NCBI GenBank assembly: GCA_030431525.1
Contig: JAUIJC010000005.1
Coordinates: 1 to 64,000, forward strand
Direction: 5' to 3'
DNA: 64,000 nt
DNA from: Bacteroidia bacterium
Lineage (GTDB): Bacteria; Bacteroidota; Bacteroidia; Cytophagales; JAAEPT01
A program made the position numbers and the translations under genes. This document shows positions 1-64,000 of this stretch, in pieces; the stretch's first letter is position 1; every line of letters starts with the position of its first letter. The notes beneath the pieces were generated by a model. That model saw only the letters and a list, made by a program, of their open reading frames with translations. It did no database searches and had not been told where the DNA came from.

Positions 1-33
1 CTAATGATCTCGTTTTATCTACAGATAATGAGT

Positions 34-98
34 CCATTTTCCTGTCCGTTTGATTATTTACTTATATGACGCTGGACAGGGAAATGGATTTTTCTTTT
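34..98 (+). terminator. Terminator-like hairpin at left edge
   Basis: The arms at 34-47 and 74-87 are complementary apart from one offset, with a 26-nt loop, and a T-rich run follows (88-98). This would end a plus-strand transcript coming from outside the window. The long loop makes it weaker than a typical terminator. Confidence 0.45.
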
Positions 99-120
99 TG
101 AAAGAAAGTTTTGAACACGA

Positions 121-137
121 GTGGTTTCATACCCGAC
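121..137. repeat. REP-like fragment
   Basis: GTGGTTTCATACCCGAC closely resembles the hairpin CGGGTTTCATACCCG found at 38780-38800 in this window. One arm is degenerate. It is probably a decayed copy of the dispersed REP-like module described at 12894, 38688 and 58421. Confidence 0.35.
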
Positions 138-177
138 GTATTCGAATGTCCAATGTTCATTTGCCATAAATGCAAAA

Positions 178-199
178 GGGCAGACACACCGGTCTGCCC
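178..199 (-). terminator. Terminator of the 231-878 gene
   Basis: GGGCAGAC (178-185) pairs with GTCTGCCC (192-199) across a 6-nt loop. Read on the minus strand the stem is followed by a short T run (complement of 174-177). It lies just past the stop codon of the minus-strand gene ending at 231. Confidence 0.7.
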
Positions 200-230
200 C
201 CACAATGGAAAACACATCTCAATCGTGGAA

Positions 231-878
231 TCACTCCACATTCCTCATCGCCTCCTCCATCATTTTTTCAACATTGAAAATGTCCGTCTCCTTAGGCTGA
301 TTCTTGTTATTGGCTACGACTTTTTCATGGAGGACAGGAAGATATTCTTGATCAAAAATCAAGATGTTAGGCAACCATACGGTGTTGTTGTTTTTAAGGA
401 TGAGGTCTGCGTAATAAACAGGTTCGTCATTACTGTAATAAGCTATGTCGGATTCAATTTTTCTGATGTCTGAGATTTTTGTGTGGTCTTGTTCAAAAGA
501 GAAAAAATGGCTGGAGCGAACCTCATCTGGGCGTAGCTCGATGAAGTAGTTGATGCCCATGTAGAGAAAAATTCCTCCCGAAATAAAGAAGGTAAAGGCA
601 AAACGTCTGGCCGTACGACTGCTCTCGCCAACGGAGTCCAAGAGGTAAACAATGGTTCCAAACAAGAGTAGGAAGAAGCCGTGCCACCACACACTGAAGC
701 CTGAGCGAATGGTAATGTACTGCGTTTCTGGGTCGATGAATTTATCTTCAAACCAGTTGAGGTGGTCGGTGGACAGCAGGTAGAAAAAAGCCGTTGGGAC
801 ACCCAAAATGATGAATGTGCGGAATAGGTTGGCTGCAAGGCTCCTTTTGGAATCGGTAGAAGTCGAAGTATTGCTCAT
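231..878 (-). CDS. Hypothetical inner-membrane protein (215 aa)
   Basis: I do not recognise a family. After a short polar N-terminus rich in Ser and Thr (about 1-15) there are three hydrophobic segments at about residues 18-35, 62-80 and 90-110. A soluble C-terminal half of about 100 residues follows, with mixed charged and beta-like stretches. The topology suggests a membrane-anchored cytoplasmic or periplasmic domain. The ATG at 878 is the only plausible start. The gene is followed by a hairpin terminator at 178-199. The next upstream minus-strand gene starts 500 bases away at 1378 and ends 68 bases upstream, so the two might be co-transcribed. Confidence 0.7.
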   Translation of the reverse strand: MSNTSTSTDSKRSLAANLFRTFIILGVPTAFFYLLSTDHLNWFEDKFIDPETQYITIRSGFSVWWHGFFLLLFGTIVYLLDSVGESSRTARRFAFTFFISGGIFLYMGINYFIELRPDEVRSSHFFSFEQDHTKISDIRKIESDIAYYSNDEPVYYADLILKNNNTVWLPNILIFDQEYLPVLHEKVVANNKNQPKETDIFNVEKMMEEAMRNVE

Positions 879-946
879 AATTTAAAAGCGAATTAAAATT
901 TCGAGTAGCCTCTAAATTATGAATTTCTAATTAGTCGGATTGGCGC

Positions 947-1378
947 TTAGCGCTTACCATCCTCCAAAAAACAGGTTTCTGGACCCAAGAGCAGGAGAGG
1001 TCCGCAACTTTTGGCGAGTTCGGAGAGCAAGAGTCGCATGAGTGCGATGTGCCCGTGGGTGATGTAGAAGTTTACAGGGGAAGTGTCGTCGTTGGTGAAG
1101 TCATTGCAAATCAGCTCAACATATTCTTTGGAGTACACGCTTTCGATATAGGCTTTCCACTGAAATCGGCCGTAAAAGTCACATAGAACGGAGGACTCCA
1201 TGTTGAGATCGAGCTTGGCGAAAGCGTTGGAAAGTTCCTTTTGGTTGGGGAATCGGCTTTTCTGTTCGTGATTTTTTAGGTCAATTCCTTTGTCCTCGTC
1301 CAGCCATTGAACAAAGCGCTTCCCCTCGTTTTGAACGTCCTGAATTGTCAACACTCTGTATTTGTTCGGCTTTGCCAT
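947..1378 (-). CDS. Hypothetical small cytosolic protein (143 aa)
   Basis: No recognised family. The product has no signal peptide and no membrane segment. It is moderately charged in its first two thirds and more hydrophobic toward the C-terminus (about residues 110-130). The ATG at 1378 starts 79 bases from the divergent antiporter gene at 1458, so the two may share a control region. The ORF is uninterrupted and its base composition matches the neighbours, which supports a real gene. No function is inferred. Confidence 0.65.
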   Translation of the reverse strand: MAKPNKYRVLTIQDVQNEGKRFVQWLDEDKGIDLKNHEQKSRFPNQKELSNAFAKLDLNMESSVLCDFYGRFQWKAYIESVYSKEYVELICNDFTNDDTSPVNFYITHGHIALMRLLLSELAKSCGPLLLLGPETCFLEDGKR

Positions 1379-1424
1379 CCTTTCATTCGTTTACGCTGCG
1401 CTTCTCAAACACGTTCGGTCTTTA

Positions 1425-1432
1425 TATATTTG
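1425..1432 (+). promoter_or_regulatory. -7 promoter box (TATATTTG)
   Basis: This is an exact match to the Bacteroidota -7 consensus TAnnTTTG, 25 nt before the ATG at 1458. No clear TTTG -33 element is visible at the expected distance, so only half of the promoter is supported. Confidence 0.5.
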
Positions 1433-1457
1433 CAGATTCATAAAAAACCCAACGTTA

Positions 1458-3068
1458 ATGAAACGCATATTTACTGCCTTTCTTGCGGTTTTCCTTACAT
1501 CCGGTCTCGGATGGACCGCAATGGCCAATGAGGACGGGGCGCATGGCGAGACCATCGCACAGGTAGAAGCATCTCAGGATGAGGTGTCTTCTGAGGAAGA
1601 GCATCATGTTGAAGCAGGTGATTCCACCGCTCATGCCCACGGAGATTCCACTCATGCCGCCCACGGTGAGGATGCTCATCATGGTGAAGAGGCCCACGGT
1701 GAAGGTCATCACGCAGGTCCTGCTGCTTGGGCAGTAATTCCTTTCGTTACGTTGTTGTTGATGATTGCCACTGGGCCGTTGTTCTTCGAGCACTTCTGGC
1801 ACAAGAATTACCCATTGGTAGCTGTTGGTTTGGCTACGTTGGTGATCGGATATTACTTGGCAATCCTTCACGATGGTGACACTGTTATCCACTCTTTTGC
1901 CGAGTACATGCAGTTTATTGCGCTGCTGTCTGGTTTGTTCATGGCCTCTGGCGGTATCATGATCAAAGTGGACAAGGAGGGCACGCCGATGACAAACATT
2001 GTGTTGTTGGTGATTGGTGCTGTGATTGCCAACTTGATTGGTACCACTGGTGCTTCCATGTTGTTGGTTCGTCCGTTCATCCGTTTGAACAAGGACCGCA
2101 TCAAGCCTTACCACATCATTTTCTTCATCTTCATGGTGTCCAACGTAGGTGGTGCTTTGACCCCAATTGGTGATCCACCGTTGTTCTTGGGCTTCTTGAA
2201 AGGTGTGCCTTTCCAGTGGACAGTTACGCATGACTTCCTTCCTTGGGTGTTCGCTATCGCTGTTCTTGCTATTGTTTTCTACATCTTCGATTCTAAGAAC
2301 AAGGCTGGCGCTGAGTCTGTAGAAGAGTACACTGGTGCTGTTACGATGAAAGGTGGTAAGAACTTCGTTTGGATTGCTATCGTTATCGCTGCGGTATTCA
2401 TCGACCCGAACGTATTTGACTTTGTTCCTGCGATCGAGTTGGAGCTTCACGGTCACTTGACTAAGATTTCCTTCTTGCGTGAGTCTATCATGCTTTCTGT
2501 TGCTTGCTTGTCTTACTACTTTGCTGACCAAGAAGCGTTGCGTGGTAACGAATTCGAGTTTGAGCCAATCAAGGAGGTTGCCTTTATCTTTATCGGTATC
2601 TTCTTCACCATGATGCCAGCCTTGGCATTGGTAGGTGCTTGGGCACAGGGACCTGGTAAGGAAATGATCAGTGTGAACTTCTTGTATTGGAGCACGGGTG
2701 CTTTGTCTGGTGTATTGGACAACGCTCCTACTTACATGAACTTCTTTACTGCTGCGATCTCTGCTGAAGGTGGAAGTGTAAACAACATCGGTGAGGTAAT
2801 TGAGTACACAGAGGGTGCTGGTAAGTTTGCCGCTCTTGGTGAGTCTGTAATCCGTTTGACTGCGATCTCTGTTGCTTCCGTATTCTTCGGTGCAATGACT
2901 TACATCGGTAACGCACCTAACTTCATGGTGAAGTCTATCGCTGAGCAGGCTGGTATCGAGATGCCATCTTTCTTCGGCTACATCACTCGTTACTCCCTTC
3001 CTATCCTCTTGCCAATCTTGTTGTTGGTATGGGTAGTATTCTTCGTATTCGGAGCGTTGCCGTTCTAA
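1458..3068 (+). CDS. nhaD: NhaD-like Na+/H+ antiporter (536 aa)
   Basis: This is a polytopic membrane protein of the ion transporter (ArsB/NhaD) superfamily, likely exchanging Na+ for H+. It starts with a cleavable signal-like segment (residues 1-25). An unusually His-rich, acidic stretch follows (about 48-85, with repeated HAHGD, HHGEE and HGEGHH), then roughly a dozen hydrophobic helices from about residue 90. Family-like motifs include GGALTPIGDPP (about residue 230) and, in the second half, GVLDNAPTY and YIGNAPNFMVK, the paired Asn-Ala-Pro hairpins typical of this fold. I chose the ATG at 1458 over an upstream in-frame start because it gives the signal segment and sits 25 nt after a -7 box. 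A strong terminator follows at 3093. NhaD is the best fit; the substrate is not shown by sequence alone. Confidence 0.88.
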   Translation: MKRIFTAFLAVFLTSGLGWTAMANEDGAHGETIAQVEASQDEVSSEEEHHVEAGDSTAHAHGDSTHAAHGEDAHHGEEAHGEGHHAGPAAWAVIPFVTLLLMIATGPLFFEHFWHKNYPLVAVGLATLVIGYYLAILHDGDTVIHSFAEYMQFIALLSGLFMASGGIMIKVDKEGTPMTNIVLLVIGAVIANLIGTTGASMLLVRPFIRLNKDRIKPYHIIFFIFMVSNVGGALTPIGDPPLFLGFLKGVPFQWTVTHDFLPWVFAIAVLAIVFYIFDSKNKAGAESVEEYTGAVTMKGGKNFVWIAIVIAAVFIDPNVFDFVPAIELELHGHLTKISFLRESIMLSVACLSYYFADQEALRGNEFEFEPIKEVAFIFIGIFFTMMPALALVGAWAQGPGKEMISVNFLYWSTGALSGVLDNAPTYMNFFTAAISAEGGSVNNIGEVIEYTEGAGKFAALGESVIRLTAISVASVFFGAMTYIGNAPNFMVKSIAEQAGIEMPSFFGYITRYSLPILLPILLLVWVVFFVFGALPF

Positions 3069-3092
3069 GCGGTTAAGGCTTTTATAGTATAA

Positions 3093-3130
3093 AAAAGGCG
3101 AGATTCCATTGATTTGGGGTCTCGCCTTTT
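3093..3130 (+). terminator. Rho-independent terminator of nhaD
   Basis: AAAAGGCGAGA (3093-3103) pairs with TCTCGCCTTTT (3120-3130), ending in a T run. It lies 25 bases after the antiporter stop codon. Confidence 0.85.
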
Positions 3131-3150
3131 AACTTTGTAACCTTTGTTTT

Positions 3151-3313
3151 AGCAAAAGAAAAACAATAAGCTGACCCAGTCGGCTTGTTCTTTTGCCCGC
3201 TGTTTGTAGCAAGTTGATTTGCGATAGCCACGGCTATCCCTGCGTCAACTTGCCACAAACAGTGAACAAAATAACTGCGCCTTAGTGGACCAGTTTATTA
3301 TTTCTCTTTCGCT
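3151..3313. repeat. 163-bp imperfect palindrome (MITE-like)
   Basis: The whole stretch folds back on itself around position 3231. The core GATAGCC-AC-GGCTATC (3223-3238) is perfect. The arms continue outward through TGTTTGTAGCAAGTTGA (3201-3217) and its near-complement at 3245-3262, then weaker but continuous complementarity to AGCAAAAG (3151) and CTTTCGCT (3313). It has no coding capacity and fills the gap between nhaD and the next gene. It may be a non-autonomous mobile element or a long structured RNA. No second copy is present in this window. Confidence 0.7.
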
Positions 3314-3327
3314 TAGAATCAATTTTT

Positions 3328-4878
3328 ATGAAAAAACAACTTAAAACCCTTTCTGTAGCCCTAACTGTTGCGTTGGGCTTGGGTGCCTGCGGTGGCGAAA
3401 AGGCTCTAGAGTCTTCCACTTATATTCCTGCTAATGCCGAAGTCTTGATGTCTGTGGACTTGCAACGCTTGATTTCCAAGAGCATGACCGCTGACCAAGT
3501 TCTTGGTTACCTCAAGGGACAATCCAATGAGGATTTTGAAAAGGTACAGCAATCAGGAATTGACCTTTCTGGTGAGGTGTTCGCCTTCGGTCAGACTGGC
3601 TGGCAGGATCAAGAGTCATTTTCTATTATCGTGCCTCTTAATGATTCGACGAATTTCCGTGCTTTTGCTCAAGAGTACATGAAGAATGCCCAAGGGTATT
3701 CCGTTGATGGTTTTGCTGGATTGGTGAATGGCAAGCAGGGCATGGTGTGGAACGATAAGGTGGTGTTGGTGAATGTTACTGGCAAGGGCGATGCGGCTTT
3801 TGTAAAATCCCAGCTGTCTGCCTTGGTGTCCAACAAGACTTCCCTGTTAAAGGATAAAAAGAAGGCCAAGGAGCTGATGGCTTCCAAGCAGGATATTGCG
3901 CTTTGGTTGGATTTGGCCAAAATGACGGAGTCTGCGAAATCCTTCCAGAACATGGTGCCTGGGGCGCAGCTTTCCAAGTATGATCCAGCTTTGTATGAGG
4001 GTAGTGAAATGACGGCTACGCTCAATTTTGAGAAAGGAAAGGTGGTATTGAATAGCGATACCTATGGAGGCAAAGCCTTGAAGCAAAAGCTCGGTAATCT
4101 TTCTCGTGAGGTGGATGGCAAGTTCATCAAAGAGGTACCAGGAACAGGTGAGTTAGCGTTCTTGGCCTTTGCCGTTAATCCAAAAGAGCTTTACAAGTTG
4201 ATCGAAGAGGAGGGAGGAACCGACAAGCTTGACGAAACTTTGGGCGCTTTTGAATTGACTTCTGAGGAGGTATTCAAAGCCATCAGCGGTGATTTCTTGA
4301 TTTCTCTGAATGCTTTGGAGAATGAAGAAAAGGAAACTTATGACCCGATTTCTGGGGAGTTCAAGAAAGAGCAGGTGCCAGGCAATCCGCAGTTTTCTGT
4401 TGGTTTGGGTGTGAAGGACGCAGCCGTGGTGGACAAGGTATTGAAGCACTTTCAGAATCAAGGTCTTATCAAAGAGGTTGAAGGAGGTTACACGGTAATG
4501 AACATGGTTTCATTGACCAATAAGAACGGTGCTTTGGTAGCTACGGGAATGAATGCCGAGTACAACCAAAAGGTGCTGAACGGTGAGGCGCCAAGTAATT
4601 TTGGCTCACATGCTGATTTGATGGAGGAGAACGGTTCTACATTCTATGTGAATCTGGCCACGCTTCTGCCAATGGTTGCTGATCATCCAGCTTCGGGCTT
4701 TGTCTTGAAAAGAGAGCGTGATAAGGAAGTGGTGCGTAACCAACCCTTCCAAACCTTCACTTCTTTCAGCAAAGAGGAGAAAAAAGGCGTTTACACAGGT
4801 ACTATTGAGCTAACCTGTAAGGATCAAGGTAAAAATAGCCTTGTGGTGCTTCAGGAATGGGCTAAGTCTATGCAGTAA
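3328..4878 (+). CDS. DUF4836-like lipoprotein (516 aa)
   Basis: This is an exported lipoprotein: a basic start, a hydrophobic segment and a lipobox ending LGAC place the lipidated Cys at residue 21, followed by GGE. The mature part starts with YIPANAEVLMSVDLQRL, typical of the DUF4836 family of Bacteroidota ('no one can be a god' opening: proteins that state a per-residue chaperone-like repeat but lack known function). The family has no established biochemical role. The gene stands alone between a palindromic repeat and its own terminator at 4900. The ATG at 3328 is supported by the signal peptide. Confidence 0.75.
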   Translation: MKKQLKTLSVALTVALGLGACGGEKALESSTYIPANAEVLMSVDLQRLISKSMTADQVLGYLKGQSNEDFEKVQQSGIDLSGEVFAFGQTGWQDQESFSIIVPLNDSTNFRAFAQEYMKNAQGYSVDGFAGLVNGKQGMVWNDKVVLVNVTGKGDAAFVKSQLSALVSNKTSLLKDKKKAKELMASKQDIALWLDLAKMTESAKSFQNMVPGAQLSKYDPALYEGSEMTATLNFEKGKVVLNSDTYGGKALKQKLGNLSREVDGKFIKEVPGTGELAFLAFAVNPKELYKLIEEEGGTDKLDETLGAFELTSEEVFKAISGDFLISLNALENEEKETYDPISGEFKKEQVPGNPQFSVGLGVKDAAVVDKVLKHFQNQGLIKEVEGGYTVMNMVSLTNKNGALVATGMNAEYNQKVLNGEAPSNFGSHADLMEENGSTFYVNLATLLPMVADHPASGFVLKRERDKEVVRNQPFQTFTSFSKEEKKGVYTGTIELTCKDQGKNSLVVLQEWAKSMQ

Positions 4879-4899
4879 GAGCCAGTATAGGTCTATCAT

Positions 4900-4936
4900 A
4901 AGGCACGTTATTTCACTGAATAGCGTGCCTTTTTTG
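4900..4936 (+). terminator. Terminator of the DUF4836-like gene
   Basis: AGGCACG (4901-4907) and CGTGCCT (4924-4930), extended inward by TATT/AATA, form a stem followed by six T's. It lies 22 bases after the stop codon. Confidence 0.85.
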
Positions 4937-4968
4937 TTGTTCATGGAGAAGGGGAATTTTACTATTTT

Positions 4969-4998
4969 GGGAACCCCCTCCATTTAATTGTGGTTCCC
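4969..4998. promoter_or_regulatory. Dyad upstream of the Crp/Fnr-type gene
   Basis: GGGAACC (4969-4975) and GGTTCCC (4992-4998) are perfect inverted half-sites 16 nt apart, 28 nt before the regulator's ATG. This could be an operator or a 5' UTR hairpin. There is no T run, so it is unlikely to be a terminator. Confidence 0.35.
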
Positions 4999-5025
4999 CT
5001 CTGAAGGAACGTGTACGTGTGAGTT

Positions 5026-5709
5026 ATGAATCAGGAAAGCAATCTGTGGTATTTCGAAGATGTCAACTTTCATAAGTTGTTCTGCCCTGTCAAGTCCAAA
5101 GGCATGGATGAGAGCCATTTTTCGGATTACAAGAAAGGGGAGTTTATCTACTTTCCAGAAGATCCCTCTTCCCATGTTTACCTGATTCGTGAGGGGCGTG
5201 TGAAAATTGGCACCTATACCGACGAGGGCAAGGAAAACATCAAGGCCATTCTACAGGCCGGTGAGCTATTCGGAGAAATGGCTCTTTACGGTGAACAGCA
5301 GCGTATTGATTTCGCTCAGGCGATGGACAATGTGGCGCTCTGTCCGCTAACGGTGGAGGACATGCAGGGATTGATGAAGGATAATAAGGAGCTGATTTTC
5401 CAAATTACCCGATTGGTGGGTTTCCGTTTGAGAAAGGCCGAGCGCCGTATCGAATCCCTGATGTTTAAGGATGCGCGTACACGCATCATCGAATATTTGG
5501 TGGATCAAGGCCAAGAGCGTGGTCAAAAAGTGGGTTTTGAGACATTGGTAAAACATTTTATCACCCATAAGGACATCGCCCGACTAACGGCCACTTCCCG
5601 CCAGACGGTGACCACCGTGCTTAATGATTTGCGCCAGCGAAACCTGATCAACTTTGATAGAAAACGACTGCTAATCCGTGATTTGAAGCAGTTGAAGGAG
5701 GAAGCCTAA
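5026..5709 (+). CDS. Crp/Fnr-family transcriptional regulator (227 aa)
   Basis: The N-terminal cyclic-nucleotide-binding-like beta barrel spans about residues 30-125, including GEFIYFPEDPSSHVYLIREG and LQAGELFGEMAL. A dimerisation helix follows (about 125-150, RLVGFRLRKAERRIESL), then a C-terminal winged helix-turn-helix (about 175-220). Its recognition segment THKDIARLTATSRQTVTTVL is typical of the Crp family. Four-cysteine FNR-type iron-sulfur ligation is not visible (only two Cys), so oxygen sensing through a cluster is unlikely. The effector is unknown. The ATG at 5026 follows a perfect dyad at 4969-4998 that could serve autoregulation. Confidence 0.9.
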   Translation: MNQESNLWYFEDVNFHKLFCPVKSKGMDESHFSDYKKGEFIYFPEDPSSHVYLIREGRVKIGTYTDEGKENIKAILQAGELFGEMALYGEQQRIDFAQAMDNVALCPLTVEDMQGLMKDNKELIFQITRLVGFRLRKAERRIESLMFKDARTRIIEYLVDQGQERGQKVGFETLVKHFITHKDIARLTATSRQTVTTVLNDLRQRNLINFDRKRLLIRDLKQLKEEA

Positions 5710-5756
5710 AAAATATAGGACGCCAGTTTTATAGGTCAGGCAACTGAGATTTAATT

Positions 5757-5918
5757 TTAACCACGGAGAGAAGGAGAAAGGGAGCAAATTATAATTTAGA
5801 GGAGAAGAGGCAAGTCCTCTGTAGAGAAAGGGAGACCTGTACACCTCCCTTTCTCTACATGCGAAGCATCTCCTTTTTGACAAAGAACGTCTCCTTTCCT
5901 CCCTTTCTCTGTGGTTTA
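5757..5918. repeat. AACCACGGAG-type inverted repeat, copy 1
   Basis: The left arm TTAACCACGGAGAGAAGGAG (from 5757) matches the complement of the right arm ending CTCTGTGGTTTAA (5918) with few changes. Nested inside is a perfect 14-bp hairpin, GTAGAGAAAGGGAG (5821-5834) with CTCCCTTTCTCTAC (5845-5858). The arms resemble the elements at 36576-36679 and 54494-54556. It separates the convergent regulator and murB genes and fills the gap. Confidence 0.7.
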
Positions 5919-5974
5919 AAAAACCTATAAGTAGTATGACTACGAATGTCTTGCTACTGGCCTCCTTTTATACC

Positions 5975-6991
5975 TCAAATAATATTCACCTCAGGCTGGA
6001 TGTCAATACCATATTTTTCTTTCACATCCTTCTGAATGTCTTTGGCCAGCTGCACCAAGTCAGCCCCTTTTCCGCTACCGTAATTCACCAATACCAAGGC
6101 CTGTTTGGCGTGTACGCCGATTTCCCCAAAGCGTTTTCCTTTCCATCCAGCGTTGTCAATAAGCCAGCCTGCTGGCACTTTAATCATGCCGGGAGTGGTA
6201 GGGTAGCCCACCATGTTAGGGTGTTTGGCTTTAGCCTTTTCAAATTGAGCCTCTGGAATCTCAGGATTTTTAAAAAAGCTGCCTGAATTACCGATTTCAG
6301 CGGGGTCTGGAAGTTTGCTTTGACGGATTTTAATAACGGCGTTGCTCACATCACGAATGGTCGGCTCAGTGATGCCAGCTTCCTCCAAGGTGTGTTTGAT
6401 ATCGCCGTAGTCGGTATTGATGTTGGGGGTTTTACTCAATTTCAAGGTCACCGAAGTAATCAGGTATCGTCCCTTTTTTTCGCCCTTGAACACGCTCCAA
6501 CGGTAGCCGAACTGGCAGTCTTGTTTGTTGAATTTTTCAATGGCTAAGGTGGTAATATTCAGGGCTTCCAGTTCGGTAAACACCTCTTTGAGCTCCATGC
6601 CATAGGCACCGATGTTTTGCATGGGAGCGGCGCCCACGGTGCCCGGAATCAGTGACATGTTTTCGATGCCCGCCCAGTCATTGTCGATGCAATGCAGTAC
6701 CAAGTCATGCCATATTTCTCCACCCCCAATTTTGATGGTGATGGAATCCACATCCTCGGCGATTTTCTCAATGCCTTTGATGGAGTTTTTGATGGCGATG
6801 CCGTCAAAGTCGCCGGTGAGCAAAATATTGCTTCCTCCTCCCAAAATCAGCCTTGGCTTTTCCTTCCATTGCTCATCTCCAAAAAGTGTTTTCAGTTCCT
6901 CTACGGTAGTGACGTCGACAAAGTGAGAGGCTTTGGCTTCGAGGCCAAAGGTGTTAAAGGGCTTGAGGGAAATATTCTGGCGGATTTCCAT
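5975..6991 (-). CDS. murB: UDP-N-acetylenolpyruvoylglucosamine reductase (338 aa)
   Basis: MurB is the FAD-dependent cytosolic enzyme that reduces UDP-GlcNAc-enolpyruvate to UDP-MurNAc, the second committed step of peptidoglycan precursor synthesis. The FAD-binding N-terminal half shows LGGGSNILLTGDFDG (about 49-63), IPGTVGAAPMQNIGAYG (about 115-131) and a Tyr-Arg pair in QFGYRWSVFKG. The C-terminal substrate domain shows GNSGSFFKNP (about residue 234), whose Ser is the family's proton donor, and AGWLIDNAGWKGKRFG. The length is normal for the E. coli-like type I enzyme. The ATG at 6991 fits the conserved N-terminus. It is divergent from the hydrolase gene at 7079. Confidence 0.96.
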   Translation of the reverse strand: MEIRQNISLKPFNTFGLEAKASHFVDVTTVEELKTLFGDEQWKEKPRLILGGGSNILLTGDFDGIAIKNSIKGIEKIAEDVDSITIKIGGGEIWHDLVLHCIDNDWAGIENMSLIPGTVGAAPMQNIGAYGMELKEVFTELEALNITTLAIEKFNKQDCQFGYRWSVFKGEKKGRYLITSVTLKLSKTPNINTDYGDIKHTLEEAGITEPTIRDVSNAVIKIRQSKLPDPAEIGNSGSFFKNPEIPEAQFEKAKAKHPNMVGYPTTPGMIKVPAGWLIDNAGWKGKRFGEIGVHAKQALVLVNYGSGKGADLVQLAKDIQKDVKEKYGIDIQPEVNII

Positions 6992-7078
6992 GGGCGTATT
7001 TGGTCTGGTGTGGCAATTCGAATGATTTCAAAAGTGCCTAAATGAAGCTACATTGTGCAACAATTTCAAGAGAAATAT

Positions 7079-7846
7079 ATGCTTAGCTATAACGATGTAG
7101 GTCATGGTTCCGTGTTGGTCTTGCTCCATGGATTTTGCGAGAGCAAGGAGCTTTGGCGGGATTTTGAGGATAGTTTATCGGCAAAATACCGTGTGATTTC
7201 TATCGATTTGCCTGGCTTTGGGGAGAGTCGTTTGGAAGTAGAATCGCTGTCTATTGGCTACATGGCGGAGCAGGTCAAGGAATTGTTGGATGATATTGAG
7301 GTGACAGATTGCGTGATGGTAGGGCATTCCTTGGGAGGTTATGTTTCTTTAGACTTTGCAGAGCGCTATCCTGAATGTTTGCAGGGGATTGGGCTTTTCC
7401 ATTCGACTGCTTTTGCGGATTCCGAGGAAAAGAAAGTGAACAGGAATCGCATCATCGAGTTTATTGAAACCAGAGGCTTAGAGCCTTTTGTAACATCCTT
7501 TGTTCCTCCGTTGTTTGCTGCCCAAGATGTGGATGGCTTGGAGGAGGAAGTGGAAAAAGTGATTGAAATTGCTCGAAAAACTAATCCTGTGGCGGCTCTT
7601 GAGACCACTAAGGCCATGCGCGACCGCAAGGATTATTCGGATGTGTTAACCGATTTGCATTGTCCAGTGCTGTATATCGTAGGGAAAGAGGACGGTGCAG
7701 TGCCGATGGAAGCGAGTTTGGCTCAATGTCATTTGCCTAAGGATGCCGTAGTTCACTTTTATGAGCAGACGGGACACATGGGAATGATTGAGAAAAAAGA
7801 AGACTCCATAAAGGCTGTGGGGGCGTTTATGGAGTATTGTCTTTGA
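7079..7846 (+). CDS. Alpha/beta hydrolase (255 aa)
   Basis: Typical alpha/beta-hydrolase fold enzyme: oxyanion strand VLVLLHGFCESKELW near the N-terminus, DLPGFGES, nucleophile elbow GHSLGGY (Ser about residue 91), an acidic residue in VGKEDGAVPME (about 208) and a C-terminal His in TGHMGMIE. The family covers esterases, peptidases and C-C hydrolases, so the substrate cannot be named. I prefer the ATG at 7079 to an in-frame GTG at 7055 because conservation with family members begins at LSYNDVGHG. No signal peptide is visible, so it is probably cytosolic. A perfect heptad-built terminator hairpin follows directly. Confidence 0.9.
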   Translation: MLSYNDVGHGSVLVLLHGFCESKELWRDFEDSLSAKYRVISIDLPGFGESRLEVESLSIGYMAEQVKELLDDIEVTDCVMVGHSLGGYVSLDFAERYPECLQGIGLFHSTAFADSEEKKVNRNRIIEFIETRGLEPFVTSFVPPLFAAQDVDGLEEEVEKVIEIARKTNPVAALETTKAMRDRKDYSDVLTDLHCPVLYIVGKEDGAVPMEASLAQCHLPKDAVVHFYEQTGHMGMIEKKEDSIKAVGAFMEYCL

Positions 7847-7859
7847 GTACTAAGTAGAG

Positions 7860-7905
7860 AGTACCAAGTACCAAGAGTGTTGCTTTTATCTTGGTACTTG
7901 GTACT
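7860..7905. terminator. Bidirectional hairpin built of heptads
   Basis: AGTACCAAGTACCAAG (7860-7875) pairs perfectly with CTTGGTACTTGGTACT (7890-7905) over a 14-nt loop. Each arm is two copies of a 7-bp unit (AGTACCA). It sits between convergent genes ending at 7846 and 7909, as expected for a shared terminator. It belongs to the heptad-periodic class discussed in the findings. Confidence 0.75.
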
Positions 7906-7908
7906 GAA

Positions 7909-8829
7909 TTACTGCCCAGCAGTCTCGGTCCGTTTCTTATAGCTGAATTCTATTTTTTCGTTGTCTCCCGCCGTGTTGGCATCTACGTGGGTGATTTTTA
8001 TGACAACAAACTCTTCCGTACCGGCTAGCTTAGCAATGTAAATATTGCCCGTTTTCACGCCGCGGATTTCAGAGAACTGGTGTAATGGCTTTGCTTCAAA
8101 AGTGGATTTTGCGCTTTCCATGCTGGCATTGTCATAGTCAAAGCCATTTGATTCCAAGAAAGTGGTGGTGTTTTCTGCAATCCAACCATTGATCCAATCT
8201 TCACCAACCGTATTTGATTGGTTTTGCATGTCGCTGACAATGTAGGAGCCATCTGAGTTATTGGAGTTCTCAGCTTGGTTGGTGGCCAGGTTGAATGCCG
8301 CGGTGCCATTGCTCAGTTTGTTGCCCAAAACAGCCCCTGTTTTTTCAAATTCCAGTGGAGTAAAAGTTCCCGTGGTGGTGATGACGACCTCTTTGACGCT
8401 TTTTTTGCCAGCCTCGTCTTCCAAAACGAATTGGTAGGTATAGTTGCCTGGATTATAGCCCAGGGTGCCAACATTCACTTGAGCGCCCACCTGCCAAGTG
8501 TCTCCGCCGCCAAAGGTGGTGACATTTGTTTTGGTATTACTGTTCCAGTCCAAGTCGGAGATGCGATAGCGGCTGGCCGACAGGGATTGGTCATTTTCTG
8601 TAATGGTGAGGGATTTTAATGGTTGGTCATTCAAGGAGCGATTGCCCGAAATGACAAAGGTGACCGTATCACCAAATGCAACTTGTTTGGAAGAAGCGCT
8701 GACGGTCATCAGAGGCGCATCTGTTGGTTGCCCGTCTGGACCGACGGATTCGTCTCCTCCACAGGAATGTAGAAGAAACATGGAGGCCGCAATTATGCTG
8801 GCCTGTGCTAAGCGAAATATTGATTTCAT
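7909..8829 (-). CDS. Hypothetical Ig-like lipoprotein A (306 aa)
   Basis: This is an exported lipoprotein: a hydrophobic signal ends in LLHSC (Cys about 23), followed by GGDESVGPDG. The middle contains beta-rich, Ig-like sequence (DTVTFVISGNRSLNDQPLKS). The C-terminus carries the pattern VKTGNIYIAKLAGTEEF...IEFSYKK. The same domain order and C-terminal pattern occur in the adjacent gene at 8974-9867 (VAVGDIFIAKNGDKYYGLKV...IEFEIKK), so the two are tandem paralogs. The ATG at 8829 was chosen over a further upstream in-frame codon because it starts the signal peptide. The function is unknown; a surface or outer-membrane location is inferred. Confidence 0.75.
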   Translation of the reverse strand: MKSIFRLAQASIIAASMFLLHSCGGDESVGPDGQPTDAPLMTVSASSKQVAFGDTVTFVISGNRSLNDQPLKSLTITENDQSLSASRYRISDLDWNSNTKTNVTTFGGGDTWQVGAQVNVGTLGYNPGNYTYQFVLEDEAGKKSVKEVVITTTGTFTPLEFEKTGAVLGNKLSNGTAAFNLATNQAENSNNSDGSYIVSDMQNQSNTVGEDWINGWIAENTTTFLESNGFDYDNASMESAKSTFEAKPLHQFSEIRGVKTGNIYIAKLAGTEEFVVIKITHVDANTAGDNEKIEFSYKKRTETAGQ

Positions 8830-8916
8830 AGGAGGAGTATTTGTGTCTTTTTCTCCTCTTTGTGTACGTAAGGTGTGGGTGTGTAAGTTTTTTCTTTTTG
8901 GGAAAGAAAAAGGCAA

Positions 8917-8946
8917 TAAAAAAACCTCCCCGAGGTGGGGAGGTTT
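8917..8946 (-). terminator. Terminator of lipoprotein B
   Basis: AAAACCTCCCC (8920-8930) and GGGGAGGTTTT (8936-8946) form an 11-bp stem with a 5-nt loop. Read on the minus strand a T run follows. It lies 28 bases past the stop of the minus-strand gene at 8974-9867, separating it from lipoprotein A. Confidence 0.85.
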
Positions 8947-8973
8947 TGTCGTGATTCAAATTTCTTTGAATAC

Positions 8974-9867
8974 TTATTTCTTGATTTCAAACTCGATTTC
9001 GTCAGCGTTGCTGTTTGCTACTGGAGTAACAGCCGTAACTTTCAAGCCGTAGTATTTGTCGCCATTCTTGGCAATAAAGATGTCACCTACAGCTACTTTG
9101 GAGCTTACAGTGAAGGAAGTTCCAGCCTCATAAGCTGCTTGCAAGTCAGCAACAGTTGCAGCGTTGTCGTACTCAGAAGTAGATGCAGTTACGAGAGTGG
9201 TGCCATTCGCACCAGAGATCTGCTGTTTCCAGTTCTCAGTACCGATAGCGATTGATCCGTCAATTCCCTCGTCTTTAATTTCAGCGGCAGCATCAGAAGA
9301 GCCAGTTTGATCGCCAGTGTCAAGATCAAGGCCTCCAGTTCCAGCTACACCAGCAGAGTTCATAAGAACTCCTGGGATAGTAGAAACGGCTGGGGAAGAA
9401 GCACTTTTAGTGATGGTGATGGAACGGTCACCAGAGTTTCCGTCGTTGTCTTCTACTTTGAATTCATACTCCTCAGATGAACCTGCAGCAGGAGTCTGAT
9501 TAATTGTGATTACCCAGTTGAAGCCGTCGTTGTACTTGTTAGGTAAGCTGAAAGGGTTGTTGTCAACATCGACAGTGTCTGTACCGTCTACAACAACAAA
9601 ATTGCTGGTGTTAATCAAGGCATCATTGTCACCTACTTCGATAGCGAAAGTGGACAAATTCTTGTCTCCTTTTGTAGCGATTACATTAACGGTGAAAGAA
9701 TTGATTGTATCAGCAATCGTTGCATCAGAAGTGAATCCACCACCAGAAGTGCCGAAGTTTACATCTGGATCATTAGACAAGATACCGTCGTCGTCACCAC
9801 AGCTGGACAAAAATGCTGAAGAGGCGATGATAGCGCCACCGAGAAGGAGTGAAGAAAACTTTTTCAT
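8974..9867 (-). CDS. Hypothetical lipoprotein B, paralog of A (297 aa)
   Basis: The signal peptide ends LSSC (Cys about 23), followed by the acidic GDDDG that often marks surface-exposed Bacteroidota lipoproteins. The body is beta-rich and Asp-rich (VDVDNNPFSLP, EYEFKVEDNDGNSGDRSITI), resembling an Ig or cadherin-like fold. The last 60 residues resemble the C-terminus of the neighbour at 7909-8829, indicating tandem duplication with strong divergence. The gene has its own terminator at 8917-8946 and so is probably transcribed separately. No enzymatic motif is visible. Confidence 0.75.
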   Translation of the reverse strand: MKKFSSLLLGGAIIASSAFLSSCGDDDGILSNDPDVNFGTSGGGFTSDATIADTINSFTVNVIATKGDKNLSTFAIEVGDNDALINTSNFVVVDGTDTVDVDNNPFSLPNKYNDGFNWVITINQTPAAGSSEEYEFKVEDNDGNSGDRSITITKSASSPAVSTIPGVLMNSAGVAGTGGLDLDTGDQTGSSDAAAEIKDEGIDGSIAIGTENWKQQISGANGTTLVTASTSEYDNAATVADLQAAYEAGTSFTVSSKVAVGDIFIAKNGDKYYGLKVTAVTPVANSNADEIEFEIKK

Positions 9868-10040
9868 GGTGTTGAAAGGGTTGATAAAAGGGGTTTGTAA
9901 AACTTTTGTTGACTCGAAATTTAGCGGAAACTTCCAAAAGGGAAAATCTTTTTCGCTTTTTGTGATGAAAGAGCTTCCGTAAACTTCGGCGGTGGTTTTA
10001 CAACTTCTGTACCATTGGCGGATTTTTTTGAAAAAAAGAC

Positions 10041-12221
10041 ATGATTCGAATTACAATAAGCTTTCTGAGCGCTTTCCTGTTGGTTTTTACTGGTTTTGCC
10101 CAGTCAAAAATCACCTTGGAAGATTTATGGCTTTATTATAAATATTATCCGGAGAGTGTGGATGAAGTCCACTGGATGAAGGATGGAAAACATTACTTGT
10201 CCTTGGAATTGAATCGGAAGGGGGCGTACACCAGTTTGGTGAAAAGTGACATCACCACGGGAAAGGCCGTAGAGACCTTGGTGGATGGTTCCAAATTGCC
10301 TGATAGTTTGGCCATGTTTCGTGCTTATGCGCTGAGCCCGAAGGAAAACAAGGTGTTGTTGTCCGCTGAGGTGGAGCCTATTTATAGGCATTCGAGCAAG
10401 GCGTGGAATGTGGTGTATGACCTTGGGACGGGTAAGTGGCAGTTGTTGTCAAAAGCAGGGAAACAGTCCAATCCATTGTTCTCGCCCGATGGTTCAAAGG
10501 TGGCTTTCGTTCGGGAGAACAATCTTTATTTTTTGGATTTGGAGACGGGAAAGGAGCAGGCGATTACCAAGGATGGAACGTCAGGTGAATTGATTCACGG
10601 CATGGCGGACTGGGTGTATGAGGAGGAATTTAGCTTTACTCGCGCCTTTGATTGGAGCCCTGACAGCAAGCGGTTAGCATGGATTTCTTTTGATGAATCC
10701 AAGGTGCCGGAGTATCACATGCAGGTTTGGGGTGATGGATTATATCCGGAGGATTATGCCTTTAAGTATCCCAAGGCTGGCGAGCAAAATTCTGCTGTTT
10801 GGGTGTCCATGTATGATGTGGAAGCTCAGCAAAGCAAGGTTGTACTGGATGAGCGAGCCAATGACATTTACTTGCCTCGATTGGAATGGACAAAACGAAA
10901 TGAGTTGCTGTCAGTGCAACGCCTGAATCGTTTGCAAAACCAGTTAGAATTGTTGCATATCTCCCCAGATGGAACGGCACAAGTAGTTTGGAAGGACAAG
11001 AGCAAGACCTATATCGAGGTGACCAATGATTTGCGCTATCTGGACAATGCGAATGAGTTTGTGATGTCCAGTGAATCCAGTGGCTTCAAGCATCTTTACC
11101 ATTACCGCATGGATGGCAAATTGTTGGGGCAGATTACCAAAGGGGATTGGGAAGTAGATGCTTTTCTTGGGGTGGATGAGCAAAAAGGACTGGTGTATTA
11201 TACTTCCACGGAGGTTTCGCCCTTGGAGCGCCAACTGTACAGCATCAAGCTGAACGGCAAAAAGAAAACCCAGTTGACAAAGGAAAGTGGTGGACATAAC
11301 ATTGAGATGAGTCCTGATTTTGGCTACTATCTCGATTATCATTCCTCGCTGAATACCGTTCCAGTGGTTTGGCTCCGCCATACTTCCGAGAGCCAGAAGG
11401 ACAAGTTGTTGGTGGATAATGCTTCCCTGAAAAAGCGTCTGGAAGGCTTGTCTTTGGGGAAAGCCTCCTTTTTTAAGTTCAAGACATCGGATGGCGTGGA
11501 GCTAAATGGCTGGCAGATTGTCCCTCCGAATTTTGACCCCTTCAAGACATATCCAGTGTTGATGGACGTTTATGGAGGTCCCGGCAGGCAAACGGTTCAG
11601 GACACTTGGGGAAGTTTTAATTACATCTGGTATCAGATGCTTGCCCAGCAGGGTTATATCGTGGTTTCTGTGGATGGGCGAGGCACAGGCGGTCGTGGAG
11701 CGAAGTTCCGAAGTCAGACCTATGGGAAATTGGGTGAGTTGGAAACCAAAGATCAGATTGAGACTGCCAAGTTTCTGGCAAAGGAATCTTATGTGGATGC
11801 TGACCGCATCGGGATTTGGGGATGGAGCTTTGGTGGGTATTTGACTTCTCTTTGTATGACCAAGGGTGATGGCCTGTTTAAAATGGGGATTGCTGTAGCG
11901 CCTGTGACCAATTGGCGTTTTTATGACAATATCTATTCAGAGCGGTATTTGGGCCTTCCTCAGGATAACCCAAAGGGCTATGATGAGAATTCTCCAGTGA
12001 ATTTTGCCGAAGATCTGCAGGGAAATTATTTGCTTATCCATGGCACGGCTGATGATAACGTGCATTTGCAAAATGCAATTCACATGCAGAATGCGCTGAT
12101 TTCAGCAGGTAAGCAGTTTGACACCTTCTATTATCCTGACCGGAATCATGGCATTTATGGGGGAGTTACAAGGTATCACCTCTATAAAATGATGACGGAT
12201 TTCATTTTGGAGAAGCTTTGA
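10041..12221 (+). CDS. DPP-IV-like dipeptidyl peptidase, S9B (726 aa)
   Basis: This secreted serine peptidase removes N-terminal dipeptides (often X-Pro). A signal peptide (about 1-20, ending GFAQ) is followed by the beta-propeller domain. The DWVYEEEF motif (about residue 190) supplies the paired Glu residues that bind the substrate N-terminus in DPP-IV. The C-terminal alpha/beta-hydrolase domain shows the catalytic Ser in GWSFGGY (about 602), Asp in HGTADDNVH (about 677) and His in DRNHGIYGG (about 709). Length and domain order match the family. The gene is monocistronic by spacing. It probably works in periplasmic peptide scavenging. Confidence 0.93.
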   Translation: MIRITISFLSAFLLVFTGFAQSKITLEDLWLYYKYYPESVDEVHWMKDGKHYLSLELNRKGAYTSLVKSDITTGKAVETLVDGSKLPDSLAMFRAYALSPKENKVLLSAEVEPIYRHSSKAWNVVYDLGTGKWQLLSKAGKQSNPLFSPDGSKVAFVRENNLYFLDLETGKEQAITKDGTSGELIHGMADWVYEEEFSFTRAFDWSPDSKRLAWISFDESKVPEYHMQVWGDGLYPEDYAFKYPKAGEQNSAVWVSMYDVEAQQSKVVLDERANDIYLPRLEWTKRNELLSVQRLNRLQNQLELLHISPDGTAQVVWKDKSKTYIEVTNDLRYLDNANEFVMSSESSGFKHLYHYRMDGKLLGQITKGDWEVDAFLGVDEQKGLVYYTSTEVSPLERQLYSIKLNGKKKTQLTKESGGHNIEMSPDFGYYLDYHSSLNTVPVVWLRHTSESQKDKLLVDNASLKKRLEGLSLGKASFFKFKTSDGVELNGWQIVPPNFDPFKTYPVLMDVYGGPGRQTVQDTWGSFNYIWYQMLAQQGYIVVSVDGRGTGGRGAKFRSQTYGKLGELETKDQIETAKFLAKESYVDADRIGIWGWSFGGYLTSLCMTKGDGLFKMGIAVAPVTNWRFYDNIYSERYLGLPQDNPKGYDENSPVNFAEDLQGNYLLIHGTADDNVHLQNAIHMQNALISAGKQFDTFYYPDRNHGIYGGVTRYHLYKMMTDFILEKL

Positions 12222-12234
12222 GGCACTTAGTTTT

Positions 12235-12289
12235 GTAGTGGTTCATAGTTCAATAGTTCGTGGTTCATGGTACAGCCGTAAACCACTAC
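12235..12289 (+). repeat. Heptad-like inverted repeat after the DPP-IV gene
   Basis: GTAGTGGTT (12235-12243) pairs with AACCACTAC (12281-12289). The left side runs as roughly 7-bp variations on GGTTCAT and AGTTCAA. It is a probable terminator of the peptidase gene and merges directly into a REP-like module at 12295. Confidence 0.5.
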
Positions 12290-12294
12290 TCATA

Positions 12295-12338
12295 GCCCTG
12301 TAAGGGCGAAATATATTAGCGTAGGGTAAAACTCTACG
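12295..12338. repeat. REP-like module
   Basis: GCCCTgtaAGGGC (12295-12307) is followed by CGTAGGGTAAAACTCTACG (12320-12338). The same TAGCCCTG(n)AGGGGCG core occurs at 12949-12963 and 58475-58489. The location is intergenic, 9 bases before the dioxygenase ATG. Confidence 0.6.
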
Positions 12339-12346
12339 ACCATAAG

Positions 12347-12862
12347 ATGAAAAAACCATTCAATTTCAAGCAGTGGATTGACGACCACCGAGATAAGCTG
12401 AAGCCACCTGTGGGTAATCAGGTGGTGTATAAAGGCAATGATGATTTTATTGTAATGGTGGTCGGTGGACCGAATTCCCGAAAGGATTACCACTACAATG
12501 AGGGCGAGGAATTGTTTTACCAATTGGAGGGAAACATCGTCCTAAAAATCATCAATGAGAACGGCGAGCCGGAGGATATTCCCATCAATGAGGGCGAGAT
12601 GTTCTTGTTGCCACCAAAAGTGCCACATTCACCACAGCGCTCGGCCAATAGTGTGGGTTTGGTGATTGAGCGTTATCGCCACGAACATGAAAATGATGGC
12701 TTCCAGTGGTATTGCGAAAACTGTGGCAATAAACTCTACGAGGAGTATTTTGAGCTGACGGACATCGTCAAGCAACTTCCCGTGGTGATGAAAAACTTCT
12801 ATGATTCCAAGGAGCACCGAACCTGCAAGAAGTGCGGGACGGTGATGGAGGTGCCGAAATAG
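12347..12862 (+). CDS. nbaC: 3-hydroxyanthranilate 3,4-dioxygenase (171 aa)
   Basis: This cytosolic Fe(II) cupin dioxygenase opens the ring of 3-hydroxyanthranilate to the aminomuconate semialdehyde that cyclises to quinolinate. Cupin motifs carry the metal ligands: YHYNEGEELFYQLEG (His about 48, Glu about 54) and PPKVPHSPQR (His about 92). The C-terminus has two CxxC pairs, CENCGNK (about 125) and CKKCG (about 160), the extra rubredoxin-like metal site of bacterial family members. The length is standard. No other kynurenine-pathway gene lies in the window. The gene symbol is by family; NAD synthesis and aromatic catabolism are both possible roles. Confidence 0.92.
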   Translation: MKKPFNFKQWIDDHRDKLKPPVGNQVVYKGNDDFIVMVVGGPNSRKDYHYNEGEELFYQLEGNIVLKIINENGEPEDIPINEGEMFLLPPKVPHSPQRSANSVGLVIERYRHEHENDGFQWYCENCGNKLYEEYFELTDIVKQLPVVMKNFYDSKEHRTCKKCGTVMEVPK

Positions 12863-12893
12863 AAATTGATGATTATTCTACATGTCTTCTTGT

Positions 12894-12994
12894 CGATGGG
12901 TTTTACCCATCGCTGAGAAGATGTCGCCCTTACAGGGCTCTACAGTGGTAGCCCTGAAGGGGCGTTTCTCCACAGCAAAGGACTTCAGTCCTTT
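12894..12994. repeat. REP-like composite module
   Basis: Four hairpins lie in a row: CGATGGGttttaCCCATCG (12894-12912), GCCCTtacAGGGC (12926-12938), GCCCTgaaGGGGC (12951-12963) and AAAGGACTTCAGTCCTTT (12977-12994). The order and the linker TTCTCCAnAGC match the module at 58421-58518. It occupies the space between the convergent dioxygenase and anti-sigma genes. Confidence 0.75.
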
Positions 12995-13019
12995 GTTCCT
13001 AAAACATTTTGCCATCTAA

Positions 13020-13460
13020 TTATCGATCAATATTGATGCTCTCCTGAACAGGAACCGTTTTGAACAGGCGACAGATATTGTGGTCCTCCTCTTGGGTGAA
13101 TTCCACATTGTCCATGATTTTTCGGACCAATAACAGCCCAAGGCTTCCTCGTTTTCGTTGGGAAACCAGTTCGTCCAAATGTGGTTCTTGGTATTGGGCA
13201 TAATCAAAGGCTTTACCCCAATCGTGGAACTCAAAGAGTAACCCCGTCGATTTTTTGAAAATGTCCAAATGGATCAGGAAACGCGCGTCGTTTTCGTTTG
13301 CGTGAATGATGAGGTTAGTGCACACCTCGTCCACGGCAAGGACAAGGTGCGCCGTTTGGCTACCATCTACGCCGAACTCCTTGAGGGATTTGCGCACAAA
13401 GTCACGAATCCTTTTCAGGTTGACGATTGAGCAGGGAACTGTGATGCTTCTTTTGTTCAT
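13020..13460 (-). CDS. RsbW-like ATP-binding anti-sigma/switch kinase (146 aa)
   Basis: This is a stand-alone GHKL (HATPase_c_2) protein of the RsbW/SpoIIAB type. The N-box is seen in LAVDEVCTNLIIHA (about 41-54), the G1-like element in FHDWGKAFD (about 96) and the G2-like element in RGSLGLLLVRKIMD (about 123). Such proteins bind or phosphorylate a STAS antagonist and sequester a partner. It overlaps the STAS gene by an ATGA junction at 13457-13460, implying translational coupling, and follows the SpoIIE phosphatase. No sigma factor is encoded nearby, so the controlled target is unknown. Confidence 0.88.
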   Translation of the reverse strand: MNKRSITVPCSIVNLKRIRDFVRKSLKEFGVDGSQTAHLVLAVDEVCTNLIIHANENDARFLIHLDIFKKSTGLLFEFHDWGKAFDYAQYQEPHLDELVSQRKRGSLGLLLVRKIMDNVEFTQEEDHNICRLFKTVPVQESINIDR

Positions 13461-13798
13461 TGGTTCAATAGGGCAACAGCCTCTTCTTCGGTGCTAACAA
13501 TGGTGAAAAGTTCGTTAAGGCCGACCAGTTCAAAAGTGGATTCTACCTGTTTGTTCAAGCCAAAAGGAATGATGCGGAGGTTTTGCTCCTTAAAATCCTG
13601 ATGGTTGGCTATAAATACGCCAAGGCCCGCAGAGGAGATGTAGTCCAACACCTTGCAGTCCACAATCACGCCTTTGATGTCGGGCGTGTCCAAGGCTTTT
13701 TTGATGGCCTGATCCAGCTTTAGGGAGGAGGTGGCATCTACTTCACCTTGGATGGTAACCTTGAAAAGGTTGGCTTCTTGGAGGGTAGTTGTTTTCAT
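13457..13798 (-). CDS. STAS-domain anti-sigma factor antagonist (113 aa)
   Basis: This is a single STAS domain of the SpoIIAA/RsbV type. It begins with beta strands (KVTIQGEVDATSSLKLDQAI) and has the phosphorylation loop DYISSAGLGVFIANH (about residues 51-65), where the conserved Ser before AGLG is the expected phospho-site. The length is typical. It lies between the phosphatase (upstream) and the HATPase gene (downstream, overlapping by 4 bases). In known systems the HATPase phosphorylates the STAS protein and the SpoIIE phosphatase reverses this. That scheme is inferred here from gene content. Confidence 0.92.
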   Translation of the reverse strand: MKTTTLQEANLFKVTIQGEVDATSSLKLDQAIKKALDTPDIKGVIVDCKVLDYISSAGLGVFIANHQDFKEQNLRIIPFGLNKQVESTFELVGLNELFTIVSTEEEAVALLNQ

Positions 13799-13878
13799 AC
13801 GCTTTCAGAAAAAATGTTTAAAAGTTTGATAAGCAAAGTCTTAGAAGATAGGTAAAACTTTGTGATGCTCCAAAAATG

Positions 13879-16011
13879 CTATTTCAGTTTTATGGCTACA
13901 CAGGTGTGGTCGTCGTGAATGCCAGAAACGGCACTGAAGGAGTTGACTTCTCTTTTAAGTTTTTCAAGGAAAATTTGGGGTGGTAAATCCGCATGTTGTT
14001 CCATGAATTCTTTGAGGCGATCCAGCCCAAATTGTTCCCTATTGAAGTTTGAGGCTTCGTAAATGCCATCTGTAAAGAGCAAGATTGAGTCTCCAGCTTG
14101 GTACTGAATGGTTTGCTCTTGGAGGTATGGGCGGTAGCCTTCACCTTCGATGGATCCCAAACACAGTTTTTTCTGCGCCTTCAACAAAACAGCCTCATCC
14201 TTTTCCTTGGAGTGAAACAAAGTGGGGCAGTGACCTGCATTGGCAATGCGGATTTCCTGTTTTTCCTTGTCGATATAGAGGATGGACAGGGTCACGAACT
14301 TTCCGCGTTCGAGGCAATGAAACAGCGCATTGTTGGCGTAGAAAATAAACTCACTTGGGCTTTTAGCTACTTGAACCAAGCTCTGGAAAATGCCTTTCAT
14401 TTGGTTGGCGCTAAACGCAGCCTCAGTTCCATGCCCGCAAACGTCCGCAATCACCACAGCGGAAAGTTGGTCGGATAGCTTATAGATGTCGTAATAGTCG
14501 CCACCGATGTCATCAGCGGCTTCGCAACTGCCAGCAAACTGAATCACGGGATTGTTCTCCCAGTGTTTTGGTACAGGAAAAAGGCGCTCTTGAGCTTCCT
14601 TGGCGATTTTGATTTTCTCTTGGCTTCGCTCATGTTCCAAAGCCTTCATCATGTTAAAGTTGTTCACCAAGGCCACGCTGGCATGATCCGTCCAACTCTG
14701 GAAGTTCCGCACCAATTCGCGTCCGAAACCACGTGGTGTCTTCTTGACTAAACCTATTAATCCCAAAGGTTTTCCTTGAAAGGAGAGTGGAATCATGACC
14801 AATGACCGAAACCGCGTCACCTTTTTTTGCCCTCCATTAAGGTAGTGGCGAACATCCCTGAATTTGGTCAGTTCATGGTGGTAATTCAGCTTGTGTTTTC
14901 GGGCGATGGCCTTCATGGTAAAGGCCTCGTCATTGCCCATGTTGCGGGTTTTAAACTCCTTGAGGTCTGTGTGGGAGTCGTCGTTAAAAATCTCTACCCA
15001 TGCTGCATCTGCCAAATGGGGTGCCACGCAGTTGTCCAACAAGATTTTTGAGATTTGACTCTCGTGTTCTGCGGTCTGGGTGTTGCTGATCAGTTTATGG
15101 AAGTCATCTACCTCCCCAATTTTTTGTTCTACCACTGAGGAAGTAGGCAGGTTGAAAAGCAGTACCAAAGCACTGGTGGCGGCATAGCTGGAAATAAACG
15201 TGAAGGCTCCAGCGATAAAAATAGGCTTGGTCAAATCATTGGTAATCGTGATTTGGTTGGATTCACTCAGCCATGAAGTCTCATAAAGCTCATGAAGGAA
15301 AACTCCTGAAATCAGGAAAAGCAAGAGGAAAAGCAGCAGGCCAATCAGCTTTTGGCTAAAGTTCAGATAGGCGACCCATTTAAGGTGGGGAACGATAAGT
15401 AGTCCTAAGGCCAGAAGAACTATTCCTGTGCCTAATGAGAAGGGGTGGCTGGGTTCAGGTAAAAATATTGGAATGGTCAGGGAAGTGAGCAAAAGCGGCT
15501 CGAAGAAGTTCCAAAGCCAAATCAAGTAAGAGGATTTGCGATAGAGGGTGAGGGTTTTAAAACTATAGAAGGTGTTGGCCAAGAATATGGCGGTAAAACC
15601 TGTTTTGAAATGGTTGATGATATCCTGTGAAAATGGGGTCTGTAGTTTTTCCGAAGGGTACACCAAGGACGGAATAAGATCTGCCCCTAAAAGACAGACA
15701 AACATGAATGCCCCAGCCATGAAATTGATCCAAATCAAGTCCTCGATTTTTGTCGGGGCGGTTGATCTGGTGTACATCCTGAAGTACATGAACGTACTGA
15801 GCAAGAAGAGGCTGAGCAGCACTCGATTGGCGAAAGGCCAAGGTATAGTGATGCTGTCCCGAATACCAACTAAGGTCAGGATGCCCAATAGAAACCAGCA
15901 GAAAAACGCAGCCGAAAGGAAGAAATTCTCCAATCGTCGACTCGTTTTACGGGGATAGCGTGTTTCTACAAAATCAATCAGGGGTTGTTGAAAAGCAGAG
16001 TCTTGGGACAT
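13879..16011 (-). CDS. Membrane GAF-SpoIIE PP2C-type phosphatase (710 aa)
   Basis: The N-terminal half has about eight hydrophobic segments (residues 28-290). A GAF-like sensor region follows (about 305-460), then a SpoIIE/PP2C phosphatase domain (about 490-710). Phosphatase motifs are ADDIGGDYYDIY, VIADVCGHGTEAAF, ILLFTDGIYEA and GIHDDHTCVAIKL, supplying the metal-binding Asp residues. The expected substrate is the phosphorylated STAS protein encoded 81 bases downstream. The architecture suggests a signal sensed in or at the membrane, or by GAF ligand binding, relayed to the STAS/HATPase pair. The ATG at 16011 is the first in frame. No promoter consensus is obvious upstream. Confidence 0.9.
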   Translation of the reverse strand: MSQDSAFQQPLIDFVETRYPRKTSRRLENFFLSAAFFCWFLLGILTLVGIRDSITIPWPFANRVLLSLFLLSTFMYFRMYTRSTAPTKIEDLIWINFMAGAFMFVCLLGADLIPSLVYPSEKLQTPFSQDIINHFKTGFTAIFLANTFYSFKTLTLYRKSSYLIWLWNFFEPLLLTSLTIPIFLPEPSHPFSLGTGIVLLALGLLIVPHLKWVAYLNFSQKLIGLLLFLLLFLISGVFLHELYETSWLSESNQITITNDLTKPIFIAGAFTFISSYAATSALVLLFNLPTSSVVEQKIGEVDDFHKLISNTQTAEHESQISKILLDNCVAPHLADAAWVEIFNDDSHTDLKEFKTRNMGNDEAFTMKAIARKHKLNYHHELTKFRDVRHYLNGGQKKVTRFRSLVMIPLSFQGKPLGLIGLVKKTPRGFGRELVRNFQSWTDHASVALVNNFNMMKALEHERSQEKIKIAKEAQERLFPVPKHWENNPVIQFAGSCEAADDIGGDYYDIYKLSDQLSAVVIADVCGHGTEAAFSANQMKGIFQSLVQVAKSPSEFIFYANNALFHCLERGKFVTLSILYIDKEKQEIRIANAGHCPTLFHSKEKDEAVLLKAQKKLCLGSIEGEGYRPYLQEQTIQYQAGDSILLFTDGIYEASNFNREQFGLDRLKEFMEQHADLPPQIFLEKLKREVNSFSAVSGIHDDHTCVAIKLK

Positions 16012-16189
16012 AGGTTAAAAAAAGATGTCCTGAAAAATATTAATCCATATTAATCAAAAATGAGGACAATGTGCTGATTGCCTGCGGTTAAAATTCACGG
16101 ATCATGTTTCGGAGGGAGAGTTTTTTATTAAAAAGTGGACTCATGAGATATTGGGCCTTTTTCGTTCTGCTGACATCTTGATGCTTAAG

Positions 16190-16221
16190 TTGTGTCCTAC
16201 TTGGGAAAAGGAATACCTTTG
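16190..16221 (+). promoter_or_regulatory. Promoter of the FKBP gene
   Basis: The -7 box TACCTTTG (16214-16221) matches TAnnTTTG exactly, and a TTG (16190-16192) lies 21 nt upstream at the -33 position. Transcription would begin near 16225, about 75 nt before the chosen ATG at 16304. Confidence 0.6.
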
Positions 16222-16303
16222 TGTTTGAAATCAATTTGCTAACGGGGCGAGCAAAATGGTGTCGGTTTTTATCGGTGCTCTTGTCCCTTTGAACCCAAAT
16301 ACG

Positions 16304-16894
16304 ATGGCTGATATCAAGAAAGTGAGCTATGCGCTCGGAATCAACGTTGCTGGCAGCCTACAGCAACAAGGCATGAATGACATTGATGCAGAACTTTTTG
16401 CCGAGGGCTTGAAAGATGCTTTCACTGGTCAATTGAAGGTTTCTCCACAAGAAGTAGGAGCTACTCTACAAGAGTATTTCGAGGGGCTTCAGAAAGAAAA
16501 ATTCGGTGCCAACATCGAGGAAGGTAAGAAGTTCTTGGAGGAGAACGCCAAGCGTGACGAGGTTGTCGTATTGGAGAGTGGTCTTCAGTACGAGGTTTTG
16601 ACAGAGGGTTCTGGTGAAAAGCCAAAAGCTACTGATCAAGTGACTACTCACTACCACGGTACATTGATCAACGGTACTGTATTCGACAGCTCTGTTGAGC
16701 GTGGTCAGCCAGCTACATTCCCAGTGAATGGCGTCATCCAAGGATGGGTTGAGGCACTTCAGTTGATGCCTGTTGGTTCTAAGTGGAAGTTGTACGTTCC
16801 TTCTGACCTTGCTTACGGTGAGCGTGGTGCAGGTCAGCAAATCGGCCCACACACTACATTGATTTTCGAAGTTGAGCTTCTTGAAATCAAGTAA
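16304..16894 (+). CDS. fklB: FKBP-type peptidyl-prolyl isomerase (196 aa)
   Basis: The FklB/Mip type has an N-terminal helical dimerisation part (about 1-85, starting MADIKKVSYALGINVAGSL) and a C-terminal FKBP domain (about 90-196). The FKBP domain shows VTTHYHGTLINGTVFDSS, NGVIQGWVEAL and YVPSDLAYGERGAGQQIGPH, which line the proline-binding pocket. An upstream ATG at 16256 would add 16 residues with weak hydrophobicity. I prefer 16304 because cytosolic FklB proteins begin at this point, but the longer form is possible. It assists protein folding. It is convergent with the glucosidase and separated from it by a heptad hairpin. Confidence 0.92.
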   Translation: MADIKKVSYALGINVAGSLQQQGMNDIDAELFAEGLKDAFTGQLKVSPQEVGATLQEYFEGLQKEKFGANIEEGKKFLEENAKRDEVVVLESGLQYEVLTEGSGEKPKATDQVTTHYHGTLINGTVFDSSVERGQPATFPVNGVIQGWVEALQLMPVGSKWKLYVPSDLAYGERGAGQQIGPHTTLIFEVELLEIK

Positions 16895-16917
16895 TTACGC
16901 CTTAGTGTAAAAAAAAT

Positions 16918-16986
16918 AGACCTTAGATTTTAGAGGTTAGACGTTAGCTGTTGAGGCTAAAATCTAATATCTAAAGTCTAAGGTCT
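16918..16986. terminator. Bidirectional hairpin built of heptads
   Basis: The arms at 16918-16947 and 16957-16986 pair along about 30 bp with several mismatches, starting AGACCTTAG/CTAAGGTCT and ending in a long T run. Each arm is four 7-bp units of the form TTAGnnn (right arm CTAAnnT). It separates the convergent FKBP and glucosidase genes and likely ends both transcripts. Confidence 0.75.
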
Positions 16987-17019
16987 TTTTTTTTTGGAAC
17001 CCCAAAAATCTAATTTCTC

Positions 17020-19653
<2,634 letters not shown>

Positions 19654-19679
19654 GGCTCGAACAGAGGTACGGAATCTTT

Positions 19680-19740
19680 CAGTTAACAGTTGTCAGTTAG
19701 CAGTTAACGCCATGTTTTTTGGTCATTAAGAGTTAACTGA
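19680..19740. repeat. Heptad array with inverted arm
   Basis: CAGTTAA, CAGTTGT, CAGTTAG and CAGTTAA follow one another exactly every 7 bases (19680-19707). An inverted copy, GTTAACTGA, lies at 19732-19740 and can pair with TCAGTTAAC at 19679-19687. It lies upstream of the glucosidase start (19653) and beyond the pyrophosphatase terminator. The role is unknown. Confidence 0.65.
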
Positions 19741-19770
19741 TAATTGAAAAAAGATGCTCGAAAATGCAAA

Positions 19771-19814
19771 AAAGCTTGCAAAGAACCCCGTAAAATCGAG
19801 GCTTTGCAAGCTTT
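19771..19814 (-). terminator. Terminator of ppa
   Basis: AAAGCTTGCAAAG (19771-19783) pairs perfectly with CTTTGCAAGCTTT (19802-19814) over an 18-nt loop, with T runs on the outer side of both strands. It lies about 50 bases past the stop codon of the minus-strand pyrophosphatase gene. Confidence 0.85.
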
Positions 19815-19864
19815 TTTCTGCTATTGGCTTAAGAGCCAGTAAATAGCGTAAAATCGTTTTTTCC

Positions 19865-20554
19865 TTATTTCAAGGCTTCTTCAGCAGCTTGAGAAAGGAT
19901 TTCGTCGATGTTTCCGAATTTGTTGACGTAGTCCTCTTGGCTTTTGCGGATTACCTCCAAGGCTTCTTCGCGGCCGTAAGTCTCAACAATTTCAATCACC
20001 TTTTTGTCGCTCTCACCAGGAATCTGCTTGTAAGTGAGGAAGTAGTGCTTCAAGCGGTTGATGATAGACTCAGGACAGTCCTTGATGTCTTTCCACTGCT
20101 GGTAAACTTCGTCACCTTTCAATACAGCGATGATTTTGTCGTCAGCCTCGCCTCCGTCAATCATGCGGAATCCACCGATTGGAATAGCAGGAACGAGCAA
20201 GTTGCCGTGGGTGATGTCACGCTCAGTCAATACGCAGATATCTAACGGGTCATCGTCACCGACGATGCCTTCCAAACCGTTTTTCTCCATGCAGTTTTTG
20301 GCTACTTCGTCAGCGCAATAAGTCTGAGGAACAAAGCCGTAAAGGGCAGGAACGATGTTGGAGAATTTTTGTGGACGGTCAACTGTCAAGAAGCCGCTCT
20401 CTTTGTCCACCTCGTATTTTACTTGGTCGGTAGGAACGATTTCAATGAAAGTAGTAACAACCTCTGGAGCGTTTTCGCCAATGCTTACACCATGCCATGG
20501 GTGAGAAGTGTAACGCAATCCAAGTTTGCTCAAAAGCTGATTCATTTTGCTCAT
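19865..20554 (-). CDS. ppa: Inorganic pyrophosphatase, family I (229 aa)
   Basis: Soluble Mg2+-dependent enzyme hydrolysing pyrophosphate, pulling biosynthetic reactions forward. Active-site landmarks are VKYEVDKESGFLTVDRP, YGFVPQTYC and GDDDPLDICVLTE (about residue 98, the Asp-rich signature DxDPxD), followed by GGFRMIDGGEADDKIIAV, with its second cluster of metal-binding Asp residues, and KHYFLTYK. It is about 50 residues longer than E. coli Ppa, mostly at the C-terminus, as is common in Bacteroidota. The ATG at 20554 is 97 nt downstream of a -7 promoter box at 20651-20658. The gene is monocistronic, with its own terminator. Confidence 0.95.
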   Translation of the reverse strand: MSKMNQLLSKLGLRYTSHPWHGVSIGENAPEVVTTFIEIVPTDQVKYEVDKESGFLTVDRPQKFSNIVPALYGFVPQTYCADEVAKNCMEKNGLEGIVGDDDPLDICVLTERDITHGNLLVPAIPIGGFRMIDGGEADDKIIAVLKGDEVYQQWKDIKDCPESIINRLKHYFLTYKQIPGESDKKVIEIVETYGREEALEVIRKSQEDYVNKFGNIDEILSQAAEEALK

Positions 20555-20650
20555 CTCAGGATGTATTTATTGGGTTGTGAGGGGCGGGGAAAAGTCTGCC
20601 ACAGCCCCTTTAGATTGAGATCAAAAGGATGTGAAAATCCAATCGTGGGG

Positions 20651-20658
20651 CAAATATA
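20651..20658 (-). promoter_or_regulatory. -7 promoter box of ppa (TATATTTG)
   Basis: The minus-strand TATATTTG matches TAnnTTTG exactly and would give a 5' UTR of about 90 nt. A GC-rich hairpin-forming stretch (20578-20610) lies within that UTR. No clear -33 element is seen. Confidence 0.5.
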
Positions 20659-20805
20659 GTAAGGAAATGAGATAGATAGGCATTTTTAGGCGCAAAGTAA
20701 CCTATTGGATATTGCCTATCGTACACAGGGTTAGGGCTGCTGCGGACTGATAATGTTTGCTAATGCCTGTCAATATTTTCTATAAATATATACCCTTGTT
20801 CAACG

Positions 20806-23016
20806 ATGCGATTTTCATCTATTTTTATTCGTTTTGTTGCCTTTCTGATTTCCCTCACTCCTTTTTTTAGTTTTGGTCAGGAGGAATTATGGCAGGATAT
20901 CTCTACCCGAAACCTTTCAATTGCTGGTCAACGGGATATTGTTCCCTCGACATATCGGAGCATTGCCCTTGATGTGGAAACGTTGGAGGAAAGGTTGAGT
21001 GGTCTTGGGCCTTCTCAGTCCCTTGAGGTGGCTTTGCCGTTGCCAGAAAGTGGTTTTTTGCACTTTAGGGTTAAGCGGGCTTCAGTAATGGCTGATGGTC
21101 TTGCTGCTCGGTTTCCAGACATTTTTCTGTTTGAGGGGCGTTGTCTTGAAGATTCAAGTCTGAGTATTCGGATGGACGTTACTCCTAAAGGCTTTCACGC
21201 CATGGTGCTTGGCGGTGAGGAGCCAATTTATGTGGATCCTTATTCAAGAAGTTCCCGAGAATTGTATATCAGTTATGATAAGGAGGCCTTTATTGAAAAT
21301 TCTTCAAAGGTGCTGGTGGAGGAAGAGGAGTGGTTGGCTCAGGTGGAATCAGGGGAGGAAGTGACTTTTTCAAAAAGAGGGACTTATTCGGTAGGAAGCC
21401 AAATGAGGGTTTATCGGATAGTAGTTGGTGCTACGGGGGAATACACAGCTTTTCACGGTGGAACGGTGAATGACGCCATGGCAGCAATTGCAACCACCTT
21501 GAACAGAATAAATGGTGTTTTTGAACGGGAATTATGTGTCAGATTGGAGCTCGTAGAGGGAAATGATCAAGTGGTTTTTACCGATGCCAAGACGGACCCA
21601 TTTTCAAATTATGATGCTTTCAGCTTGTTGAAAGAGGCAGGAGGGGTTTTTGATTCCCGAATTGGGAATATGAATTACGATATAGGCCATGTCTTTAGCA
21701 CTGGGGCTGGAGGGTTGGCTGGGGTCGGTGTGGTTTGTAACAATTCTCTAAAGGCGAATGGTGTTACTGGAACGAGCTCTCCTGTAGGGGATCCTTATGA
21801 TGTGGATTATGTTGCCCATGAGTTGGGGCATCAGTTTGGAGCGCGGCACACCTTCAATGGAAATGTAGGCGCATGTCGTGGAAATAGGTCTTCTTCGCAT
21901 GCTGTGGAGCCTGGTAGTGGTTCAACAATAATGGGGTATGCGGGAATCTGTGGTTCCCAAAATTTACAGAGCCATAGTCACGATTATTTTCACTCGGATA
22001 GTTTTGAGTCTATTGCCTCATTTATCACTATTGGTGGTGGGAGTCAATGCCCGCAATTGGTGTCTATGAATAATATGGCTCCTGTAGTCAATTTAGGAGT
22101 CGGAGGATATGTGGTTCCTGCCCAAACACCTTTTTCGCTAAAGGGGAATGCCTTTGATCCCGATGAAGATCCAATAACCTACTGTTGGGAGCAAATGGAT
22201 TTGGGGCCAGCGGGAGATCCCATGGTTCCCGAAGAAGAGGCGCCTTTGTTTCGGTCCTTTGCTCCATCAAAGAATTCTGTGCGTCATTTTCCTCAGGTAG
22301 CTGCGCTAATGGAGCAGAAATCACTTTTTGGGGAGCTTTTACCTGATTATTCTCGGGATATGACCTTTAGGCTTACTGTAAGGGATATGAAGGGAGGGGT
22401 GGCTTATGATGAACTTTCGTTTTCGATAACAGACCAAGCAGGACCTTTTGAGGTTATGTCCCCTGTTAGTTTGGAACGGATAGAAGGTGGCAAACATCAT
22501 GAGGTTCGATGGAACGTTGCTAATACTGACCAATCGCCAGTTTCGTGTTCAAGGGTAAATATTTTGCTCTCATTGGATGGAGGCGAGAGTTTTCCTTATG
22601 AATTGGCAAAAGGGGTTTCCAATGATGGGAGAGAAACGGTGTATTTTCCCCAACTACTTGGGGAAAAGGCCTGTGTGAAGGTAGAGGCTATAGGGAATTT
22701 GTTTTTTGCTGTTTCACGCTCATTTGAGTTAACCAGCCCTTTGGCTTTGGAAGATGCTGGATTTAATGCCACTCCAGTAATGGTTTTTCCTAATCCAGTA
22801 AAAGAAAGATTGGAGTGGGTTTTTAACTCTGAGTATTATGGAGAGTGTGTCGTAAGGGTCTATGATTTGTATGGTAGGGTGTGGTATGAAGAAAAGCATA
22901 TGAAAACTGGTCAGGAACTTGCTGGTGGATGGGGTTGTGAAGGGCCTTCGGGGATCTATGTTTTGGAGGTGAAAACCTCAGGTGAAGTGTTTGAGAAAAA
23001 AGTGGTGGTTGAGTGA
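20806..23016 (+). CDS. Reprolysin-like secreted metalloprotease, T9SS cargo (736 aa)
   Basis: A signal peptide (about 1-24, ending SFGQ) is followed by a propeptide-like region (25-180) and a zinc-protease domain. HELGHQFGARHTF (about 343-355) is the HExxHxxGxxH metzincin signature, and a downstream Met-turn-like STIMGYAGIC follows. Ig-like beta domains come next (about 430-650). The last 80 residues, beginning VMVFPNPVKERLEWVF and ending YVLEVKTSGEVFEKKVVVE, are a type A T9SS C-terminal sorting domain. The protein is therefore expected to cross the outer membrane by the secretion system whose core genes (gldKLMN) lie 5 kb downstream. It is likely an extracellular or surface protease. Confidence 0.92.
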   Translation: MRFSSIFIRFVAFLISLTPFFSFGQEELWQDISTRNLSIAGQRDIVPSTYRSIALDVETLEERLSGLGPSQSLEVALPLPESGFLHFRVKRASVMADGLAARFPDIFLFEGRCLEDSSLSIRMDVTPKGFHAMVLGGEEPIYVDPYSRSSRELYISYDKEAFIENSSKVLVEEEEWLAQVESGEEVTFSKRGTYSVGSQMRVYRIVVGATGEYTAFHGGTVNDAMAAIATTLNRINGVFERELCVRLELVEGNDQVVFTDAKTDPFSNYDAFSLLKEAGGVFDSRIGNMNYDIGHVFSTGAGGLAGVGVVCNNSLKANGVTGTSSPVGDPYDVDYVAHELGHQFGARHTFNGNVGACRGNRSSSHAVEPGSGSTIMGYAGICGSQNLQSHSHDYFHSDSFESIASFITIGGGSQCPQLVSMNNMAPVVNLGVGGYVVPAQTPFSLKGNAFDPDEDPITYCWEQMDLGPAGDPMVPEEEAPLFRSFAPSKNSVRHFPQVAALMEQKSLFGELLPDYSRDMTFRLTVRDMKGGVAYDELSFSITDQAGPFEVMSPVSLERIEGGKHHEVRWNVANTDQSPVSCSRVNILLSLDGGESFPYELAKGVSNDGRETVYFPQLLGEKACVKVEAIGNLFFAVSRSFELTSPLALEDAGFNATPVMVFPNPVKERLEWVFNSEYYGECVVRVYDLYGRVWYEEKHMKTGQELAGGWGCEGPSGIYVLEVKTSGEVFEKKVVVE

Positions 23017-23063
23017 TTTTCAGAGGGTTTTATGTAGGAGTTGTCTTCAAATTATTTCTCTGA

Positions 23064-23097
23064 TTGGTCAAGGACTTGGTCAATATTCTTAATTTTG
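23064..23097 (+). promoter_or_regulatory. Promoter of the transferase/DUF4271/hemD operon
   Basis: The -7 box TAATTTTG (23090-23097) matches TAnnTTTG exactly, and TTG at 23064-23066 lies 23 nt upstream. It precedes the ATG at 23151 by 53 nt. Confidence 0.5.
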
Positions 23098-23150
23098 TGG
23101 ATGCCTTGGAATCTTCGGAAGGGGAATTCATTGGTTTTTAAGTGCTTCTT

Positions 23151-24206
23151 ATGCAAGAATCTTTACTCCAACAGTCATTGGTAGGGGTGGTCTGGTCCTT
23201 TATGGTTTCCATTTTTGCCATTCCTTCAATCATTCGATTGGCATATGATAAGCGATTGCTTGATGCTCCGAATGGAAGGACTGTCCACACCTCTTTAACT
23301 CCCCGATTGGGAGGGTTGGCCATTTTTGCGGGTTTCATGTCCTCTATTACCATTTTTGGATCTTTTTCAGGACAAAGTGCTGAATTTCAAAAAGTGTTGG
23401 CTGGATGTGTAATTCTCTTCTTTATAGGGTTGAAGGATGATATTGTGCCAGTTTCGGTTGCAAAGAAGTTTTTTGGGCAGGTGCTGGCGGCAGGCGTGGT
23501 GGTTTTCGCTGGAGATATTCGGGTGACGGATTTACATGGTTTCCTCGGTGTTCATACTTTAGATATAGGGACGAGTTATTGCCTAAGCTTACTTCTCATA
23601 ATTGGAGTGACGAATTCCATCAACCTGATTGATGGTTTGGATGGATTGGCAGGTGTCCTGTTGTTAGTGGCATTACTTTTTTTTGGAGGCTATTTTATTT
23701 GGAAGGGCTCTCCGTATGGCGTTCTGGCATTTTGTTTAGCGGGTGGTATCATTGGATTTCTGAGGTATAACCTTCATCGAGCAAGAATATTTATGGGGGA
23801 TACCGGCTCGCTCTTGGGAGGGTTTATAGTTTCTATTCTTGTCATTAAGTTCTTGGAGTTGACACCAGGAGTGAATAATTCTCCAGCCATAGTTTTTTCT
23901 GTTCTTGTTGTTCCTGTGGTTGACACGTTAAAAGTGTTCTTGTTGCGGATAATTTCCGGGCGATCTCCGTTCTCGCCAGATAAATGGCATATTCATCATA
24001 GGTTACTGGATTTGGGCTTGTCTCAGTTGGTAGTGGTTGGCCTTTTATTCGTTTTCAATCTCCTGATGATTGGGGTAGCTTTCCTCTTGTCATTTATGGA
24101 ATTGCATGTTCTCTTGGGTATTGAGATTTCAATTGTATTGTTAGTGTTGGGGCTTGTTGAATTTCCTTCAGTTCGCAATGAGTTTTTAAAAGTAGGTAAG
24201 GTATGA
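23151..24206 (+). CDS. WecA/MraY-family phospho-sugar transferase (351 aa)
   Basis: This polytopic membrane enzyme (about 10 hydrophobic segments) transfers a sugar-1-phosphate from a UDP-sugar to undecaprenyl phosphate. Family motifs are LGGLAIFAGF near the N-terminus, LKDDIVPVS (catalytic Asp pair), NSINLIDGLDGLAG (about 160-173), FMGDTGSLLGGF (about 214-225) and the basic loop DKWHIHHRLLDLGLS (about 277-291), the His-rich cytosolic loop typical of WecA-like rather than MraY enzymes. It probably starts synthesis of a surface polysaccharide. I chose the ATG at 23151 over a GTG at 23142. It overlaps the next gene by ATGA, so it is translationally coupled. Confidence 0.92.
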   Translation: MQESLLQQSLVGVVWSFMVSIFAIPSIIRLAYDKRLLDAPNGRTVHTSLTPRLGGLAIFAGFMSSITIFGSFSGQSAEFQKVLAGCVILFFIGLKDDIVPVSVAKKFFGQVLAAGVVVFAGDIRVTDLHGFLGVHTLDIGTSYCLSLLLIIGVTNSINLIDGLDGLAGVLLLVALLFFGGYFIWKGSPYGVLAFCLAGGIIGFLRYNLHRARIFMGDTGSLLGGFIVSILVIKFLELTPGVNNSPAIVFSVLVVPVVDTLKVFLLRIISGRSPFSPDKWHIHHRLLDLGLSQLVVVGLLFVFNLLMIGVAFLLSFMELHVLLGIEISIVLLVLGLVEFPSVRNEFLKVGKV

Positions 24207-25318
24207 GGAGATTAGGCCTTGCACTGGTGCTGTTGGTGGGTGTTTTTTTGAGTGTGGTTGCAGGGAATCAGACTGAAGGTGTGGTTGTTCGTGACCTATC
24301 GGATGAATGGTTAGTCTTTGATGAAGACGAGGAGGCTTATGTGCCTGTTATTGGGCAGGATTATGAGCAGTCAAAGGCTCTGTTTTTAAATCTGGAGAAT
24401 TATAAGTCTTATATGCTGCGATTTGAGGGGCATGTAGGACTTTGTTTGTTTGTAGGGGAGGCGTTGGTGTATAAAGTGCAGGAGAATGGTTTGGTTGAGG
24501 TGCCTGTTCAGGATCTATTGGGTGTAAAGCCCCATGGGCGAAGTCTTCTACGTTTTTTCAATGAGAAAGGTAAGCTTCCTACAAGAGTTGTCATCTCGGG
24601 AGGTTCTAGTGGGTTGTTGAGTCAGCAAAGTGAAATTTATCAAGGCGTTGTGCGGGATAAGGATGTGCTGGGTAATGTGTTTATTCTCGGAATATTCGTT
24701 TTTGTAGCCTTGGCAACATTTATTAAGCGCTCATCTCCAGCTTATTTTGAGTCTTTCTTTGGCTTTTCAAAATTGTTTGGTGGCCGAGCGGTTGAGGATT
24801 ACATCCTTTCAAATTTGATGGGTTTTTGGGGGTTCTTGGTCATGTTTGTGGTTGCCTTGCTTACGGCCTTGGTAATCGTCACAAGTGGGTTCACGCTGTT
24901 TGATCCAAATTTGATTGGTTTGGAGAGTGTGGTAACTGAGCGACAGGTTTTTTCTTTGTTTGCATGGCATGTAGGCTTGGTTTTTGTTCTGTTGCTTTTG
25001 AAATATTTGTTTTTACAAGTTCTTTCGTTTGTGTTTGGGAGTAAGTTGGCTTCCTTTCACTTTTTTGAATTTGTAAGAATGGAACTTTTGGCCACACTGT
25101 TGTTGATGGTACTCGTTCTCGTTGTGGGAATGGGCAGTGGCGGAGGAGTTGTCTTAAAGGCTGGATTGCTCATTGTTGTCTCCTTTTGGATGTTTCGCCT
25201 CGCTATTGTTGCCAATAGACAGATGGGGTTTCAAAAGATTTATCTGATTTCGTATCTTTGTATGTCAGAATTGGTGCCTGGGCTTTTGTTACTTGAGCAA
25301 ATGCACGGGTGGGTATAA
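24203..25318 (+). CDS. DUF4271-like membrane protein (371 aa)
   Basis: A signal peptide (about 1-22) leads into a soluble, periplasm-facing region (about 23-145) and then six or so transmembrane helices (about 150-370). The membrane half resembles the DUF4271 family, which in many Bacteroidota lies next to hemD and the gliding genes. The family has no established function. It overlaps the transferase gene upstream (ATGA at 24203-24206) and is followed by hemD within 27 bases, so it is part of an operon. It is longer than the bare DUF4271 domain because of the extracytoplasmic N-terminal part. Confidence 0.78.
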   Translation: MRRLGLALVLLVGVFLSVVAGNQTEGVVVRDLSDEWLVFDEDEEAYVPVIGQDYEQSKALFLNLENYKSYMLRFEGHVGLCLFVGEALVYKVQENGLVEVPVQDLLGVKPHGRSLLRFFNEKGKLPTRVVISGGSSGLLSQQSEIYQGVVRDKDVLGNVFILGIFVFVALATFIKRSSPAYFESFFGFSKLFGGRAVEDYILSNLMGFWGFLVMFVVALLTALVIVTSGFTLFDPNLIGLESVVTERQVFSLFAWHVGLVFVLLLLKYLFLQVLSFVFGSKLASFHFFEFVRMELLATLLLMVLVLVVGMGSGGGVVLKAGLLIVVSFWMFRLAIVANRQMGFQKIYLISYLCMSELVPGLLLLEQMHGWV

Positions 25319-25344
25319 CTGACTTTTTATTTTTAGTAAAGTGT

Positions 25345-26136
25345 ATGGACATGAGTCAGACAGCATCTGTTGAACTTCAAGAGAAAGAGGTAAGCACTTT
25401 GAAAAAAATCTTAATCTCACAGCCGGAACCGGCCAACAAAAATTCTCCTTATCACGTATTAGCTGAGAAGTACGGGTTGGATTTGGAGTTTAGGCCTTTC
25501 ATTCAAGTAGAGCAAGTGCCCTACAAGGAGTTTAGGAAACAAGGGGTTGACCTGAAAGAGGTGACTGCCGTGATTTTCACGAGCAGGAACGCCGTTGATA
25601 ACTTCTTTCGTGTGTGTAAGGACGCCAAGTATGAGGTGCCCGCAGACATGAAATATTTTTGTGTGTCGGAACAGACAGCAACATATCTCCATAAGTACAT
25701 TACTGTGCGAAAAAGGAAGGTGTTTATTGGTGGTAGGACTGCCAGGGATTTGCTGGGTGTTTTAGAAAAACACAAAAACGAGAACTTTTTGTACCCTTGT
25801 TCCGATATACGTACGGGAGTTGTGTCAAATTTCTTGGCAGATAAAGGGTTTTCCTACAAGGAAGCAGTTTTGTACAGAACTGTCTCCAGCGACCTTTCAG
25901 GTATGGATATTGAAGGCTATGATGTCATCGCTTTCTTTAGTCCATCAGGAGTAACATCCCTTTTTGCCAACTTCCCTGAGTATGAGCAAAAAGAAACGAA
26001 AATAGCAGCCTTTGGTCCTACGACGGCCAGTGCGGTCAAAGAATCGGGTTTGATTTTGGAGATTGAAGCTCCAAAGCCAAATGCACCTTCGATGACAGGC
26101 GCTATTGAATTGTATCTTAAGGAGTTGAAGGGCTGA
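25345..26136 (+). CDS. hemD: Uroporphyrinogen-III synthase (263 aa)
   Basis: HemD cyclises and inverts hydroxymethylbilane to uroporphyrinogen III in heme and siroheme synthesis. The family is poorly conserved in sequence. The fold is suggested by two alternating alpha/beta halves with AVIFTSRNAVDNFF (about 75-88), CVSEQTATYLHK (about 107), FLYPCSDIRTGVVSNFL (about 145), YDVIAFFSPSGVTSLFANF (about 190-208) and IAAFGPTTASAVKESGL (about 218). These are the dispersed HemD motifs. The ATG at 25345 is preferred to a GTG at 25309 that overlaps the upstream stop. Its linkage to T9SS genes is common in this phylum and has no agreed explanation. Confidence 0.88.
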   Translation: MDMSQTASVELQEKEVSTLKKILISQPEPANKNSPYHVLAEKYGLDLEFRPFIQVEQVPYKEFRKQGVDLKEVTAVIFTSRNAVDNFFRVCKDAKYEVPADMKYFCVSEQTATYLHKYITVRKRKVFIGGRTARDLLGVLEKHKNENFLYPCSDIRTGVVSNFLADKGFSYKEAVLYRTVSSDLSGMDIEGYDVIAFFSPSGVTSLFANFPEYEQKETKIAAFGPTTASAVKESGLILEIEAPKPNAPSMTGAIELYLKELKG

Positions 26137-26181
26137 TAAGTAAGTGTTTCTTGCTTTGAGGGTCCTGTCTTCTTTAACCGA

Positions 26182-27228
26182 ATGCCTATGAAGAAGTTTT
26201 CCGCTATTTGGTTAGTCTTGGTGTTAGTTGCTCTTCCGTTGTGGAGAGTGAGTGCCCAGCAGGACCCCCATTTCAGCCATTTCATGTTTATGCCCCAATA
26301 TGCCAACCCCGGTTCTTCTGGGATTGAAGGGGTGTCCCGGGCTACTTTCATCCATAGGATGCAGTGGCTGGGGTATTCGGGTATTGATGAAGGCGGAGCG
26401 CCGGTAACTTCTTACTTGAGTTTCTCTCATCCTCTTCGGATGTTTGGTTCGCCTACTGCTAATAGTGGTGTTGGCATGTTTCTCTATCGTGATCAGCTTG
26501 GTGCACAGCGGAACTACAACTTAAAGTTGTCTTATTCTTATCATATTGATCTAAGAACGGGAGGTACTTTAGGAATTGGTGTTCGTGGCGGATTCTATTC
26601 AAGGTCAATTGATGGAAGCATTTTGCGTCCGGCAGAAGAGGGTGACGGTACTGTTGATGCATTTGGGGCTGGTTGGCAAGGCCAGTTTCGTCCTGACCTA
26701 GGTTTGGGGCTTTGGTATCAATCAACCAAATATTATGTAGGTGTTGGTGTTGGGCACGTTGTTGAGTCAACGTTCTCTTTTGATTCTGATTCTGTGAACA
26801 ATCAACTGGTGCGTACCATGAATATTAGTGGTGGCTACACTATTCAGTTGAGTGGTTCAGTAAGTTTGGTTCCTTCTGCTTCTATCTACACGGACTTTAG
26901 AGAGACCTCATTTAATTATGGTCTTCTTGGTGTGTTGAATGACTATAAGTATTGGGGAGGACTTACATTGCGTCAGTCTTTCTCAGAGAATAACAAAGAG
27001 GGCAAAAGTGGTGTCCAATTATCTAATGATGATGTGGTTATCCTTGCTGGTATGAGCTTGTTGCAGGATAAGTCTTTGCGAGTTGGTTATTCATTTGATA
27101 TTGTTTCGAGTGGCGTTAGCGCAAAGAATCCAACGTCTCATGAGTTATTCCTTTCCTATGTCCTTCCAATTGGATTGCCTCAAGGAAATCCTCCTCTGAG
27201 GACCCCTAGATATAGGCATGAGAATTAA
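26182..27228 (+). CDS. PorP/SprF-family outer-membrane protein (348 aa)
   Basis: A signal peptide (about 1-28, ending VSAQ) is followed by QDPHFSHFMFMPQYANPGSSG, the hallmark opening of PorP/SprF proteins, and an antiparallel beta-barrel pattern of alternating hydrophobic strands with many Gly and Tyr. These outer-membrane proteins work with T9SS, either attaching type B cargo or linking to the PorK/N ring. It lies immediately upstream of gldK but is separated from it by a very strong terminator (27240-27290), so it is mainly transcribed with hemD. An alternative start at the second Met (26188) changes little. Confidence 0.9.
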   Translation: MPMKKFSAIWLVLVLVALPLWRVSAQQDPHFSHFMFMPQYANPGSSGIEGVSRATFIHRMQWLGYSGIDEGGAPVTSYLSFSHPLRMFGSPTANSGVGMFLYRDQLGAQRNYNLKLSYSYHIDLRTGGTLGIGVRGGFYSRSIDGSILRPAEEGDGTVDAFGAGWQGQFRPDLGLGLWYQSTKYYVGVGVGHVVESTFSFDSDSVNNQLVRTMNISGGYTIQLSGSVSLVPSASIYTDFRETSFNYGLLGVLNDYKYWGGLTLRQSFSENNKEGKSGVQLSNDDVVILAGMSLLQDKSLRVGYSFDIVSSGVSAKNPTSHELFLSYVLPIGLPQGNPPLRTPRYRHEN

Positions 27229-27239
27229 AGAAATCTGTT

Positions 27240-27290
27240 AAAACACAAAGGCCCCGCTGTAAGTTTCATACAGCGGGGCCTTTGTGTTTT
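27240..27290 (+). terminator. Very strong terminator after the porP-like gene
   Basis: A perfect 22-bp stem (27240-27261 with 27269-27290) has a 7-nt loop, a GC-rich centre (GGCCCCGCTGTA) and A/T tails, so it can act in either direction. It uncouples the gldKLMN genes from the hemD operon. Confidence 0.92.
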
Positions 27291-27422
27291 AAGACAGGTT
27301 TGATGAAAAGTTGAAAAAAAATCTTCTTTGGCGAATTAATTTGAGAATGCTTCTGTTTGGTGCTCAACGATGAGAATGTAGTGAAGTTCTTGTTGTAAAA
27401 ACGTCTAAGATTCATCTGGTTC

Positions 27423-27453
27423 TTGTGCAGTTTATTACAAATCAGTATCTTGG
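27423..27453 (+). promoter_or_regulatory. Candidate promoter of gldKLMN
   Basis: TATCTTGG (27446-27453) matches TAnnTTTG at all but one fixed position, and a TTG (27423-27425) lies 20 nt upstream. It follows the strong terminator and precedes gldK by about 150 nt. The remainder of the 27291-27604 gap shows no other structure. Confidence 0.4.
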
Positions 27454-27604
27454 AATGTTGTGCTCAAAAGATGATTTCTGAAAAAAAAGGAATTGTCCGA
27501 GTCTCAAATTTGTACTTCTCGAAGTTTTTTTGGTAATTCAAGAATCTTCGATTTCCTGCTTGGGAAAATCTATCTTGTTTAGGAAACTATCAAAGTTTAC
27601 TGTT

Positions 27605-28627
27605 ATGAATAAGGGTGTTATTAACAGAATTGTTACTCTCTGCGCCATCGGGGCAGCAGTTCTTCTTCAGAGCTGCGGTGGTCCTCAGGTGGGTGGTGAA
27701 CTGACGGGCGTGCCTGACAGGGTAGGCTGGACACAGACTGTTCCTTACGGAATGGTAGTGGCGCCGTCCGGTACTTTCCACATGGGGCAGACGGACGAAG
27801 ATGTGCCAAGCACATTGGTTAACCAAAACCGTCAGGTTACGATCGGTGGATTCTATATGGATGAAACTGAGATTACTAACAACGAATACCGCCAGTTTAT
27901 GGTGGCTATTCTTAACGACTCTCTTGATGTCCTTGGTGAGGAGTATATCATGAGAGAGCTTTATCCGGACACAACTGTTTGGTTGCGTGATTTCTCGCAC
28001 CACATGGGTGATCCAATGATGGAGTATTACTATGCCCACCCTGCATTTGACGACTATCCTGTTGTTGGTGTGGATTGGCATGCTGCACAGTACTTCTGTC
28101 AGTGGCGTACAGATTACATGAATACTTGGAGAACGGATAATGGTTACTTCGAGAACCCACGTTTCCGTTTGCCTTCTGAAGCTGAGTGGGAATATGCTTC
28201 CCGCGGTGGACGTGATATGGCTAAGTACCCATGGGGTAACCCTTACATCCGTAACGCAAAAGGATGTATGTTGGCCAACTTTAAGCCAGGTCGTGGTAAC
28301 TACTATGATGATGGTTTCATGTACACTTCTCCTGTAGCGGCTTACTTCTCTAACGATTACGGTCTTTATGATATGGCTGGTAACGTTGCTGAGTGGTGTG
28401 AGGACGCTTACAACCCATCTTCTGTTCCTGTTGTTTGGGATTTGAACCCAACTTATTTCAAAGCTGAGGAGCCACGTAAAGTAATCCGTGGTGGATCTTG
28501 GAAAGACATCGCTTACTACCTACAGACTGGTACAAGAACTTATGAGTATAAAGACTCTTCTCGTTCTTTCGTAGGTTTCCGTTGCGTGATGACTTACTTG
28601 GGTCGTTCTTCTGGTGCAGAATTTTAA
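27605..28627 (+). CDS. gldK: T9SS/gliding lipoprotein GldK (340 aa)
   Basis: GldK (PorK) is an outer-membrane lipoprotein that forms a periplasmic ring with GldN/PorN. The signal peptide ends LLQSC (Cys about 22). The mature part is a formylglycine-generating-enzyme-like (FGE-sulfatase) fold: GTFHMGQTDED, FYMDETEITNNEYRQF, VVGVDWHAAQYFCQWR, RLPSEAEWEYASRGG, DMAGNVAEWCEDA and VIRGGSWKD. In Gld proteins the fold is structural rather than catalytic. The ATG at 27605 was chosen because it starts the signal peptide. It is the first gene of gldK-L-M-N. GldJ is the alternative within this fold, but gene order supports GldK. Confidence 0.95.
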   Translation: MNKGVINRIVTLCAIGAAVLLQSCGGPQVGGELTGVPDRVGWTQTVPYGMVVAPSGTFHMGQTDEDVPSTLVNQNRQVTIGGFYMDETEITNNEYRQFMVAILNDSLDVLGEEYIMRELYPDTTVWLRDFSHHMGDPMMEYYYAHPAFDDYPVVGVDWHAAQYFCQWRTDYMNTWRTDNGYFENPRFRLPSEAEWEYASRGGRDMAKYPWGNPYIRNAKGCMLANFKPGRGNYYDDGFMYTSPVAAYFSNDYGLYDMAGNVAEWCEDAYNPSSVPVVWDLNPTYFKAEEPRKVIRGGSWKDIAYYLQTGTRTYEYKDSSRSFVGFRCVMTYLGRSSGAEF

Positions 28628-28739
28628 TTTCAAAAATTGAACTCTTCAGAAAGGCTGCTTGTTTGAATGTCAAGTATGCAGTCATTCATTAATCTAACTT
28701 TCCAACCAAACCCTTTGTTTAACCCTAATTTCTACTAAA

Positions 28740-29561
28740 ATGAGTGCAAAAAAAGGCGGATTTAAGGATAAGTTCTACAACGATATCGCTCCTATCATCA
28801 CTGGTCTCGGTGCGGCAGTTGTAATTCTCGGTGCTCTCTTCAAGATTCAGCACTACCCAGGTGCAGGACCAATGTTGATTGTTGGTCTTGGTACAGAGGC
28901 TCTCCTCTTCGTAATGTTTGCGTTTGCCCCACAGCACAAAGATCCAGAGTGGGAGCGCGTTTACCCACAGCTTGCTGAGGACTGGGACGGCCAGTACGAG
29001 GATGAGGAGTATGCTGAGGACGGTCTTGTTGCTACTTCTGGCAACGGCTTGACGGCTAAAATGGACGATATGTTGGCTAACGCTAACGTAAACGAGGATG
29101 TAATCAACCGTTTGGGTCAAGGCTTGAATAGCCTTTCTGTAAACGTTGAGAAAATGGGTGACATCTCTCGCGCTTCTGTTGCTTCTACTGAGTATGCTTC
29201 TACTGTTGAGCACGCTACTTCTTCTTTGAAAAACATGAGCGGTGCTTATGAGAAGACTGCCGAGGCTATGTCTGGTATGGCTTCTGCCGCTGTTGACGCT
29301 AAAGAATACCACAACCAAGTACAGAACATCACTAAAAACTTGGGTGCTTTGAACTCTGTTTATGAAATGGAGTTGAAGGATGCTGACAGCCACTTGAAAG
29401 CTATGAACAAGTTCTACGGTAACTTGTCTAACGCTATGGAGAACATGGCTGACGCTAGCAAGGACACTGCACAGTTCAAACAAGAGCTTGCTAAGTTGTC
29501 TGCTAACTTGACACAGTTGAACACTGTGTACGGCAATATGCTGACTGCAATGAAGGGTTAA
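28740..29561 (+). CDS. gldL: T9SS motor protein GldL (273 aa)
   Basis: GldL (PorL) is an inner-membrane protein forming the pentameric stator of the proton-driven T9SS/gliding motor with GldM. Two transmembrane helices near the N-terminus (about 18-38 and 44-62, with GLGAAVVILGALFKIQHYPG between and within them) are followed by a long cytoplasmic coiled-coil-rich region (about 100-273). Glu in GLGTEALLFVMF (about 59) lies in the second helix, where the family's functional acidic residue is found. Codon use is strongly biased to a few codons, suggesting high expression. The distance to gldM is 60 bases. Confidence 0.95.
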   Translation: MSAKKGGFKDKFYNDIAPIITGLGAAVVILGALFKIQHYPGAGPMLIVGLGTEALLFVMFAFAPQHKDPEWERVYPQLAEDWDGQYEDEEYAEDGLVATSGNGLTAKMDDMLANANVNEDVINRLGQGLNSLSVNVEKMGDISRASVASTEYASTVEHATSSLKNMSGAYEKTAEAMSGMASAAVDAKEYHNQVQNITKNLGALNSVYEMELKDADSHLKAMNKFYGNLSNAMENMADASKDTAQFKQELAKLSANLTQLNTVYGNMLTAMKG

Positions 29562-29621
29562 TTCCCCTCTTGCTCCCAGTTTGATTGATGTTTCATAAAG
29601 ATATTTTAGTCTCAAAAAACT

Positions 29622-31295
29622 ATGGCAGGAGGTAAGGAAACCCCACGTCAGAAGTTGATTGGAATTATGTACTTGGTTCTCCTCGCCCTGCTTGCTTTGC
29701 AGGTAGGTGCGGAGATCATGGTGAAATTCGAACAGCTTAATGATTCCTTGGGTAACTTCGTAAAGGAGTCCCAAGACAAGAGTAACTCTATTCTTTCTAA
29801 CATTTCTGAGAAGGTAAAAGAGCGTGGTAACCGCCCAAAAGAGGTGGATGCTTTGAAAAACGCCCAAGACCTTCACAAGAAATCCTCTGAGTTGATTACT
29901 TACATTGAGGAGTTGAAAGAAGAGTTGATTGCCGCTACAGACGGTCGTAACCCAGAAACTGGTGAAGTGATGGGTAAAAAAGATACTGATAAATCTTCTG
30001 CGATTTTGTTGGGTATTGGCGACAAGAAAGATGGTAAAGCTTACGAGTTGAAAACTAAACTCGATGCTTACATTGAAGAATTGAATGTTGTTTCTGCAAA
30101 AGTGCAGAAGGCTGTTCCTGGTGACGAAGGAAAAACGTATCATTCAATTGCCTTGGATGGTAAGGATGATCCATTGTTCGTTGACCAAGAATCTGGTAAG
30201 GAAAAAGTTGAAGGTGCTAAGACTAAGGACTTCGCTCACTTGAACTTTGACCACACTCCAATGATTGCTTCTTTGGCTTTCTTGACTGAGAAGCAAGCGA
30301 AAATCGCTACTTACGAAGGTGAGATTCTTTCTCGTTTGAAAGGTGTAGTAGGTGCATCTGACTTTAAATTCGACGAGGTATTTGCTATGGCAAGCCCAGA
30401 AGCTAAAGTTGTTGCTGCTGGTACTAAGTACTCTGCTCGTCTTTTCGTAACTGCTCGTTCTTCTTCTTTGACTCCTAAGTTTAAGGCTTCTAAAGGTTCT
30501 GTAAAGGATAACGGTGACGGTTCTGCCACTGTATCTTTCAAGGCTGGTGCAGGTTCTTATGACAAGGAAGGTAAGTCTAAGCAAGTTTGGACTGGTGAAA
30601 TCACTATCATCGGCCCTGACGGCGCTCCTAAGACTTTCAAGCACAAAGAAGAGTACATCGTAACTAAGCCAGTTATCCAAATCGGAGGTTCTGCTGTACC
30701 ATCTTTGTACATGAACTGTGCAAACCCTGTACAGATTAACGTTCCTGCTTTGGGAGCTGCTTACGACCCAGCGTTCGCTGTATCTAAAGGTTCATACAAG
30801 AAAGGATCTAAGAAGGGTGAAGTAATCGTTTACCCAAGCTCTGGTCTTACTCGTAAGGACAAGGTTGGAATCACTGTTAAGAACGACGGTATGACTATCG
30901 GTACTGAGTACTTGAAAGTTCGTCCAGTTCCTAAGCCTGAGTTGGTTCCTTACGTTTCTGCAAGCAAGCCAGCTGACTTGAAAAATGGTCACAGTGGTTG
31001 TCCTGCTGGATTGATCATGAAGGCTATTCCTGATGAGCAGTTCAAGCAGACTCTTCCAAACGAAGCTCGTTTCGCTGTAACTAAGTGGGAAATCACTTTG
31101 GCTCGTGGTAGCCGTCCAGTAGGTGCTCCTATCACAGCGACAAGCTCTAAGCAAAGCATGGGTAGCTTCAGGTCTCGTGCACAAGCTGGTGACCGTTTGA
31201 TCATCGAGGTGAAGGAGGTTAAGCGTAAGAACTCTCGCGGTCAGATGGAAAAAGTGAAGATGAAGAACCAAATCTTCACTATTCCGATTAACTAA
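29622..31295 (+). CDS. gldM: T9SS motor shaft protein GldM (557 aa)
   Basis: GldM (PorM) has one N-terminal transmembrane helix (about 16-36, GIMYLVLLALLALQVGAEIM) that threads through the GldL pentamer, and a long periplasmic part. The periplasmic part has a helical domain (about 40-225) and three beta domains reaching the GldK/N ring. The opening AGGKETPRQKLIGIMYLVLL is characteristic. The length is slightly above the usual 510-530. Codon use is strongly optimised, as in gldL. It transmits torque or conformational change across the periplasm. It is followed by a structured 100-base gap and gldN. Confidence 0.95.
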   Translation: MAGGKETPRQKLIGIMYLVLLALLALQVGAEIMVKFEQLNDSLGNFVKESQDKSNSILSNISEKVKERGNRPKEVDALKNAQDLHKKSSELITYIEELKEELIAATDGRNPETGEVMGKKDTDKSSAILLGIGDKKDGKAYELKTKLDAYIEELNVVSAKVQKAVPGDEGKTYHSIALDGKDDPLFVDQESGKEKVEGAKTKDFAHLNFDHTPMIASLAFLTEKQAKIATYEGEILSRLKGVVGASDFKFDEVFAMASPEAKVVAAGTKYSARLFVTARSSSLTPKFKASKGSVKDNGDGSATVSFKAGAGSYDKEGKSKQVWTGEITIIGPDGAPKTFKHKEEYIVTKPVIQIGGSAVPSLYMNCANPVQINVPALGAAYDPAFAVSKGSYKKGSKKGEVIVYPSSGLTRKDKVGITVKNDGMTIGTEYLKVRPVPKPELVPYVSASKPADLKNGHSGCPAGLIMKAIPDEQFKQTLPNEARFAVTKWEITLARGSRPVGAPITATSSKQSMGSFRSRAQAGDRLIIEVKEVKRKNSRGQMEKVKMKNQIFTIPIN

Positions 31296-31298
31296 TAG

Positions 31299-31394
31299 TT
31301 TTCAGTTAGAGATTGCAGGTTGAGGGATGGGGTAAAGATCCTGTCTCACAACCTGTATCCTTTCCCTGCAACTTGCAACCTTAGACACTGAATT
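31299..31394 (+). repeat. Heptad-type inverted repeat between gldM and gldN
   Basis: TTGCAGGTTGAGGGA (31318-31332 region) is complementary, with mismatches, to CCCTGCAACTTGCAAC (31364-31379 region). TTTCAGT and ACTGAAT close the outer ends. On the right arm the units CTGCAAC and TTGCAAC repeat every 7 bases. It fills the whole gldM-gldN gap and could attenuate gldN transcription or protect the upstream mRNA. Confidence 0.55.
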
Positions 31395-32246
31395 ATGAAG
31401 AAGTTTCTTTTTGCACTCGGCTTGGCAGGTTTGTTTACAGGCGCTGCTACAGCTCAAAATATGGTTTTGGAGGAAGATGGCTACAACCATCAGTCAACCA
31501 AAACGAATATCCACCAGTCGGATATCATGTGGCAAAAGACTGTTTGGCGAATGGTTGACCTTCGCGAAAAGCAGAATGAGCCACTTTTCTCTAACGAGAG
31601 GGAGATTACCAAATTTATCATGGACGCTGTTATTGATGGAAAATTGACTCCATACAAGAACGACTCCTTGGATAACTCGGCTTTGGAGCCATATACCATC
31701 TCAGAATTCAAGATGCGTCTCTCTGCAGATGCGAGTGGTATGACTCCTGAGGAGAAGCAACAACAGTGTTTGTTGGAGTGTGATCCTGACTTTGAGGATT
31801 GTGCTACTCTCTGTGCCCCTGAAGATGCTGCTTTCTTCTTGCCTAAGCAGCTTTACTTGATGGAACTCAAGGAGAACTTGATTTTTGACAAAAAGCGCTC
31901 TGTGCTTTACTATGATGTCATTGCCATCAACATGTACATTCCCGAAGAATTCTCTGTAAAGGGTCTTCGTGAGCAAGTAGCTTCTTTCAGCTACAAGGAA
32001 ATGTATGACAACGTATTCAAAAACGATCCAAATGCTATCTGGTACAACCCAGGTAACGAGGCTGAGCACAAGAACTTGGCTGACGCATTTGAGCTTCGTA
32101 TGTTCTCTTCTTACATCACTAAAGTGAGCAACCCAAAAGATCAGTTCTTGGTTGACATCTACGGTGGTGGTAAGACTGGAATTATGGCTTCCCAGTGGAA
32201 GGCTTTCGAACTTCTTGAGTTCGAGCACAACCTTTGGGAGTTCTAA
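31395..32246 (+). CDS. gldN: T9SS ring protein GldN (283 aa)
   Basis: GldN (PorN) is a periplasmic protein that forms the ring with the lipoprotein GldK. A signal peptide (about 1-20, ending GAATAQ) is followed by features of the family: SDIMWQKTVWRMVDLREKQN, DAVIDGKLTPYKNDSLD, a Cys-containing acidic insert (about 120-140, with CLLECDPDFEDCATLC), FDKKRSVLYYDVIAINMYIP and the C-terminal WKAFELLEFEHNLWEF. The four close Cys residues may form disulfides in the periplasm. It is the last gene of gldKLMN, with a GAAA-loop terminator 34 bases after the stop. Confidence 0.95.
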   Translation: MKKFLFALGLAGLFTGAATAQNMVLEEDGYNHQSTKTNIHQSDIMWQKTVWRMVDLREKQNEPLFSNEREITKFIMDAVIDGKLTPYKNDSLDNSALEPYTISEFKMRLSADASGMTPEEKQQQCLLECDPDFEDCATLCAPEDAAFFLPKQLYLMELKENLIFDKKRSVLYYDVIAINMYIPEEFSVKGLREQVASFSYKEMYDNVFKNDPNAIWYNPGNEAEHKNLADAFELRMFSSYITKVSNPKDQFLVDIYGGGKTGIMASQWKAFELLEFEHNLWEF

Positions 32247-32279
32247 TCTGAAAAGGACTTAACACCTTTTGATAGTTTG

Positions 32280-32307
32280 AGCGCCAGAGGAAACTCTGGC
32301 GCTTTTT
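32280..32307 (+). terminator. Terminator of gldKLMN
   Basis: GCGCCAGAG (32281-32289) and CTCTGGCGC (32294-32302) form a perfect stem capped by a GAAA tetraloop and followed by five T's. Confidence 0.92.
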
Positions 32308-32324
32308 CTATTTATTGAATACAT

Positions 32325-32357
32325 GTTCTTGGGTATTTTTATCCTTTGCCCAAGAAC
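32325..32357. promoter_or_regulatory. Dyad next to the trp promoter
   Basis: GTTCTTGGG (32325-32333) and CCCAAGAAC (32349-32357) are perfect 9-bp inverted repeats ending 2 bases before the -33 element of the trp promoter. No T run follows. The position fits an operator better than a terminator. The binding protein is unknown. Confidence 0.5.
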
Positions 32358-32359
32358 AG

Positions 32360-32390
32360 TTTGAAACCTATCCCTTGTTTCTTAGTTTTG
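32360..32390 (+). promoter_or_regulatory. trp promoter
   Basis: TTTG (32360-32363) and TAGTTTTG (32383-32390) match the Bacteroidota -33 and -7 consensus exactly, with 19-nt spacing. The predicted transcription start (32394-32397) falls on the leader-peptide ATG at 32395. Confidence 0.75.
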
Positions 32391-32394
32391 TGCC

Positions 32395-32451
32395 ATGCGC
32401 TTTACCTGTGCAAATAGCGAAATCAACCTCTGGTGGAACTCTCTTCTATAA
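32395..32451 (+). CDS. trpL: trp leader peptide (18 aa) with tandem Trp codons
   Basis: The reading frame encodes MRFTCANSEINLWWNSLL, with two adjacent Trp codons (TGG TGG, 32431-32436) four codons before the end, then TAA (32449-32451) and an immediate TAG. The Trp codons lie in the 5' arm of a pause hairpin and the stop codon in its loop, as in classical trp leaders. It is too short for ordinary gene finders. The predicted transcription start coincides with its AUG, so it may be translated as a leaderless message. No Shine-Dalgarno is possible with that start. Confidence 0.82.
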   Translation: MRFTCANSEINLWWNSLL

Positions 32452-32526
32452 TAGTGGACAGGGAGCCAAGTACCAGTGTATTCAATGAATTATAAGGCTT
32501 ACTGTTCCACAGTAGGCTTTTTTTGT
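32431..32526 (+). promoter_or_regulatory. trp transcription attenuator
   Basis: Three mutually exclusive structures can be drawn. The pause hairpin pairs 32431-32444 (covering the Trp codons) with 32460-32475. The antiterminator pairs GTGGACAGGGAGCC (32454-32467) with GGCTTACTGTTCCAC (32496-32510), giving 13 pairs. The terminator pairs AAGGCTTACTGT (32494-32505) with ACAGTAGGCTTT (32509-32520), giving 12 pairs with a 3-nt loop followed by a T run. Stalling at the Trp codons would free the antiterminator. trpE begins 82 bases further on. Confidence 0.82.
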
Positions 32527-32607
32527 TTTTGAAGGGTCCTGACTTTCCTACTGTAAATCTTCGTTGTTGAAGATTCAGTATAAGAAATAAAGAAATTATT
32601 TAAGGAT

Positions 32608-34044
32608 ATGAGCACATCAACCGCCATCCTTTCTTCTCATAAGAAAACGAAGCTTTCAACGCGTTATAAGCGCCTGTTGGGAGATACTTATACGCCAGTT
32701 GGCATTTACCTGAAGTTGAGGGATCGCTTTCCGAATAGCATCTTGCTGGAAAGCTCGGATTACCACGGCGAGGAGCATAGCTACTCCTATATCTGTTGTG
32801 ATCCGATTGCTCGATTCGAGGTTGCCAATGAGGAAATCCGTGAAACACAGCCTGGCCAACAGGAAGAGATTACGAAGATTTCCAGTGGCCAACAGGTCAT
32901 TGACCGCTTGAATCAGTTTGCTCAGGGTTTTGAGGCTGATGAGTTTGACTTCAAGTTTGTCACCCACGGAGTGTTTGGGTACACCAATTTTGATGCGGTA
33001 CGCTATTTCGAGGATGTAGATATTCAATCCTTTGAGAGCGATGAGCGCCGTATTCCAGATATGGTTTATCAAGTGTATCGTTTTGTGGTGGTTTTTAACC
33101 ATTTCAATAACGAGCTCTACATCTTCGAGCACGATTATGATGCACGAGAAAGCCGTATTGAGGAATTAGAGGCATTTATCAATAAAAAGGATTATGCCGT
33201 CTACTCCTTTGCTACAGAGGGTGAGGAAACATCCAATTTTACGGACGATGAGTTCCGTGAAATCATCCAGAAGGGCAAGGACCATTGCCAGCGTGGTGAT
33301 GTGTTCCAGATGGTACTTTCTCGTCGATTCCAGCAGGGTTTTAAGGGTGATGAGTTCAATGTCTATCGCGCATTGCGCTCGATAAACCCATCACCATACC
33401 TTTTCTACTTCGATTTTGGAGGATACAAAATCATGGGCTCTTCTCCAGAGGCTCAGATTGTAGTGAAGGACCGTCAGGCCACCATTTATCCAATTGCTGG
33501 AACCTTTAAGCGCACAGGAAATGACCGTGAGGATTTTCATTTGGCCAAAAAGCTCTTTGATGACCCAAAGGAAAACTCGGAGCACGTCATGTTGGTGGAT
33601 TTGGCGCGTAATGACTTGAGTCGTCATGGCCATAGTGTAGAAGTGGAAGTCTTCAAGGAAATCCAATACTATTCACACGTCATTCACATGGTGTCAAAAG
33701 TGGTGGGTAAACTTGACGAGGAGGCTTCTTCCATTCAATTGGTGGCGGATACTTTCCCAGCTGGAACACTTTCTGGTGCGCCAAAGCCGATGGCTCTGAA
33801 ACTCATCAACGAGTATGAGAATGCCAACCGTGGCTTCTATGGTGGTGCTATTGGTTATATCGGTTTTGACGGAACCTTTAACCATGCTATCATGATCCGC
33901 TCCATGCTGAGTAAAAACAATCAGCTCTTTTATCAAGCGGGGGCAGGAGTTGTTGTAAAATCTGAGGTGGAAAGCGAGCTTCAGGAGGTAAACAACAAGC
34001 TTTTGGCCTTGAAGCGTGCCATCGAACGCGCAAATGAGATTTAA
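32608..34044 (+). CDS. trpE: Anthranilate synthase component I (478 aa)
   Basis: TrpE converts chorismate to anthranilate, with TrpG supplying ammonia: the first step of Trp synthesis. The N-terminal region shows LLESSDYHGEEHSYSYICCDP, the segment associated with Trp feedback binding (LLES motif). The C-terminal chorismate-binding domain shows RGDVFQMVLSRRF, MGSSPEAQIVVKDRQATIYP, IAGTFKRTGNDRE, HVMLVDLARNDLSR, GTLSGAPKPMALKLI and GGAIGYIGFDG. All active-site landmarks are present. Presence of the LLES region implies that the enzyme is also feedback-inhibited, on top of the attenuator upstream. trpG follows after 23 bases. Confidence 0.96.
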   Translation: MSTSTAILSSHKKTKLSTRYKRLLGDTYTPVGIYLKLRDRFPNSILLESSDYHGEEHSYSYICCDPIARFEVANEEIRETQPGQQEEITKISSGQQVIDRLNQFAQGFEADEFDFKFVTHGVFGYTNFDAVRYFEDVDIQSFESDERRIPDMVYQVYRFVVVFNHFNNELYIFEHDYDARESRIEELEAFINKKDYAVYSFATEGEETSNFTDDEFREIIQKGKDHCQRGDVFQMVLSRRFQQGFKGDEFNVYRALRSINPSPYLFYFDFGGYKIMGSSPEAQIVVKDRQATIYPIAGTFKRTGNDREDFHLAKKLFDDPKENSEHVMLVDLARNDLSRHGHSVEVEVFKEIQYYSHVIHMVSKVVGKLDEEASSIQLVADTFPAGTLSGAPKPMALKLINEYENANRGFYGGAIGYIGFDGTFNHAIMIRSMLSKNNQLFYQAGAGVVVKSEVESELQEVNNKLLALKRAIERANEI

Positions 34045-34067
34045 TCGGGCTCTTCAGAATTCAAGCA

Positions 34068-34634
34068 ATGAAAATATTAGTCTTAGATAATTACGATTCC
34101 TTTGTCTACAACCTCGTTCACATCATTCGTGAGTTGGGCTATGAGGTTGACGTCTTTAGGAATGATAAGATTTCGTTGGAGGATGTCGACAAGTACGACA
34201 AAATCCTACTTTCGCCTGGTCCTGGCATCCCTGAAGAGGCTGGAATCATGATGGACCTGTTAAAGCGCTATGCACCTACCAAAAGCATTTTTGGGGTGTG
34301 CTTGGGGCATCAGGCTATTGGTGAGACTTTTGGGGCGACATTGTCCAATATGGATGTTGTGCTTCATGGGCTTGGTATGCAAACCAAGGTATTGGATGAA
34401 GGCGAAGTGCTGTTCCAAGGAATGGACAAAGCCTTTGAAGCTGGTCGATACCACTCATGGGTAGTGGATAAGGACAGCATATCTGATGAGCTTGAAGTTA
34501 CAGCGCTCGGCGAGGATGACAAGGTGATGGCCATTCGCCATAAGACTTACGATGTCCGTGGAGTGCAGTTCCATCCAGAGTCCGTCCTGACGGTAGGAGG
34601 AAAGAAAATTGTCCAAAATTGGTTGGAGAACTGA
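34068..34634 (+). CDS. trpG: Anthranilate synthase glutaminase component (188 aa)
   Basis: This class I glutamine amidotransferase provides ammonia to TrpE. The catalytic triad is visible: Cys in GVCLGHQAIGE (about 79), and His and Glu in VQFHPESVLT (about 168-170). The N-terminal LVLDNYDSFVYNLVHII and SPGPGIPEEAG are typical of the TrpG/PabA group. A PabA role is not excluded, but the position between trpE and trpD supports TrpG. It is a stand-alone glutaminase, not fused to trpD. trpD follows after 25 bases. Confidence 0.95.
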   Translation: MKILVLDNYDSFVYNLVHIIRELGYEVDVFRNDKISLEDVDKYDKILLSPGPGIPEEAGIMMDLLKRYAPTKSIFGVCLGHQAIGETFGATLSNMDVVLHGLGMQTKVLDEGEVLFQGMDKAFEAGRYHSWVVDKDSISDELEVTALGEDDKVMAIRHKTYDVRGVQFHPESVLTVGGKKIVQNWLEN

Positions 34635-34659
34635 AGCGATTGAGAATAAAGAGAAAGTC

Positions 34660-35664
34660 ATGAAAGAATTACTCCATTATCTTTTTGAGCATCGCACATT
34701 GAGCCGTGAGCAGGCGAAAAAAGTGTTGATTGAGATTGGTCAAGGAAAGCATACGCCAAGTCAAATTGCGTCTTTCCTGACCGTATTTATCATGCGTAGC
34801 CTTACCGTGGAAGAGTTGGAAGGCTTTCGGGATGCGATGTTGGAGTTGTGTGTTCGTGTTGACTTCTCTGAGTTTGACACCATTGATATTGTAGGCACAG
34901 GAGGCGACGGCAAGGATACCTTTAATATTTCCACTTTGTCTTCCTTCGTGGTAGCTGGAGCTGGAATCAAGGTAGCCAAACACGGTAACTACGGCGTTTC
35001 TTCGAGCTGTGGTTCGTCCAATGTGTTGGAGTATTTGGGCGTGCCTTTTACCAATGATGAAAGCCACCTGAAAACAATGCTTGACAAGGCGGGATTTTGT
35101 ATGCTCCATGCTCCGCTTTTTCACCCAGCGATGAAGTATGTGGCCCCAATCCGTAAGGAAATGCAGGTGCGCACCTTCTTCAATATTTTGGGACCAATCA
35201 TCAACCCATCGTTCTCAAAGCATCAATGCTTGGGCGTATTCAATCTCTCCATTCTTCGTTTGTATGGCTACATGGCCCAACAATCGGGGAACGCCTACAA
35301 AATCATTCATGCCTTGGATGGTTACGATGAAATCTCCTTGACCTCGCCAGTAAAGGTGATGAGCAATAATGGAGAGCAATTGCTTGAACCAAGGGATTTT
35401 GGTTTGCCTACTTTGACTCAAGAATCGCTTTATGGCGGTGGAACCATTGAGGAATCCGCCAAAATCTTTGTGGATGTGCTTAAAAATGCGGGCACAGAAG
35501 CACAGAAGTCAGCCGTCTTGGCCAATGCGGGAATGGCCATTCAATGCATCCGTCCAAAGCTTGCGCTTCAAGAGGCGGTTGCCGTGGCACGAGAATCTCT
35601 TGAAAGTGGAAATGCATACGGCGTATTGGAAAAATTGACCTCGTTAAAATTGCAGACGGTTTAA
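34660..35664 (+). CDS. trpD: Anthranilate phosphoribosyltransferase (334 aa)
   Basis: TrpD adds the phosphoribosyl group of PRPP to anthranilate. PRPP- and anthranilate-binding motifs are present: DIVGTGGDGKDTFNIST (about 78-94), VAKHGNYGVSSSCGSSNVLE (about 106-125), HAPLFHPAMKYVAPIRKEM (about 148-166), RTFFNILGPIINP and the later HALDGYDEISLTSP. The ATG at 34660 is preferred over an in-frame start at 34609 that lies inside trpG. The remaining trp genes (C, F, B, A) do not follow. A heptad-containing palindrome at 35679-35761 closes the operon. Confidence 0.95.
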   Translation: MKELLHYLFEHRTLSREQAKKVLIEIGQGKHTPSQIASFLTVFIMRSLTVEELEGFRDAMLELCVRVDFSEFDTIDIVGTGGDGKDTFNISTLSSFVVAGAGIKVAKHGNYGVSSSCGSSNVLEYLGVPFTNDESHLKTMLDKAGFCMLHAPLFHPAMKYVAPIRKEMQVRTFFNILGPIINPSFSKHQCLGVFNLSILRLYGYMAQQSGNAYKIIHALDGYDEISLTSPVKVMSNNGEQLLEPRDFGLPTLTQESLYGGGTIEESAKIFVDVLKNAGTEAQKSAVLANAGMAIQCIRPKLALQEAVAVARESLESGNAYGVLEKLTSLKLQTV

Positions 35665-35678
35665 AGGTGGACTTGATT

Positions 35679-35761
35679 GTATCAAGTACAAAGTATCATC
35701 ATGTACAATGAGCTCAGCCAGTAGTTAGTCATTGTACATAATACACGATACATTGTACAAA
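35679..35761. repeat. Heptad-type palindrome after trpD
   Basis: GTATCAA, GTACAAA and GTATCAT follow each other every 7 bases from 35679. ATGTACAATGA (35701-35711) pairs perfectly with TCATTGTACAT (35729-35739), and further CATTGTA units occur on the right. It is a probable terminator or transcript end for trpEGD, although the T run is short. Confidence 0.6.
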
Positions 35762-35800
35762 TATCCAGTAGTCTGGTGCCACGTTTTATTTTGAAGAGCT

Positions 35801-36571
35801 ATGCTAATTCTCCTTTCTCCCGCCAAAAAGCTTGATTACGACACGCCAAGTACCACAACCCAGCAAAGTCAGCCTGAGTTTGTGAAGGAAGCGCACACGT
35901 TGATCAAAGCCTTAAAAAAATTGTCGGCGTCGGAAATTGGGGACTTGATGAAGCTTTCTCCAGCCTTGTCTGATTTGAATTTCGCCCGCTACAAGGAATG
36001 GAAACCAGCGTTTACCACATCCGATTCCAAGCAATCAGCATTGGCATTCAATGGAGAAGTGTACACTGGTTTATCAGCTGAAACTTTTTCGGAGAGCGAG
36101 TTTGAGTACGCACAGAGTCATTTGCGTATTCTCTCTGGACTTTATGGCCTGTTAAGGCCTTTGGACCTTATTCGTCCGTACCGATTGGAAATGGGGACTA
36201 AGTTCGCTCCGAAAGAAGGACAGAAAAACCTCTATGACTTTTGGGGAGATACCATCACCAAGGCGGTGAACAAGGCATTGGGCGAGCAGGGAGATGATGT
36301 GCTTGTAAACTTGGCTTCCAATGAGTATTTCAAATCCGTTAAAAAGAAGCAGTTGGAGGGACGAGTGATCACCCCAACGTTCAAGGATTTTAAGAATGGT
36401 TCTTACAAGACCATCATGGTTTTTGCCAAAAAGGCTCGTGGAACCATGGCCTCATGGGTGATTCGCAACCAAGTTGAAAGCTTGGAGATGCTCCAAACTT
36501 TCAGCGAGGATGGCTATGTGTTCAATCCTGAGCTCTCCAGAGGCGACGATTGGTGTTTCACCCGAGGGTGA
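35801..36571 (+). CDS. yaaA: YaaA-family (UPF0246) peroxide-stress protein (256 aa)
   Basis: YaaA proteins are DNA-binding proteins that reduce intracellular free iron during H2O2 stress in E. coli. The opening MLILLSPAKKLDYDTP is diagnostic. Further hallmarks are PALSDLNFARYKEW, AFNGEVYTGLSAETF, LRILSGLYGLLRPLDLIRPY, RLEMGTKF, LVNLASNEYFKSV and, near the end, FNPELSRGDDWCFTR. The length is standard (about 255). It is cytosolic and monocistronic, flanked by two palindromic repeats. Confidence 0.95.
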   Translation: MLILLSPAKKLDYDTPSTTTQQSQPEFVKEAHTLIKALKKLSASEIGDLMKLSPALSDLNFARYKEWKPAFTTSDSKQSALAFNGEVYTGLSAETFSESEFEYAQSHLRILSGLYGLLRPLDLIRPYRLEMGTKFAPKEGQKNLYDFWGDTITKAVNKALGEQGDDVLVNLASNEYFKSVKKKQLEGRVITPTFKDFKNGSYKTIMVFAKKARGTMASWVIRNQVESLEMLQTFSEDGYVFNPELSRGDDWCFTRG

Positions 36572-36575
36572 TTGT

Positions 36576-36679
36576 ACCACGGAGTTCACTGAGGAAAGGA
36601 GGCCTCTTACTCTCAAAAACGCCTTTGTTTTTACAGCATGGGGGCTCTGTGTCCTCTATTCCTCTGAGCTCTCCGTGGT
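36576..36679. repeat. AACCACGGAG-type inverted repeat, copy 2
   Basis: ACCACGGAG (36576-36584) and CTCCGTGGT (36671-36679) are perfect terminal arms. GAGGAAAGGAGG and CCTCTATTCCTC extend them inward imperfectly. The arms are related to those at 5757-5918 and 54494-54556. It lies between the convergent yaaA and hybrid-kinase genes. Confidence 0.65.
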
Positions 36680-36718
36680 TTCTTACCAATAATTCCACTC
36701 GGAAAGTTCTCTATTGCC

Positions 36719-38581
36719 TTAGGCGATATTTTGGGAGGTTACAGGGTTTTTGGTGTAAACCAATTGCTGGATTTTCCGTTTCAAAGTCTCCTGCTCCAAC
36801 GGCTTGGTCAAAAAGTCGGAGGCTCCCAATTCCAAAATATGCTGTTTGGCGTCTGAGAATGCATCGGCCGTTAAGGCCAAAATGGGCGTCTCGTGGTTCT
36901 GAGTTCGATTTTCTGGATCCTTGATGATTTGGGTGGCCTCATAGCCATTCACCACAGGCATTTGAAGATCCATCAGGATTAGGTCAAACTTTTTCTTGTG
37001 GGCTTGGTCAATGGCCTCCTGTCCGTTGTTGGCACAAGTTACCTTGACGCCCCAGTTCTCAAGCATTTGGTTCACGACCAGCTGATTGAGCGGATAGTCG
37101 TCTACCACTAATACTTCCAAGTTTTCCAGTGGCGTGTCCTCAATGGCTTCGTTTCCAGCGTAACCTTCTTTTGTTTCCAAGGACAAGTAGAGCGAAATGG
37201 TCGTGCCTTTTCCAAGAATACTGTTCAGCTGGAGGCTTCCTCCGTGAAGCTCAACCATTTTTTTGGTGATGGACAGGCCAAGACCAATTCCTCCAAACTG
37301 GCGTTTTGAATCATTTTCAATTTGGTTGAAGCTCTCAAAAATCTTAAGCTGTTTTTCCTCAGGAATGCCAATGCCAGTATCCTTGACCATGAATCGCAGA
37401 AGCGTACACTTTGGGTTTCTGGCAATCGCCGAAATGTCAACGCTAATGCTTCCTTTGTTCGTGAATTTTACGGCATTGTGACAAATGTGTGCAAGCACCT
37501 GCTGGATGCGTTGGGCATCTCCCCGAAGCAGAGGAATTTCAGCGTCAAGATTTAGCTGAAAATCCAATCCTTTTTCTTCACAGAGTTCGTCCAGTTCCCG
37601 CCAAAGCGGTTTGAATTCTTGCTGTAGGTTGAAATCATCCAAATTCAAAGACAGCCTTTTCGCCTGTAAGTCAGAGAAATCAATGATGGATTCTACTACT
37701 CGTTGCAGGTTTTTGGAAGAGGCATGAATGGCTCTGATTTTTTGACCCTTAGAGGTGGAGGAGGTTTCCTCGTTAAGCAGTTCCGCCATGCCCAAAATGG
37801 TGTTCAGCGGAGTGCGAATCTCATGCGTAATTTTGGAAAGGAATTCTGTCCGAAGCCGTGCGGAGGTTTCGATTTCCTTTTTCTCCAGTTCCAAGGCCAC
37901 TTTTTGCTGGGTAGAACGATTGAGTTTAGCCAACAAACGTTCCTGCTCTTTATGATGCTTTTGGAGCTCCTTGTATTGTTGGAGGTTGTTTTCAGCGATA
38001 TCCCTTAGTTCCTTTTCCGCTTTGGTATTCTCCCTGATAAAAATGTAGGAGAAGATGCAAACCAGCGAAATGGGAATAAAAGTAGAGGTGTAATGAAGGA
38101 TGTTGATGGAAAGCTCGTCAAGCTTAATGAAAGCCCACGTATCCACGAGGTTGTACTCCAGAATGCTCCATGAACCCAGCGTGGCAAGGATGGAAATGGC
38201 CAAATGTTTTGGGTGTTGGAAGCCGAAAATGAAAAATGGTGAGAGCGCTACCAAGAAGAAGTAGTAGTGCAGTCCCGCAAATCGCCCAGTGATGCCAGCG
38301 AAATATGTGATCATCACATTGAAAAAGAATACCTGAAAGCTTCGGCCCCATAGCCCGTACCCATTTTTATTGAGAAAATAGGTGATGGTGATTAATGGAG
38401 CCGTACAGCTAAGAAGGAGCGCAAATACATAGTTGCCAAGCGCCCAATGGGTCAAGGCATAGGCCAAACAGAAGAAAGTCTCGATGGCACAGGCAAAATT
38501 ACTGATGTAGATTTTGCGTCGTTCCTCGGTGCTTTCGTAGTACTGAAGTCCTTGATGGAGTGTTGAAGACAAATAATCCAT
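36719..38581 (-). CDS. Hybrid sensor histidine kinase/response regulator (620 aa)
   Basis: The N-terminal membrane part has about six helices (residues 25-195, no large periplasmic loop), then a coiled coil (200-245). The HisKA domain has FLSKITHEIRTPLNTILGMAEL (phospho-acceptor His about 261), and the ATP-binding domain has HNAVKFTNKG (N box), DTGIGIPEEKQ (G1) and FGGIGLGLSITKKMVELHGG (G2). A C-terminal receiver carries VLVVDDYPLNQLV, LILMDLQMP (phospho-Asp) and LTKPLEQE. All catalytic boxes are intact. The ATG at 38581 is preferred to a GTG at 38611. There is no obvious partner regulator beside it, so output probably passes through another protein. Confidence 0.92.
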   Translation of the reverse strand: MDYLSSTLHQGLQYYESTEERRKIYISNFACAIETFFCLAYALTHWALGNYVFALLLSCTAPLITITYFLNKNGYGLWGRSFQVFFFNVMITYFAGITGRFAGLHYYFFLVALSPFFIFGFQHPKHLAISILATLGSWSILEYNLVDTWAFIKLDELSINILHYTSTFIPISLVCIFSYIFIRENTKAEKELRDIAENNLQQYKELQKHHKEQERLLAKLNRSTQQKVALELEKKEIETSARLRTEFLSKITHEIRTPLNTILGMAELLNEETSSTSKGQKIRAIHASSKNLQRVVESIIDFSDLQAKRLSLNLDDFNLQQEFKPLWRELDELCEEKGLDFQLNLDAEIPLLRGDAQRIQQVLAHICHNAVKFTNKGSISVDISAIARNPKCTLLRFMVKDTGIGIPEEKQLKIFESFNQIENDSKRQFGGIGLGLSITKKMVELHGGSLQLNSILGKGTTISLYLSLETKEGYAGNEAIEDTPLENLEVLVVDDYPLNQLVVNQMLENWGVKVTCANNGQEAIDQAHKKKFDLILMDLQMPVVNGYEATQIIKDPENRTQNHETPILALTADAFSDAKQHILELGASDFLTKPLEQETLKRKIQQLVYTKNPVTSQNIA

Positions 38582-38687
38582 AGTAAAAAGTGGACTTAGG
38601 GTTATACCCACATTACTACGGATTGTTGTGTTGAAAGGTTGTGGCTAAATGTGTTAAAAATTAGATCTTAACAGAGTTTCTTGCCCC

Positions 38688-38829
38688 AATGCTGTTGCTT
38701 TAAGGATAACTCACTTGGTCGGTAGGTATAAAACCTACCGCTATTGACCGTGTGTGGTTCGCTTATGCTGTATCCATAGCGTCGGGTTTCATACCCGACG
38801 TCAAGATATCGCCTTAAAGCAACAGCATT
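38688..38829. repeat. 142-bp inverted-repeat element carrying two REP hairpins
   Basis: The ends AATGCTGTTGCTTTAAGG (38688-38705) and CCTTAAAGCAACAGCATT (38812-38829) are perfectly complementary. Between them lie two further hairpins, CGGTAGGTataaaACCTACCG (38720-38740) and CGTCGGGTttcatACCCGACG (38780-38800), of the REP type. It has no coding capacity and resembles a MITE or BIME. It fills the gap between the hybrid kinase and recX. Confidence 0.72.
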
Positions 38830-38840
38830 GAGGTCCGCCC

Positions 38841-39323
38841 CTACGAGTTCAGTGCTTGACTGACCAATGGAAAAATTAAGTCAGATTCATAGCCTTTGGT
38901 AAGCAAATGGTTGATGATTTTGGCCTTTTGCTTGTAAGGGTCTTGCTCTTTTTCGGATTGCATTTTTTTCGCAAGTAAACCTTCCAAGGCTTCTTGGTAG
39001 GCGTCCTCATCAATTTCCTCGTTTACCGCTTGATTAATGAGTTGGGAATCCACGCCCTTCGCCTTTAGATGTTGCCCAATTTTCAGCTTTCCCCATTTCC
39101 GTGTGCCAAAACGCCCTCGGACATAAGAACGAGCATAACGGTCTTCATCCAAGTATTTTTCCATTTCCAACTGCTCCACAATCCACTCGCATTCCTCAGT
39201 TTTTAGGTCAAAACCTTCAAGTTTTTTGAGCACCTCACTACGGCAACGGTCCTGATAGGCGCAGTAGCGGGTCATTTTGAGGTAGGCTTCTTTTGGGCTA
39301 AGTTTCTTTTTAGGAAAGGGCAT
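38841..39323 (-). CDS. recX: Regulatory protein RecX (160 aa)
   Basis: RecX binds and inhibits RecA filaments. The sequence is all-helical with the family's repeated three-helix modules: ALKMTRYCAYQDRCRSEVLKKL-like first module (residues 12-38), ECEWIVEQLEMEKYLDEDRYARSYV (about 44-68), RFGTRKWGKLKIGQHLKAKGV (about 71-91), and a last module with INHLLTKGYESDLIFPLVSQAL. The length is typical. recA is not adjacent, as in many Bacteroidota. The ATG at 39323 is clear. Confidence 0.9.
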   Translation of the reverse strand: MPFPKKKLSPKEAYLKMTRYCAYQDRCRSEVLKKLEGFDLKTEECEWIVEQLEMEKYLDEDRYARSYVRGRFGTRKWGKLKIGQHLKAKGVDSQLINQAVNEEIDEDAYQEALEGLLAKKMQSEKEQDPYKQKAKIINHLLTKGYESDLIFPLVSQALNS

Positions 39324-39368
39324 GTGGGAAATATTTGGGTAATAAACGTACCCATTCTGGTCCGTAGC

Positions 39369-39392
39369 GTCGTCCGCCAGCTGGCGGACGAC
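39369..39392. repeat. Perfect 24-bp palindrome without loop
   Basis: GTCGTCCGCCAG is followed directly by its complement CTGGCGGACGAC, then TTTTT. It lies between the divergent recX and murF-alr genes. It could be a REP-type element or an operator. The lack of any loop makes a cruciform or protein-binding site more likely than a terminator. Confidence 0.55.
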
Positions 39393-39478
39393 TTTTTCGG
39401 AAAGTTCGAAAAGGGGTAGGACAATAGAAAGGCGATTATGCGTTGGTTTTCTTTAATTAGTGGGATAAGCACGCTTCC

Positions 39479-41941
39479 ATGAAAATTCACGAAGTAGAAA
39501 AAATCATTGACGGCCGTTTGGTGCGCACTCTTCCTGAGGGAGAGGTGAGCATTTCAAACTTGATGATTGACACCCGAAAGGTAGCGCATCCCGCTTCCTC
39601 CATTTTTTTTGCGATCAAAGGGCCACAGCATGATGGGCATGACTATTTGGAGCAGGCCTATCGCCAAGGGGTCCGCGCTTTTGTGGTTTCGGATGAACAC
39701 CGACTTACGGATGCTATTCAGGCGGATGTCTTGAAAGTGGATGATGTTGTGCAGGCGCTTCAGCTTTTGGTGGCACACCATCGGGCCGAGTTTTCTATCC
39801 CAGTCATAGGCATCACGGGGAGTAATGGAAAGACGCAAATCAAGGAATGGCTGGCGCAATTGCTCCAACGACAGCTTCGTATTGTCCGAAGCCCAAAGAG
39901 CTATAACTCCCAAGTGGGTGTGCCGTTGTCAGTGTGGCCATTGGGTCCACAAGATGAATTGGGAATTTTTGAGGCAGGGATTTCTGAGCGAGGTGAAATG
40001 CGCCGATTGGAGCGTGTTATTCGTCCAACGATTGGTTTGCTTACCAATATTGGAACGGCGCATGACAGTGGATTCTCAAATTGGGAGGAAAAATTGGAGG
40101 AAAAACTCCAGTTGTTTTCCCGCTCGGAGGTGGTGGTTTATTGTAAGGATCATGAGTTTGTTGATCAGAACATTACTTCAAAAGACCGCCCTTTCAAGAC
40201 TTTTACTTGGGGAAAGGTTAAGGACGCCGACATTCATGTTGTTTCATTGAACAAGAAGGCCAAGGAAACGGAAATCACATTGGATTATCAACATGAACGG
40301 CTCAGCTTTTGGCTTCCGTTTGTGGATAACGCCTCCATAGAAAACTGTCTACATTGTTTGGCGTTAGCCTTTTGGTTGGGCTTGGATATGCATCAGGTAG
40401 GGCACGAATTGGAGCGCCTGCGCCCGATTGCCATGCGCATGGAACTGAAACAGGGTGTGTATAACAGCCAAATTATTGACGATAGTTATAACAATGATTT
40501 GGCTGGTCTGCGCATCGCTCTGGATTTTATGAACCAGCAGGGTGGACACCTTGGGAAAGCATTGATTTTGTCCGATGTGCTCCAGTCCAGTTTGCCTGAC
40601 CAATACCTCTATGCTGAGGTGGCCACCTTATTGAAGGATAAGCATGTGGAGCAATTTATTGGCATTGGTCCAGCCCTTAGCGAGCACAAGAATTTATTCC
40701 CAAAAGACAGTCAGTTTTACGATTCCACAGCGCATTTCCTTCAAGACTTTGATCGCCAACAACTGGCCTCCAAGGTGGTTTTAATCAAAGGCGCCCGTGC
40801 TTTCAAATTCGAACAGGTAGTCAAGGCTTTGCAGTTGAAAGTCCATCGGACAGTATTGGAAGTGGATTTGGATGCGTTGGCGAATAACCTGAATTACTAT
40901 CGTTCCTTGTTGGAGCCTTCCACCAAGGTCATGGTCATGGTCAAAGCCTTTGCTTATGGTAGTGGAAGCTTGGAGGTTGCTCGTTTTTTAGAGTTTAATC
41001 AGGTGGATTACTTGGCTGTGGCCTATGCGGACGAGGGCATTCGACTTCGAGAAAACGGCATTAGCTTGCCCATTATGGTCATGAATCCCCCAGAAGGCGT
41101 TTATGAGCAGTTGGCTGAATATCGCCTTGAGGCAGAGGTGTATTCCTTTGGGCAATTGCAGTCTATTTCCTCTTATTTCGGTTCACAGTGCCTCTTTGCG
41201 CGCATCCATATAAAGCTGGATACGGGCATGCACCGCTTGGGTTTTGCTCCAGAGCAAATAGATGAATTGGTTCGCTACCTCAAGGAAAATCCTCATTTGA
41301 AGGTTTGTTCTGCTTTTACCCATTTGAGCAGTGCGGATGAGCCCCAAGCCGATGATTTTACTCGTGAGCAGTTAGAGATTTTCTCCAAAGGCGCTAAAAA
41401 GCTGGAAAAAGGGCTGGGTTACTCCTTCCTGAAACATGCCCTGAATTCGGCAGGAATCAAGCGTTTTGGCAGTTCCCAGTTTGATATGGTGCGTTTGGGG
41501 ATTGGGCTCTACGGCGTTGGTGTGGATGAGGAGTCTGGTTCGCGATTGCAACGCGTGAGCACCCTGAAAACTTCTGTCACTCAAGTCAAAAATCTCAAAG
41601 CGGGAACGCCTGTGGGTTATGGCAGAAAAGGGGTGATGGACAAGGATGGTCAGGTGGCTACGATTGCCATTGGCTATGCCGATGGGTTTGATCGCCGATT
41701 TAGCAATGGAGTAGGCAAGGTGGTGATTAACGGCCACATGGTGCCCGTGATTGGCAATGTGTGCATGGATATGACCATGGTGGACGTTACGGGCCTTGAT
41801 GTGAAGGAGGGCGATGAGGTTATCATTTTTGGTAAATCTCCATCCTTGGGCCAGCAGGCTTCCGCTATTGGAACGATACCCTATGAATTGTTAACCAATG
41901 TAGGGGAGCGCGTAAAGCGGGTTTTCTTCAGTGAGAGCTAA
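39479..41941 (+). CDS. murF-alr: Bifunctional MurF / alanine racemase (820 aa)
   Basis: This is a fusion of two peptidoglycan enzymes, usual in Bacteroidota. Residues 1-450: Mur ligase MurF, adding D-Ala-D-Ala to UDP-MurNAc-tripeptide, with ATP loop GITGSNGKTQIKEWL (about 113-127), NIGTAHDSGF and IIDDSYNNDLAGL. Residues 455-820: PLP-dependent alanine racemase supplying D-Ala, with the catalytic Lys in MVMVKAFAYGSG (about 485), HIKLDTGMHRLGF, and the C-terminal catalytic Tyr/GY region VGYGRKG and IAIGYADGFDRRF, followed by GNVCMDMTMVDVT. Both active sites look complete, so the protein makes and uses D-Ala units. A heptad terminator follows. Confidence 0.96.
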   Translation: MKIHEVEKIIDGRLVRTLPEGEVSISNLMIDTRKVAHPASSIFFAIKGPQHDGHDYLEQAYRQGVRAFVVSDEHRLTDAIQADVLKVDDVVQALQLLVAHHRAEFSIPVIGITGSNGKTQIKEWLAQLLQRQLRIVRSPKSYNSQVGVPLSVWPLGPQDELGIFEAGISERGEMRRLERVIRPTIGLLTNIGTAHDSGFSNWEEKLEEKLQLFSRSEVVVYCKDHEFVDQNITSKDRPFKTFTWGKVKDADIHVVSLNKKAKETEITLDYQHERLSFWLPFVDNASIENCLHCLALAFWLGLDMHQVGHELERLRPIAMRMELKQGVYNSQIIDDSYNNDLAGLRIALDFMNQQGGHLGKALILSDVLQSSLPDQYLYAEVATLLKDKHVEQFIGIGPALSEHKNLFPKDSQFYDSTAHFLQDFDRQQLASKVVLIKGARAFKFEQVVKALQLKVHRTVLEVDLDALANNLNYYRSLLEPSTKVMVMVKAFAYGSGSLEVARFLEFNQVDYLAVAYADEGIRLRENGISLPIMVMNPPEGVYEQLAEYRLEAEVYSFGQLQSISSYFGSQCLFARIHIKLDTGMHRLGFAPEQIDELVRYLKENPHLKVCSAFTHLSSADEPQADDFTREQLEIFSKGAKKLEKGLGYSFLKHALNSAGIKRFGSSQFDMVRLGIGLYGVGVDEESGSRLQRVSTLKTSVTQVKNLKAGTPVGYGRKGVMDKDGQVATIAIGYADGFDRRFSNGVGKVVINGHMVPVIGNVCMDMTMVDVTGLDVKEGDEVIIFGKSPSLGQQASAIGTIPYELLTNVGERVKRVFFSES

Positions 41942-41953
41942 GATGTAAAAAAT

Positions 41954-42021
41954 GACACAAGTATCAAGTAGCAAGACTTTGTGCATAATGGTCATGATAC
42001 TTGCTACCTGATACTTGTGTC
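41954..42021. terminator. Bidirectional hairpin built of heptads
   Basis: The 22-base arms at 41954-41975 and 42000-42021 are complementary with a single mismatch. The left arm reads ACACAAG, TATCAAG, TAGCAAG in 7-base steps. It lies between the convergent murF-alr and acylphosphatase genes. Confidence 0.78.
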
Positions 42022-42048
42022 GATGATTAATTTTTTCTGGAAGGGCGT

Positions 42049-42324
42049 CTACTCGCTCTTCATGACACGGAAATTCCCATAGTTTTTTATTGGTCCTACA
42101 TCAGTAATAACACGCAAGACTTCCGCTTGGCTTGGGCCGTGTTCACACCATTTCAGCAATTCCGTGAGTTGCTCCCGAGAGCCCTCGGCCTCGATGTACA
42201 CGGTGCCGTTATGGCGGTTTTGAACAAAGCCATGAATGCCAAGCTTGGCGGCTTCCTGCGCTGCTGACCGTCTAAACCAAACGCCCTGTACCTTCCCTTC
42301 GACGGTAATGTTGTAATGTCGCAT
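42049..42324 (-). CDS. acyP: Acylphosphatase (91 aa)
   Basis: This small enzyme hydrolyses carboxyl phosphates such as acetyl phosphate or 1,3-bisphosphoglycerate. The signature GKVQGVWFRRSAAQEAAKLG (about 10-29) contains the catalytic Arg and phosphate-binding loop, and GFVQNRHNGTVYIEAEG (about 31-47) contains the catalytic Asn. The length is standard for the single-domain enzyme. The ATG at 42324 was chosen over a longer in-frame ORF running into the tRNA gene, because family proteins start here (MRHYNITVEGKVQG). Confidence 0.93.
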   Translation of the reverse strand: MRHYNITVEGKVQGVWFRRSAAQEAAKLGIHGFVQNRHNGTVYIEAEGSREQLTELLKWCEHGPSQAEVLRVITDVGPIKNYGNFRVMKSE

Positions 42325-42408
42325 AGCTGATAACTGCGATGTTTTGGTTTTATAGGAAGAACGAAAAGAAGGGGCGGGGTGGTTGAGGAAAAATGTAAAA
42401 AACATGAA

Positions 42409-42443
42409 AAAAACCCTCCCAGTTTGGAACTGAGAGGGTTTTT
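42409..42443 (-). terminator. Terminator downstream of tRNA-Gly
   Basis: AAAAACCCTC (42409-42418) and GAGGGTTTTT (42434-42443) form a stem, with inner AGTT/AACT pairing. It lies directly past the 3' end of the minus-strand tRNA and ends in a T run on that strand. Confidence 0.85.
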
Positions 42444-42447
42444 CTTG

Positions 42448-42520
42448 AGCGAGAAACGAGATTCGAACTCGCGACCCCAACCTTGGCAAGGTTGTGCTCT
42501 ACCAGCTGAGCTATTCTCGC
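42448..42520 (-). tRNA. tRNA-Gly (anticodon GCC)
   Basis: A 73-nt cloverleaf on the minus strand: acceptor stem GCGAGAA/TTCTCGC, D arm with AGCTCAGCTGGTAGAGC, anticodon stem CAACC/GGTTG with loop TTGCCAA (anticodon GCC), and T arm CGAGTTCGAATCTCG. CCA is not encoded. It is followed by a strong terminator at 42409-42443. Confidence 0.97.
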
Positions 42521-42579
42521 TTGTTTTGATAGCACAAAGGTAAGTGACTTTTTCTGGAAAACCAAAGAGAAAATGGAGG

Positions 42580-42647
42580 CGGTTAACAGTTATCAGCTAT
42601 CAGTTATCAATAGCATTTACGCGTTGTTAACTCATAACTGTTAACCG
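42580..42647. repeat. Heptad-type inverted repeat upstream of tRNA-Gly
   Basis: CGGTTAACAGTTAT (42580-42593) pairs perfectly with ATAACTGTTAACCG (42634-42647). The left side continues as 7-base units AGTTATC, AGCTATC, AGTTATC. It lies downstream of the minus-strand lipoprotein gene ending at 42657 and probably ends its transcript. Confidence 0.7.
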
Positions 42648-42656
42648 TTAACTGAT

Positions 42657-43211
42657 TTACAGTTTGTTAGCCACGTTGATGTAGCCAGGCATTGGCACCT
42701 GTTTTCCGCCAACTTTGAAGTAAGGTTTTACCTTAACTTTAAATTTTGACTTGTCGAGACCGAAAACGAAGTCCGCAATTTCTTGGGCAGATTTGCCAGA
42801 AAAAGCTTCGGCGATGTTCATGTTTACATCCACAGGAACAATAGCGCTTCCACCAGCGGGAATTTCTACACGTTGATTGGTTGTACCTTCAGCAACGTCC
42901 AGTTTGTCCAATCCAAGCTTCCAGTCCATGCGGTTCAGGGCCGCATTCTTCTGGGATTTATTGTAAGCCTTAACGTTCAATTTGCAGGTGAAATTCAGCT
43001 TACCGTTTTGGTAGGCGTTCATCAATCCCGCCAAATCAGTGAAGGAAAGGTCTGTGACGGAATTCTTGTCCTTGGTGCTGATGCCTGCCAATCGAGGGGA
43101 GACCACGTCTTGCAGTTCAAACTCACAGTTTTCAAGGGCTCTGGCTTCTTTGTAGGCCTTACAGCTCCACAGGCTGATGAAAAGGACCAGAAGGAGGGAG
43201 AATTTTTTCAT
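42657..43211 (-). CDS. LEA-2-like lipoprotein (184 aa)
   Basis: The signal peptide ends LWSC (Cys about 17). The rest is beta-rich with the pattern of LEA type 2 (water stress) domains: FELQDVVSPRLAGIS, LSFTDLAGLMNAYQNGKLNFTCKLNVKAYNKS, then NRMDWKLGLD and RVEIPAGGSAIVPVDVNM. It is an outer-membrane or periplasmic lipoprotein of unknown role. The assignment to LEA_2 is by fold pattern and is moderate. It is divergent from the transglutaminase-like gene at 43308. Confidence 0.65.
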   Translation of the reverse strand: MKKFSLLLVLFISLWSCKAYKEARALENCEFELQDVVSPRLAGISTKDKNSVTDLSFTDLAGLMNAYQNGKLNFTCKLNVKAYNKSQKNAALNRMDWKLGLDKLDVAEGTTNQRVEIPAGGSAIVPVDVNMNIAEAFSGKSAQEIADFVFGLDKSKFKVKVKPYFKVGGKQVPMPGYINVANKL

Positions 43212-43307
43212 GTCCCCAATTTAGTCAGCGCCCTAAAATATTTCTTCGAAAACTTCGTTCGCACCTTCGTTGAGGGTGACCTTTTCTGGATTTGGGTATA
43301 TCGTTTT

Positions 43308-45323
43308 ATGAAAGTCTTTTGCTTGTTCATTTTTTGTGTCCTTCCCTTTTTGGGAGTTTTTGCGCAGTCGCCTGCAGATTCTGCTCATTTGGAGGCTTTT
43401 ATGAAACATTCGCGCAGAGCGCCGTTTTGGGTCAACCGAAGCCCCAAGCGTTTGACCCGCTACCTTATTCGTGATGCCCGAACCGATGAGGAAAAAGTGT
43501 ATGCCATCAGCAACTGGATGGTGAATAATATCACCTACGATCATAAAGCATTTTTCTTCAAAAACACTGGCTTTCAAGGAGCCAAATGGACACTTCACCG
43601 ACGGAAGGCCGTTTGCAGGGGCTATGCCAATCTTTTTGAGGCGATGGCAGGGGAAGCTGGATTGGAATCTGAACAGGTTACTGGTTATTCAAAAGGAGCG
43701 GGATATGATCCAGAGGTGCCATTTTATTATAGCAACCATGTGTGGAATGCTGTAAAAGTGGATTCCGCTTGGCGATTGGTTGATGCCACATGGAATCAGG
43801 GAACGCTAATTCGCAAAAAGCAACCAGTGAGCAGATTGCTCTGGAAGTGGTTCAGTAAACCCTATCGGCCACGGTATAAGCGTGTCGTGCATTTTTCCAT
43901 GGATAAGGTGTTCAATGATCCAGAGGAGTTTGTCCAGCATCATTTGCCCGTTCATCCAGCTTGGCAGTTGTTGTCCTGTCCTGTGTCCATGGAAACCTAT
44001 GAGAAAGGGCCGAACGCGATTCGTTTGCATTTGCAATACAATAAAGGTGTGCGCTGTGTGGACTACCATGCACAAATTAATGAGTTGCATGCGTTGGACG
44101 AGGCCGAGAAAAAGATGGAATACGCCCGACATGGCAGCAAGTTCAACCCGCGAAATCATATCGTTTGGGCTTATGCCTATCGGGAAAAGGCCGTGACGCT
44201 TTTGGAGCACTATAATGACAAGGCGCCCTTGGAGGAACAGGTCGAAGCGTTGGAGGAAATCAAAGAATACAGCAGTGCGGGACAGAAGTCTTTTCGGGCT
44301 TTTGCTGGGGATAACAAGGCCGTTCATCGTCATGTGAACAAAAGCCTGTATAGGCATCATCAGCTGATTTATGTGCCCGCAAAATCACGTTTCAAGCGCC
44401 AGAAAAAGTCTATAGGGTACCACCAACGATTGGCCAATAGTAAGGATCAGACCAATGGGAAACTGTTGGTGCGGAAGAACAAGGTGCGAATTCGTCCTGA
44501 TTCCACGGTTCTTGTGGCTTCGACGGCGTCCAATTCACCGCTCCAGCAAAATATTCTGGTAAAGCTTAATGCCCGAAGGGTGCTGAACCAACATTTCAAA
44601 TCCATTGATTCTCTTTGGACGCTTCAGGCAGTTTTGGCTGATTCCATTCAGTTGGAGCAACAACGGATGGAACAGCTTGCTGATTCGGTGGTGACATTAT
44701 TAGACACTTGTGGGAGATTGATGATTTATAATGCGCTGATCAACTTTTATTGGTGGGCACCTACGGACACGCTCCTTCCTTTGGTGGCTAATGTTGATTC
44801 CTTTTATTCCCAATTCAAGGAAGAAAGTGCTTTGATTCGGAGCTACGAACGGTCAGTAATTCGAAAGATTGAAGGAAGGGAAACAGCCTGTCTTCGACAG
44901 ATCGCAGAACATTCCAAAGCGGGGAAAAACTTGTTGGAGGAAGGTAATTGTTACGGCCTAAGGAAGGAGGAACGGCAGGAGCTTTATTATAGGTTGGATG
45001 TAGAACAGCAAAAGGTAAAGGCTGTTCAGAAATCCAATTATGATCGAAAAGTAGCCTTCAATGCTGGGAGAATGGAATGGCTGATTCTTCGGGAAAAGAA
45101 ACAAACCTTTTTGCTGGGTGCTTTGGGATTGGAAGAGGGAGTTCAGTTTTTTCGGAATCGAATTGAACACAAAATGGAAAACAACCGCGTCAGTTCATTT
45201 CATCGATTCTCCCGAAGACAGGAACGGGAAATGAGCAGGATTTCCAGTAAATGCAGACGAGGAATTCGAAAGCTTAAACGTGAAATCGCAGCGGAGAAAC
45301 GGAAAGCAAAGCGTAATGGGTAA
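43308..45323 (+). CDS. Secreted transglutaminase-like protein (671 aa)
   Basis: A signal peptide (about 1-20, ending GVFAQ) is followed by a transglutaminase-like (papain-fold) domain with the complete triad: Cys in RRKAVCRGYANLF (about 105), His in YYSNHVWNAVKV (about 146) and Asp in WRLVDATWNQG (about 161). Such domains in bacteria act mostly as peptidases or crosslinkers (kyphoscoliosis-peptidase type). The remaining 450 residues are highly basic (Lys and Arg, rising at the C-terminus) and mostly helical with no recognised domain. The open frame extends upstream to 42783 but the coding start is 43308, where the signal peptide begins. The substrate is unknown. Confidence 0.82.
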   Translation: MKVFCLFIFCVLPFLGVFAQSPADSAHLEAFMKHSRRAPFWVNRSPKRLTRYLIRDARTDEEKVYAISNWMVNNITYDHKAFFFKNTGFQGAKWTLHRRKAVCRGYANLFEAMAGEAGLESEQVTGYSKGAGYDPEVPFYYSNHVWNAVKVDSAWRLVDATWNQGTLIRKKQPVSRLLWKWFSKPYRPRYKRVVHFSMDKVFNDPEEFVQHHLPVHPAWQLLSCPVSMETYEKGPNAIRLHLQYNKGVRCVDYHAQINELHALDEAEKKMEYARHGSKFNPRNHIVWAYAYREKAVTLLEHYNDKAPLEEQVEALEEIKEYSSAGQKSFRAFAGDNKAVHRHVNKSLYRHHQLIYVPAKSRFKRQKKSIGYHQRLANSKDQTNGKLLVRKNKVRIRPDSTVLVASTASNSPLQQNILVKLNARRVLNQHFKSIDSLWTLQAVLADSIQLEQQRMEQLADSVVTLLDTCGRLMIYNALINFYWWAPTDTLLPLVANVDSFYSQFKEESALIRSYERSVIRKIEGRETACLRQIAEHSKAGKNLLEEGNCYGLRKEERQELYYRLDVEQQKVKAVQKSNYDRKVAFNAGRMEWLILREKKQTFLLGALGLEEGVQFFRNRIEHKMENNRVSSFHRFSRRQEREMSRISSKCRRGIRKLKREIAAEKRKAKRNG

Positions 45324-45344
45324 CAGTTTTAGTTAAAAATGCCC

Positions 45345-45767
45345 TTAAGCGGCATCGTCTTTCTGCTCGAAAAAGGTCTTTATGATTTCACTCACCTTAT
45401 CTATGGTCAGCGGTTTCTTGAGGAATTTTTTCACATCCTCATATTGCAATGAGCGTGTTTTGTCGTCTGGATTCAGAGAGGTGGTCAACATCACAACCGT
45501 GCTTTGATCCTTCTGATCCACATCGAGTTGGTGATAATCCTTTAAAAATTCCCAACCGTCCATGCCTGGCATATTAATGTCAAGGAAGATGAGCTCAGGA
45601 ATCTTATTGGGGTCCTTATGGATTTCCTTTAGGTAGGACAATGCTTTTTGGGCTTCGTCGAAGACCAAGATCCGTTTGGTACAGTCTGTTTCGCCAATGA
45701 TGAATTCATTGAAAAAATTAGTGGGTTCATCATCGTCAATAAGCATGATGCAGTTCAGTTTCTCCAT
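45345..45767 (-). CDS. Single-domain response regulator (140 aa)
   Basis: A receiver domain only, of the Rcp1/CheY-like kind with no output domain. Acidic pocket in MLIDDDEPTNFFNE (about 8-21), phospho-acceptor Asp in ELIFLDINMPGMDGWEFL (about 60), Thr in VMLTTSLNPDD (about 94) and Lys in KFLKKPLTIDK (about 115). It lies 114 bases downstream of the two paralogous sensor kinases on the same strand, and is the likely receiver for that pair. The ATG at 45767 is chosen because related regulators start at this position; an ATG at 45785 is also possible. Confidence 0.9.
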   Translation of the reverse strand: MEKLNCIMLIDDDEPTNFFNEFIIGETDCTKRILVFDEAQKALSYLKEIHKDPNKIPELIFLDINMPGMDGWEFLKDYHQLDVDQKDQSTVVMLTTSLNPDDKTRSLQYEDVKKFLKKPLTIDKVSEIIKTFFEQKDDAA

Positions 45768-45880
45768 TTTCTGCACTTTCGTCATTGGGGTATTATTGTG
45801 TACGAAAGAAATGGAGATGCATTTAACCCGCTTCGTTTTTTATGGGGAATTTCCAGTTTTGGGAATTTTGGAAGGCCATC

Positions 45881-47152
45881 TTACAGCCCTTGAGGCAGGG
45901 TAAAGCAGATACAGGTGCCATTTTCCTCACTACAATCAATCCAGATGTCACCGCCATGACGCTCCACAATTTTTTGGCATTGCGAGAGTGAAATCCGCGA
46001 TTCGTCCATGTATTCCGAGGATTCATTGAGGCCAAAGGGATGAAAAATATCCCGCCATTGATGCTGTGGAATGATCCTTCCTTTGTACCGAAAGCAGATT
46101 TTCCACAAGCCCTTTTCATCCTCAAGATCAATCGTAATGCGTTGTTTTTCACGTTGGGTGGATTGCCGAATGGCATAAGAAATCAAATTCTGGAAGATGA
46201 TCCGCAGTCCCACGCTATTGGCGACTATGGTGGATTTAGTCTGCTGTTGGAAATCGATTTGGGTGTCATGTTCCGTGATAAGGCTCCGAATATCGTTTTT
46301 CACCTCTTGTAGAATCTCCTCGATATCATTGTGATGGAGTTCAAAATCTTGACCTACTCGCAAGTATTCCAGAATGTTATGGATGTTTTGAGACATCCGT
46401 TGGGCGGTGTTTGTAACCGCCTCAATTTGCTTTTCAATGTCGTCTTGACTCTCCTCAGGTAGCCGTGTTTTTAAAATTTCGGTGAACATGGAGATATTTC
46501 GAAGTGGCTCCTGAAGGTCATGAGAAGTAATGTGAATAAACTCGTTCAGTTCCGTATTGCTTTGTTCGAGCTCCGAGTTTTTGGACTCTAATGCGTCCAT
46601 TTTAATGGTTAGTTGTTTGACGTAGATATTGGCTGATATCACAATGATCAAGGAGGAGAATAATAGCAGTGTGCCATCCAATGCCCATGTTATGACTTCA
46701 TGATCCAGATGTTTTAAATCATGGTTGATTATTAGTTTTTTTGATGAGTATAAGTAGGCGAATATGACATAAAGTACTATGGAGATAGAGAATGAAAATA
46801 TGGTTTCCTTTTTAGAGGATGTAAAGTAGGAGAAGATGGGGATTAGAACCAGTAGCGTTTTGGAAGGTGAAAAAATGCCAAAAACGACAAAGCCATTTAT
46901 TGCTCCTATTAAGAGTAGGGCAATTAGTGTGTAGACTATTTTGGTGAAATGTATTGAATTCCTGAATACATAGAGGAATGTGAGTGTTATTGGAATGGTT
47001 AATTCAATTATAAATATTGGTTGAAAACCAAGTATAATTACTCTAATGGTGCTGTTTAATATGTCAATTAATGAAAATACAACACTGAATAAAAGGCTCG
47101 TGTGAACAATCTTTTTCCGAATGATGTACAGTTCTTTACTTATAGGTTTCAT
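45881..47152 (-). CDS. Sensor kinase KA: His present, ATP site degenerate (423 aa)
   Basis: Six hydrophobic helices (about residues 18-180) lead to a coiled coil and a HisKA domain with ITSHDLQEPLRN (His211, codon 46520-46522). The ATP-binding domain is damaged in every nucleotide-contacting box: the N box reads FQNLISYAIR (320-329, second Asn replaced by Tyr); where DNGIGIP should be there is FRYKGRIIP (354-362); and the glycine-rich G2 is replaced by ESRISLSQ (384-391). Flanking sequence (IVERHGGDIWID) is well kept, so the domain is folded but probably cannot bind ATP. The start is 4 bases after the stop of the paralogous kinase upstream. Length and topology match the paralog closely. Confidence 0.88.
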   Translation of the reverse strand: MKPISKELYIIRKKIVHTSLLFSVVFSLIDILNSTIRVIILGFQPIFIIELTIPITLTFLYVFRNSIHFTKIVYTLIALLLIGAINGFVVFGIFSPSKTLLVLIPIFSYFTSSKKETIFSFSISIVLYVIFAYLYSSKKLIINHDLKHLDHEVITWALDGTLLLFSSLIIVISANIYVKQLTIKMDALESKNSELEQSNTELNEFIHITSHDLQEPLRNISMFTEILKTRLPEESQDDIEKQIEAVTNTAQRMSQNIHNILEYLRVGQDFELHHNDIEEILQEVKNDIRSLITEHDTQIDFQQQTKSTIVANSVGLRIIFQNLISYAIRQSTQREKQRITIDLEDEKGLWKICFRYKGRIIPQHQWRDIFHPFGLNESSEYMDESRISLSQCQKIVERHGGDIWIDCSEENGTCICFTLPQGL

Positions 47153-47156
47153 CTTA

Positions 47157-48425
47157 TTAGTCAGCAAGTAAAGTGAAGTGTACACTGGTTCCGTTCATTT
47201 CGGATTGGTCAATCCATATTTTTCCGCCATGTCGATCAACTATTTTTTTGCAAAGGGTCAGTCCAATGCCATTGCCTTTGGATAATTTTCGAGTATGTAT
47301 CCTGTAAAACAGTGAGAATACTTTTTCTCGATGGGATGCTGGAATCCCAATGCCGTTATCCGCAATGGTGAACTGCCAATGTTTTTTATTTTTGATTGAT
47401 TTAATGCGAATTATGGGGTTTTTATCTGCTTGCTGAAACTTGATAGCGTTGTCAATAATGTTCAGGAAAAGCAAGCGAACTGATTCATGGTTCCCCGTTA
47501 TTTCTGGTAGTCTATTCTCAAAGGATATATCAATTGGGTTGTTGTCGTATTTTTTGGTCAATTCTGTTATTGCTTCTTCTGCAATCCTTTGTGTGTCAAT
47601 AGACTCTGTTTTTATATTGTTATTTGTGATGTGGTTATAAGTGGTGAGGTCTTCAATGAGGGAATCAATGCGTTGGCTGGCTTCTGTAAGGTTTTCTATG
47701 CTTTTTTTAGAAATAGAGTCGCTAAAGTGTTGTTCGTACTTATTGATGTTTTCTATAGAATCTGAAACAGTAATGGAAGGGGTTTTTAAGTCAAGTGATA
47801 AGGTGCTTGAAATGCTTGATAGCTCTTTGTTTTTATGTGTTAGTTCGCTGTTTTTTTGATCAAGTGAATTGATGATTTTTATTAAGCTACTATTGTAGTT
47901 TTTGGTGATGCTGATGATGGATATACACATGAATAATAAGATGAATCCATCTGTGAACCATGAGTCAGCGTTGTAGGGAAGGAGGGTGATGTCTACTTTG
48001 CTGTGTAAAAAGTTATTTATGTGGAGGTATGCGAAAAGGGAATAGATAGAAAAGCTGGCTATAAACGTGTAAATCGTTTGGCGTATGCTTAGAATAAAAA
48101 AGGCGAATACAGGAATGATTACGATGATGTTTTTTGCAAATGAGGCAAAGCCAAACCCCCTTAGTCCGTTAATCGTTCCAATCAACAGTGCGATGATTAC
48201 GGTTATTATTTTGGTTTGTAGGGATAGTTTTTTTCTGAAAAAGTGGGTGGTGAAAATGGAAATTACGGTAATGTAAACGGGGACTAAATGATATATTTTA
48301 TTGATGCGTATGCATATGATTGTTCCGATAATCAATATTATCGTCCCGATGATGGTGGCATACCGCAATATTGAATCAGTAATTCTGTTCTTGAGTTCTA
48401 TATGCGCCTCGTGACTGGGTTTCAT
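47157..48425 (-). CDS. Sensor kinase KB: ATP site intact, His replaced by Leu (422 aa)
   Basis: Same layout as the kinase just downstream: six membrane helices (about 20-175), coiled coil, HisKA and HATPase domains. The H-box reads TLSLDLKTPSIT, with Leu at residue 211 (codon CTT, complement of 47793-47795) where the phospho-acceptor His belongs. The ATP-binding domain is textbook: NIIDNAIKF (N box), DNGIGIP (356-362), FSLFYRIH (F box) and GNGIGLTLCKKIVDRHGG (G2 from 384). It should bind ATP and phosphorylate in trans but cannot autophosphorylate on itself. The sequence in the membrane part is markedly AT-rich. The ATG at 48425 is preferred to an upstream in-frame start. Confidence 0.9.
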   Translation of the reverse strand: MKPSHEAHIELKNRITDSILRYATIIGTIILIIGTIICIRINKIYHLVPVYITVISIFTTHFFRKKLSLQTKIITVIIALLIGTINGLRGFGFASFAKNIIVIIPVFAFFILSIRQTIYTFIASFSIYSLFAYLHINNFLHSKVDITLLPYNADSWFTDGFILLFMCISIISITKNYNSSLIKIINSLDQKNSELTHKNKELSSISSTLSLDLKTPSITVSDSIENINKYEQHFSDSISKKSIENLTEASQRIDSLIEDLTTYNHITNNNIKTESIDTQRIAEEAITELTKKYDNNPIDISFENRLPEITGNHESVRLLFLNIIDNAIKFQQADKNPIIRIKSIKNKKHWQFTIADNGIGIPASHREKVFSLFYRIHTRKLSKGNGIGLTLCKKIVDRHGGKIWIDQSEMNGTSVHFTLLAD

Positions 48426-48545
48426 TCTCAGGAAAAAAAGGGCTGTTGTTTGAGAGGGTGAGAGGCATCCGCCCCTTTGAAGTACAACGAATATTTTTCG
48501 TACAAGGATGCACTTTCGAACAATCCCAAAAAGTAAAAAAACAAA

Positions 48546-48587
48546 AAATCGCCAGCCCCAATGCACTTTGATTGGGACTGGCGATTT
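48546..48587 (-). terminator. Terminator of the OB-fold lipoprotein gene
   Basis: AAATCGCCAG (48546-48555) pairs with CTGGCGATTT (48578-48587), with an inner CCCAAT/ATTGGG stem. On the minus strand it ends in a T run. It separates the gene ending at 48606 from the kinase pair. Confidence 0.88.
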
Positions 48588-48605
48588 GGATTGATTCCTA
48601 TGAAA

Positions 48606-49592
48606 TCAGTAAATCAGGCAATTCTCAACAGACACGGTTTCTGTCACGCTGTTGATGCCTTCGCAGGTGCCTACCAAGGTTAGTTTTTCGCCTTTTTTCA
48701 GGGAGGATGTCTTTTTGTCGTTCGGGAGGTAGCAGTTCACTTCACCGAAGAAGTCGCCAGATTTTAGGATGGCGTAAGGCTTGCCCATCATGTCCTTGCT
48801 GACGCCTTGCAAACGGCCAGTTACGGCAATGCGCTTGCCTTTCATTTTGTTGTCAGCCGAAACTTCATTTTCCTCATAGGCCTTGTAAAGGTCTTTGGAG
48901 TCGATGGCCATTTCATAATGAAGTTCGCTATCCTTGTTAACCTTCCCCAGTTGGTCGTTCAAGGCATCTTGTTGCCAGAGGTGAGGATAAAGCAAATCAT
49001 CTTTGCGGGAGCTTTTCATGATTTCCTTGCCACGGGCGTGGACAAGTTCCTCAAGCAAATCTTCGTTCTTGCTGTTCAAGGCACCAAAGGCGTAAAGCAG
49101 GTTGAATGGCTCCACTTTTTCATCTCCTACGACCTTTTCTTCTGTCTGATAAAGACCGTATTTGGTTTTGTATCGGTCAAAAATCTCCAAAATATCTGAG
49201 GAGAAACCACCGCAACCATGAAGCGATGCTACGAGTTCGCAAAACTTCACATGCTCCTTGTTGCCTTTGCGTTTAAAATCACGAGTGAGTTCGTATTTGC
49301 CGTTTGTGCGCAGAGAGCCCAATGAATAGCCAAGGTTTTCGACCAATGGGAGGTATTCTGCGGTGACCACTTTTTCAGTCACCAATGTTTTATAGAGTTC
49401 GTTGGCTTCAATCTGCTCTAACAAGGCAGTACGCTCTGCACTGGCTTTTTCTGGGGCTTTGTCGCCCACGACAGCTTGAGCTGTTTTTTGGTAGTCGTCA
49501 AAGTTTTCTGTGGCTGACTGTTCGCCTCCACCACAGCTGAAAAGGGTGCCTGTTAGGGCAAGCGCAAGAAAATATTTGTTTTGATGACGCAT
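48606..49592 (-). CDS. Lipoprotein with C-terminal OB-fold (tRNA_anti-like) (328 aa)
   Basis: The signal ends LFSC (Cys about 20), then GGGE. The central part (about 40-225) is helical and contains EHVKFCELVASLHGCGGF, without a known family. The last 90 residues (LYKAYEENEVSADNKMKGKR onward, through VTGRLQGVSKDMMGKP, EVNCYLPND and KKGEKLTLVGTCEG) match the tRNA_anti-like OB-fold found in many secreted bacterial proteins, where it is not known to bind tRNA. It is probably periplasmic or surface-attached. The ATG at 49592 is chosen over an adjacent TTG. Confidence 0.75.
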   Translation of the reverse strand: MRHQNKYFLALALTGTLFSCGGGEQSATENFDDYQKTAQAVVGDKAPEKASAERTALLEQIEANELYKTLVTEKVVTAEYLPLVENLGYSLGSLRTNGKYELTRDFKRKGNKEHVKFCELVASLHGCGGFSSDILEIFDRYKTKYGLYQTEEKVVGDEKVEPFNLLYAFGALNSKNEDLLEELVHARGKEIMKSSRKDDLLYPHLWQQDALNDQLGKVNKDSELHYEMAIDSKDLYKAYEENEVSADNKMKGKRIAVTGRLQGVSKDMMGKPYAILKSGDFFGEVNCYLPNDKKTSSLKKGEKLTLVGTCEGINSVTETVSVENCLIY

Positions 49593-49677
49593 CAAAAAGA
49601 GGTTTTTGGGTTCGAAAGACGGGAAACAAATTACGGCTTTTTTGGTTCACAGGAGATTGGGGCGGTGTTCTTGTGGG

Positions 49678-49694
49678 GACGCTTTCAAAGCGTC
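49678..49694. repeat. REP-like hairpin
   Basis: GACGCTTtcaAAGCGTC is a perfect 7-bp stem with the TCA loop seen in the other REP hairpins of this window. It sits in the divergent region between the OB-fold lipoprotein and YceI genes. Confidence 0.55.
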
Positions 49695-49773
49695 ACTACG
49701 TAATGATTAGTTCAGCGGATTGTTATTCTTTTGCTTATTTTAGAACCTTGTTGATAAAAAATTGCATTAACCC

Positions 49774-50337
49774 ATGAAACGAATTTCTATTCTCTTAAGC
49801 CTCACCGTGGCTTCCCTTTTGGCTTTTGCCTTCACGCAGGCCGTCACCCCGATGTACCTTTTGAATGCCTCAGCCAGCTCCATCAACTGGACAAGCAAGG
49901 GCGATACGCCACATACGGGCACTTTTAAGTTCAAGTCTGGTAACATCAAGGTGGACAAGAAGATTATCCGTGGTGGATTCTTCTACATCAACATGAACGC
50001 CATCAAGGTGTCCGACATTTCTGATGAGGGATTCAACGAGCAGGAGCGTGAGCGCATGCGTGCTGAGGATTACCTCGATATCGCAAAGCATAAGGACGCT
50101 ACGTTCAAAATCACAAAGGCCGTTCGTAAGGATGTTGCTGAAGGGGAACCAAATGTTGACATCACTGGTGAGTTCACCATGAAGGGCAAGAAGGAGGTCA
50201 TCAGCTTCCCATCCGTGGTTGATTTCGGCAAGAAGAACACTTCTTTGAAAGCCACTATTTTGTTGAAAAAAGATGTGTGGGAAATGCCTGAGGATTTGGA
50301 GTTGTCTATCGACGTTCAAACCAACTTGAAAAAATAA
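49774..50337 (+). CDS. YceI-family periplasmic protein (187 aa)
   Basis: A signal peptide (about 1-22) is followed by the YceI lipocalin-like beta barrel: SASSINWTSKGDTPHTGTFKF, RGGFFYINMNAIKVSDI, AEDYLDIAKHKDATFKITKA, VDITGEFTMKGKKEVISFP and the C-terminal DLELSIDVQTNLKK. Family members bind isoprenoid or amphiphilic ligands. The ligand here is unknown. The conserved residues and length match the family. It is convergent with the PagL-like gene, with a shared terminator between. Confidence 0.92.
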   Translation: MKRISILLSLTVASLLAFAFTQAVTPMYLLNASASSINWTSKGDTPHTGTFKFKSGNIKVDKKIIRGGFFYINMNAIKVSDISDEGFNEQERERMRAEDYLDIAKHKDATFKITKAVRKDVAEGEPNVDITGEFTMKGKKEVISFPSVVDFGKKNTSLKATILLKKDVWEMPEDLELSIDVQTNLKK

Positions 50338-50360
50338 TTAAGCCTCAATAGGGCCGAATA

Positions 50361-50391
50361 AAGGAGCGCTGAGTTAGACTCGGTGCTCCTT
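50361..50391. terminator. Bidirectional terminator, YceI / PagL-like
   Basis: AAGGAGC (50361-50367) and GCTCCTT (50385-50391) form a stem, with an inner CTGAG/CTCGG, followed by T's on the plus strand. The stop codons of the converging genes are within 25 bases. Confidence 0.82.
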
Positions 50392-50393
50392 TT

Positions 50394-51461
50394 TTATTTC
50401 CTGAAACGGTAGCCAATTCCCCATTCCACCATCTCCGCCTTCACCAAATGGGCTTTCACCGATACGCTTCCGAATAGTTCGTTATAGATTTTATAGCGCA
50501 AGCCTAATCGTTCATAGAAAAATCGTCCGTAGGAGGGCTCATTGAATACATAAACAGCCACTTGGGCAAACAGCGTCAGCTTGTTGTAAATCTGCTCAAA
50601 TCCCGATTTTACGGCAATGGATGTGCTTTTGTCGTTCTGAAAGCTCTCATAATATTCATTGTAGAAGATGTCAATGCCAATCGGGTACTTGCATTTGTGT
50701 TGCCATTGGAAGTTGTAGGCCATGCTCACCGTGGTACCCATAAAACGGTCGCCATTTTCCTCAAGCTGTTTTTGACCGATGGCCAACATCACCGTAAAAT
50801 CCCCTTTGCTTTTCAGTTCTGGTACTCTTAAGCGTTTGAACGTTGGCCTCTTGGGGTTGAAATACCAATCAATGCCCCCATAAAGCCCATAGAGGTTCAA
50901 GCCAAGGTTGGGTTTTTGGTAAGATCCATTAGAGAAATGAGTGAAATGTCCCCCAAAGTTTAGGTTGGTTTGTTGGCCCACCTGCCACGATCCCTCAAAG
51001 CGCACATCGATGTGAACATTCATGGTGCTCCCGATGGCGTTGTTCTTTGGGTTCCGTTCTTCACTGAATGGCTTTAGAAAGGAGGTGCCCACACTGATTC
51101 GGTTGTTGAATTCAAATTTTTTGCGCCGAACCATGGTAAAATTCATGAATCCATACATCGAAAAGGGGTAGCCCAACACATCTTCAGGGAAGTTGATAAT
51201 CGATACGCCAAAGCCATAGGAGGGATAGCGGTACAGCTGGTTCCAAAAGTTGTCGCCAGTCGTCTGTTTCGAAAAGCGCAGGTCAAGGGCCTGATAAAAA
51301 TTGTTCAGCAACACCCCGTCAAGCTCTGGGTGAGGAACGATTCGCCCCATAGCGAGGTCTGCCTCCAAGAAGGCTTCCTCTCCCTTTTCGTCTTGGGCAA
51401 TGGCCCTTTGGCAAAGGAAGAGTGATAATAAGACCAAGAAGTACTGTCTCCATCTAGACAT
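50394..51461 (-). CDS. PagL-like lipid A deacylase/acyloxyacyl hydrolase (355 aa)
   Basis: A signal peptide (about 1-22, ending RAIAQ) is followed by an outer-membrane beta barrel with alternating aromatic strands. The motif GGHFTHFSNGSYQKPNLGLN (about 175-194) resembles the PagL active-site region, in which a His and Ser remove an acyl chain from lipid A. Proteins of this type are common in Bacteroidota and longer than PagL of Salmonella. Activity is inferred from the motif only. The ATG at 51461 is chosen because it starts the signal peptide. It is divergent from the membrane protein at 51576. Confidence 0.75.
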   Translation of the reverse strand: MSRWRQYFLVLLSLFLCQRAIAQDEKGEEAFLEADLAMGRIVPHPELDGVLLNNFYQALDLRFSKQTTGDNFWNQLYRYPSYGFGVSIINFPEDVLGYPFSMYGFMNFTMVRRKKFEFNNRISVGTSFLKPFSEERNPKNNAIGSTMNVHIDVRFEGSWQVGQQTNLNFGGHFTHFSNGSYQKPNLGLNLYGLYGGIDWYFNPKRPTFKRLRVPELKSKGDFTVMLAIGQKQLEENGDRFMGTTVSMAYNFQWQHKCKYPIGIDIFYNEYYESFQNDKSTSIAVKSGFEQIYNKLTLFAQVAVYVFNEPSYGRFFYERLGLRYKIYNELFGSVSVKAHLVKAEMVEWGIGYRFRK

Positions 51462-51575
51462 TAGCCCACATGCTTTTGTCCGCGTATGTTTCCTGCCATT
51501 TTTTACGAAAAAAGTGATGGAAAAGGTTGTCTCCATACAACCTTCAGATTTACTGCGTCGTTCCTAATAAGTACA

Positions 51576-52166
51576 ATGGAGAAGGAAACGATAACAGCAA
51601 GCATTTCCCCGAGGGCATACACTCGTGTAGGCGCCTATCTCAGGGTCGGGAAGTTCTTACATATTTCTTTCTTGATCTGTTTGTTCATGGCGTGGACAGA
51701 TTATCAAGAATGGAAGGCTGGGGATGGTGGGCAGTTTTGGATGATGATTTGGTGGATTTACCTATCCATCTTTCCTCTGTTGGATGGCCGTTCCCGATTT
51801 CAGAACTATAAAAAGTTGAAGGATCAGCTCTATGACTATGGTTTTCAGTCCAAACTGCTGAAGCCATTCATGATATCCCGTTGCCAACGAGAGGCGGCCA
51901 TGGTGGCGGCCAAGGAACTGGGTATGGGAAAAAGACTGAAGGAGTTCATCAATCAAAAAGGGTACAGATGGTATCATTTTGTGCCTGATTTTGTGTGGTC
52001 GCATCCTTTTTTCTGGTTGTCGCCCAAGTTCTGGACCTTCACGTTCTTCGCCCCTCGATATCGACCTCATCATAATTATCGTGAAATAGCTCGACAGACC
52101 TATGTCCGCGCCGTTATTGCAAGTTCAGAACCTGACCAAGTCGTTCAGCAAAAAAAGAGTGCTTAA
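51576..52166 (+). CDS. Hypothetical membrane protein, first gene of ABC operon (196 aa)
   Basis: Two hydrophobic helices (about 27-44 and 56-75) lie between a basic N-terminus and a soluble, basic C-terminal part (about 80-196) rich in aromatic residues (HFVPDFVWSHPFFWLSPKFW). I know no family. Its 3' end overlaps the ABC ATPase gene by 65 bases in another frame, so the genes are tightly linked. The ATG at 51576 is the first likely start. The open frame reaches further upstream but without a membrane-protein-like beginning. Confidence 0.65.
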   Translation: MEKETITASISPRAYTRVGAYLRVGKFLHISFLICLFMAWTDYQEWKAGDGGQFWMMIWWIYLSIFPLLDGRSRFQNYKKLKDQLYDYGFQSKLLKPFMISRCQREAAMVAAKELGMGKRLKEFINQKGYRWYHFVPDFVWSHPFFWLSPKFWTFTFFAPRYRPHHNYREIARQTYVRAVIASSEPDQVVQQKKSA

Positions 52167-52986
52167 CGGGGTAAGCTTCTCAGTGCACTCGGGAGAAATC
52201 TTGGGTTTGCTTGGTCCTAATGGGGCAGGCAAAAGCACGGTGATGAAGCTACTGGTTGGGTTGATAAAAGCTGATGGAGGAGATGTGCTGTGGCAAGGTC
52301 AATCCATTTGGAAAGATTTGAGGGTATTTCGCCAACGTTGTGGGATACTTATAGAAGGGCCAGCGCTCTTTCCCTATCTCCCTGCAAAGAAAAACCTCAG
52401 TCTGGCGGCCCGATATTCTGGGCTAAACCCAGATCAGGGGTATTTGGAAAGGTTGCTTGAAGTGGTGGGACTTTCACCAAGGAATGAACAGCAGGTGAGC
52501 CAGTATTCCTTGGGGATGAAGCAGCGGTTGGGGCTTGCATTGGCCTTGGTGCATCAACCAGACTTCTTGTTACTGGATGAACCCTTTAATGGGTTGGATC
52601 CAAATGGCGTAAGGGAGTTGAGGCTGCTCTTGGAGGAATTGGCCTATCATGAAGGAAAAACCATTCTCTTGTCTTCACATATGTTGGGTGAGGTGGAGGA
52701 ATTGTGTGAGCGACTGGTGCTGATTAATGATGGGAAGGTGGTGAAAGAGGGAAATCTTACGGATTTAATGAATGAGGGGAAAAGTACTTATATCATCGAA
52801 TGCGAAGAGATAGACATAGCGAACGGCGTTTTGAAGGCCTTTGGGGAGACCACCCAAAACCGGATGGGCTTGAGTATAGATTTGAGCAGGAATCAGGTGC
52901 CGGAGGTGCTGTCTCAGTTGCAGCATCACAAGGTGAGGGTGTTCGCCATGAAGCAGAAAAATCGACTGGAAGGGCTGTTTCAGTAG
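52102..52986 (+). CDS. ABC transporter ATP-binding protein (294 aa)
   Basis: Walker A in GLLGPNGAGKSTVMKLL (about 35-51), Q-loop region, signature YSLGMKQRLGLALAL (about 135), Walker B FLLLDEPFNGLDPNG (about 156-170) and switch His in LLSSHMLGEVEEL (about 192). Placement and C-terminal tail (RLEGLFQ) are those of the BcrA/NatA-like exporter group, often for peptides or antibiotics. It partners with the permease encoded immediately downstream. The substrate is unknown. The ATG at 52102 lies inside the upstream gene, indicating coupling. Confidence 0.93.
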   Translation: MSAPLLQVQNLTKSFSKKRVLNGVSFSVHSGEILGLLGPNGAGKSTVMKLLVGLIKADGGDVLWQGQSIWKDLRVFRQRCGILIEGPALFPYLPAKKNLSLAARYSGLNPDQGYLERLLEVVGLSPRNEQQVSQYSLGMKQRLGLALALVHQPDFLLLDEPFNGLDPNGVRELRLLLEELAYHEGKTILLSSHMLGEVEELCERLVLINDGKVVKEGNLTDLMNEGKSTYIIECEEIDIANGVLKAFGETTQNRMGLSIDLSRNQVPEVLSQLQHHKVRVFAMKQKNRLEGLFQ

Positions 52987-53012
52987 GTGTTTTACGACTT
53001 CTGGGGCTTGAG

Positions 53013-53819
53013 TTGTTCAAATTGAAGCGCCGTCCTTTGGGCTATTTAGCGCTGGGAGCAATCATCATTATTGATTTGGTGGTGTTTGTAGCGGCAGCCT
53101 TGGAGGGGCAGCTGTTTCTCGATTTTTTCACAGAAAACCTTCAAGAGACCTTCTTTTTCCAAGGGAATCTTCTGAATGGCAGTTTGGTGAGCTACCTCAT
53201 CTTGAACAGCCTATGGTTTCATATTCCACTAATTGTTGTCGTTGTCGCTTGTGCATTGGTTGGAGGTGAGGGGAACGATGGTTCCCTGCAGACGATTCTC
53301 ACCAGAAAAGCCAGCCGAGGGGCTTATGTGCTGAGTAAGTATTTGTTGGTGACTTTGGTGTCTTTGGTGCTCGTTCTTTTGTTAGCGGCAACAAGTCTTG
53401 GGCTGAGCTATGGATTTTTTGGTAGGGGGGACTTATTGGTCTTGATGGAAACGCTCAACATCATTCCTTTTGAGGATGCGCTAATGAGATTGATTGGGGC
53501 TTTCGCCTTTGGGATGTTGGCCATGATTACCGTTGGGTTGATGGCAGCGACAATTTCACTCTTTTTTGACAGCCCCGTGAACGCCATTTTAGTTTCCATC
53601 TTCAGTATGATTCTTCTGACGATTATCGGCAAGGGAATGCCGGCTTCTGTGGGCTGGGCAAAATTGCTGTTTGTCTATCACCTAAGTGGTTGGCAGAACT
53701 TTTTTCCCTTCGAAGTAGCGTGGTCAGAATTGGTTGAATCACTATTGGTTTTATTGATTCATTGTATGGTCTTTATCCTTGTTGGCGTATGGTATTTCAG
53801 GAGAAAAGATTTGGTATAA
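53013..53819 (+). CDS. ABC transporter permease (about 268 aa, start uncertain)
   Basis: Six hydrophobic helices (from GYLALGAIIIIDLVVFVAAA to FILVGVWYFRR) fit the BcrB-like ABC-2 permease family. The family begins with a pattern like LRLLGLELFKLKRRPLG, which is present here from 52989. No ATG or GTG lies in frame between 52800 and the first helix. The candidate starts are TTG at 53013 (used here) or CTG at 53001. An ATG at 52800 would add 70 residues translated from inside the ATPase gene and is unlikely. The 3' end overlaps the next gene by 31 bases. Confidence 0.8.
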   Translation: MFKLKRRPLGYLALGAIIIIDLVVFVAAALEGQLFLDFFTENLQETFFFQGNLLNGSLVSYLILNSLWFHIPLIVVVVACALVGGEGNDGSLQTILTRKASRGAYVLSKYLLVTLVSLVLVLLLAATSLGLSYGFFGRGDLLVLMETLNIIPFEDALMRLIGAFAFGMLAMITVGLMAATISLFFDSPVNAILVSIFSMILLTIIGKGMPASVGWAKLLFVYHLSGWQNFFPFEVAWSELVESLLVLLIHCMVFILVGVWYFRRKDLV

Positions 53820-54472
53820 GGGTTTTACTCAGCCTGCTGTTTTGTCTGCTGATTTCGTGGCCTTCAATGGCTACGGACATGGCTGATGAGGTGATTGAGC
53901 GCGTTCGGGAAAAGATTGGAAAGGTCAAGGGCTTTAGTGCCAATGTGGCTTTGGAGCTGGATGTGGACTTTATTCGGATGCCCACCAAATACGCGGCAAT
54001 GGCTTATCACCCACCAAAGGAGGCGAAGTTTGATTCCGAGGATTTTATTGTTGTGCCCAAAAGGGGACTGGATTTTACCTATGAGGATTTATTCAAATAC
54101 GAGTATTCCAGTTTGTATGTAGGTGAAGAAATGGTCAATGACCAAAAGGTGCATGTCGTCAAGATTATTCCTTTGGAGAATAAATCAAAAGTGGTGTTGG
54201 CGACCTTGTTTATCGATCAAAAAACGGATCAGATTCTTCGGTCTGAAATCAATACCAGAAGTCACGGCACCTACTTGATTGATATGAAGTTTGATCAAGT
54301 AAAATACAATTTGCCCAGTGAAATGGTCATCACCTTTGAAATGGAAAAATTCAACCTTCCACTGAAATACTTGGGCAAGAACGTGGATGTGGACAAGAAA
54401 AAAATGAAGTCCGAGGGACCCAAAACCGGACGAATGATTTTGAGTTTCTCGGACTACAAGGTTGAGCTTTAG
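53789..54472 (+). CDS. LolA-like exported protein (227 aa)
   Basis: A signal peptide (about 1-28) is followed by an antiparallel-sheet pattern of the LolA/outer-membrane-lipoprotein-sorting type: VRDKIGKVKGFSANVALEL-like start, then FDSEDFIVVPKRGLDF, VVLATLFIDQKTDQILRSEI and SEMVITFEMEKF. LolA proper carries lipoproteins across the periplasm. This protein lacks a full match, and may instead bind a substrate handled by the adjoining ABC transporter. It overlaps the permease gene by 31 bases, so it is part of the same operon. The assignment is by fold pattern. Confidence 0.65.
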   Translation: MVFQEKRFGIRVLLSLLFCLLISWPSMATDMADEVIERVREKIGKVKGFSANVALELDVDFIRMPTKYAAMAYHPPKEAKFDSEDFIVVPKRGLDFTYEDLFKYEYSSLYVGEEMVNDQKVHVVKIIPLENKSKVVLATLFIDQKTDQILRSEINTRSHGTYLIDMKFDQVKYNLPSEMVITFEMEKFNLPLKYLGKNVDVDKKKMKSEGPKTGRMILSFSDYKVEL

Positions 54473-54493
54473 AGCTGAAAAGGAGTTGATTTT

Positions 54494-54556
54494 TTTAACC
54501 ACGGAGAAAGGGAGGAAAGGAGCTTTTTTCCCTGCTTCCTTACCTCAGTGGTTAAA
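54494..54556. repeat. AACCACGGAG-type inverted repeat, copy 3
   Basis: TTTAACCAC (54494-54502) and GTGGTTAAA (54548-54556) are perfect arms around a purine-rich left half (GGAGAAAGGGAGGAAAGGAG). It is related to the elements at 5757-5918 and 36576-36679. It lies between the convergent LolA-like and DUF1963-like genes. Confidence 0.68.
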
Positions 54557-54571
54557 GTCTTTTTTCCTCAA

Positions 54572-55384
54572 TTACCCACAAGCCCAGTCTAAAACGCTGT
54601 TTAGTAAATCGATTTGGCCATTGCCTCCGCCCATGTTGGCGTTGCCAAGGTCTTCCTCAAATTCGATATAGAACGGACTGAACTCTGGAGTAGCTTGTAC
54701 CGGACTTGCTGTTCCTCCAAAATGGTTTTGCCCAAAGAAGCGTTGGCTTAGCTTCAATTTTTCTCCTTGGTCGGAATGCATAGGAATATAGGCCTCAGGG
54801 TCATCCTCATCCGGCCAATCCTCCAAAGGACGTCCTACGTTGGGGTCATCATCCCTTTCTCCGAGCACAACAAATTGACCCTTTTGGTCATGGTCGTAAG
54901 CGTTCATACCGTCGTCCGACTCATATTCTGGATAGACGCAGGTCTTCTCGTTCGGTAGGTCAGTCTTTTTTCCTTTGAACTCTGCTTCCGTGAGCCAGAT
55001 CAATGCCCAGCCCCCTTCAATGATATCCTCCATGTATTTTTCTTGAGGATGTCTATTCTCAATGTGAGAAAGCAGCGTTTTCCAGAAGATATCTGCACCG
55101 TCTTTTGGGTAGGCCTTGTGGCCCCCAAAGGCTTTGCGCACGCCTTTTACCTCATCGGCAACATGGTCGTCGGCTTGGAAAAGGGAAATGGCGACAAACT
55201 CCGGTCCTTGGACCCGATATTCCTCAGGAACCAAAAGGGTGAACAAGTGCGCCATCGGCAACCCGTTGGTACGGCTCCTAGGCCATTGGTTTGCGGAAAT
55301 ACCCGCAGGGCGACCAAATGCCCAACCTTGCTGTTGGTTTTGGTCAGTAAGCTCGATGTTGAAAGCTTTTGTAGGCGTTGTCAT
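54572..55384 (-). CDS. Hypothetical protein, possibly DUF1963-like (270 aa)
   Basis: No confident family. A WP-containing opening (GISANQWPRSRTNGLPMAH), then FVAISLFQADDH and an acidic central part (about 170-205, EDWPDEDDPEAYIPMHSDQG), recall the YwqG/DUF1963 family, but similarity is weak. No signal peptide or membrane helix. It overlaps the flavoprotein gene by the ATGA junction at 55381-55384, so its translation is coupled. The function is unknown. Confidence 0.6.
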   Translation of the reverse strand: MTTPTKAFNIELTDQNQQQGWAFGRPAGISANQWPRSRTNGLPMAHLFTLLVPEEYRVQGPEFVAISLFQADDHVADEVKGVRKAFGGHKAYPKDGADIFWKTLLSHIENRHPQEKYMEDIIEGGWALIWLTEAEFKGKKTDLPNEKTCVYPEYESDDGMNAYDHDQKGQFVVLGERDDDPNVGRPLEDWPDEDDPEAYIPMHSDQGEKLKLSQRFFGQNHFGGTASPVQATPEFSPFYIEFEEDLGNANMGGGNGQIDLLNSVLDWACG

Positions 55385-56622
55385 TCGTGTTCGAATTTGC
55401 TTGCGACCCCTTGCATGGCCAACCATGCTGTAGTCCAAGCCGCTTGGAAGTTGAAGCCGCCAGTGATGGCGTCAATGTTAAGCACTTCGCCCGCAAAATA
55501 GAGATTTGGGAAAATATTACTCTCCATGGTGGAAAAATTTACTTCGGGTAAGTCCACACCACCGGCTGTGACAAACTCATCCTTGAAGGTCGCCTTACCC
55601 GTTACCTGATATTCGCCTTGGGCAATTTCGGTGGCCAATTTGTTAAGCTGCTTTTTGCCCACATCCCCCCAGCGCATTTCCTCGGGAATGCCAGAAATTT
55701 CTGTCAGTCGTTTCCAGAGTCGTGAGGGAAGCCCAAACTGCGTATTTCCACATACCTTTTTTTTGTTGTTTTCCTCCTTGATGCTGGTCAATGCTTCCCT
55801 GAGTCCGTCAAAATGGAATTCGGGAGCAAAGTTGGTTTGCAGGGTGAAGGTGTAATTCTTTTCGTGAAGCTCTTTGGCGCCCCAAGCAGATAGTCGGAGA
55901 ATCGCCGGACCGCTCACACCCCAATGGGTGATGAGGAATGGGCCTTCCTCTTGTAGTTTGCTTCCAGCAACGCGAACCTTTGCCGGCATCGCCACACCCG
56001 ATAAACCATCTAATCGAGGGTCGTTTTTGATGACAAAAGTGAATAGAGAGGGAACAGGTGGGACAATGCTGTGACCGAGTTTTTCCAATGCCTCAAAAGT
56101 GCGTCGGTCGCTGCCGGTGGCCACAAGGACAAAATCAGTCGTAAGGGTGGAACCGTCTGTCAGGGATAACCTCCATTTTTCCCCTTCCTGTTCGTAGGAT
56201 TGAACGCCGAGTCCTTTTCTGACTTGGACGCCATGCTCAATCACACCTTTTTGGAAACAGTCGATTATGGTCTGTGAGCTGTCTGTGGTTGGAAACATGC
56301 GGTTATCCGCCTCGGTCTTTAATTCCACGCCTCGCTCCTTGAACCAGTCGATGGTGTCTTGTGGCTGAAAGTGCTTGAAAGCTTTTTTCAGGCGATTCGC
56401 TCCACGAGGATAGTTTTTGGATAAAGGTCCAGCAGAGAAACAGGCATGGGTTACATTACAGCGCCCGCCACCCGAAATTTTCACCTTGCTGAGCGTTTTG
56501 GGGCTTCGCTCCAACATGATGATTTCAACGGCATCCGTTTTTGAGGCGAGCACATTCGCTGCAAAAAATCCTGCGGCGCCACCGCCCACGATGACCAATC
56601 GTTTTTTGTTTCCCTGTTCCAT
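55381..56622 (-). CDS. BaiN/HI0933-like FAD-dependent oxidoreductase (413 aa)
   Basis: N-terminal Rossmann FAD motif LVIVGGGAAGFFAANVLA (about 9-26), then VKISGGGRCNVTHACF (about 48-63), FKHFQPQDTIDWFKERGVEL and LVATGSDRRTFEALEKLGHS. The C-terminal part has TAGGVDLPEVNFSTMESN and LYFAGEVLNIDAITGGFNFQ, which closes over the flavin. This set marks the HI0933/BaiN family, whose reactions are largely uncharacterised (BaiN reduces bile-acid intermediates in gut bacteria). An exact -7 box sits only 4 nt upstream of the ATG at 56622. It is followed by an overlapping hypothetical gene. Confidence 0.9.
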   Translation of the reverse strand: MEQGNKKRLVIVGGGAAGFFAANVLASKTDAVEIIMLERSPKTLSKVKISGGGRCNVTHACFSAGPLSKNYPRGANRLKKAFKHFQPQDTIDWFKERGVELKTEADNRMFPTTDSSQTIIDCFQKGVIEHGVQVRKGLGVQSYEQEGEKWRLSLTDGSTLTTDFVLVATGSDRRTFEALEKLGHSIVPPVPSLFTFVIKNDPRLDGLSGVAMPAKVRVAGSKLQEEGPFLITHWGVSGPAILRLSAWGAKELHEKNYTFTLQTNFAPEFHFDGLREALTSIKEENNKKKVCGNTQFGLPSRLWKRLTEISGIPEEMRWGDVGKKQLNKLATEIAQGEYQVTGKATFKDEFVTAGGVDLPEVNFSTMESNIFPNLYFAGEVLNIDAITGGFNFQAAWTTAWLAMQGVASKFEHE

Positions 56623-56626
56623 GGGG

Positions 56627-56634
56627 CAAAGATA
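56627..56634 (-). promoter_or_regulatory. -7 box abutting the flavoprotein start (TATCTTTG)
   Basis: The minus-strand TATCTTTG is an exact TAnnTTTG match. Only CCCC separates it from the ATG at 56622, so the transcript would start at or inside the start codon (leaderless). No -33 element is evident. Confidence 0.5.
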
Positions 56635-56664
56635 GGGGGATTTTGGGGTGTGGGGCATAATCGC

Positions 56665-56679
56665 AGGGCACAAGGCCCT
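56665..56679. repeat. REP-like hairpin fragment
   Basis: AGGGCacaagGCCCT is a short perfect stem within sequence resembling the TAGCCCTG-type modules at 12295 and 58475. It lies between guaB and the flavoprotein promoter. Confidence 0.4.
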
Positions 56680-56721
56680 ACGTTACGGAGGCTGTTTGTT
56701 GTTTAAGGGTAAGGATATGAA

Positions 56722-56755
56722 AAAAGCCACCCTGAATTTCTTCAAGGTGGCTTTG
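56722..56755 (-). terminator. Terminator of guaB
   Basis: GCCACCcTGAAtttcTTCAaGGTGGC (core 56726-56751), extended by AAA/TTT, forms a compact stem. On the minus strand it ends in a T run 45 bases past the guaB stop codon. Confidence 0.9.
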
Positions 56756-56799
56756 GTATGAATACAGAGTTATGGTTAAACTCTTCTAATCTCTAAAGA

Positions 56800-58302
<1,503 letters not shown>

Positions 58303-58305
58303 GAA

Positions 58306-58313
58306 CAAAAATA
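58306..58313 (-). promoter_or_regulatory. -7 promoter box of guaB (TATTTTTG)
   Basis: The minus-strand TATTTTTG matches TAnnTTTG exactly, 36 nt before the ATG. A weak T-rich stretch lies about 20 nt upstream at the -33 position. Confidence 0.5.
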
Positions 58314-58420
58314 CGGAGAATGGGTGAGGTTTCTAAAAATGTGGGGGAAATATTTTTGGGTTGCCTTGGATGTGAATGGGGTGTGACGGGGTTTGGTCGA
58401 TGGGTGGGTTGTCGTGTAGT

Positions 58421-58518
58421 CGATGGGTTAAAACCCATCGCTGGCGGATAGCCGTCCTTTCAGGACTGTGATTATAGCCCTGTAGGGGCGGTTCTCCATA
58501 GCGGGGGATGAAATCCTC
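58421..58518. repeat. REP-like composite module
   Basis: CGATGGGTTAAAACCCATCG (58421-58440), GTCCTttcAGGAC (58454-58466), GCCCTgtaGGGGC (58477-58489) and a GGGGATGAAATCCTCC hairpin (58504-58519) occur in a row. Hairpin types, loops and the linker TTCTCCAnAGC are shared with 12894-12994. It occupies the gap between guaB and the small lipoprotein gene. Confidence 0.75.
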
Positions 58519-58551
58519 CGTCACGATAGAATTTTAGATTTCCAGATGATT

Positions 58552-59109
58552 TTACCAATTAATATCCCCATCCACCTTATAAAAAGCATCCTCACCCACA
58601 GGAATATGATGGTCAACAACCTGTTCGTAGCTCTTCAGTTTATTGTTTGTAAAAATTGCCTTCAAATGCTTTTTGGAAATATATAGGGTATTGCTGTCTA
58701 CAAGCACAGCCTCAAATTGCACGGGTGTTTGATTGGCATCCACGGTTTCCTTGGCCCAAACGATGGTGCCCAATCCATCGGGTTTTCTGGTGTGGGTGGT
58801 GATTTGAAGCCCAGCGCTGTCCTTGGTGCTGGTTTCAAAGGCGGTGGCCAAGATGGGTTTGTCGAGAGTGGCCTCTTGGAAAATCGCCAATTCCTTTGAC
58901 CACTCTACTTTCTTTTGGGAGATCGCCTCCGAAGAGTCGTTGAAAAGTACCGTTTTATTGATGCTTGGCTGAAGGGAGTCCAATAGGCTGATTTGTCCTT
59001 CCAAAAAGCTATGGTTGAAAAAGACGCCGTTGGAGACGCTTTTCTTGTTTTGCTGGCAGGATGCGAGGAGGGATAGGAAACAGATTATTAAGGGGAAGGA
59101 AAGTCGCAT
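58552..59109 (-). CDS. Hypothetical lipoprotein (185 aa)
   Basis: The signal ends LLASC (Cys about 18) followed by QQNKKS. The mature part is polar with several predicted strands (LILKAIFTNNKL-like end, TSTKDSAGLQITTHTRKPDG in the middle). No known family. The ATG at 59109 begins 2 bases after the stop of the membrane-protein gene upstream (59112-59630), so the two form a small operon, in an order membrane protein then lipoprotein. Confidence 0.65.
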   Translation of the reverse strand: MRLSFPLIICFLSLLASCQQNKKSVSNGVFFNHSFLEGQISLLDSLQPSINKTVLFNDSSEAISQKKVEWSKELAIFQEATLDKPILATAFETSTKDSAGLQITTHTRKPDGLGTIVWAKETVDANQTPVQFEAVLVDSNTLYISKKHLKAIFTNNKLKSYEQVVDHHIPVGEDAFYKVDGDINW

Positions 59110-59111
59110 TT

Positions 59112-59630
59112 TTACTGAAGATTTTTTGGGTAGAATACCAAGTAACAAATACTGCATACAGCGGAAAATATCACTGAAAGCGCCTGTTGTTCTTTTTTGA
59201 GGTGTAGTGCGTATGCCTCAAGTGTGGATGTACCAATGATTTTTCCATGGTTTGCAAGGAAATAACCTTCTGCCGTTTTTATGGGAATAGCAGTGATGTT
59301 GGCAAAATTGGTCACCAAGAAGATGAAGCTATAGGCAACAAGTCCAAAGGTAATTGCCTTCAGTAAAAATGGCGCATTGGCAAAGGGCCAAAATATTTTG
59401 GTTTCTATCCCAAGTGATTTCAATCGTATTTTTTCATTAGGGAGGTAGAAGGCGATGAGGATTAAAAGTAGCGCCAGAAGAAATGGTGCTTGTGATAGGA
59501 GGTTATCGAAAAAGGTAGAGACATGGACTGGCCTCCCGATTATTAGTGCCAAACAATGGACTCCCAAAAAAAGCAATGCCCCAATAGCGCTTAAGGAAAA
59601 GCAGATGATCTTGAACGTTCTTAGGGACAT
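59112..59630 (-). CDS. Hypothetical four-helix membrane protein (172 aa)
   Basis: Four hydrophobic segments at about residues 8-28, 45-63, 86-108 and 148-166 with short loops. The product has no recognisable motif and no family that I know. It precedes the lipoprotein gene at 58552-59109 by 2 bases on the same strand. No promoter consensus is obvious upstream. A role together with the lipoprotein is likely from gene spacing only. Confidence 0.6.
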   Translation of the reverse strand: MSLRTFKIICFSLSAIGALLFLGVHCLALIIGRPVHVSTFFDNLLSQAPFLLALLLILIAFYLPNEKIRLKSLGIETKIFWPFANAPFLLKAITFGLVAYSFIFLVTNFANITAIPIKTAEGYFLANHGKIIGTSTLEAYALHLKKEQQALSVIFSAVCSICYLVFYPKNLQ

Positions 59631-59639
59631 GGGTTTAGT

Positions 59640-59942
59640 TTAGTTAGCGGTGGATGCCGTGCAGTCCTTTCGTTTATAGTGTTTTGAAAACAGGACTTTA
59701 TAGGTTCCTCCTCCAAAACAACCCACGGTTCTTTTTTGCTTTTGCTTGGAAATCATCTTTCCGCAGGGGTTGTATGTTTTTCGTGTTGTGTAAATAGTTG
59801 GATTAAATCGTCCTAAAGGATATGTGTGCTTTTTGTAAGTAAGGGTTTTGTTGCCATTCGAGTGAATAAATGTATCCACTAAAATTTTAGGTTTACAGGA
59901 GAAAAGACAACCAAAGAAAAAAAGTGCAAACAGCTTCCTCAT
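59640..59942 (-). CDS. Hypothetical small lipoprotein (100 aa)
   Basis: The signal peptide ends LFSC (Cys about 16), followed by a very basic mature part with Thr, Tyr and Lys (KTLTYKKHTYPLGRFNPT) and three further Cys residues that may form a disulfide. I do not recognise the family. The ATG at 59942 was chosen over an upstream in-frame start in the heptad hairpin, since it starts the signal peptide. The gene is minus-strand like its neighbours. Confidence 0.55.
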   Translation of the reverse strand: MRKLFALFFFGCLFSCKPKILVDTFIHSNGNKTLTYKKHTYPLGRFNPTIYTTRKTYNPCGKMISKQKQKRTVGCFGGGTYKVLFSKHYKRKDCTASTAN

Positions 59943-59951
59943 AATAAAAAA

Positions 59952-60013
59952 ACGGAGTATCAAGCCGAATCCAAAGCCCTTTAGGACTCTGTACTCCGTA
60001 CTCAATACTCCGT
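59952..60013 (-). terminator. Heptad hairpin downstream of gpmI
   Basis: ACGGAGTAT (59952-59960) pairs perfectly with ATACTCCGT (60005-60013). On the right side CTCTGTA, CTCCGTA, CTCAATA and CTCCGTG repeat every 7 bases (59987-60014). An A run at 59945-59951 gives a T run on the minus strand. It lies just past the gpmI stop codon. Confidence 0.65.
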
Positions 60014-60027
60014 GTTCAATTCAAAAA

Positions 60028-61536
60028 TTAAAGGAGAGACTCTCCAGTCATATCAGCAGGTTTCTCAACACCGATCAACTCAAGGATGGTAGGAGCGAGG
60101 TCGCCCAACTTACCGTCTTTGATTGGTGAGTTGTAGTTGTCGTCCACCAAGATACATGGTACCAAAGACGTAGTGTGCGCCGTGTTTGGCGTGCCGTCTG
60201 GGTTGATCATGCAGTCAGAGTTACCGTGGTCGGCGATAACGATGGTAGAGTAACCGTTCTCCAAACCAGCAGAGATCACTTCGTTGGCGCACTGGTCAAC
60301 AGCTTCACAAGCCTTAACAGCGGCCTCGAATACGCCAGTGTGGCCCACCATGTCTGGGTTGGCGAAGTTCAAGCAAACGAAGTCAACCTCGCCCTCTTTC
60401 AACTCAGGGATGATTTTGTCCTTGATGTCGAAGGCGCTCATCTCAGGCTGAAGGTCGTAAGTGGCCACTTTTGGAGATGGGCACAACAAACGCTTCTCGC
60501 CGTCGAATGGCTCTTCCTGACCACCAGAGAAGAAGAACGTAACGTGAGGGTACTTTTCAGTCTCAGCAATACGGATTTGCTTCTTGCCAGCCTTAGACAA
60601 AGTCTCACCAAGTGTGTTGGTCAAGTTGTCCTTGTCGAAGATGACTTTTACGCCAGTGAAGCTGTCGTCGTAGTTCGTCATAGTGACGTAGTACAAGTCG
60701 AGCTTTTTCATGTCCTGCTCAGGGAAATCTTTCTGAGTCAAGGTCTGAGTGATTTCACGACCGCGGTCGGTGCGGAAGTTGAAGCAAAGCACCACGTCGC
60801 CTTCTTCAATGTTACCATCAACCTTGCTGTTGATGATTGGCTTGATGAATTCGTCGGTAACGTTATTGTCGTAAGATGCTTTTACAGAAGCCAACAAGTC
60901 GTCAGACGCCTCGCCAGTTCCTTTAACCATGGCGTCGTAAGCCAATTTCACGCGCTCCCAACGGTTGTCGCGGTCCATGGCGAAGTAACGGCCAGTAATG
61001 CTGGCAATGCTACCAACATTGGCGTCCAAGTGGTTCTGAAGGTCAGTCAAGTAGTTGAAACCGCCTTTCGGGTCAGTGTCACGACCGTCGGTGAAGGCGT
61101 GAACAAACACGTCTTTCAAGCCTTTTTCGGAAGCGATGCTGATCAAACCTTTCAAGTGGTCGATGTGGGCGTGAACACCACCGTCGGAAACCAATCCGAT
61201 GAAGTGCACTTTTTTGCCATTGGACTTTGCGTAATCGAGCGCCTCGATCAAGGTCTGCTCGTTGCCCAATGTTTTTTCTTCAACCGCCTTGTTGATTTTC
61301 ACCAAGTCTTGGTACACAATACGGCCAGCGCCGATGTTCATGTGGCCCACCTCGGAGTTACCCATCTGGCCGGCAGGAAGACCTACGGCCAAGCCGGAAG
61401 CTTCCAACTTGCTGTGCTGGTATTTGGCGAAGAGGGAATCAACGAAAGGCGTGTTGGCCTTTTCTATAGCGGACACCTTAGGGTCTACGGCAAGACCCCA
61501 GCCGTCCAAAATCATGAGGATCACTTTCTTATTCAT
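60028..61536 (-). CDS. gpmI: 2,3-bisphosphoglycerate-independent phosphoglycerate mutase (502 aa)
   Basis: GpmI interconverts 3- and 2-phosphoglycerate in glycolysis using two Mn2+ ions. It belongs to the alkaline-phosphatase superfamily: VILMILDGWGLA (first metal Asp about residue 11), GLPAGQMGNSEVGHMNIGAG (catalytic Ser about 61), HAFTDGRDTDPKGG (about 154), ITGRYFAMDRDNRWERV (about 187) and the C-terminal VIADHGNSDCM (about 443) with a metal His. The length is standard. The ATG at 61536 is chosen because family proteins start with this strand. An exact -7 promoter box sits only 5 nt upstream, suggesting a leaderless transcript. Confidence 0.96.
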   Translation of the reverse strand: MNKKVILMILDGWGLAVDPKVSAIEKANTPFVDSLFAKYQHSKLEASGLAVGLPAGQMGNSEVGHMNIGAGRIVYQDLVKINKAVEEKTLGNEQTLIEALDYAKSNGKKVHFIGLVSDGGVHAHIDHLKGLISIASEKGLKDVFVHAFTDGRDTDPKGGFNYLTDLQNHLDANVGSIASITGRYFAMDRDNRWERVKLAYDAMVKGTGEASDDLLASVKASYDNNVTDEFIKPIINSKVDGNIEEGDVVLCFNFRTDRGREITQTLTQKDFPEQDMKKLDLYYVTMTNYDDSFTGVKVIFDKDNLTNTLGETLSKAGKKQIRIAETEKYPHVTFFFSGGQEEPFDGEKRLLCPSPKVATYDLQPEMSAFDIKDKIIPELKEGEVDFVCLNFANPDMVGHTGVFEAAVKACEAVDQCANEVISAGLENGYSTIVIADHGNSDCMINPDGTPNTAHTTSLVPCILVDDNYNSPIKDGKLGDLAPTILELIGVEKPADMTGESLL

Positions 61537-61541
61537 GGGGG

Positions 61542-61549
61542 CAAAGGTA
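61542..61549 (-). promoter_or_regulatory. -7 box abutting the gpmI start (TACCTTTG)
   Basis: The minus-strand TACCTTTG is an exact TAnnTTTG match, separated from the ATG only by CCCCC. Transcription would begin within or beside the start codon. No clear -33 element. Confidence 0.5.
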
Positions 61550-61653
61550 CAAAAATGTTGGGAGAGCGTACAGGGGCAATCAGCCTCAAAGGGTTCCGGC
61601 ATTAACAGGGTGTAAGGTTGTCCATAAAACTGTTGCATTTAGGTCGCGGATTC

Positions 61654-61783
61654 AACCCCACCTCTGTCCTCCCCTTATCCAAGGGGAGGAGAATGTAACA
61701 GACAGCAGTTCTTAATTGTGGTTTTCACCGCATGGCCTGATGGTTTCTCCTCCCCTTTTTAAGGGGAGGACAGAGGTGGGGTT
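61654..61783. repeat. 130-bp dumbbell inverted repeat
   Basis: AACCCCACCTCTGTCCTCCC (start 61654) and its complement ending 61783 form 23-bp perfect terminal arms. Each end also contains its own hairpin, TCCTCCCCTTatccAAGGGGAGGA type (61667-61690 and 61747-61770). It has no coding capacity. It lies in the 343-base gap between the divergent gpmI and chitinase genes. It is similar to high-copy intergenic elements known in Bacteroidota. Confidence 0.75.
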
Positions 61784-61879
61784 GCCCCAGTACTCGGAGA
61801 TTAATATAGGTTTGATGTGGAAACTCAAAATTCACCCCCTGCCAGAATAATGTTAACTTTTAGGACACCTCTGGTTGTT

Positions 61880-63130
61880 ATGAAAAATCTCCTCTCCCTT
61901 CTCCTGACGCTTTCTTGTTGTTCATCGCTCTTCGCCCAAAAATCCCAAGAGCCAAAACAGTTCAACGGCAAGGAAATCATCGCCTATTATCCTTCGTGGC
62001 AGGTTTATGACCGTGAGAAGCTGATGACGCCGGACAAGCTGAATTACCGCAAGGTGTCCACCATTATTTATGCGTTTTTCAGGCCAGACCATCAAGGAGG
62101 AATTCATGGCTTGGACGCCTTTGCGGATGAATTGGTGTTGAAGGGCCAACGCGATTGGCGGGCACAGGGCGATGAAGCCTATTATGTACCGGGAACTTCG
62201 CTGGTGAAATTGGCGCACGCCAAAAAAGTGAAGGTGTTGATTTCGATTGGGGGCTGGGAGCATTCCAAGTATTTCTCTGCATTGGCTAGTGATTCCAGCA
62301 GTCGGGTGCGATTTGCGGAGGAATGTGTGGGTTTGGTCAAAACCTATGACATCGACGGGGTGGACATCGATTGGGAGTATCCATGTTTTCGGGGAAGCGT
62401 TGCGGACAAAGAGAATTTCACCTTGATGTTGGCGGAAATCCGAAAGGCTTTTGATGCTTACAATGAGAGTTTGAAACCACGCCGGAGAAAGCCTTTGAGT
62501 TTGGTGATTTCTACCTCTTCGGCTCCGGAACATGCCCGAAATATCGATTGGCCGAATGTGCTTCCCTTGGTGGATTACGTGAATGTGATGACCTATGACT
62601 TTTCGGGAAGCTGGTCGCCCAAGACTTCGCATAAGTCGCCCTTGTATTCGACGGAAAACCAACCCGAGTCCATTGATTCATCCATCACTTATTACACGGA
62701 GGTATTGAAGGTACCAGATAGCCTTATGAATATTGGTGTGGCGTTCAACGGCAATGCGATTGTTTGTCGTGAGGGAAAAGTGGGGCTGGGGGAGTATCAC
62801 CTTCGGAAATACGATAAGGGCAGTTTTCCTGCGGATCAGGGGCAACCGACCTACTACAATATTCAGAGTGGCTTAGGGCAATTTTCCCTTCATTATGATT
62901 CTACAGCCCAAGTGCCCTATGCCTTGGGGCTGGAACGAAACAGCTTTCTCAGCTTTGAGAATCCACAATCAATAAACGCCAAGATTGATTTTATACGTCA
63001 GCAAAATCTGCATGGAATGGTGATTTGGGACATCACCGGAGATGCCATTGAAACCAAGGCAGGTTCGGGGTATATCAGAAAGACGCCTTTGTTGGATGCG
63101 GTTTATGAGGGGATGAAGGAGGGGGAGTGA
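61880..63130 (+). CDS. GH18 chitinase, secreted (416 aa)
   Basis: A signal peptide (about 1-20, ending SLFAQ) is followed by a GH18 TIM barrel: IAYYPSWQVYDREKL, VLISIGGWEHSKYF (about 120), the catalytic DxxDxDxE signature as DGVDIDWEYP (about 158-167, Glu acid/base), YVNVMTYDFSGSW (about 235) and a final GMVIWDITGDA (about 378). The active site is complete, so chitin or chito-oligosaccharide hydrolysis is expected. No T9SS sorting domain or carbohydrate-binding module is seen, so it may be periplasmic or type-I-like exported. The ATG at 61880 starts the signal peptide. Confidence 0.94.
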   Translation: MKNLLSLLLTLSCCSSLFAQKSQEPKQFNGKEIIAYYPSWQVYDREKLMTPDKLNYRKVSTIIYAFFRPDHQGGIHGLDAFADELVLKGQRDWRAQGDEAYYVPGTSLVKLAHAKKVKVLISIGGWEHSKYFSALASDSSSRVRFAEECVGLVKTYDIDGVDIDWEYPCFRGSVADKENFTLMLAEIRKAFDAYNESLKPRRRKPLSLVISTSSAPEHARNIDWPNVLPLVDYVNVMTYDFSGSWSPKTSHKSPLYSTENQPESIDSSITYYTEVLKVPDSLMNIGVAFNGNAIVCREGKVGLGEYHLRKYDKGSFPADQGQPTYYNIQSGLGQFSLHYDSTAQVPYALGLERNSFLSFENPQSINAKIDFIRQQNLHGMVIWDITGDAIETKAGSGYIRKTPLLDAVYEGMKEGE

Positions 63131-63139
63131 GTTCAAGAT

Positions 63140-63574
63140 TTACCAGTTCGTCCAAAGGCGAATTGAGCTTATTCGATTTTTAGCGGTGTCAATCTCAATA
63201 TGACTGTCAGTCAGAAATTGATTGAAGCTTTTCTCTACCGAGGATGTCTTTTCATAAATGTTTCCCACCTTAATCTTTGTTGGAGTTCTGTCAGAACTTA
63301 GGATGAGGCTTGAGTCTCGTATTTCGAACTCAGATAATTGGTGATTGTAAAAATCGAAGTGGGAGTTGCTGATGTAATACCTGTTGAAGTGATCGTCAAT
63401 CATTTCATTGTACAGTGTAGCTGACGAATCGTAGGAGAAAACCTTGTCTTCGGTCAGCATTACTTTTTGATCACTTAACCTGCTTACGATAAACAATTTG
63501 TCACTCCTTTTTTGGCTGGAAGAAATCATTAACCAGCTTGCCAATAGGAAAAATGCTCGTAAGGTTGGAGCCAT
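63140..63574 (-). CDS. Hypothetical secreted protein (144 aa)
   Basis: A signal-like segment (about 1-20) is followed by a polar, beta-rich sequence with many Ser, Asp and Tyr (MIDDHFNRYYISNSHFDFYN). I do not recognise a family. It ends 10 bases from the convergent chitinase stop codon and starts 46 bases from the adhesin gene ending at 63620 on the same strand. It may be the last gene of that adhesin's operon. No further inference is made. Confidence 0.55.
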   Translation of the reverse strand: MAPTLRAFFLLASWLMISSSQKRSDKLFIVSRLSDQKVMLTEDKVFSYDSSATLYNEMIDDHFNRYYISNSHFDFYNHQLSEFEIRDSSLILSSDRTPTKIKVGNIYEKTSSVEKSFNQFLTDSHIEIDTAKNRISSIRLWTNW

Positions 63575-63619
63575 GAGTAGAGATTGTGATTGTTAAAAAT
63601 CAAGGCTTGTTTTTCACGT

Positions 63620-64000
63620 TTACTCCATAATCATCACCCATCCTTTTTTCTGGTTTTTGATAAACCTATCGTCGATGTAGCAACTGAAATGTGCGGACCA
63701 ATAGTAAGTGCCTTCTGCCATGTCCTGCGCATCCCACTCAAAGTTTTCGTCTTGGCTGATGTAAACGCGATTTCCCCAGCGGTTGTAGACCTCCAAGTTG
63801 AATTCAAGGATTTTCAGGGTATCATTTTTAATGATGGCAAACTGGTCGTTGAGCCCGTCCCCATTCGGCGTGAAAACATTTGGGACGACAAAGTCGCAGG
63901 CAGAGTGCTCCAAAACGGGAGGTGTCGTCTCATTTTCTGCTAAATCAAGCTTAGCATTATCGATTAATACATTCCCAAAATATTTGGTGTTCCCGTTCCA
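63620..64000 (-). CDS. T9SS type-B (CHU_C) adhesin, 3' end only
   Basis: The C-terminal 126 residues of a large protein that extends past the right edge. The last 90 residues are a gliding-motility-associated type B T9SS domain: FVVPNVFTPNGDGLNDQFAI, ILEFNLEVYNRWGNRVY and EGTYYWSAHFSC, ending in KKGWVMIME. The preceding residues (KYFGNVLIDNAKLDLAE) look like the junction to upstream adhesin repeats. The reading frame stays open to the window edge, so the start and the main body are missing. It is presumably a cell-surface or secreted adhesin exported by the secretion system encoded at 26-32 kb. Confidence 0.85.
   Translation of the reverse strand, partial: WNGNTKYFGNVLIDNAKLDLAENETTPPVLEHSACDFVVPNVFTPNGDGLNDQFAIIKNDTLKILEFNLEVYNRWGNRVYISQDENFEWDAQDMAEGTYYWSAHFSCYIDDRFIKNQKKGWVMIME

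Follow-up and report, generated by a model that had tools for sequence, protein, structure and literature searches.

Gene order and features

Within the window (the whole stretch of 64,000 nucleotides that was analysed), two adjacent genes for membrane histidine kinases, denoted here KB and KA, precede a gene for a single-domain response regulator (RR). On the minus strand the order is KB (48425-47157, 422 aa), KA (47152-45881, 423 aa) and RR (45785-45345, 146 aa), all three with intact reading frames; KB and KA are separated by 4 bp, and KA and RR by 95 bp. The coordinates, the lengths of 423 and 422 aa and the 4-bp gap in a preliminary description of this DNA are all reproduced; the end that it gave for the RR gene, 45345, also stands, but the start can be at 45785 instead of 45767. 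The features are the following.

48546..48587, minus strand: terminator-like hairpin with a 17-bp stem and a T tail, between the upstream gene and KB
47157..48425, minus strand: KB, membrane histidine kinase with an intact ATP-binding domain and Leu211 in place of the phospho-acceptor His (alignment, Pfam, AlphaFold2)
47793..47795, minus strand: KB codon 211, CTT (Leu), in the acceptor-His column (H in 190/196 relatives)
47340..47360, minus strand: KB G1 box DNGIGIP, intact (alignment)
47259..47276, minus strand: KB G2 box GNGIGL, intact (alignment)
45881..47152, minus strand: KA, membrane histidine kinase paralogue with an intact H-box (His211) and lost ATP-binding motifs (alignment, Pfam, AlphaFold2)
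46520..46522, minus strand: KA codon 211, CAT, phospho-acceptor His in SHDLQEPLR (alignment)
46175..46177, minus strand: KA Tyr326, replacing the second N-box Asn (N in 196/196 relatives)
46067..46087, minus strand: KA counterpart of the G1 box, YKGRIIP (alignment)
45986..46003, minus strand: KA counterpart of the G2 box, ESRISL (alignment)
45345..45785, minus strand: RR, single-domain response regulator with the acidic pocket and the phospho-Asp, Thr and Lys intact (sequence, Pfam)

Given the hairpin upstream of KB and the failure of a pattern search to reveal any terminator-like site on the same strand in the intergenic DNA of KB, KA and RR, the three genes look, on hairpin evidence, like one transcription unit. 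The GC content is 36.6% in KB and 39.2% in KA, compared with 45% in the window, and is uneven along KA (about 30-37% in the N-terminal part, near 42-46% in the C-terminal half). The gene upstream of the kinase pair (48606-49595) codes for a putative lipoprotein-like protein that has a tRNA_anti-like (OB-fold) domain at its C-terminus. A complete hybrid kinase (MASE7-like sensor, HisKA, HATPase_c and receiver) is encoded at a distance of 8 kb on the same strand (36719-38611), and the gene at 39479-41941 codes for an 820-aa protein in which Mur ligase domains are fused to alanine racemase.

Complementary loss of kinase functions

KA is matched by the Pfam HisKA profile (PF00512, 8.6e-9), and a pattern scan identifies its H-box as the sole copy of SHDLQEPLR in the genome. 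The ATP-site columns of the same protein carry the substitutions N326Y, D356Y, G360I, G384E, G386R and G388S. The preliminary description of these boxes as destroyed is correct with respect to the motif losses but needs correction in two respects: the counterpart of DNGIGIP is YKGRIIP instead of FRYKGRIIP and retains the first glycine, and the domain as a fold still scores above the Pfam cut-off (HATPase_c, PF02518, 4.3e-15). AlphaFold2, run with 39 sequences, predicts the ATP-domain fold with a pLDDT of about 95, lower in the lid only, which indicates compatibility with the fold rather than activity because the input alignment includes normal kinases. A Foldseek search with the KA model retrieves the DHp-ATP regions of ZraS, HK853, RpBphP2, RetS and DivL, the best solved structural match being RpBphP2 (PDB 8f71).

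In KB the pattern is reversed. HATPase_c matches at 4.5e-25 and the protein is canonical at every ATP-site column checked, in agreement with the earlier reading of an intact ATP-binding domain, whereas HisKA is not matched in the Pfam search even at E<=1. In a census of the genome, KB stands out by a strong HATPase_c match (91 bits) without a HisKA partner; the HATPase_c-only state is by itself not unique, since weaker HATPase_c-only proteins are also present. The codon for Leu211 (47795-47793) is indeed one base from CAT, and other conserved H-box positions are altered as well (F205I, L217S, R218I). KB retains Asp212 and Thr215 (LDLKTP), i.e., the D-x-x-T motif that is characteristic of HisKA-type phosphatases (PMC3591291), and any phosphatase activity of this type may reside on KB; KA has Glu215 (HDLQEP), a residue common at this position in complete relatives (112/196). 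The Foldseek matches of the KB model include HK853, CpxA and RpBphP2.

The two patterns were measured against 196 related kinase sequences, taken from the loci found in kinase searches and aligned over the DHp-ATP regions. The acceptor column holds H in 190 sequences, S in one, Q in one and a gap in four; this alignment and the direct alignment of KA with KB both bear out the assignment of His211 to KA and Leu211 to KB. At the columns that are degenerate in KA, the relatives are nearly invariant (the second N-box Asn in all 196; the G1 Asp, Tyr in KA, in 193; the second G1 Gly, Ile in KA, in 193; the three G2 Gly, replaced by Glu, Arg and Ser, in 190-191), and KB is canonical in the N-box, G1 and G2 alike. 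With cross-validated profiles, the DHp region scores 87.5 bits in KA (62nd lowest of the 196) and 44.3 bits in KB (16th lowest), and the ATP domain 84.4 bits in KA (10th lowest) and 140.9 bits in KB (77th lowest). Of the columns with at least 80% conservation, those in the DHp region are kept 8/8 by KA and 4/8 by KB; in the ATP domain, KB keeps 18/20 and KA 11/20, and the losses in KA are not significantly concentrated at the ATP-motif columns (Fisher p about 0.16-0.17). The AlphaFold2 models of KA and KB agree with each other and with the six-helix layout proposed earlier, the last of the six N-terminal helices running on into DHp helix 1. Judged by motifs and profiles, the loss of function halves in KA and KB is complementary, and standard motif criteria support the prediction, already made in the preliminary description, that neither protein is able to autophosphorylate alone.

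Origin and relatives

Over their full length KA and KB are 30% identical, and for each of them no other protein of the genome matches nearly as well as the partner. When 390 genomes of the order are searched with a profile of their N-terminal region, three give weak matches (E no better than 3.7e-15, all in one family), and 395 genomes of the class give none; the MASE11 profile (PF20969) scores 26.4 bits in KB and 21.1 in KA, both below the Pfam cut-off of 27.3, so the sensor region is at best MASE11-like. Given that this N-terminal region is common to KA and KB and found at comparable strength nowhere else in about 780 genomes, tandem duplication is the simplest reading and the most likely origin of the two genes. 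The locus has been seen in a single assembly. Searches for orthologs in contigs with KB as the query returned generic kinases, those with the KA+KB alignment no ortholog among the matches listed (the best of these at 35%), and those of plasmids and of the order and class genomes generic kinases or the weak matches of the one family.

In a tree of the catalytic domains, the branches of KA and KB are very long (8.4 and 5.2, where the median is 0.46), and the two proteins are not joined as sisters; KB falls near complete SHDLQEPLR kinases of two genomes, G050 and G055 (90/68), and the tree fails to place KA. Such acceleration fits subfunctionalisation and relaxed constraint equally. In the same two genomes, the genes of the two best relatives of RR (49% and 50%) follow those of complete SHDLQEPLR kinases at a distance of 17-26 bp, and these kinases are among the top matches of both KA and KB, which suggests that the ancestral unit probably consisted of one kinase and one RR.

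Loss of the acceptor histidine appears to be rare in this kinase subfamily. A scan of the 390 order genomes for non-His variants of xDLQEPLR, which gives the rate for mild cases only given that KB is too diverged to match, produced three hits, compared with 118 copies of the His form in a sample of 59 genomes. Two of the three are real kinases with His replaced by Glu, an intact ATP domain and no kinase neighbour; the third is not a kinase and was rejected. The two Glu kinases (SEDLQEPLR at L143:4529-5887 and SEDFQEPLR at L144:5030-6490) are related to each other, come from genomes of two species of one genus and form a separate class of acceptor-less kinases. In a kinase-like protein from Nostoc (L129:9064-10200), the acceptor His is replaced by Gln and the G1 box is altered (Ser, Glu), with G2 intact. 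Adjacent kinases in six genomes, G050 among them, were considered as further split pairs and rejected, as they keep the His and the ATP motifs wherever these columns are covered.

Comparison with known systems

Histidine kinases are usually homodimers, and the origin of heterodimeric, signal-integrating kinases has so far been inferred mostly from laboratory mutants. In EnvZ, acceptor-dead and ATP-dead mutants complement each other intermolecularly, with the same division of labour as in KA/KB, but these are artificial, laboratory-made mutants of one gene. CckA, the partner of the Caulobacter pseudo-histidine kinase DivL, is a complete kinase and not a tandem paralogue; DivL itself resembles KB in that the acceptor His is replaced. 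The RpBphP2/RpBphP3 pair is said to engage in trans-phosphorylation. Heterodimers of RpBphP2 and the neighbouring RpBphP3 are reported (PMC12329595), and the tandem arrangement and the H-box class are as in KA/KB; unlike KA and KB, both partners are complete kinases.

The closest parallel in the division of functions is the CheA3/CheA4 pair of Rhodobacter sphaeroides, in which neither protein autophosphorylates and the mixture labels CheA3 (PMC3591291). As in KA/KB, acceptor and ATP domain reside on separate proteins, neither of which should autophosphorylate alone, and a joint RR output is likewise proposed for KA/KB; however, CheA3 and CheA4 are HPt-type CheA proteins that lack whole domains, whereas KA and KB are HisKA membrane kinases of full length and the same layout, with one half of each degenerate in place. 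In Synechocystis, Hik36, Hik43 and the regulator Rre6 interact in two-hybrid tests (PMC7656254); this too is a split kinase, but it is a CheA homologue whose parts are encoded by two widely separated genes, and these are not tandem duplicates. According to SMART, 3.66% of HisKA proteins have no HATPase domain (PMC3591291). The preliminary description called the obligate split unusual, which has to be narrowed in view of the CheA3/CheA4 precedent (PMC3591291) and holds for the whole-protein tandem form: no published natural pair of tandem full-length kinases with reciprocal loss was found in the literature searched, which included few subscription papers. If the proposed reading is true, KA/KB would exemplify, outside the laboratory, subfunctionalisation in which reciprocal loss enforces heterodimerisation.

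Proposed mechanism and alternatives

By motif analysis, KA and KB are a split kinase, with catalysis assigned to one protein and the phospho-acceptor to the other. The mechanism to which we give slightly better than an even chance is that of a subfunctionalised pair, in which KB phosphorylates His211 of KA and KA passes the phosphate to RR. Tandem duplication of one kinase-RR unit would have given rise to a split two-component system KB-KA-RR, KB having retained ATP binding and phosphoryl transfer as the catalytic half but not the acceptor, and KA having retained the acceptor and the RR-facing half (His211 and the DHp region) and lost ATP binding. The ATP domain of KB would place phosphate on His211 of KA, most simply within a KA/KB heterodimer held together by the membrane, signalling-helix and DHp regions that the two have in common, and phosphorylated KA would transfer it to the adjacent single-domain RR. 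The sequence itself shows the complementary losses, the intact frames, the common N-terminal region and the operon-like gene order, and the retained folds are predicted; the duplication order, the heterodimer, the trans-phosphorylation, the partnership with RR and any AND behaviour are what we infer. The full form of the proposal, a natural obligate heterodimeric membrane kinase produced by duplication with reciprocal loss, with a separate sensor on each subunit and RR phosphorylation dependent on both (AND-type), is more tentative and falls somewhat short of an even chance.

Alternatively, KA could serve as a decoy or an HPt-like acceptor that receives its phosphate from another complete kinase, and KB an ATP-dependent modulator or RR phosphatase that never phosphorylates KA. 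We consider this unlikely, although several observations fit it: KB keeps the phosphatase-type Asp212/Thr215 pair where KA has Glu215, at least 15 other HisKA matches in the genome are possible sources of phosphate, solitary kinases with a lost His and an intact ATP domain exist (the L143 and L144 proteins), and pseudo-kinases of the DivL type are known (PMC4211667, PMC5361649). The motif contrast says little, however, given the frequency of Glu215 among the relatives; apart from KA, no kinase of the genome carries SHDLQEPLR and no paralogue has the N-terminal region of KB, and the 4-bp gap and the shared RR favour joint function.

Still less probable is decay, in which both duplicates would be turning into pseudogenes by drift and would show complementary losses by chance. 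The very long branches, the lack of an ortholog in the searches described and the A+T-rich composition of both genes are compatible with such drift, but two full-length open frames persist despite about 70% mutual divergence, the ATP motifs of KB are all intact, the DHp region of KA is canonical and the ATP-domain fold of KA is predicted with high confidence. Decay would also leave the retention of one complete half per copy unexplained. There is only a slim chance that KB phosphorylates the His of another kinase or phosphotransfer protein encoded elsewhere in the genome and is unrelated to KA in function; an intact ATP domain does need a substrate and other HisKA proteins are available, but none of these has the N-terminal and signalling-helix regions of KB, which KA does have. 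A one-base sequencing or assembly error that made CAT into CTT, conceivable for two codons so close in a single assembly, can for practical purposes be ruled out, given that the whole H-box of KB has drifted beyond HisKA detection and the losses in KA span many codons.

Dimer geometry

For the split-kinase mechanism, in which KB would phosphorylate KA within a heterodimer, the turn of the DHp hairpin is of particular relevance: a strictly cis turn would make the ATP domain of KB face its own Leu and defeat a simple heterodimer. The choice between cis and trans phosphorylation is set by this turn (PMC6798134, PMC12329595); a right-handed turn between DHp helices 1 and 2 goes with trans, left-handed bundles are associated with cis (PMC11021371), the related phytochrome kinase PsBphP1 has a left-handed turn (PMC11316798), and FixL phosphorylates in trans (PMC12329595). 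In both KA and KB the hairpin comprises 52 residues from position 211 to Tyr263 and aligns without gaps to those of HK853 (cis, same length) and RpBphP2 (8f71); the hairpin of KA is 8 residues longer than that of EnvZ in 4cti (trans). As judged from these alignments, trans geometry in KA/KB is uncertain.

KA and KB share the N-terminal and helix regions. The overall interpretation in the preliminary description is plausible and upheld in part: the analysis supports the complementary loss and, in addition, tandem duplication and an intact RR that seems to belong to the same operon. The charges at the heptad g/e positions of the signalling helix lend it no such support, as a simple count reveals no heterodimer preference (KA/KA 4, KA/KB 2, KB/KB 0). 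Given that a phosphorylated product is possible in one direction only, the KA/KB pair would allow cis and trans phosphorylation to be told apart cleanly.
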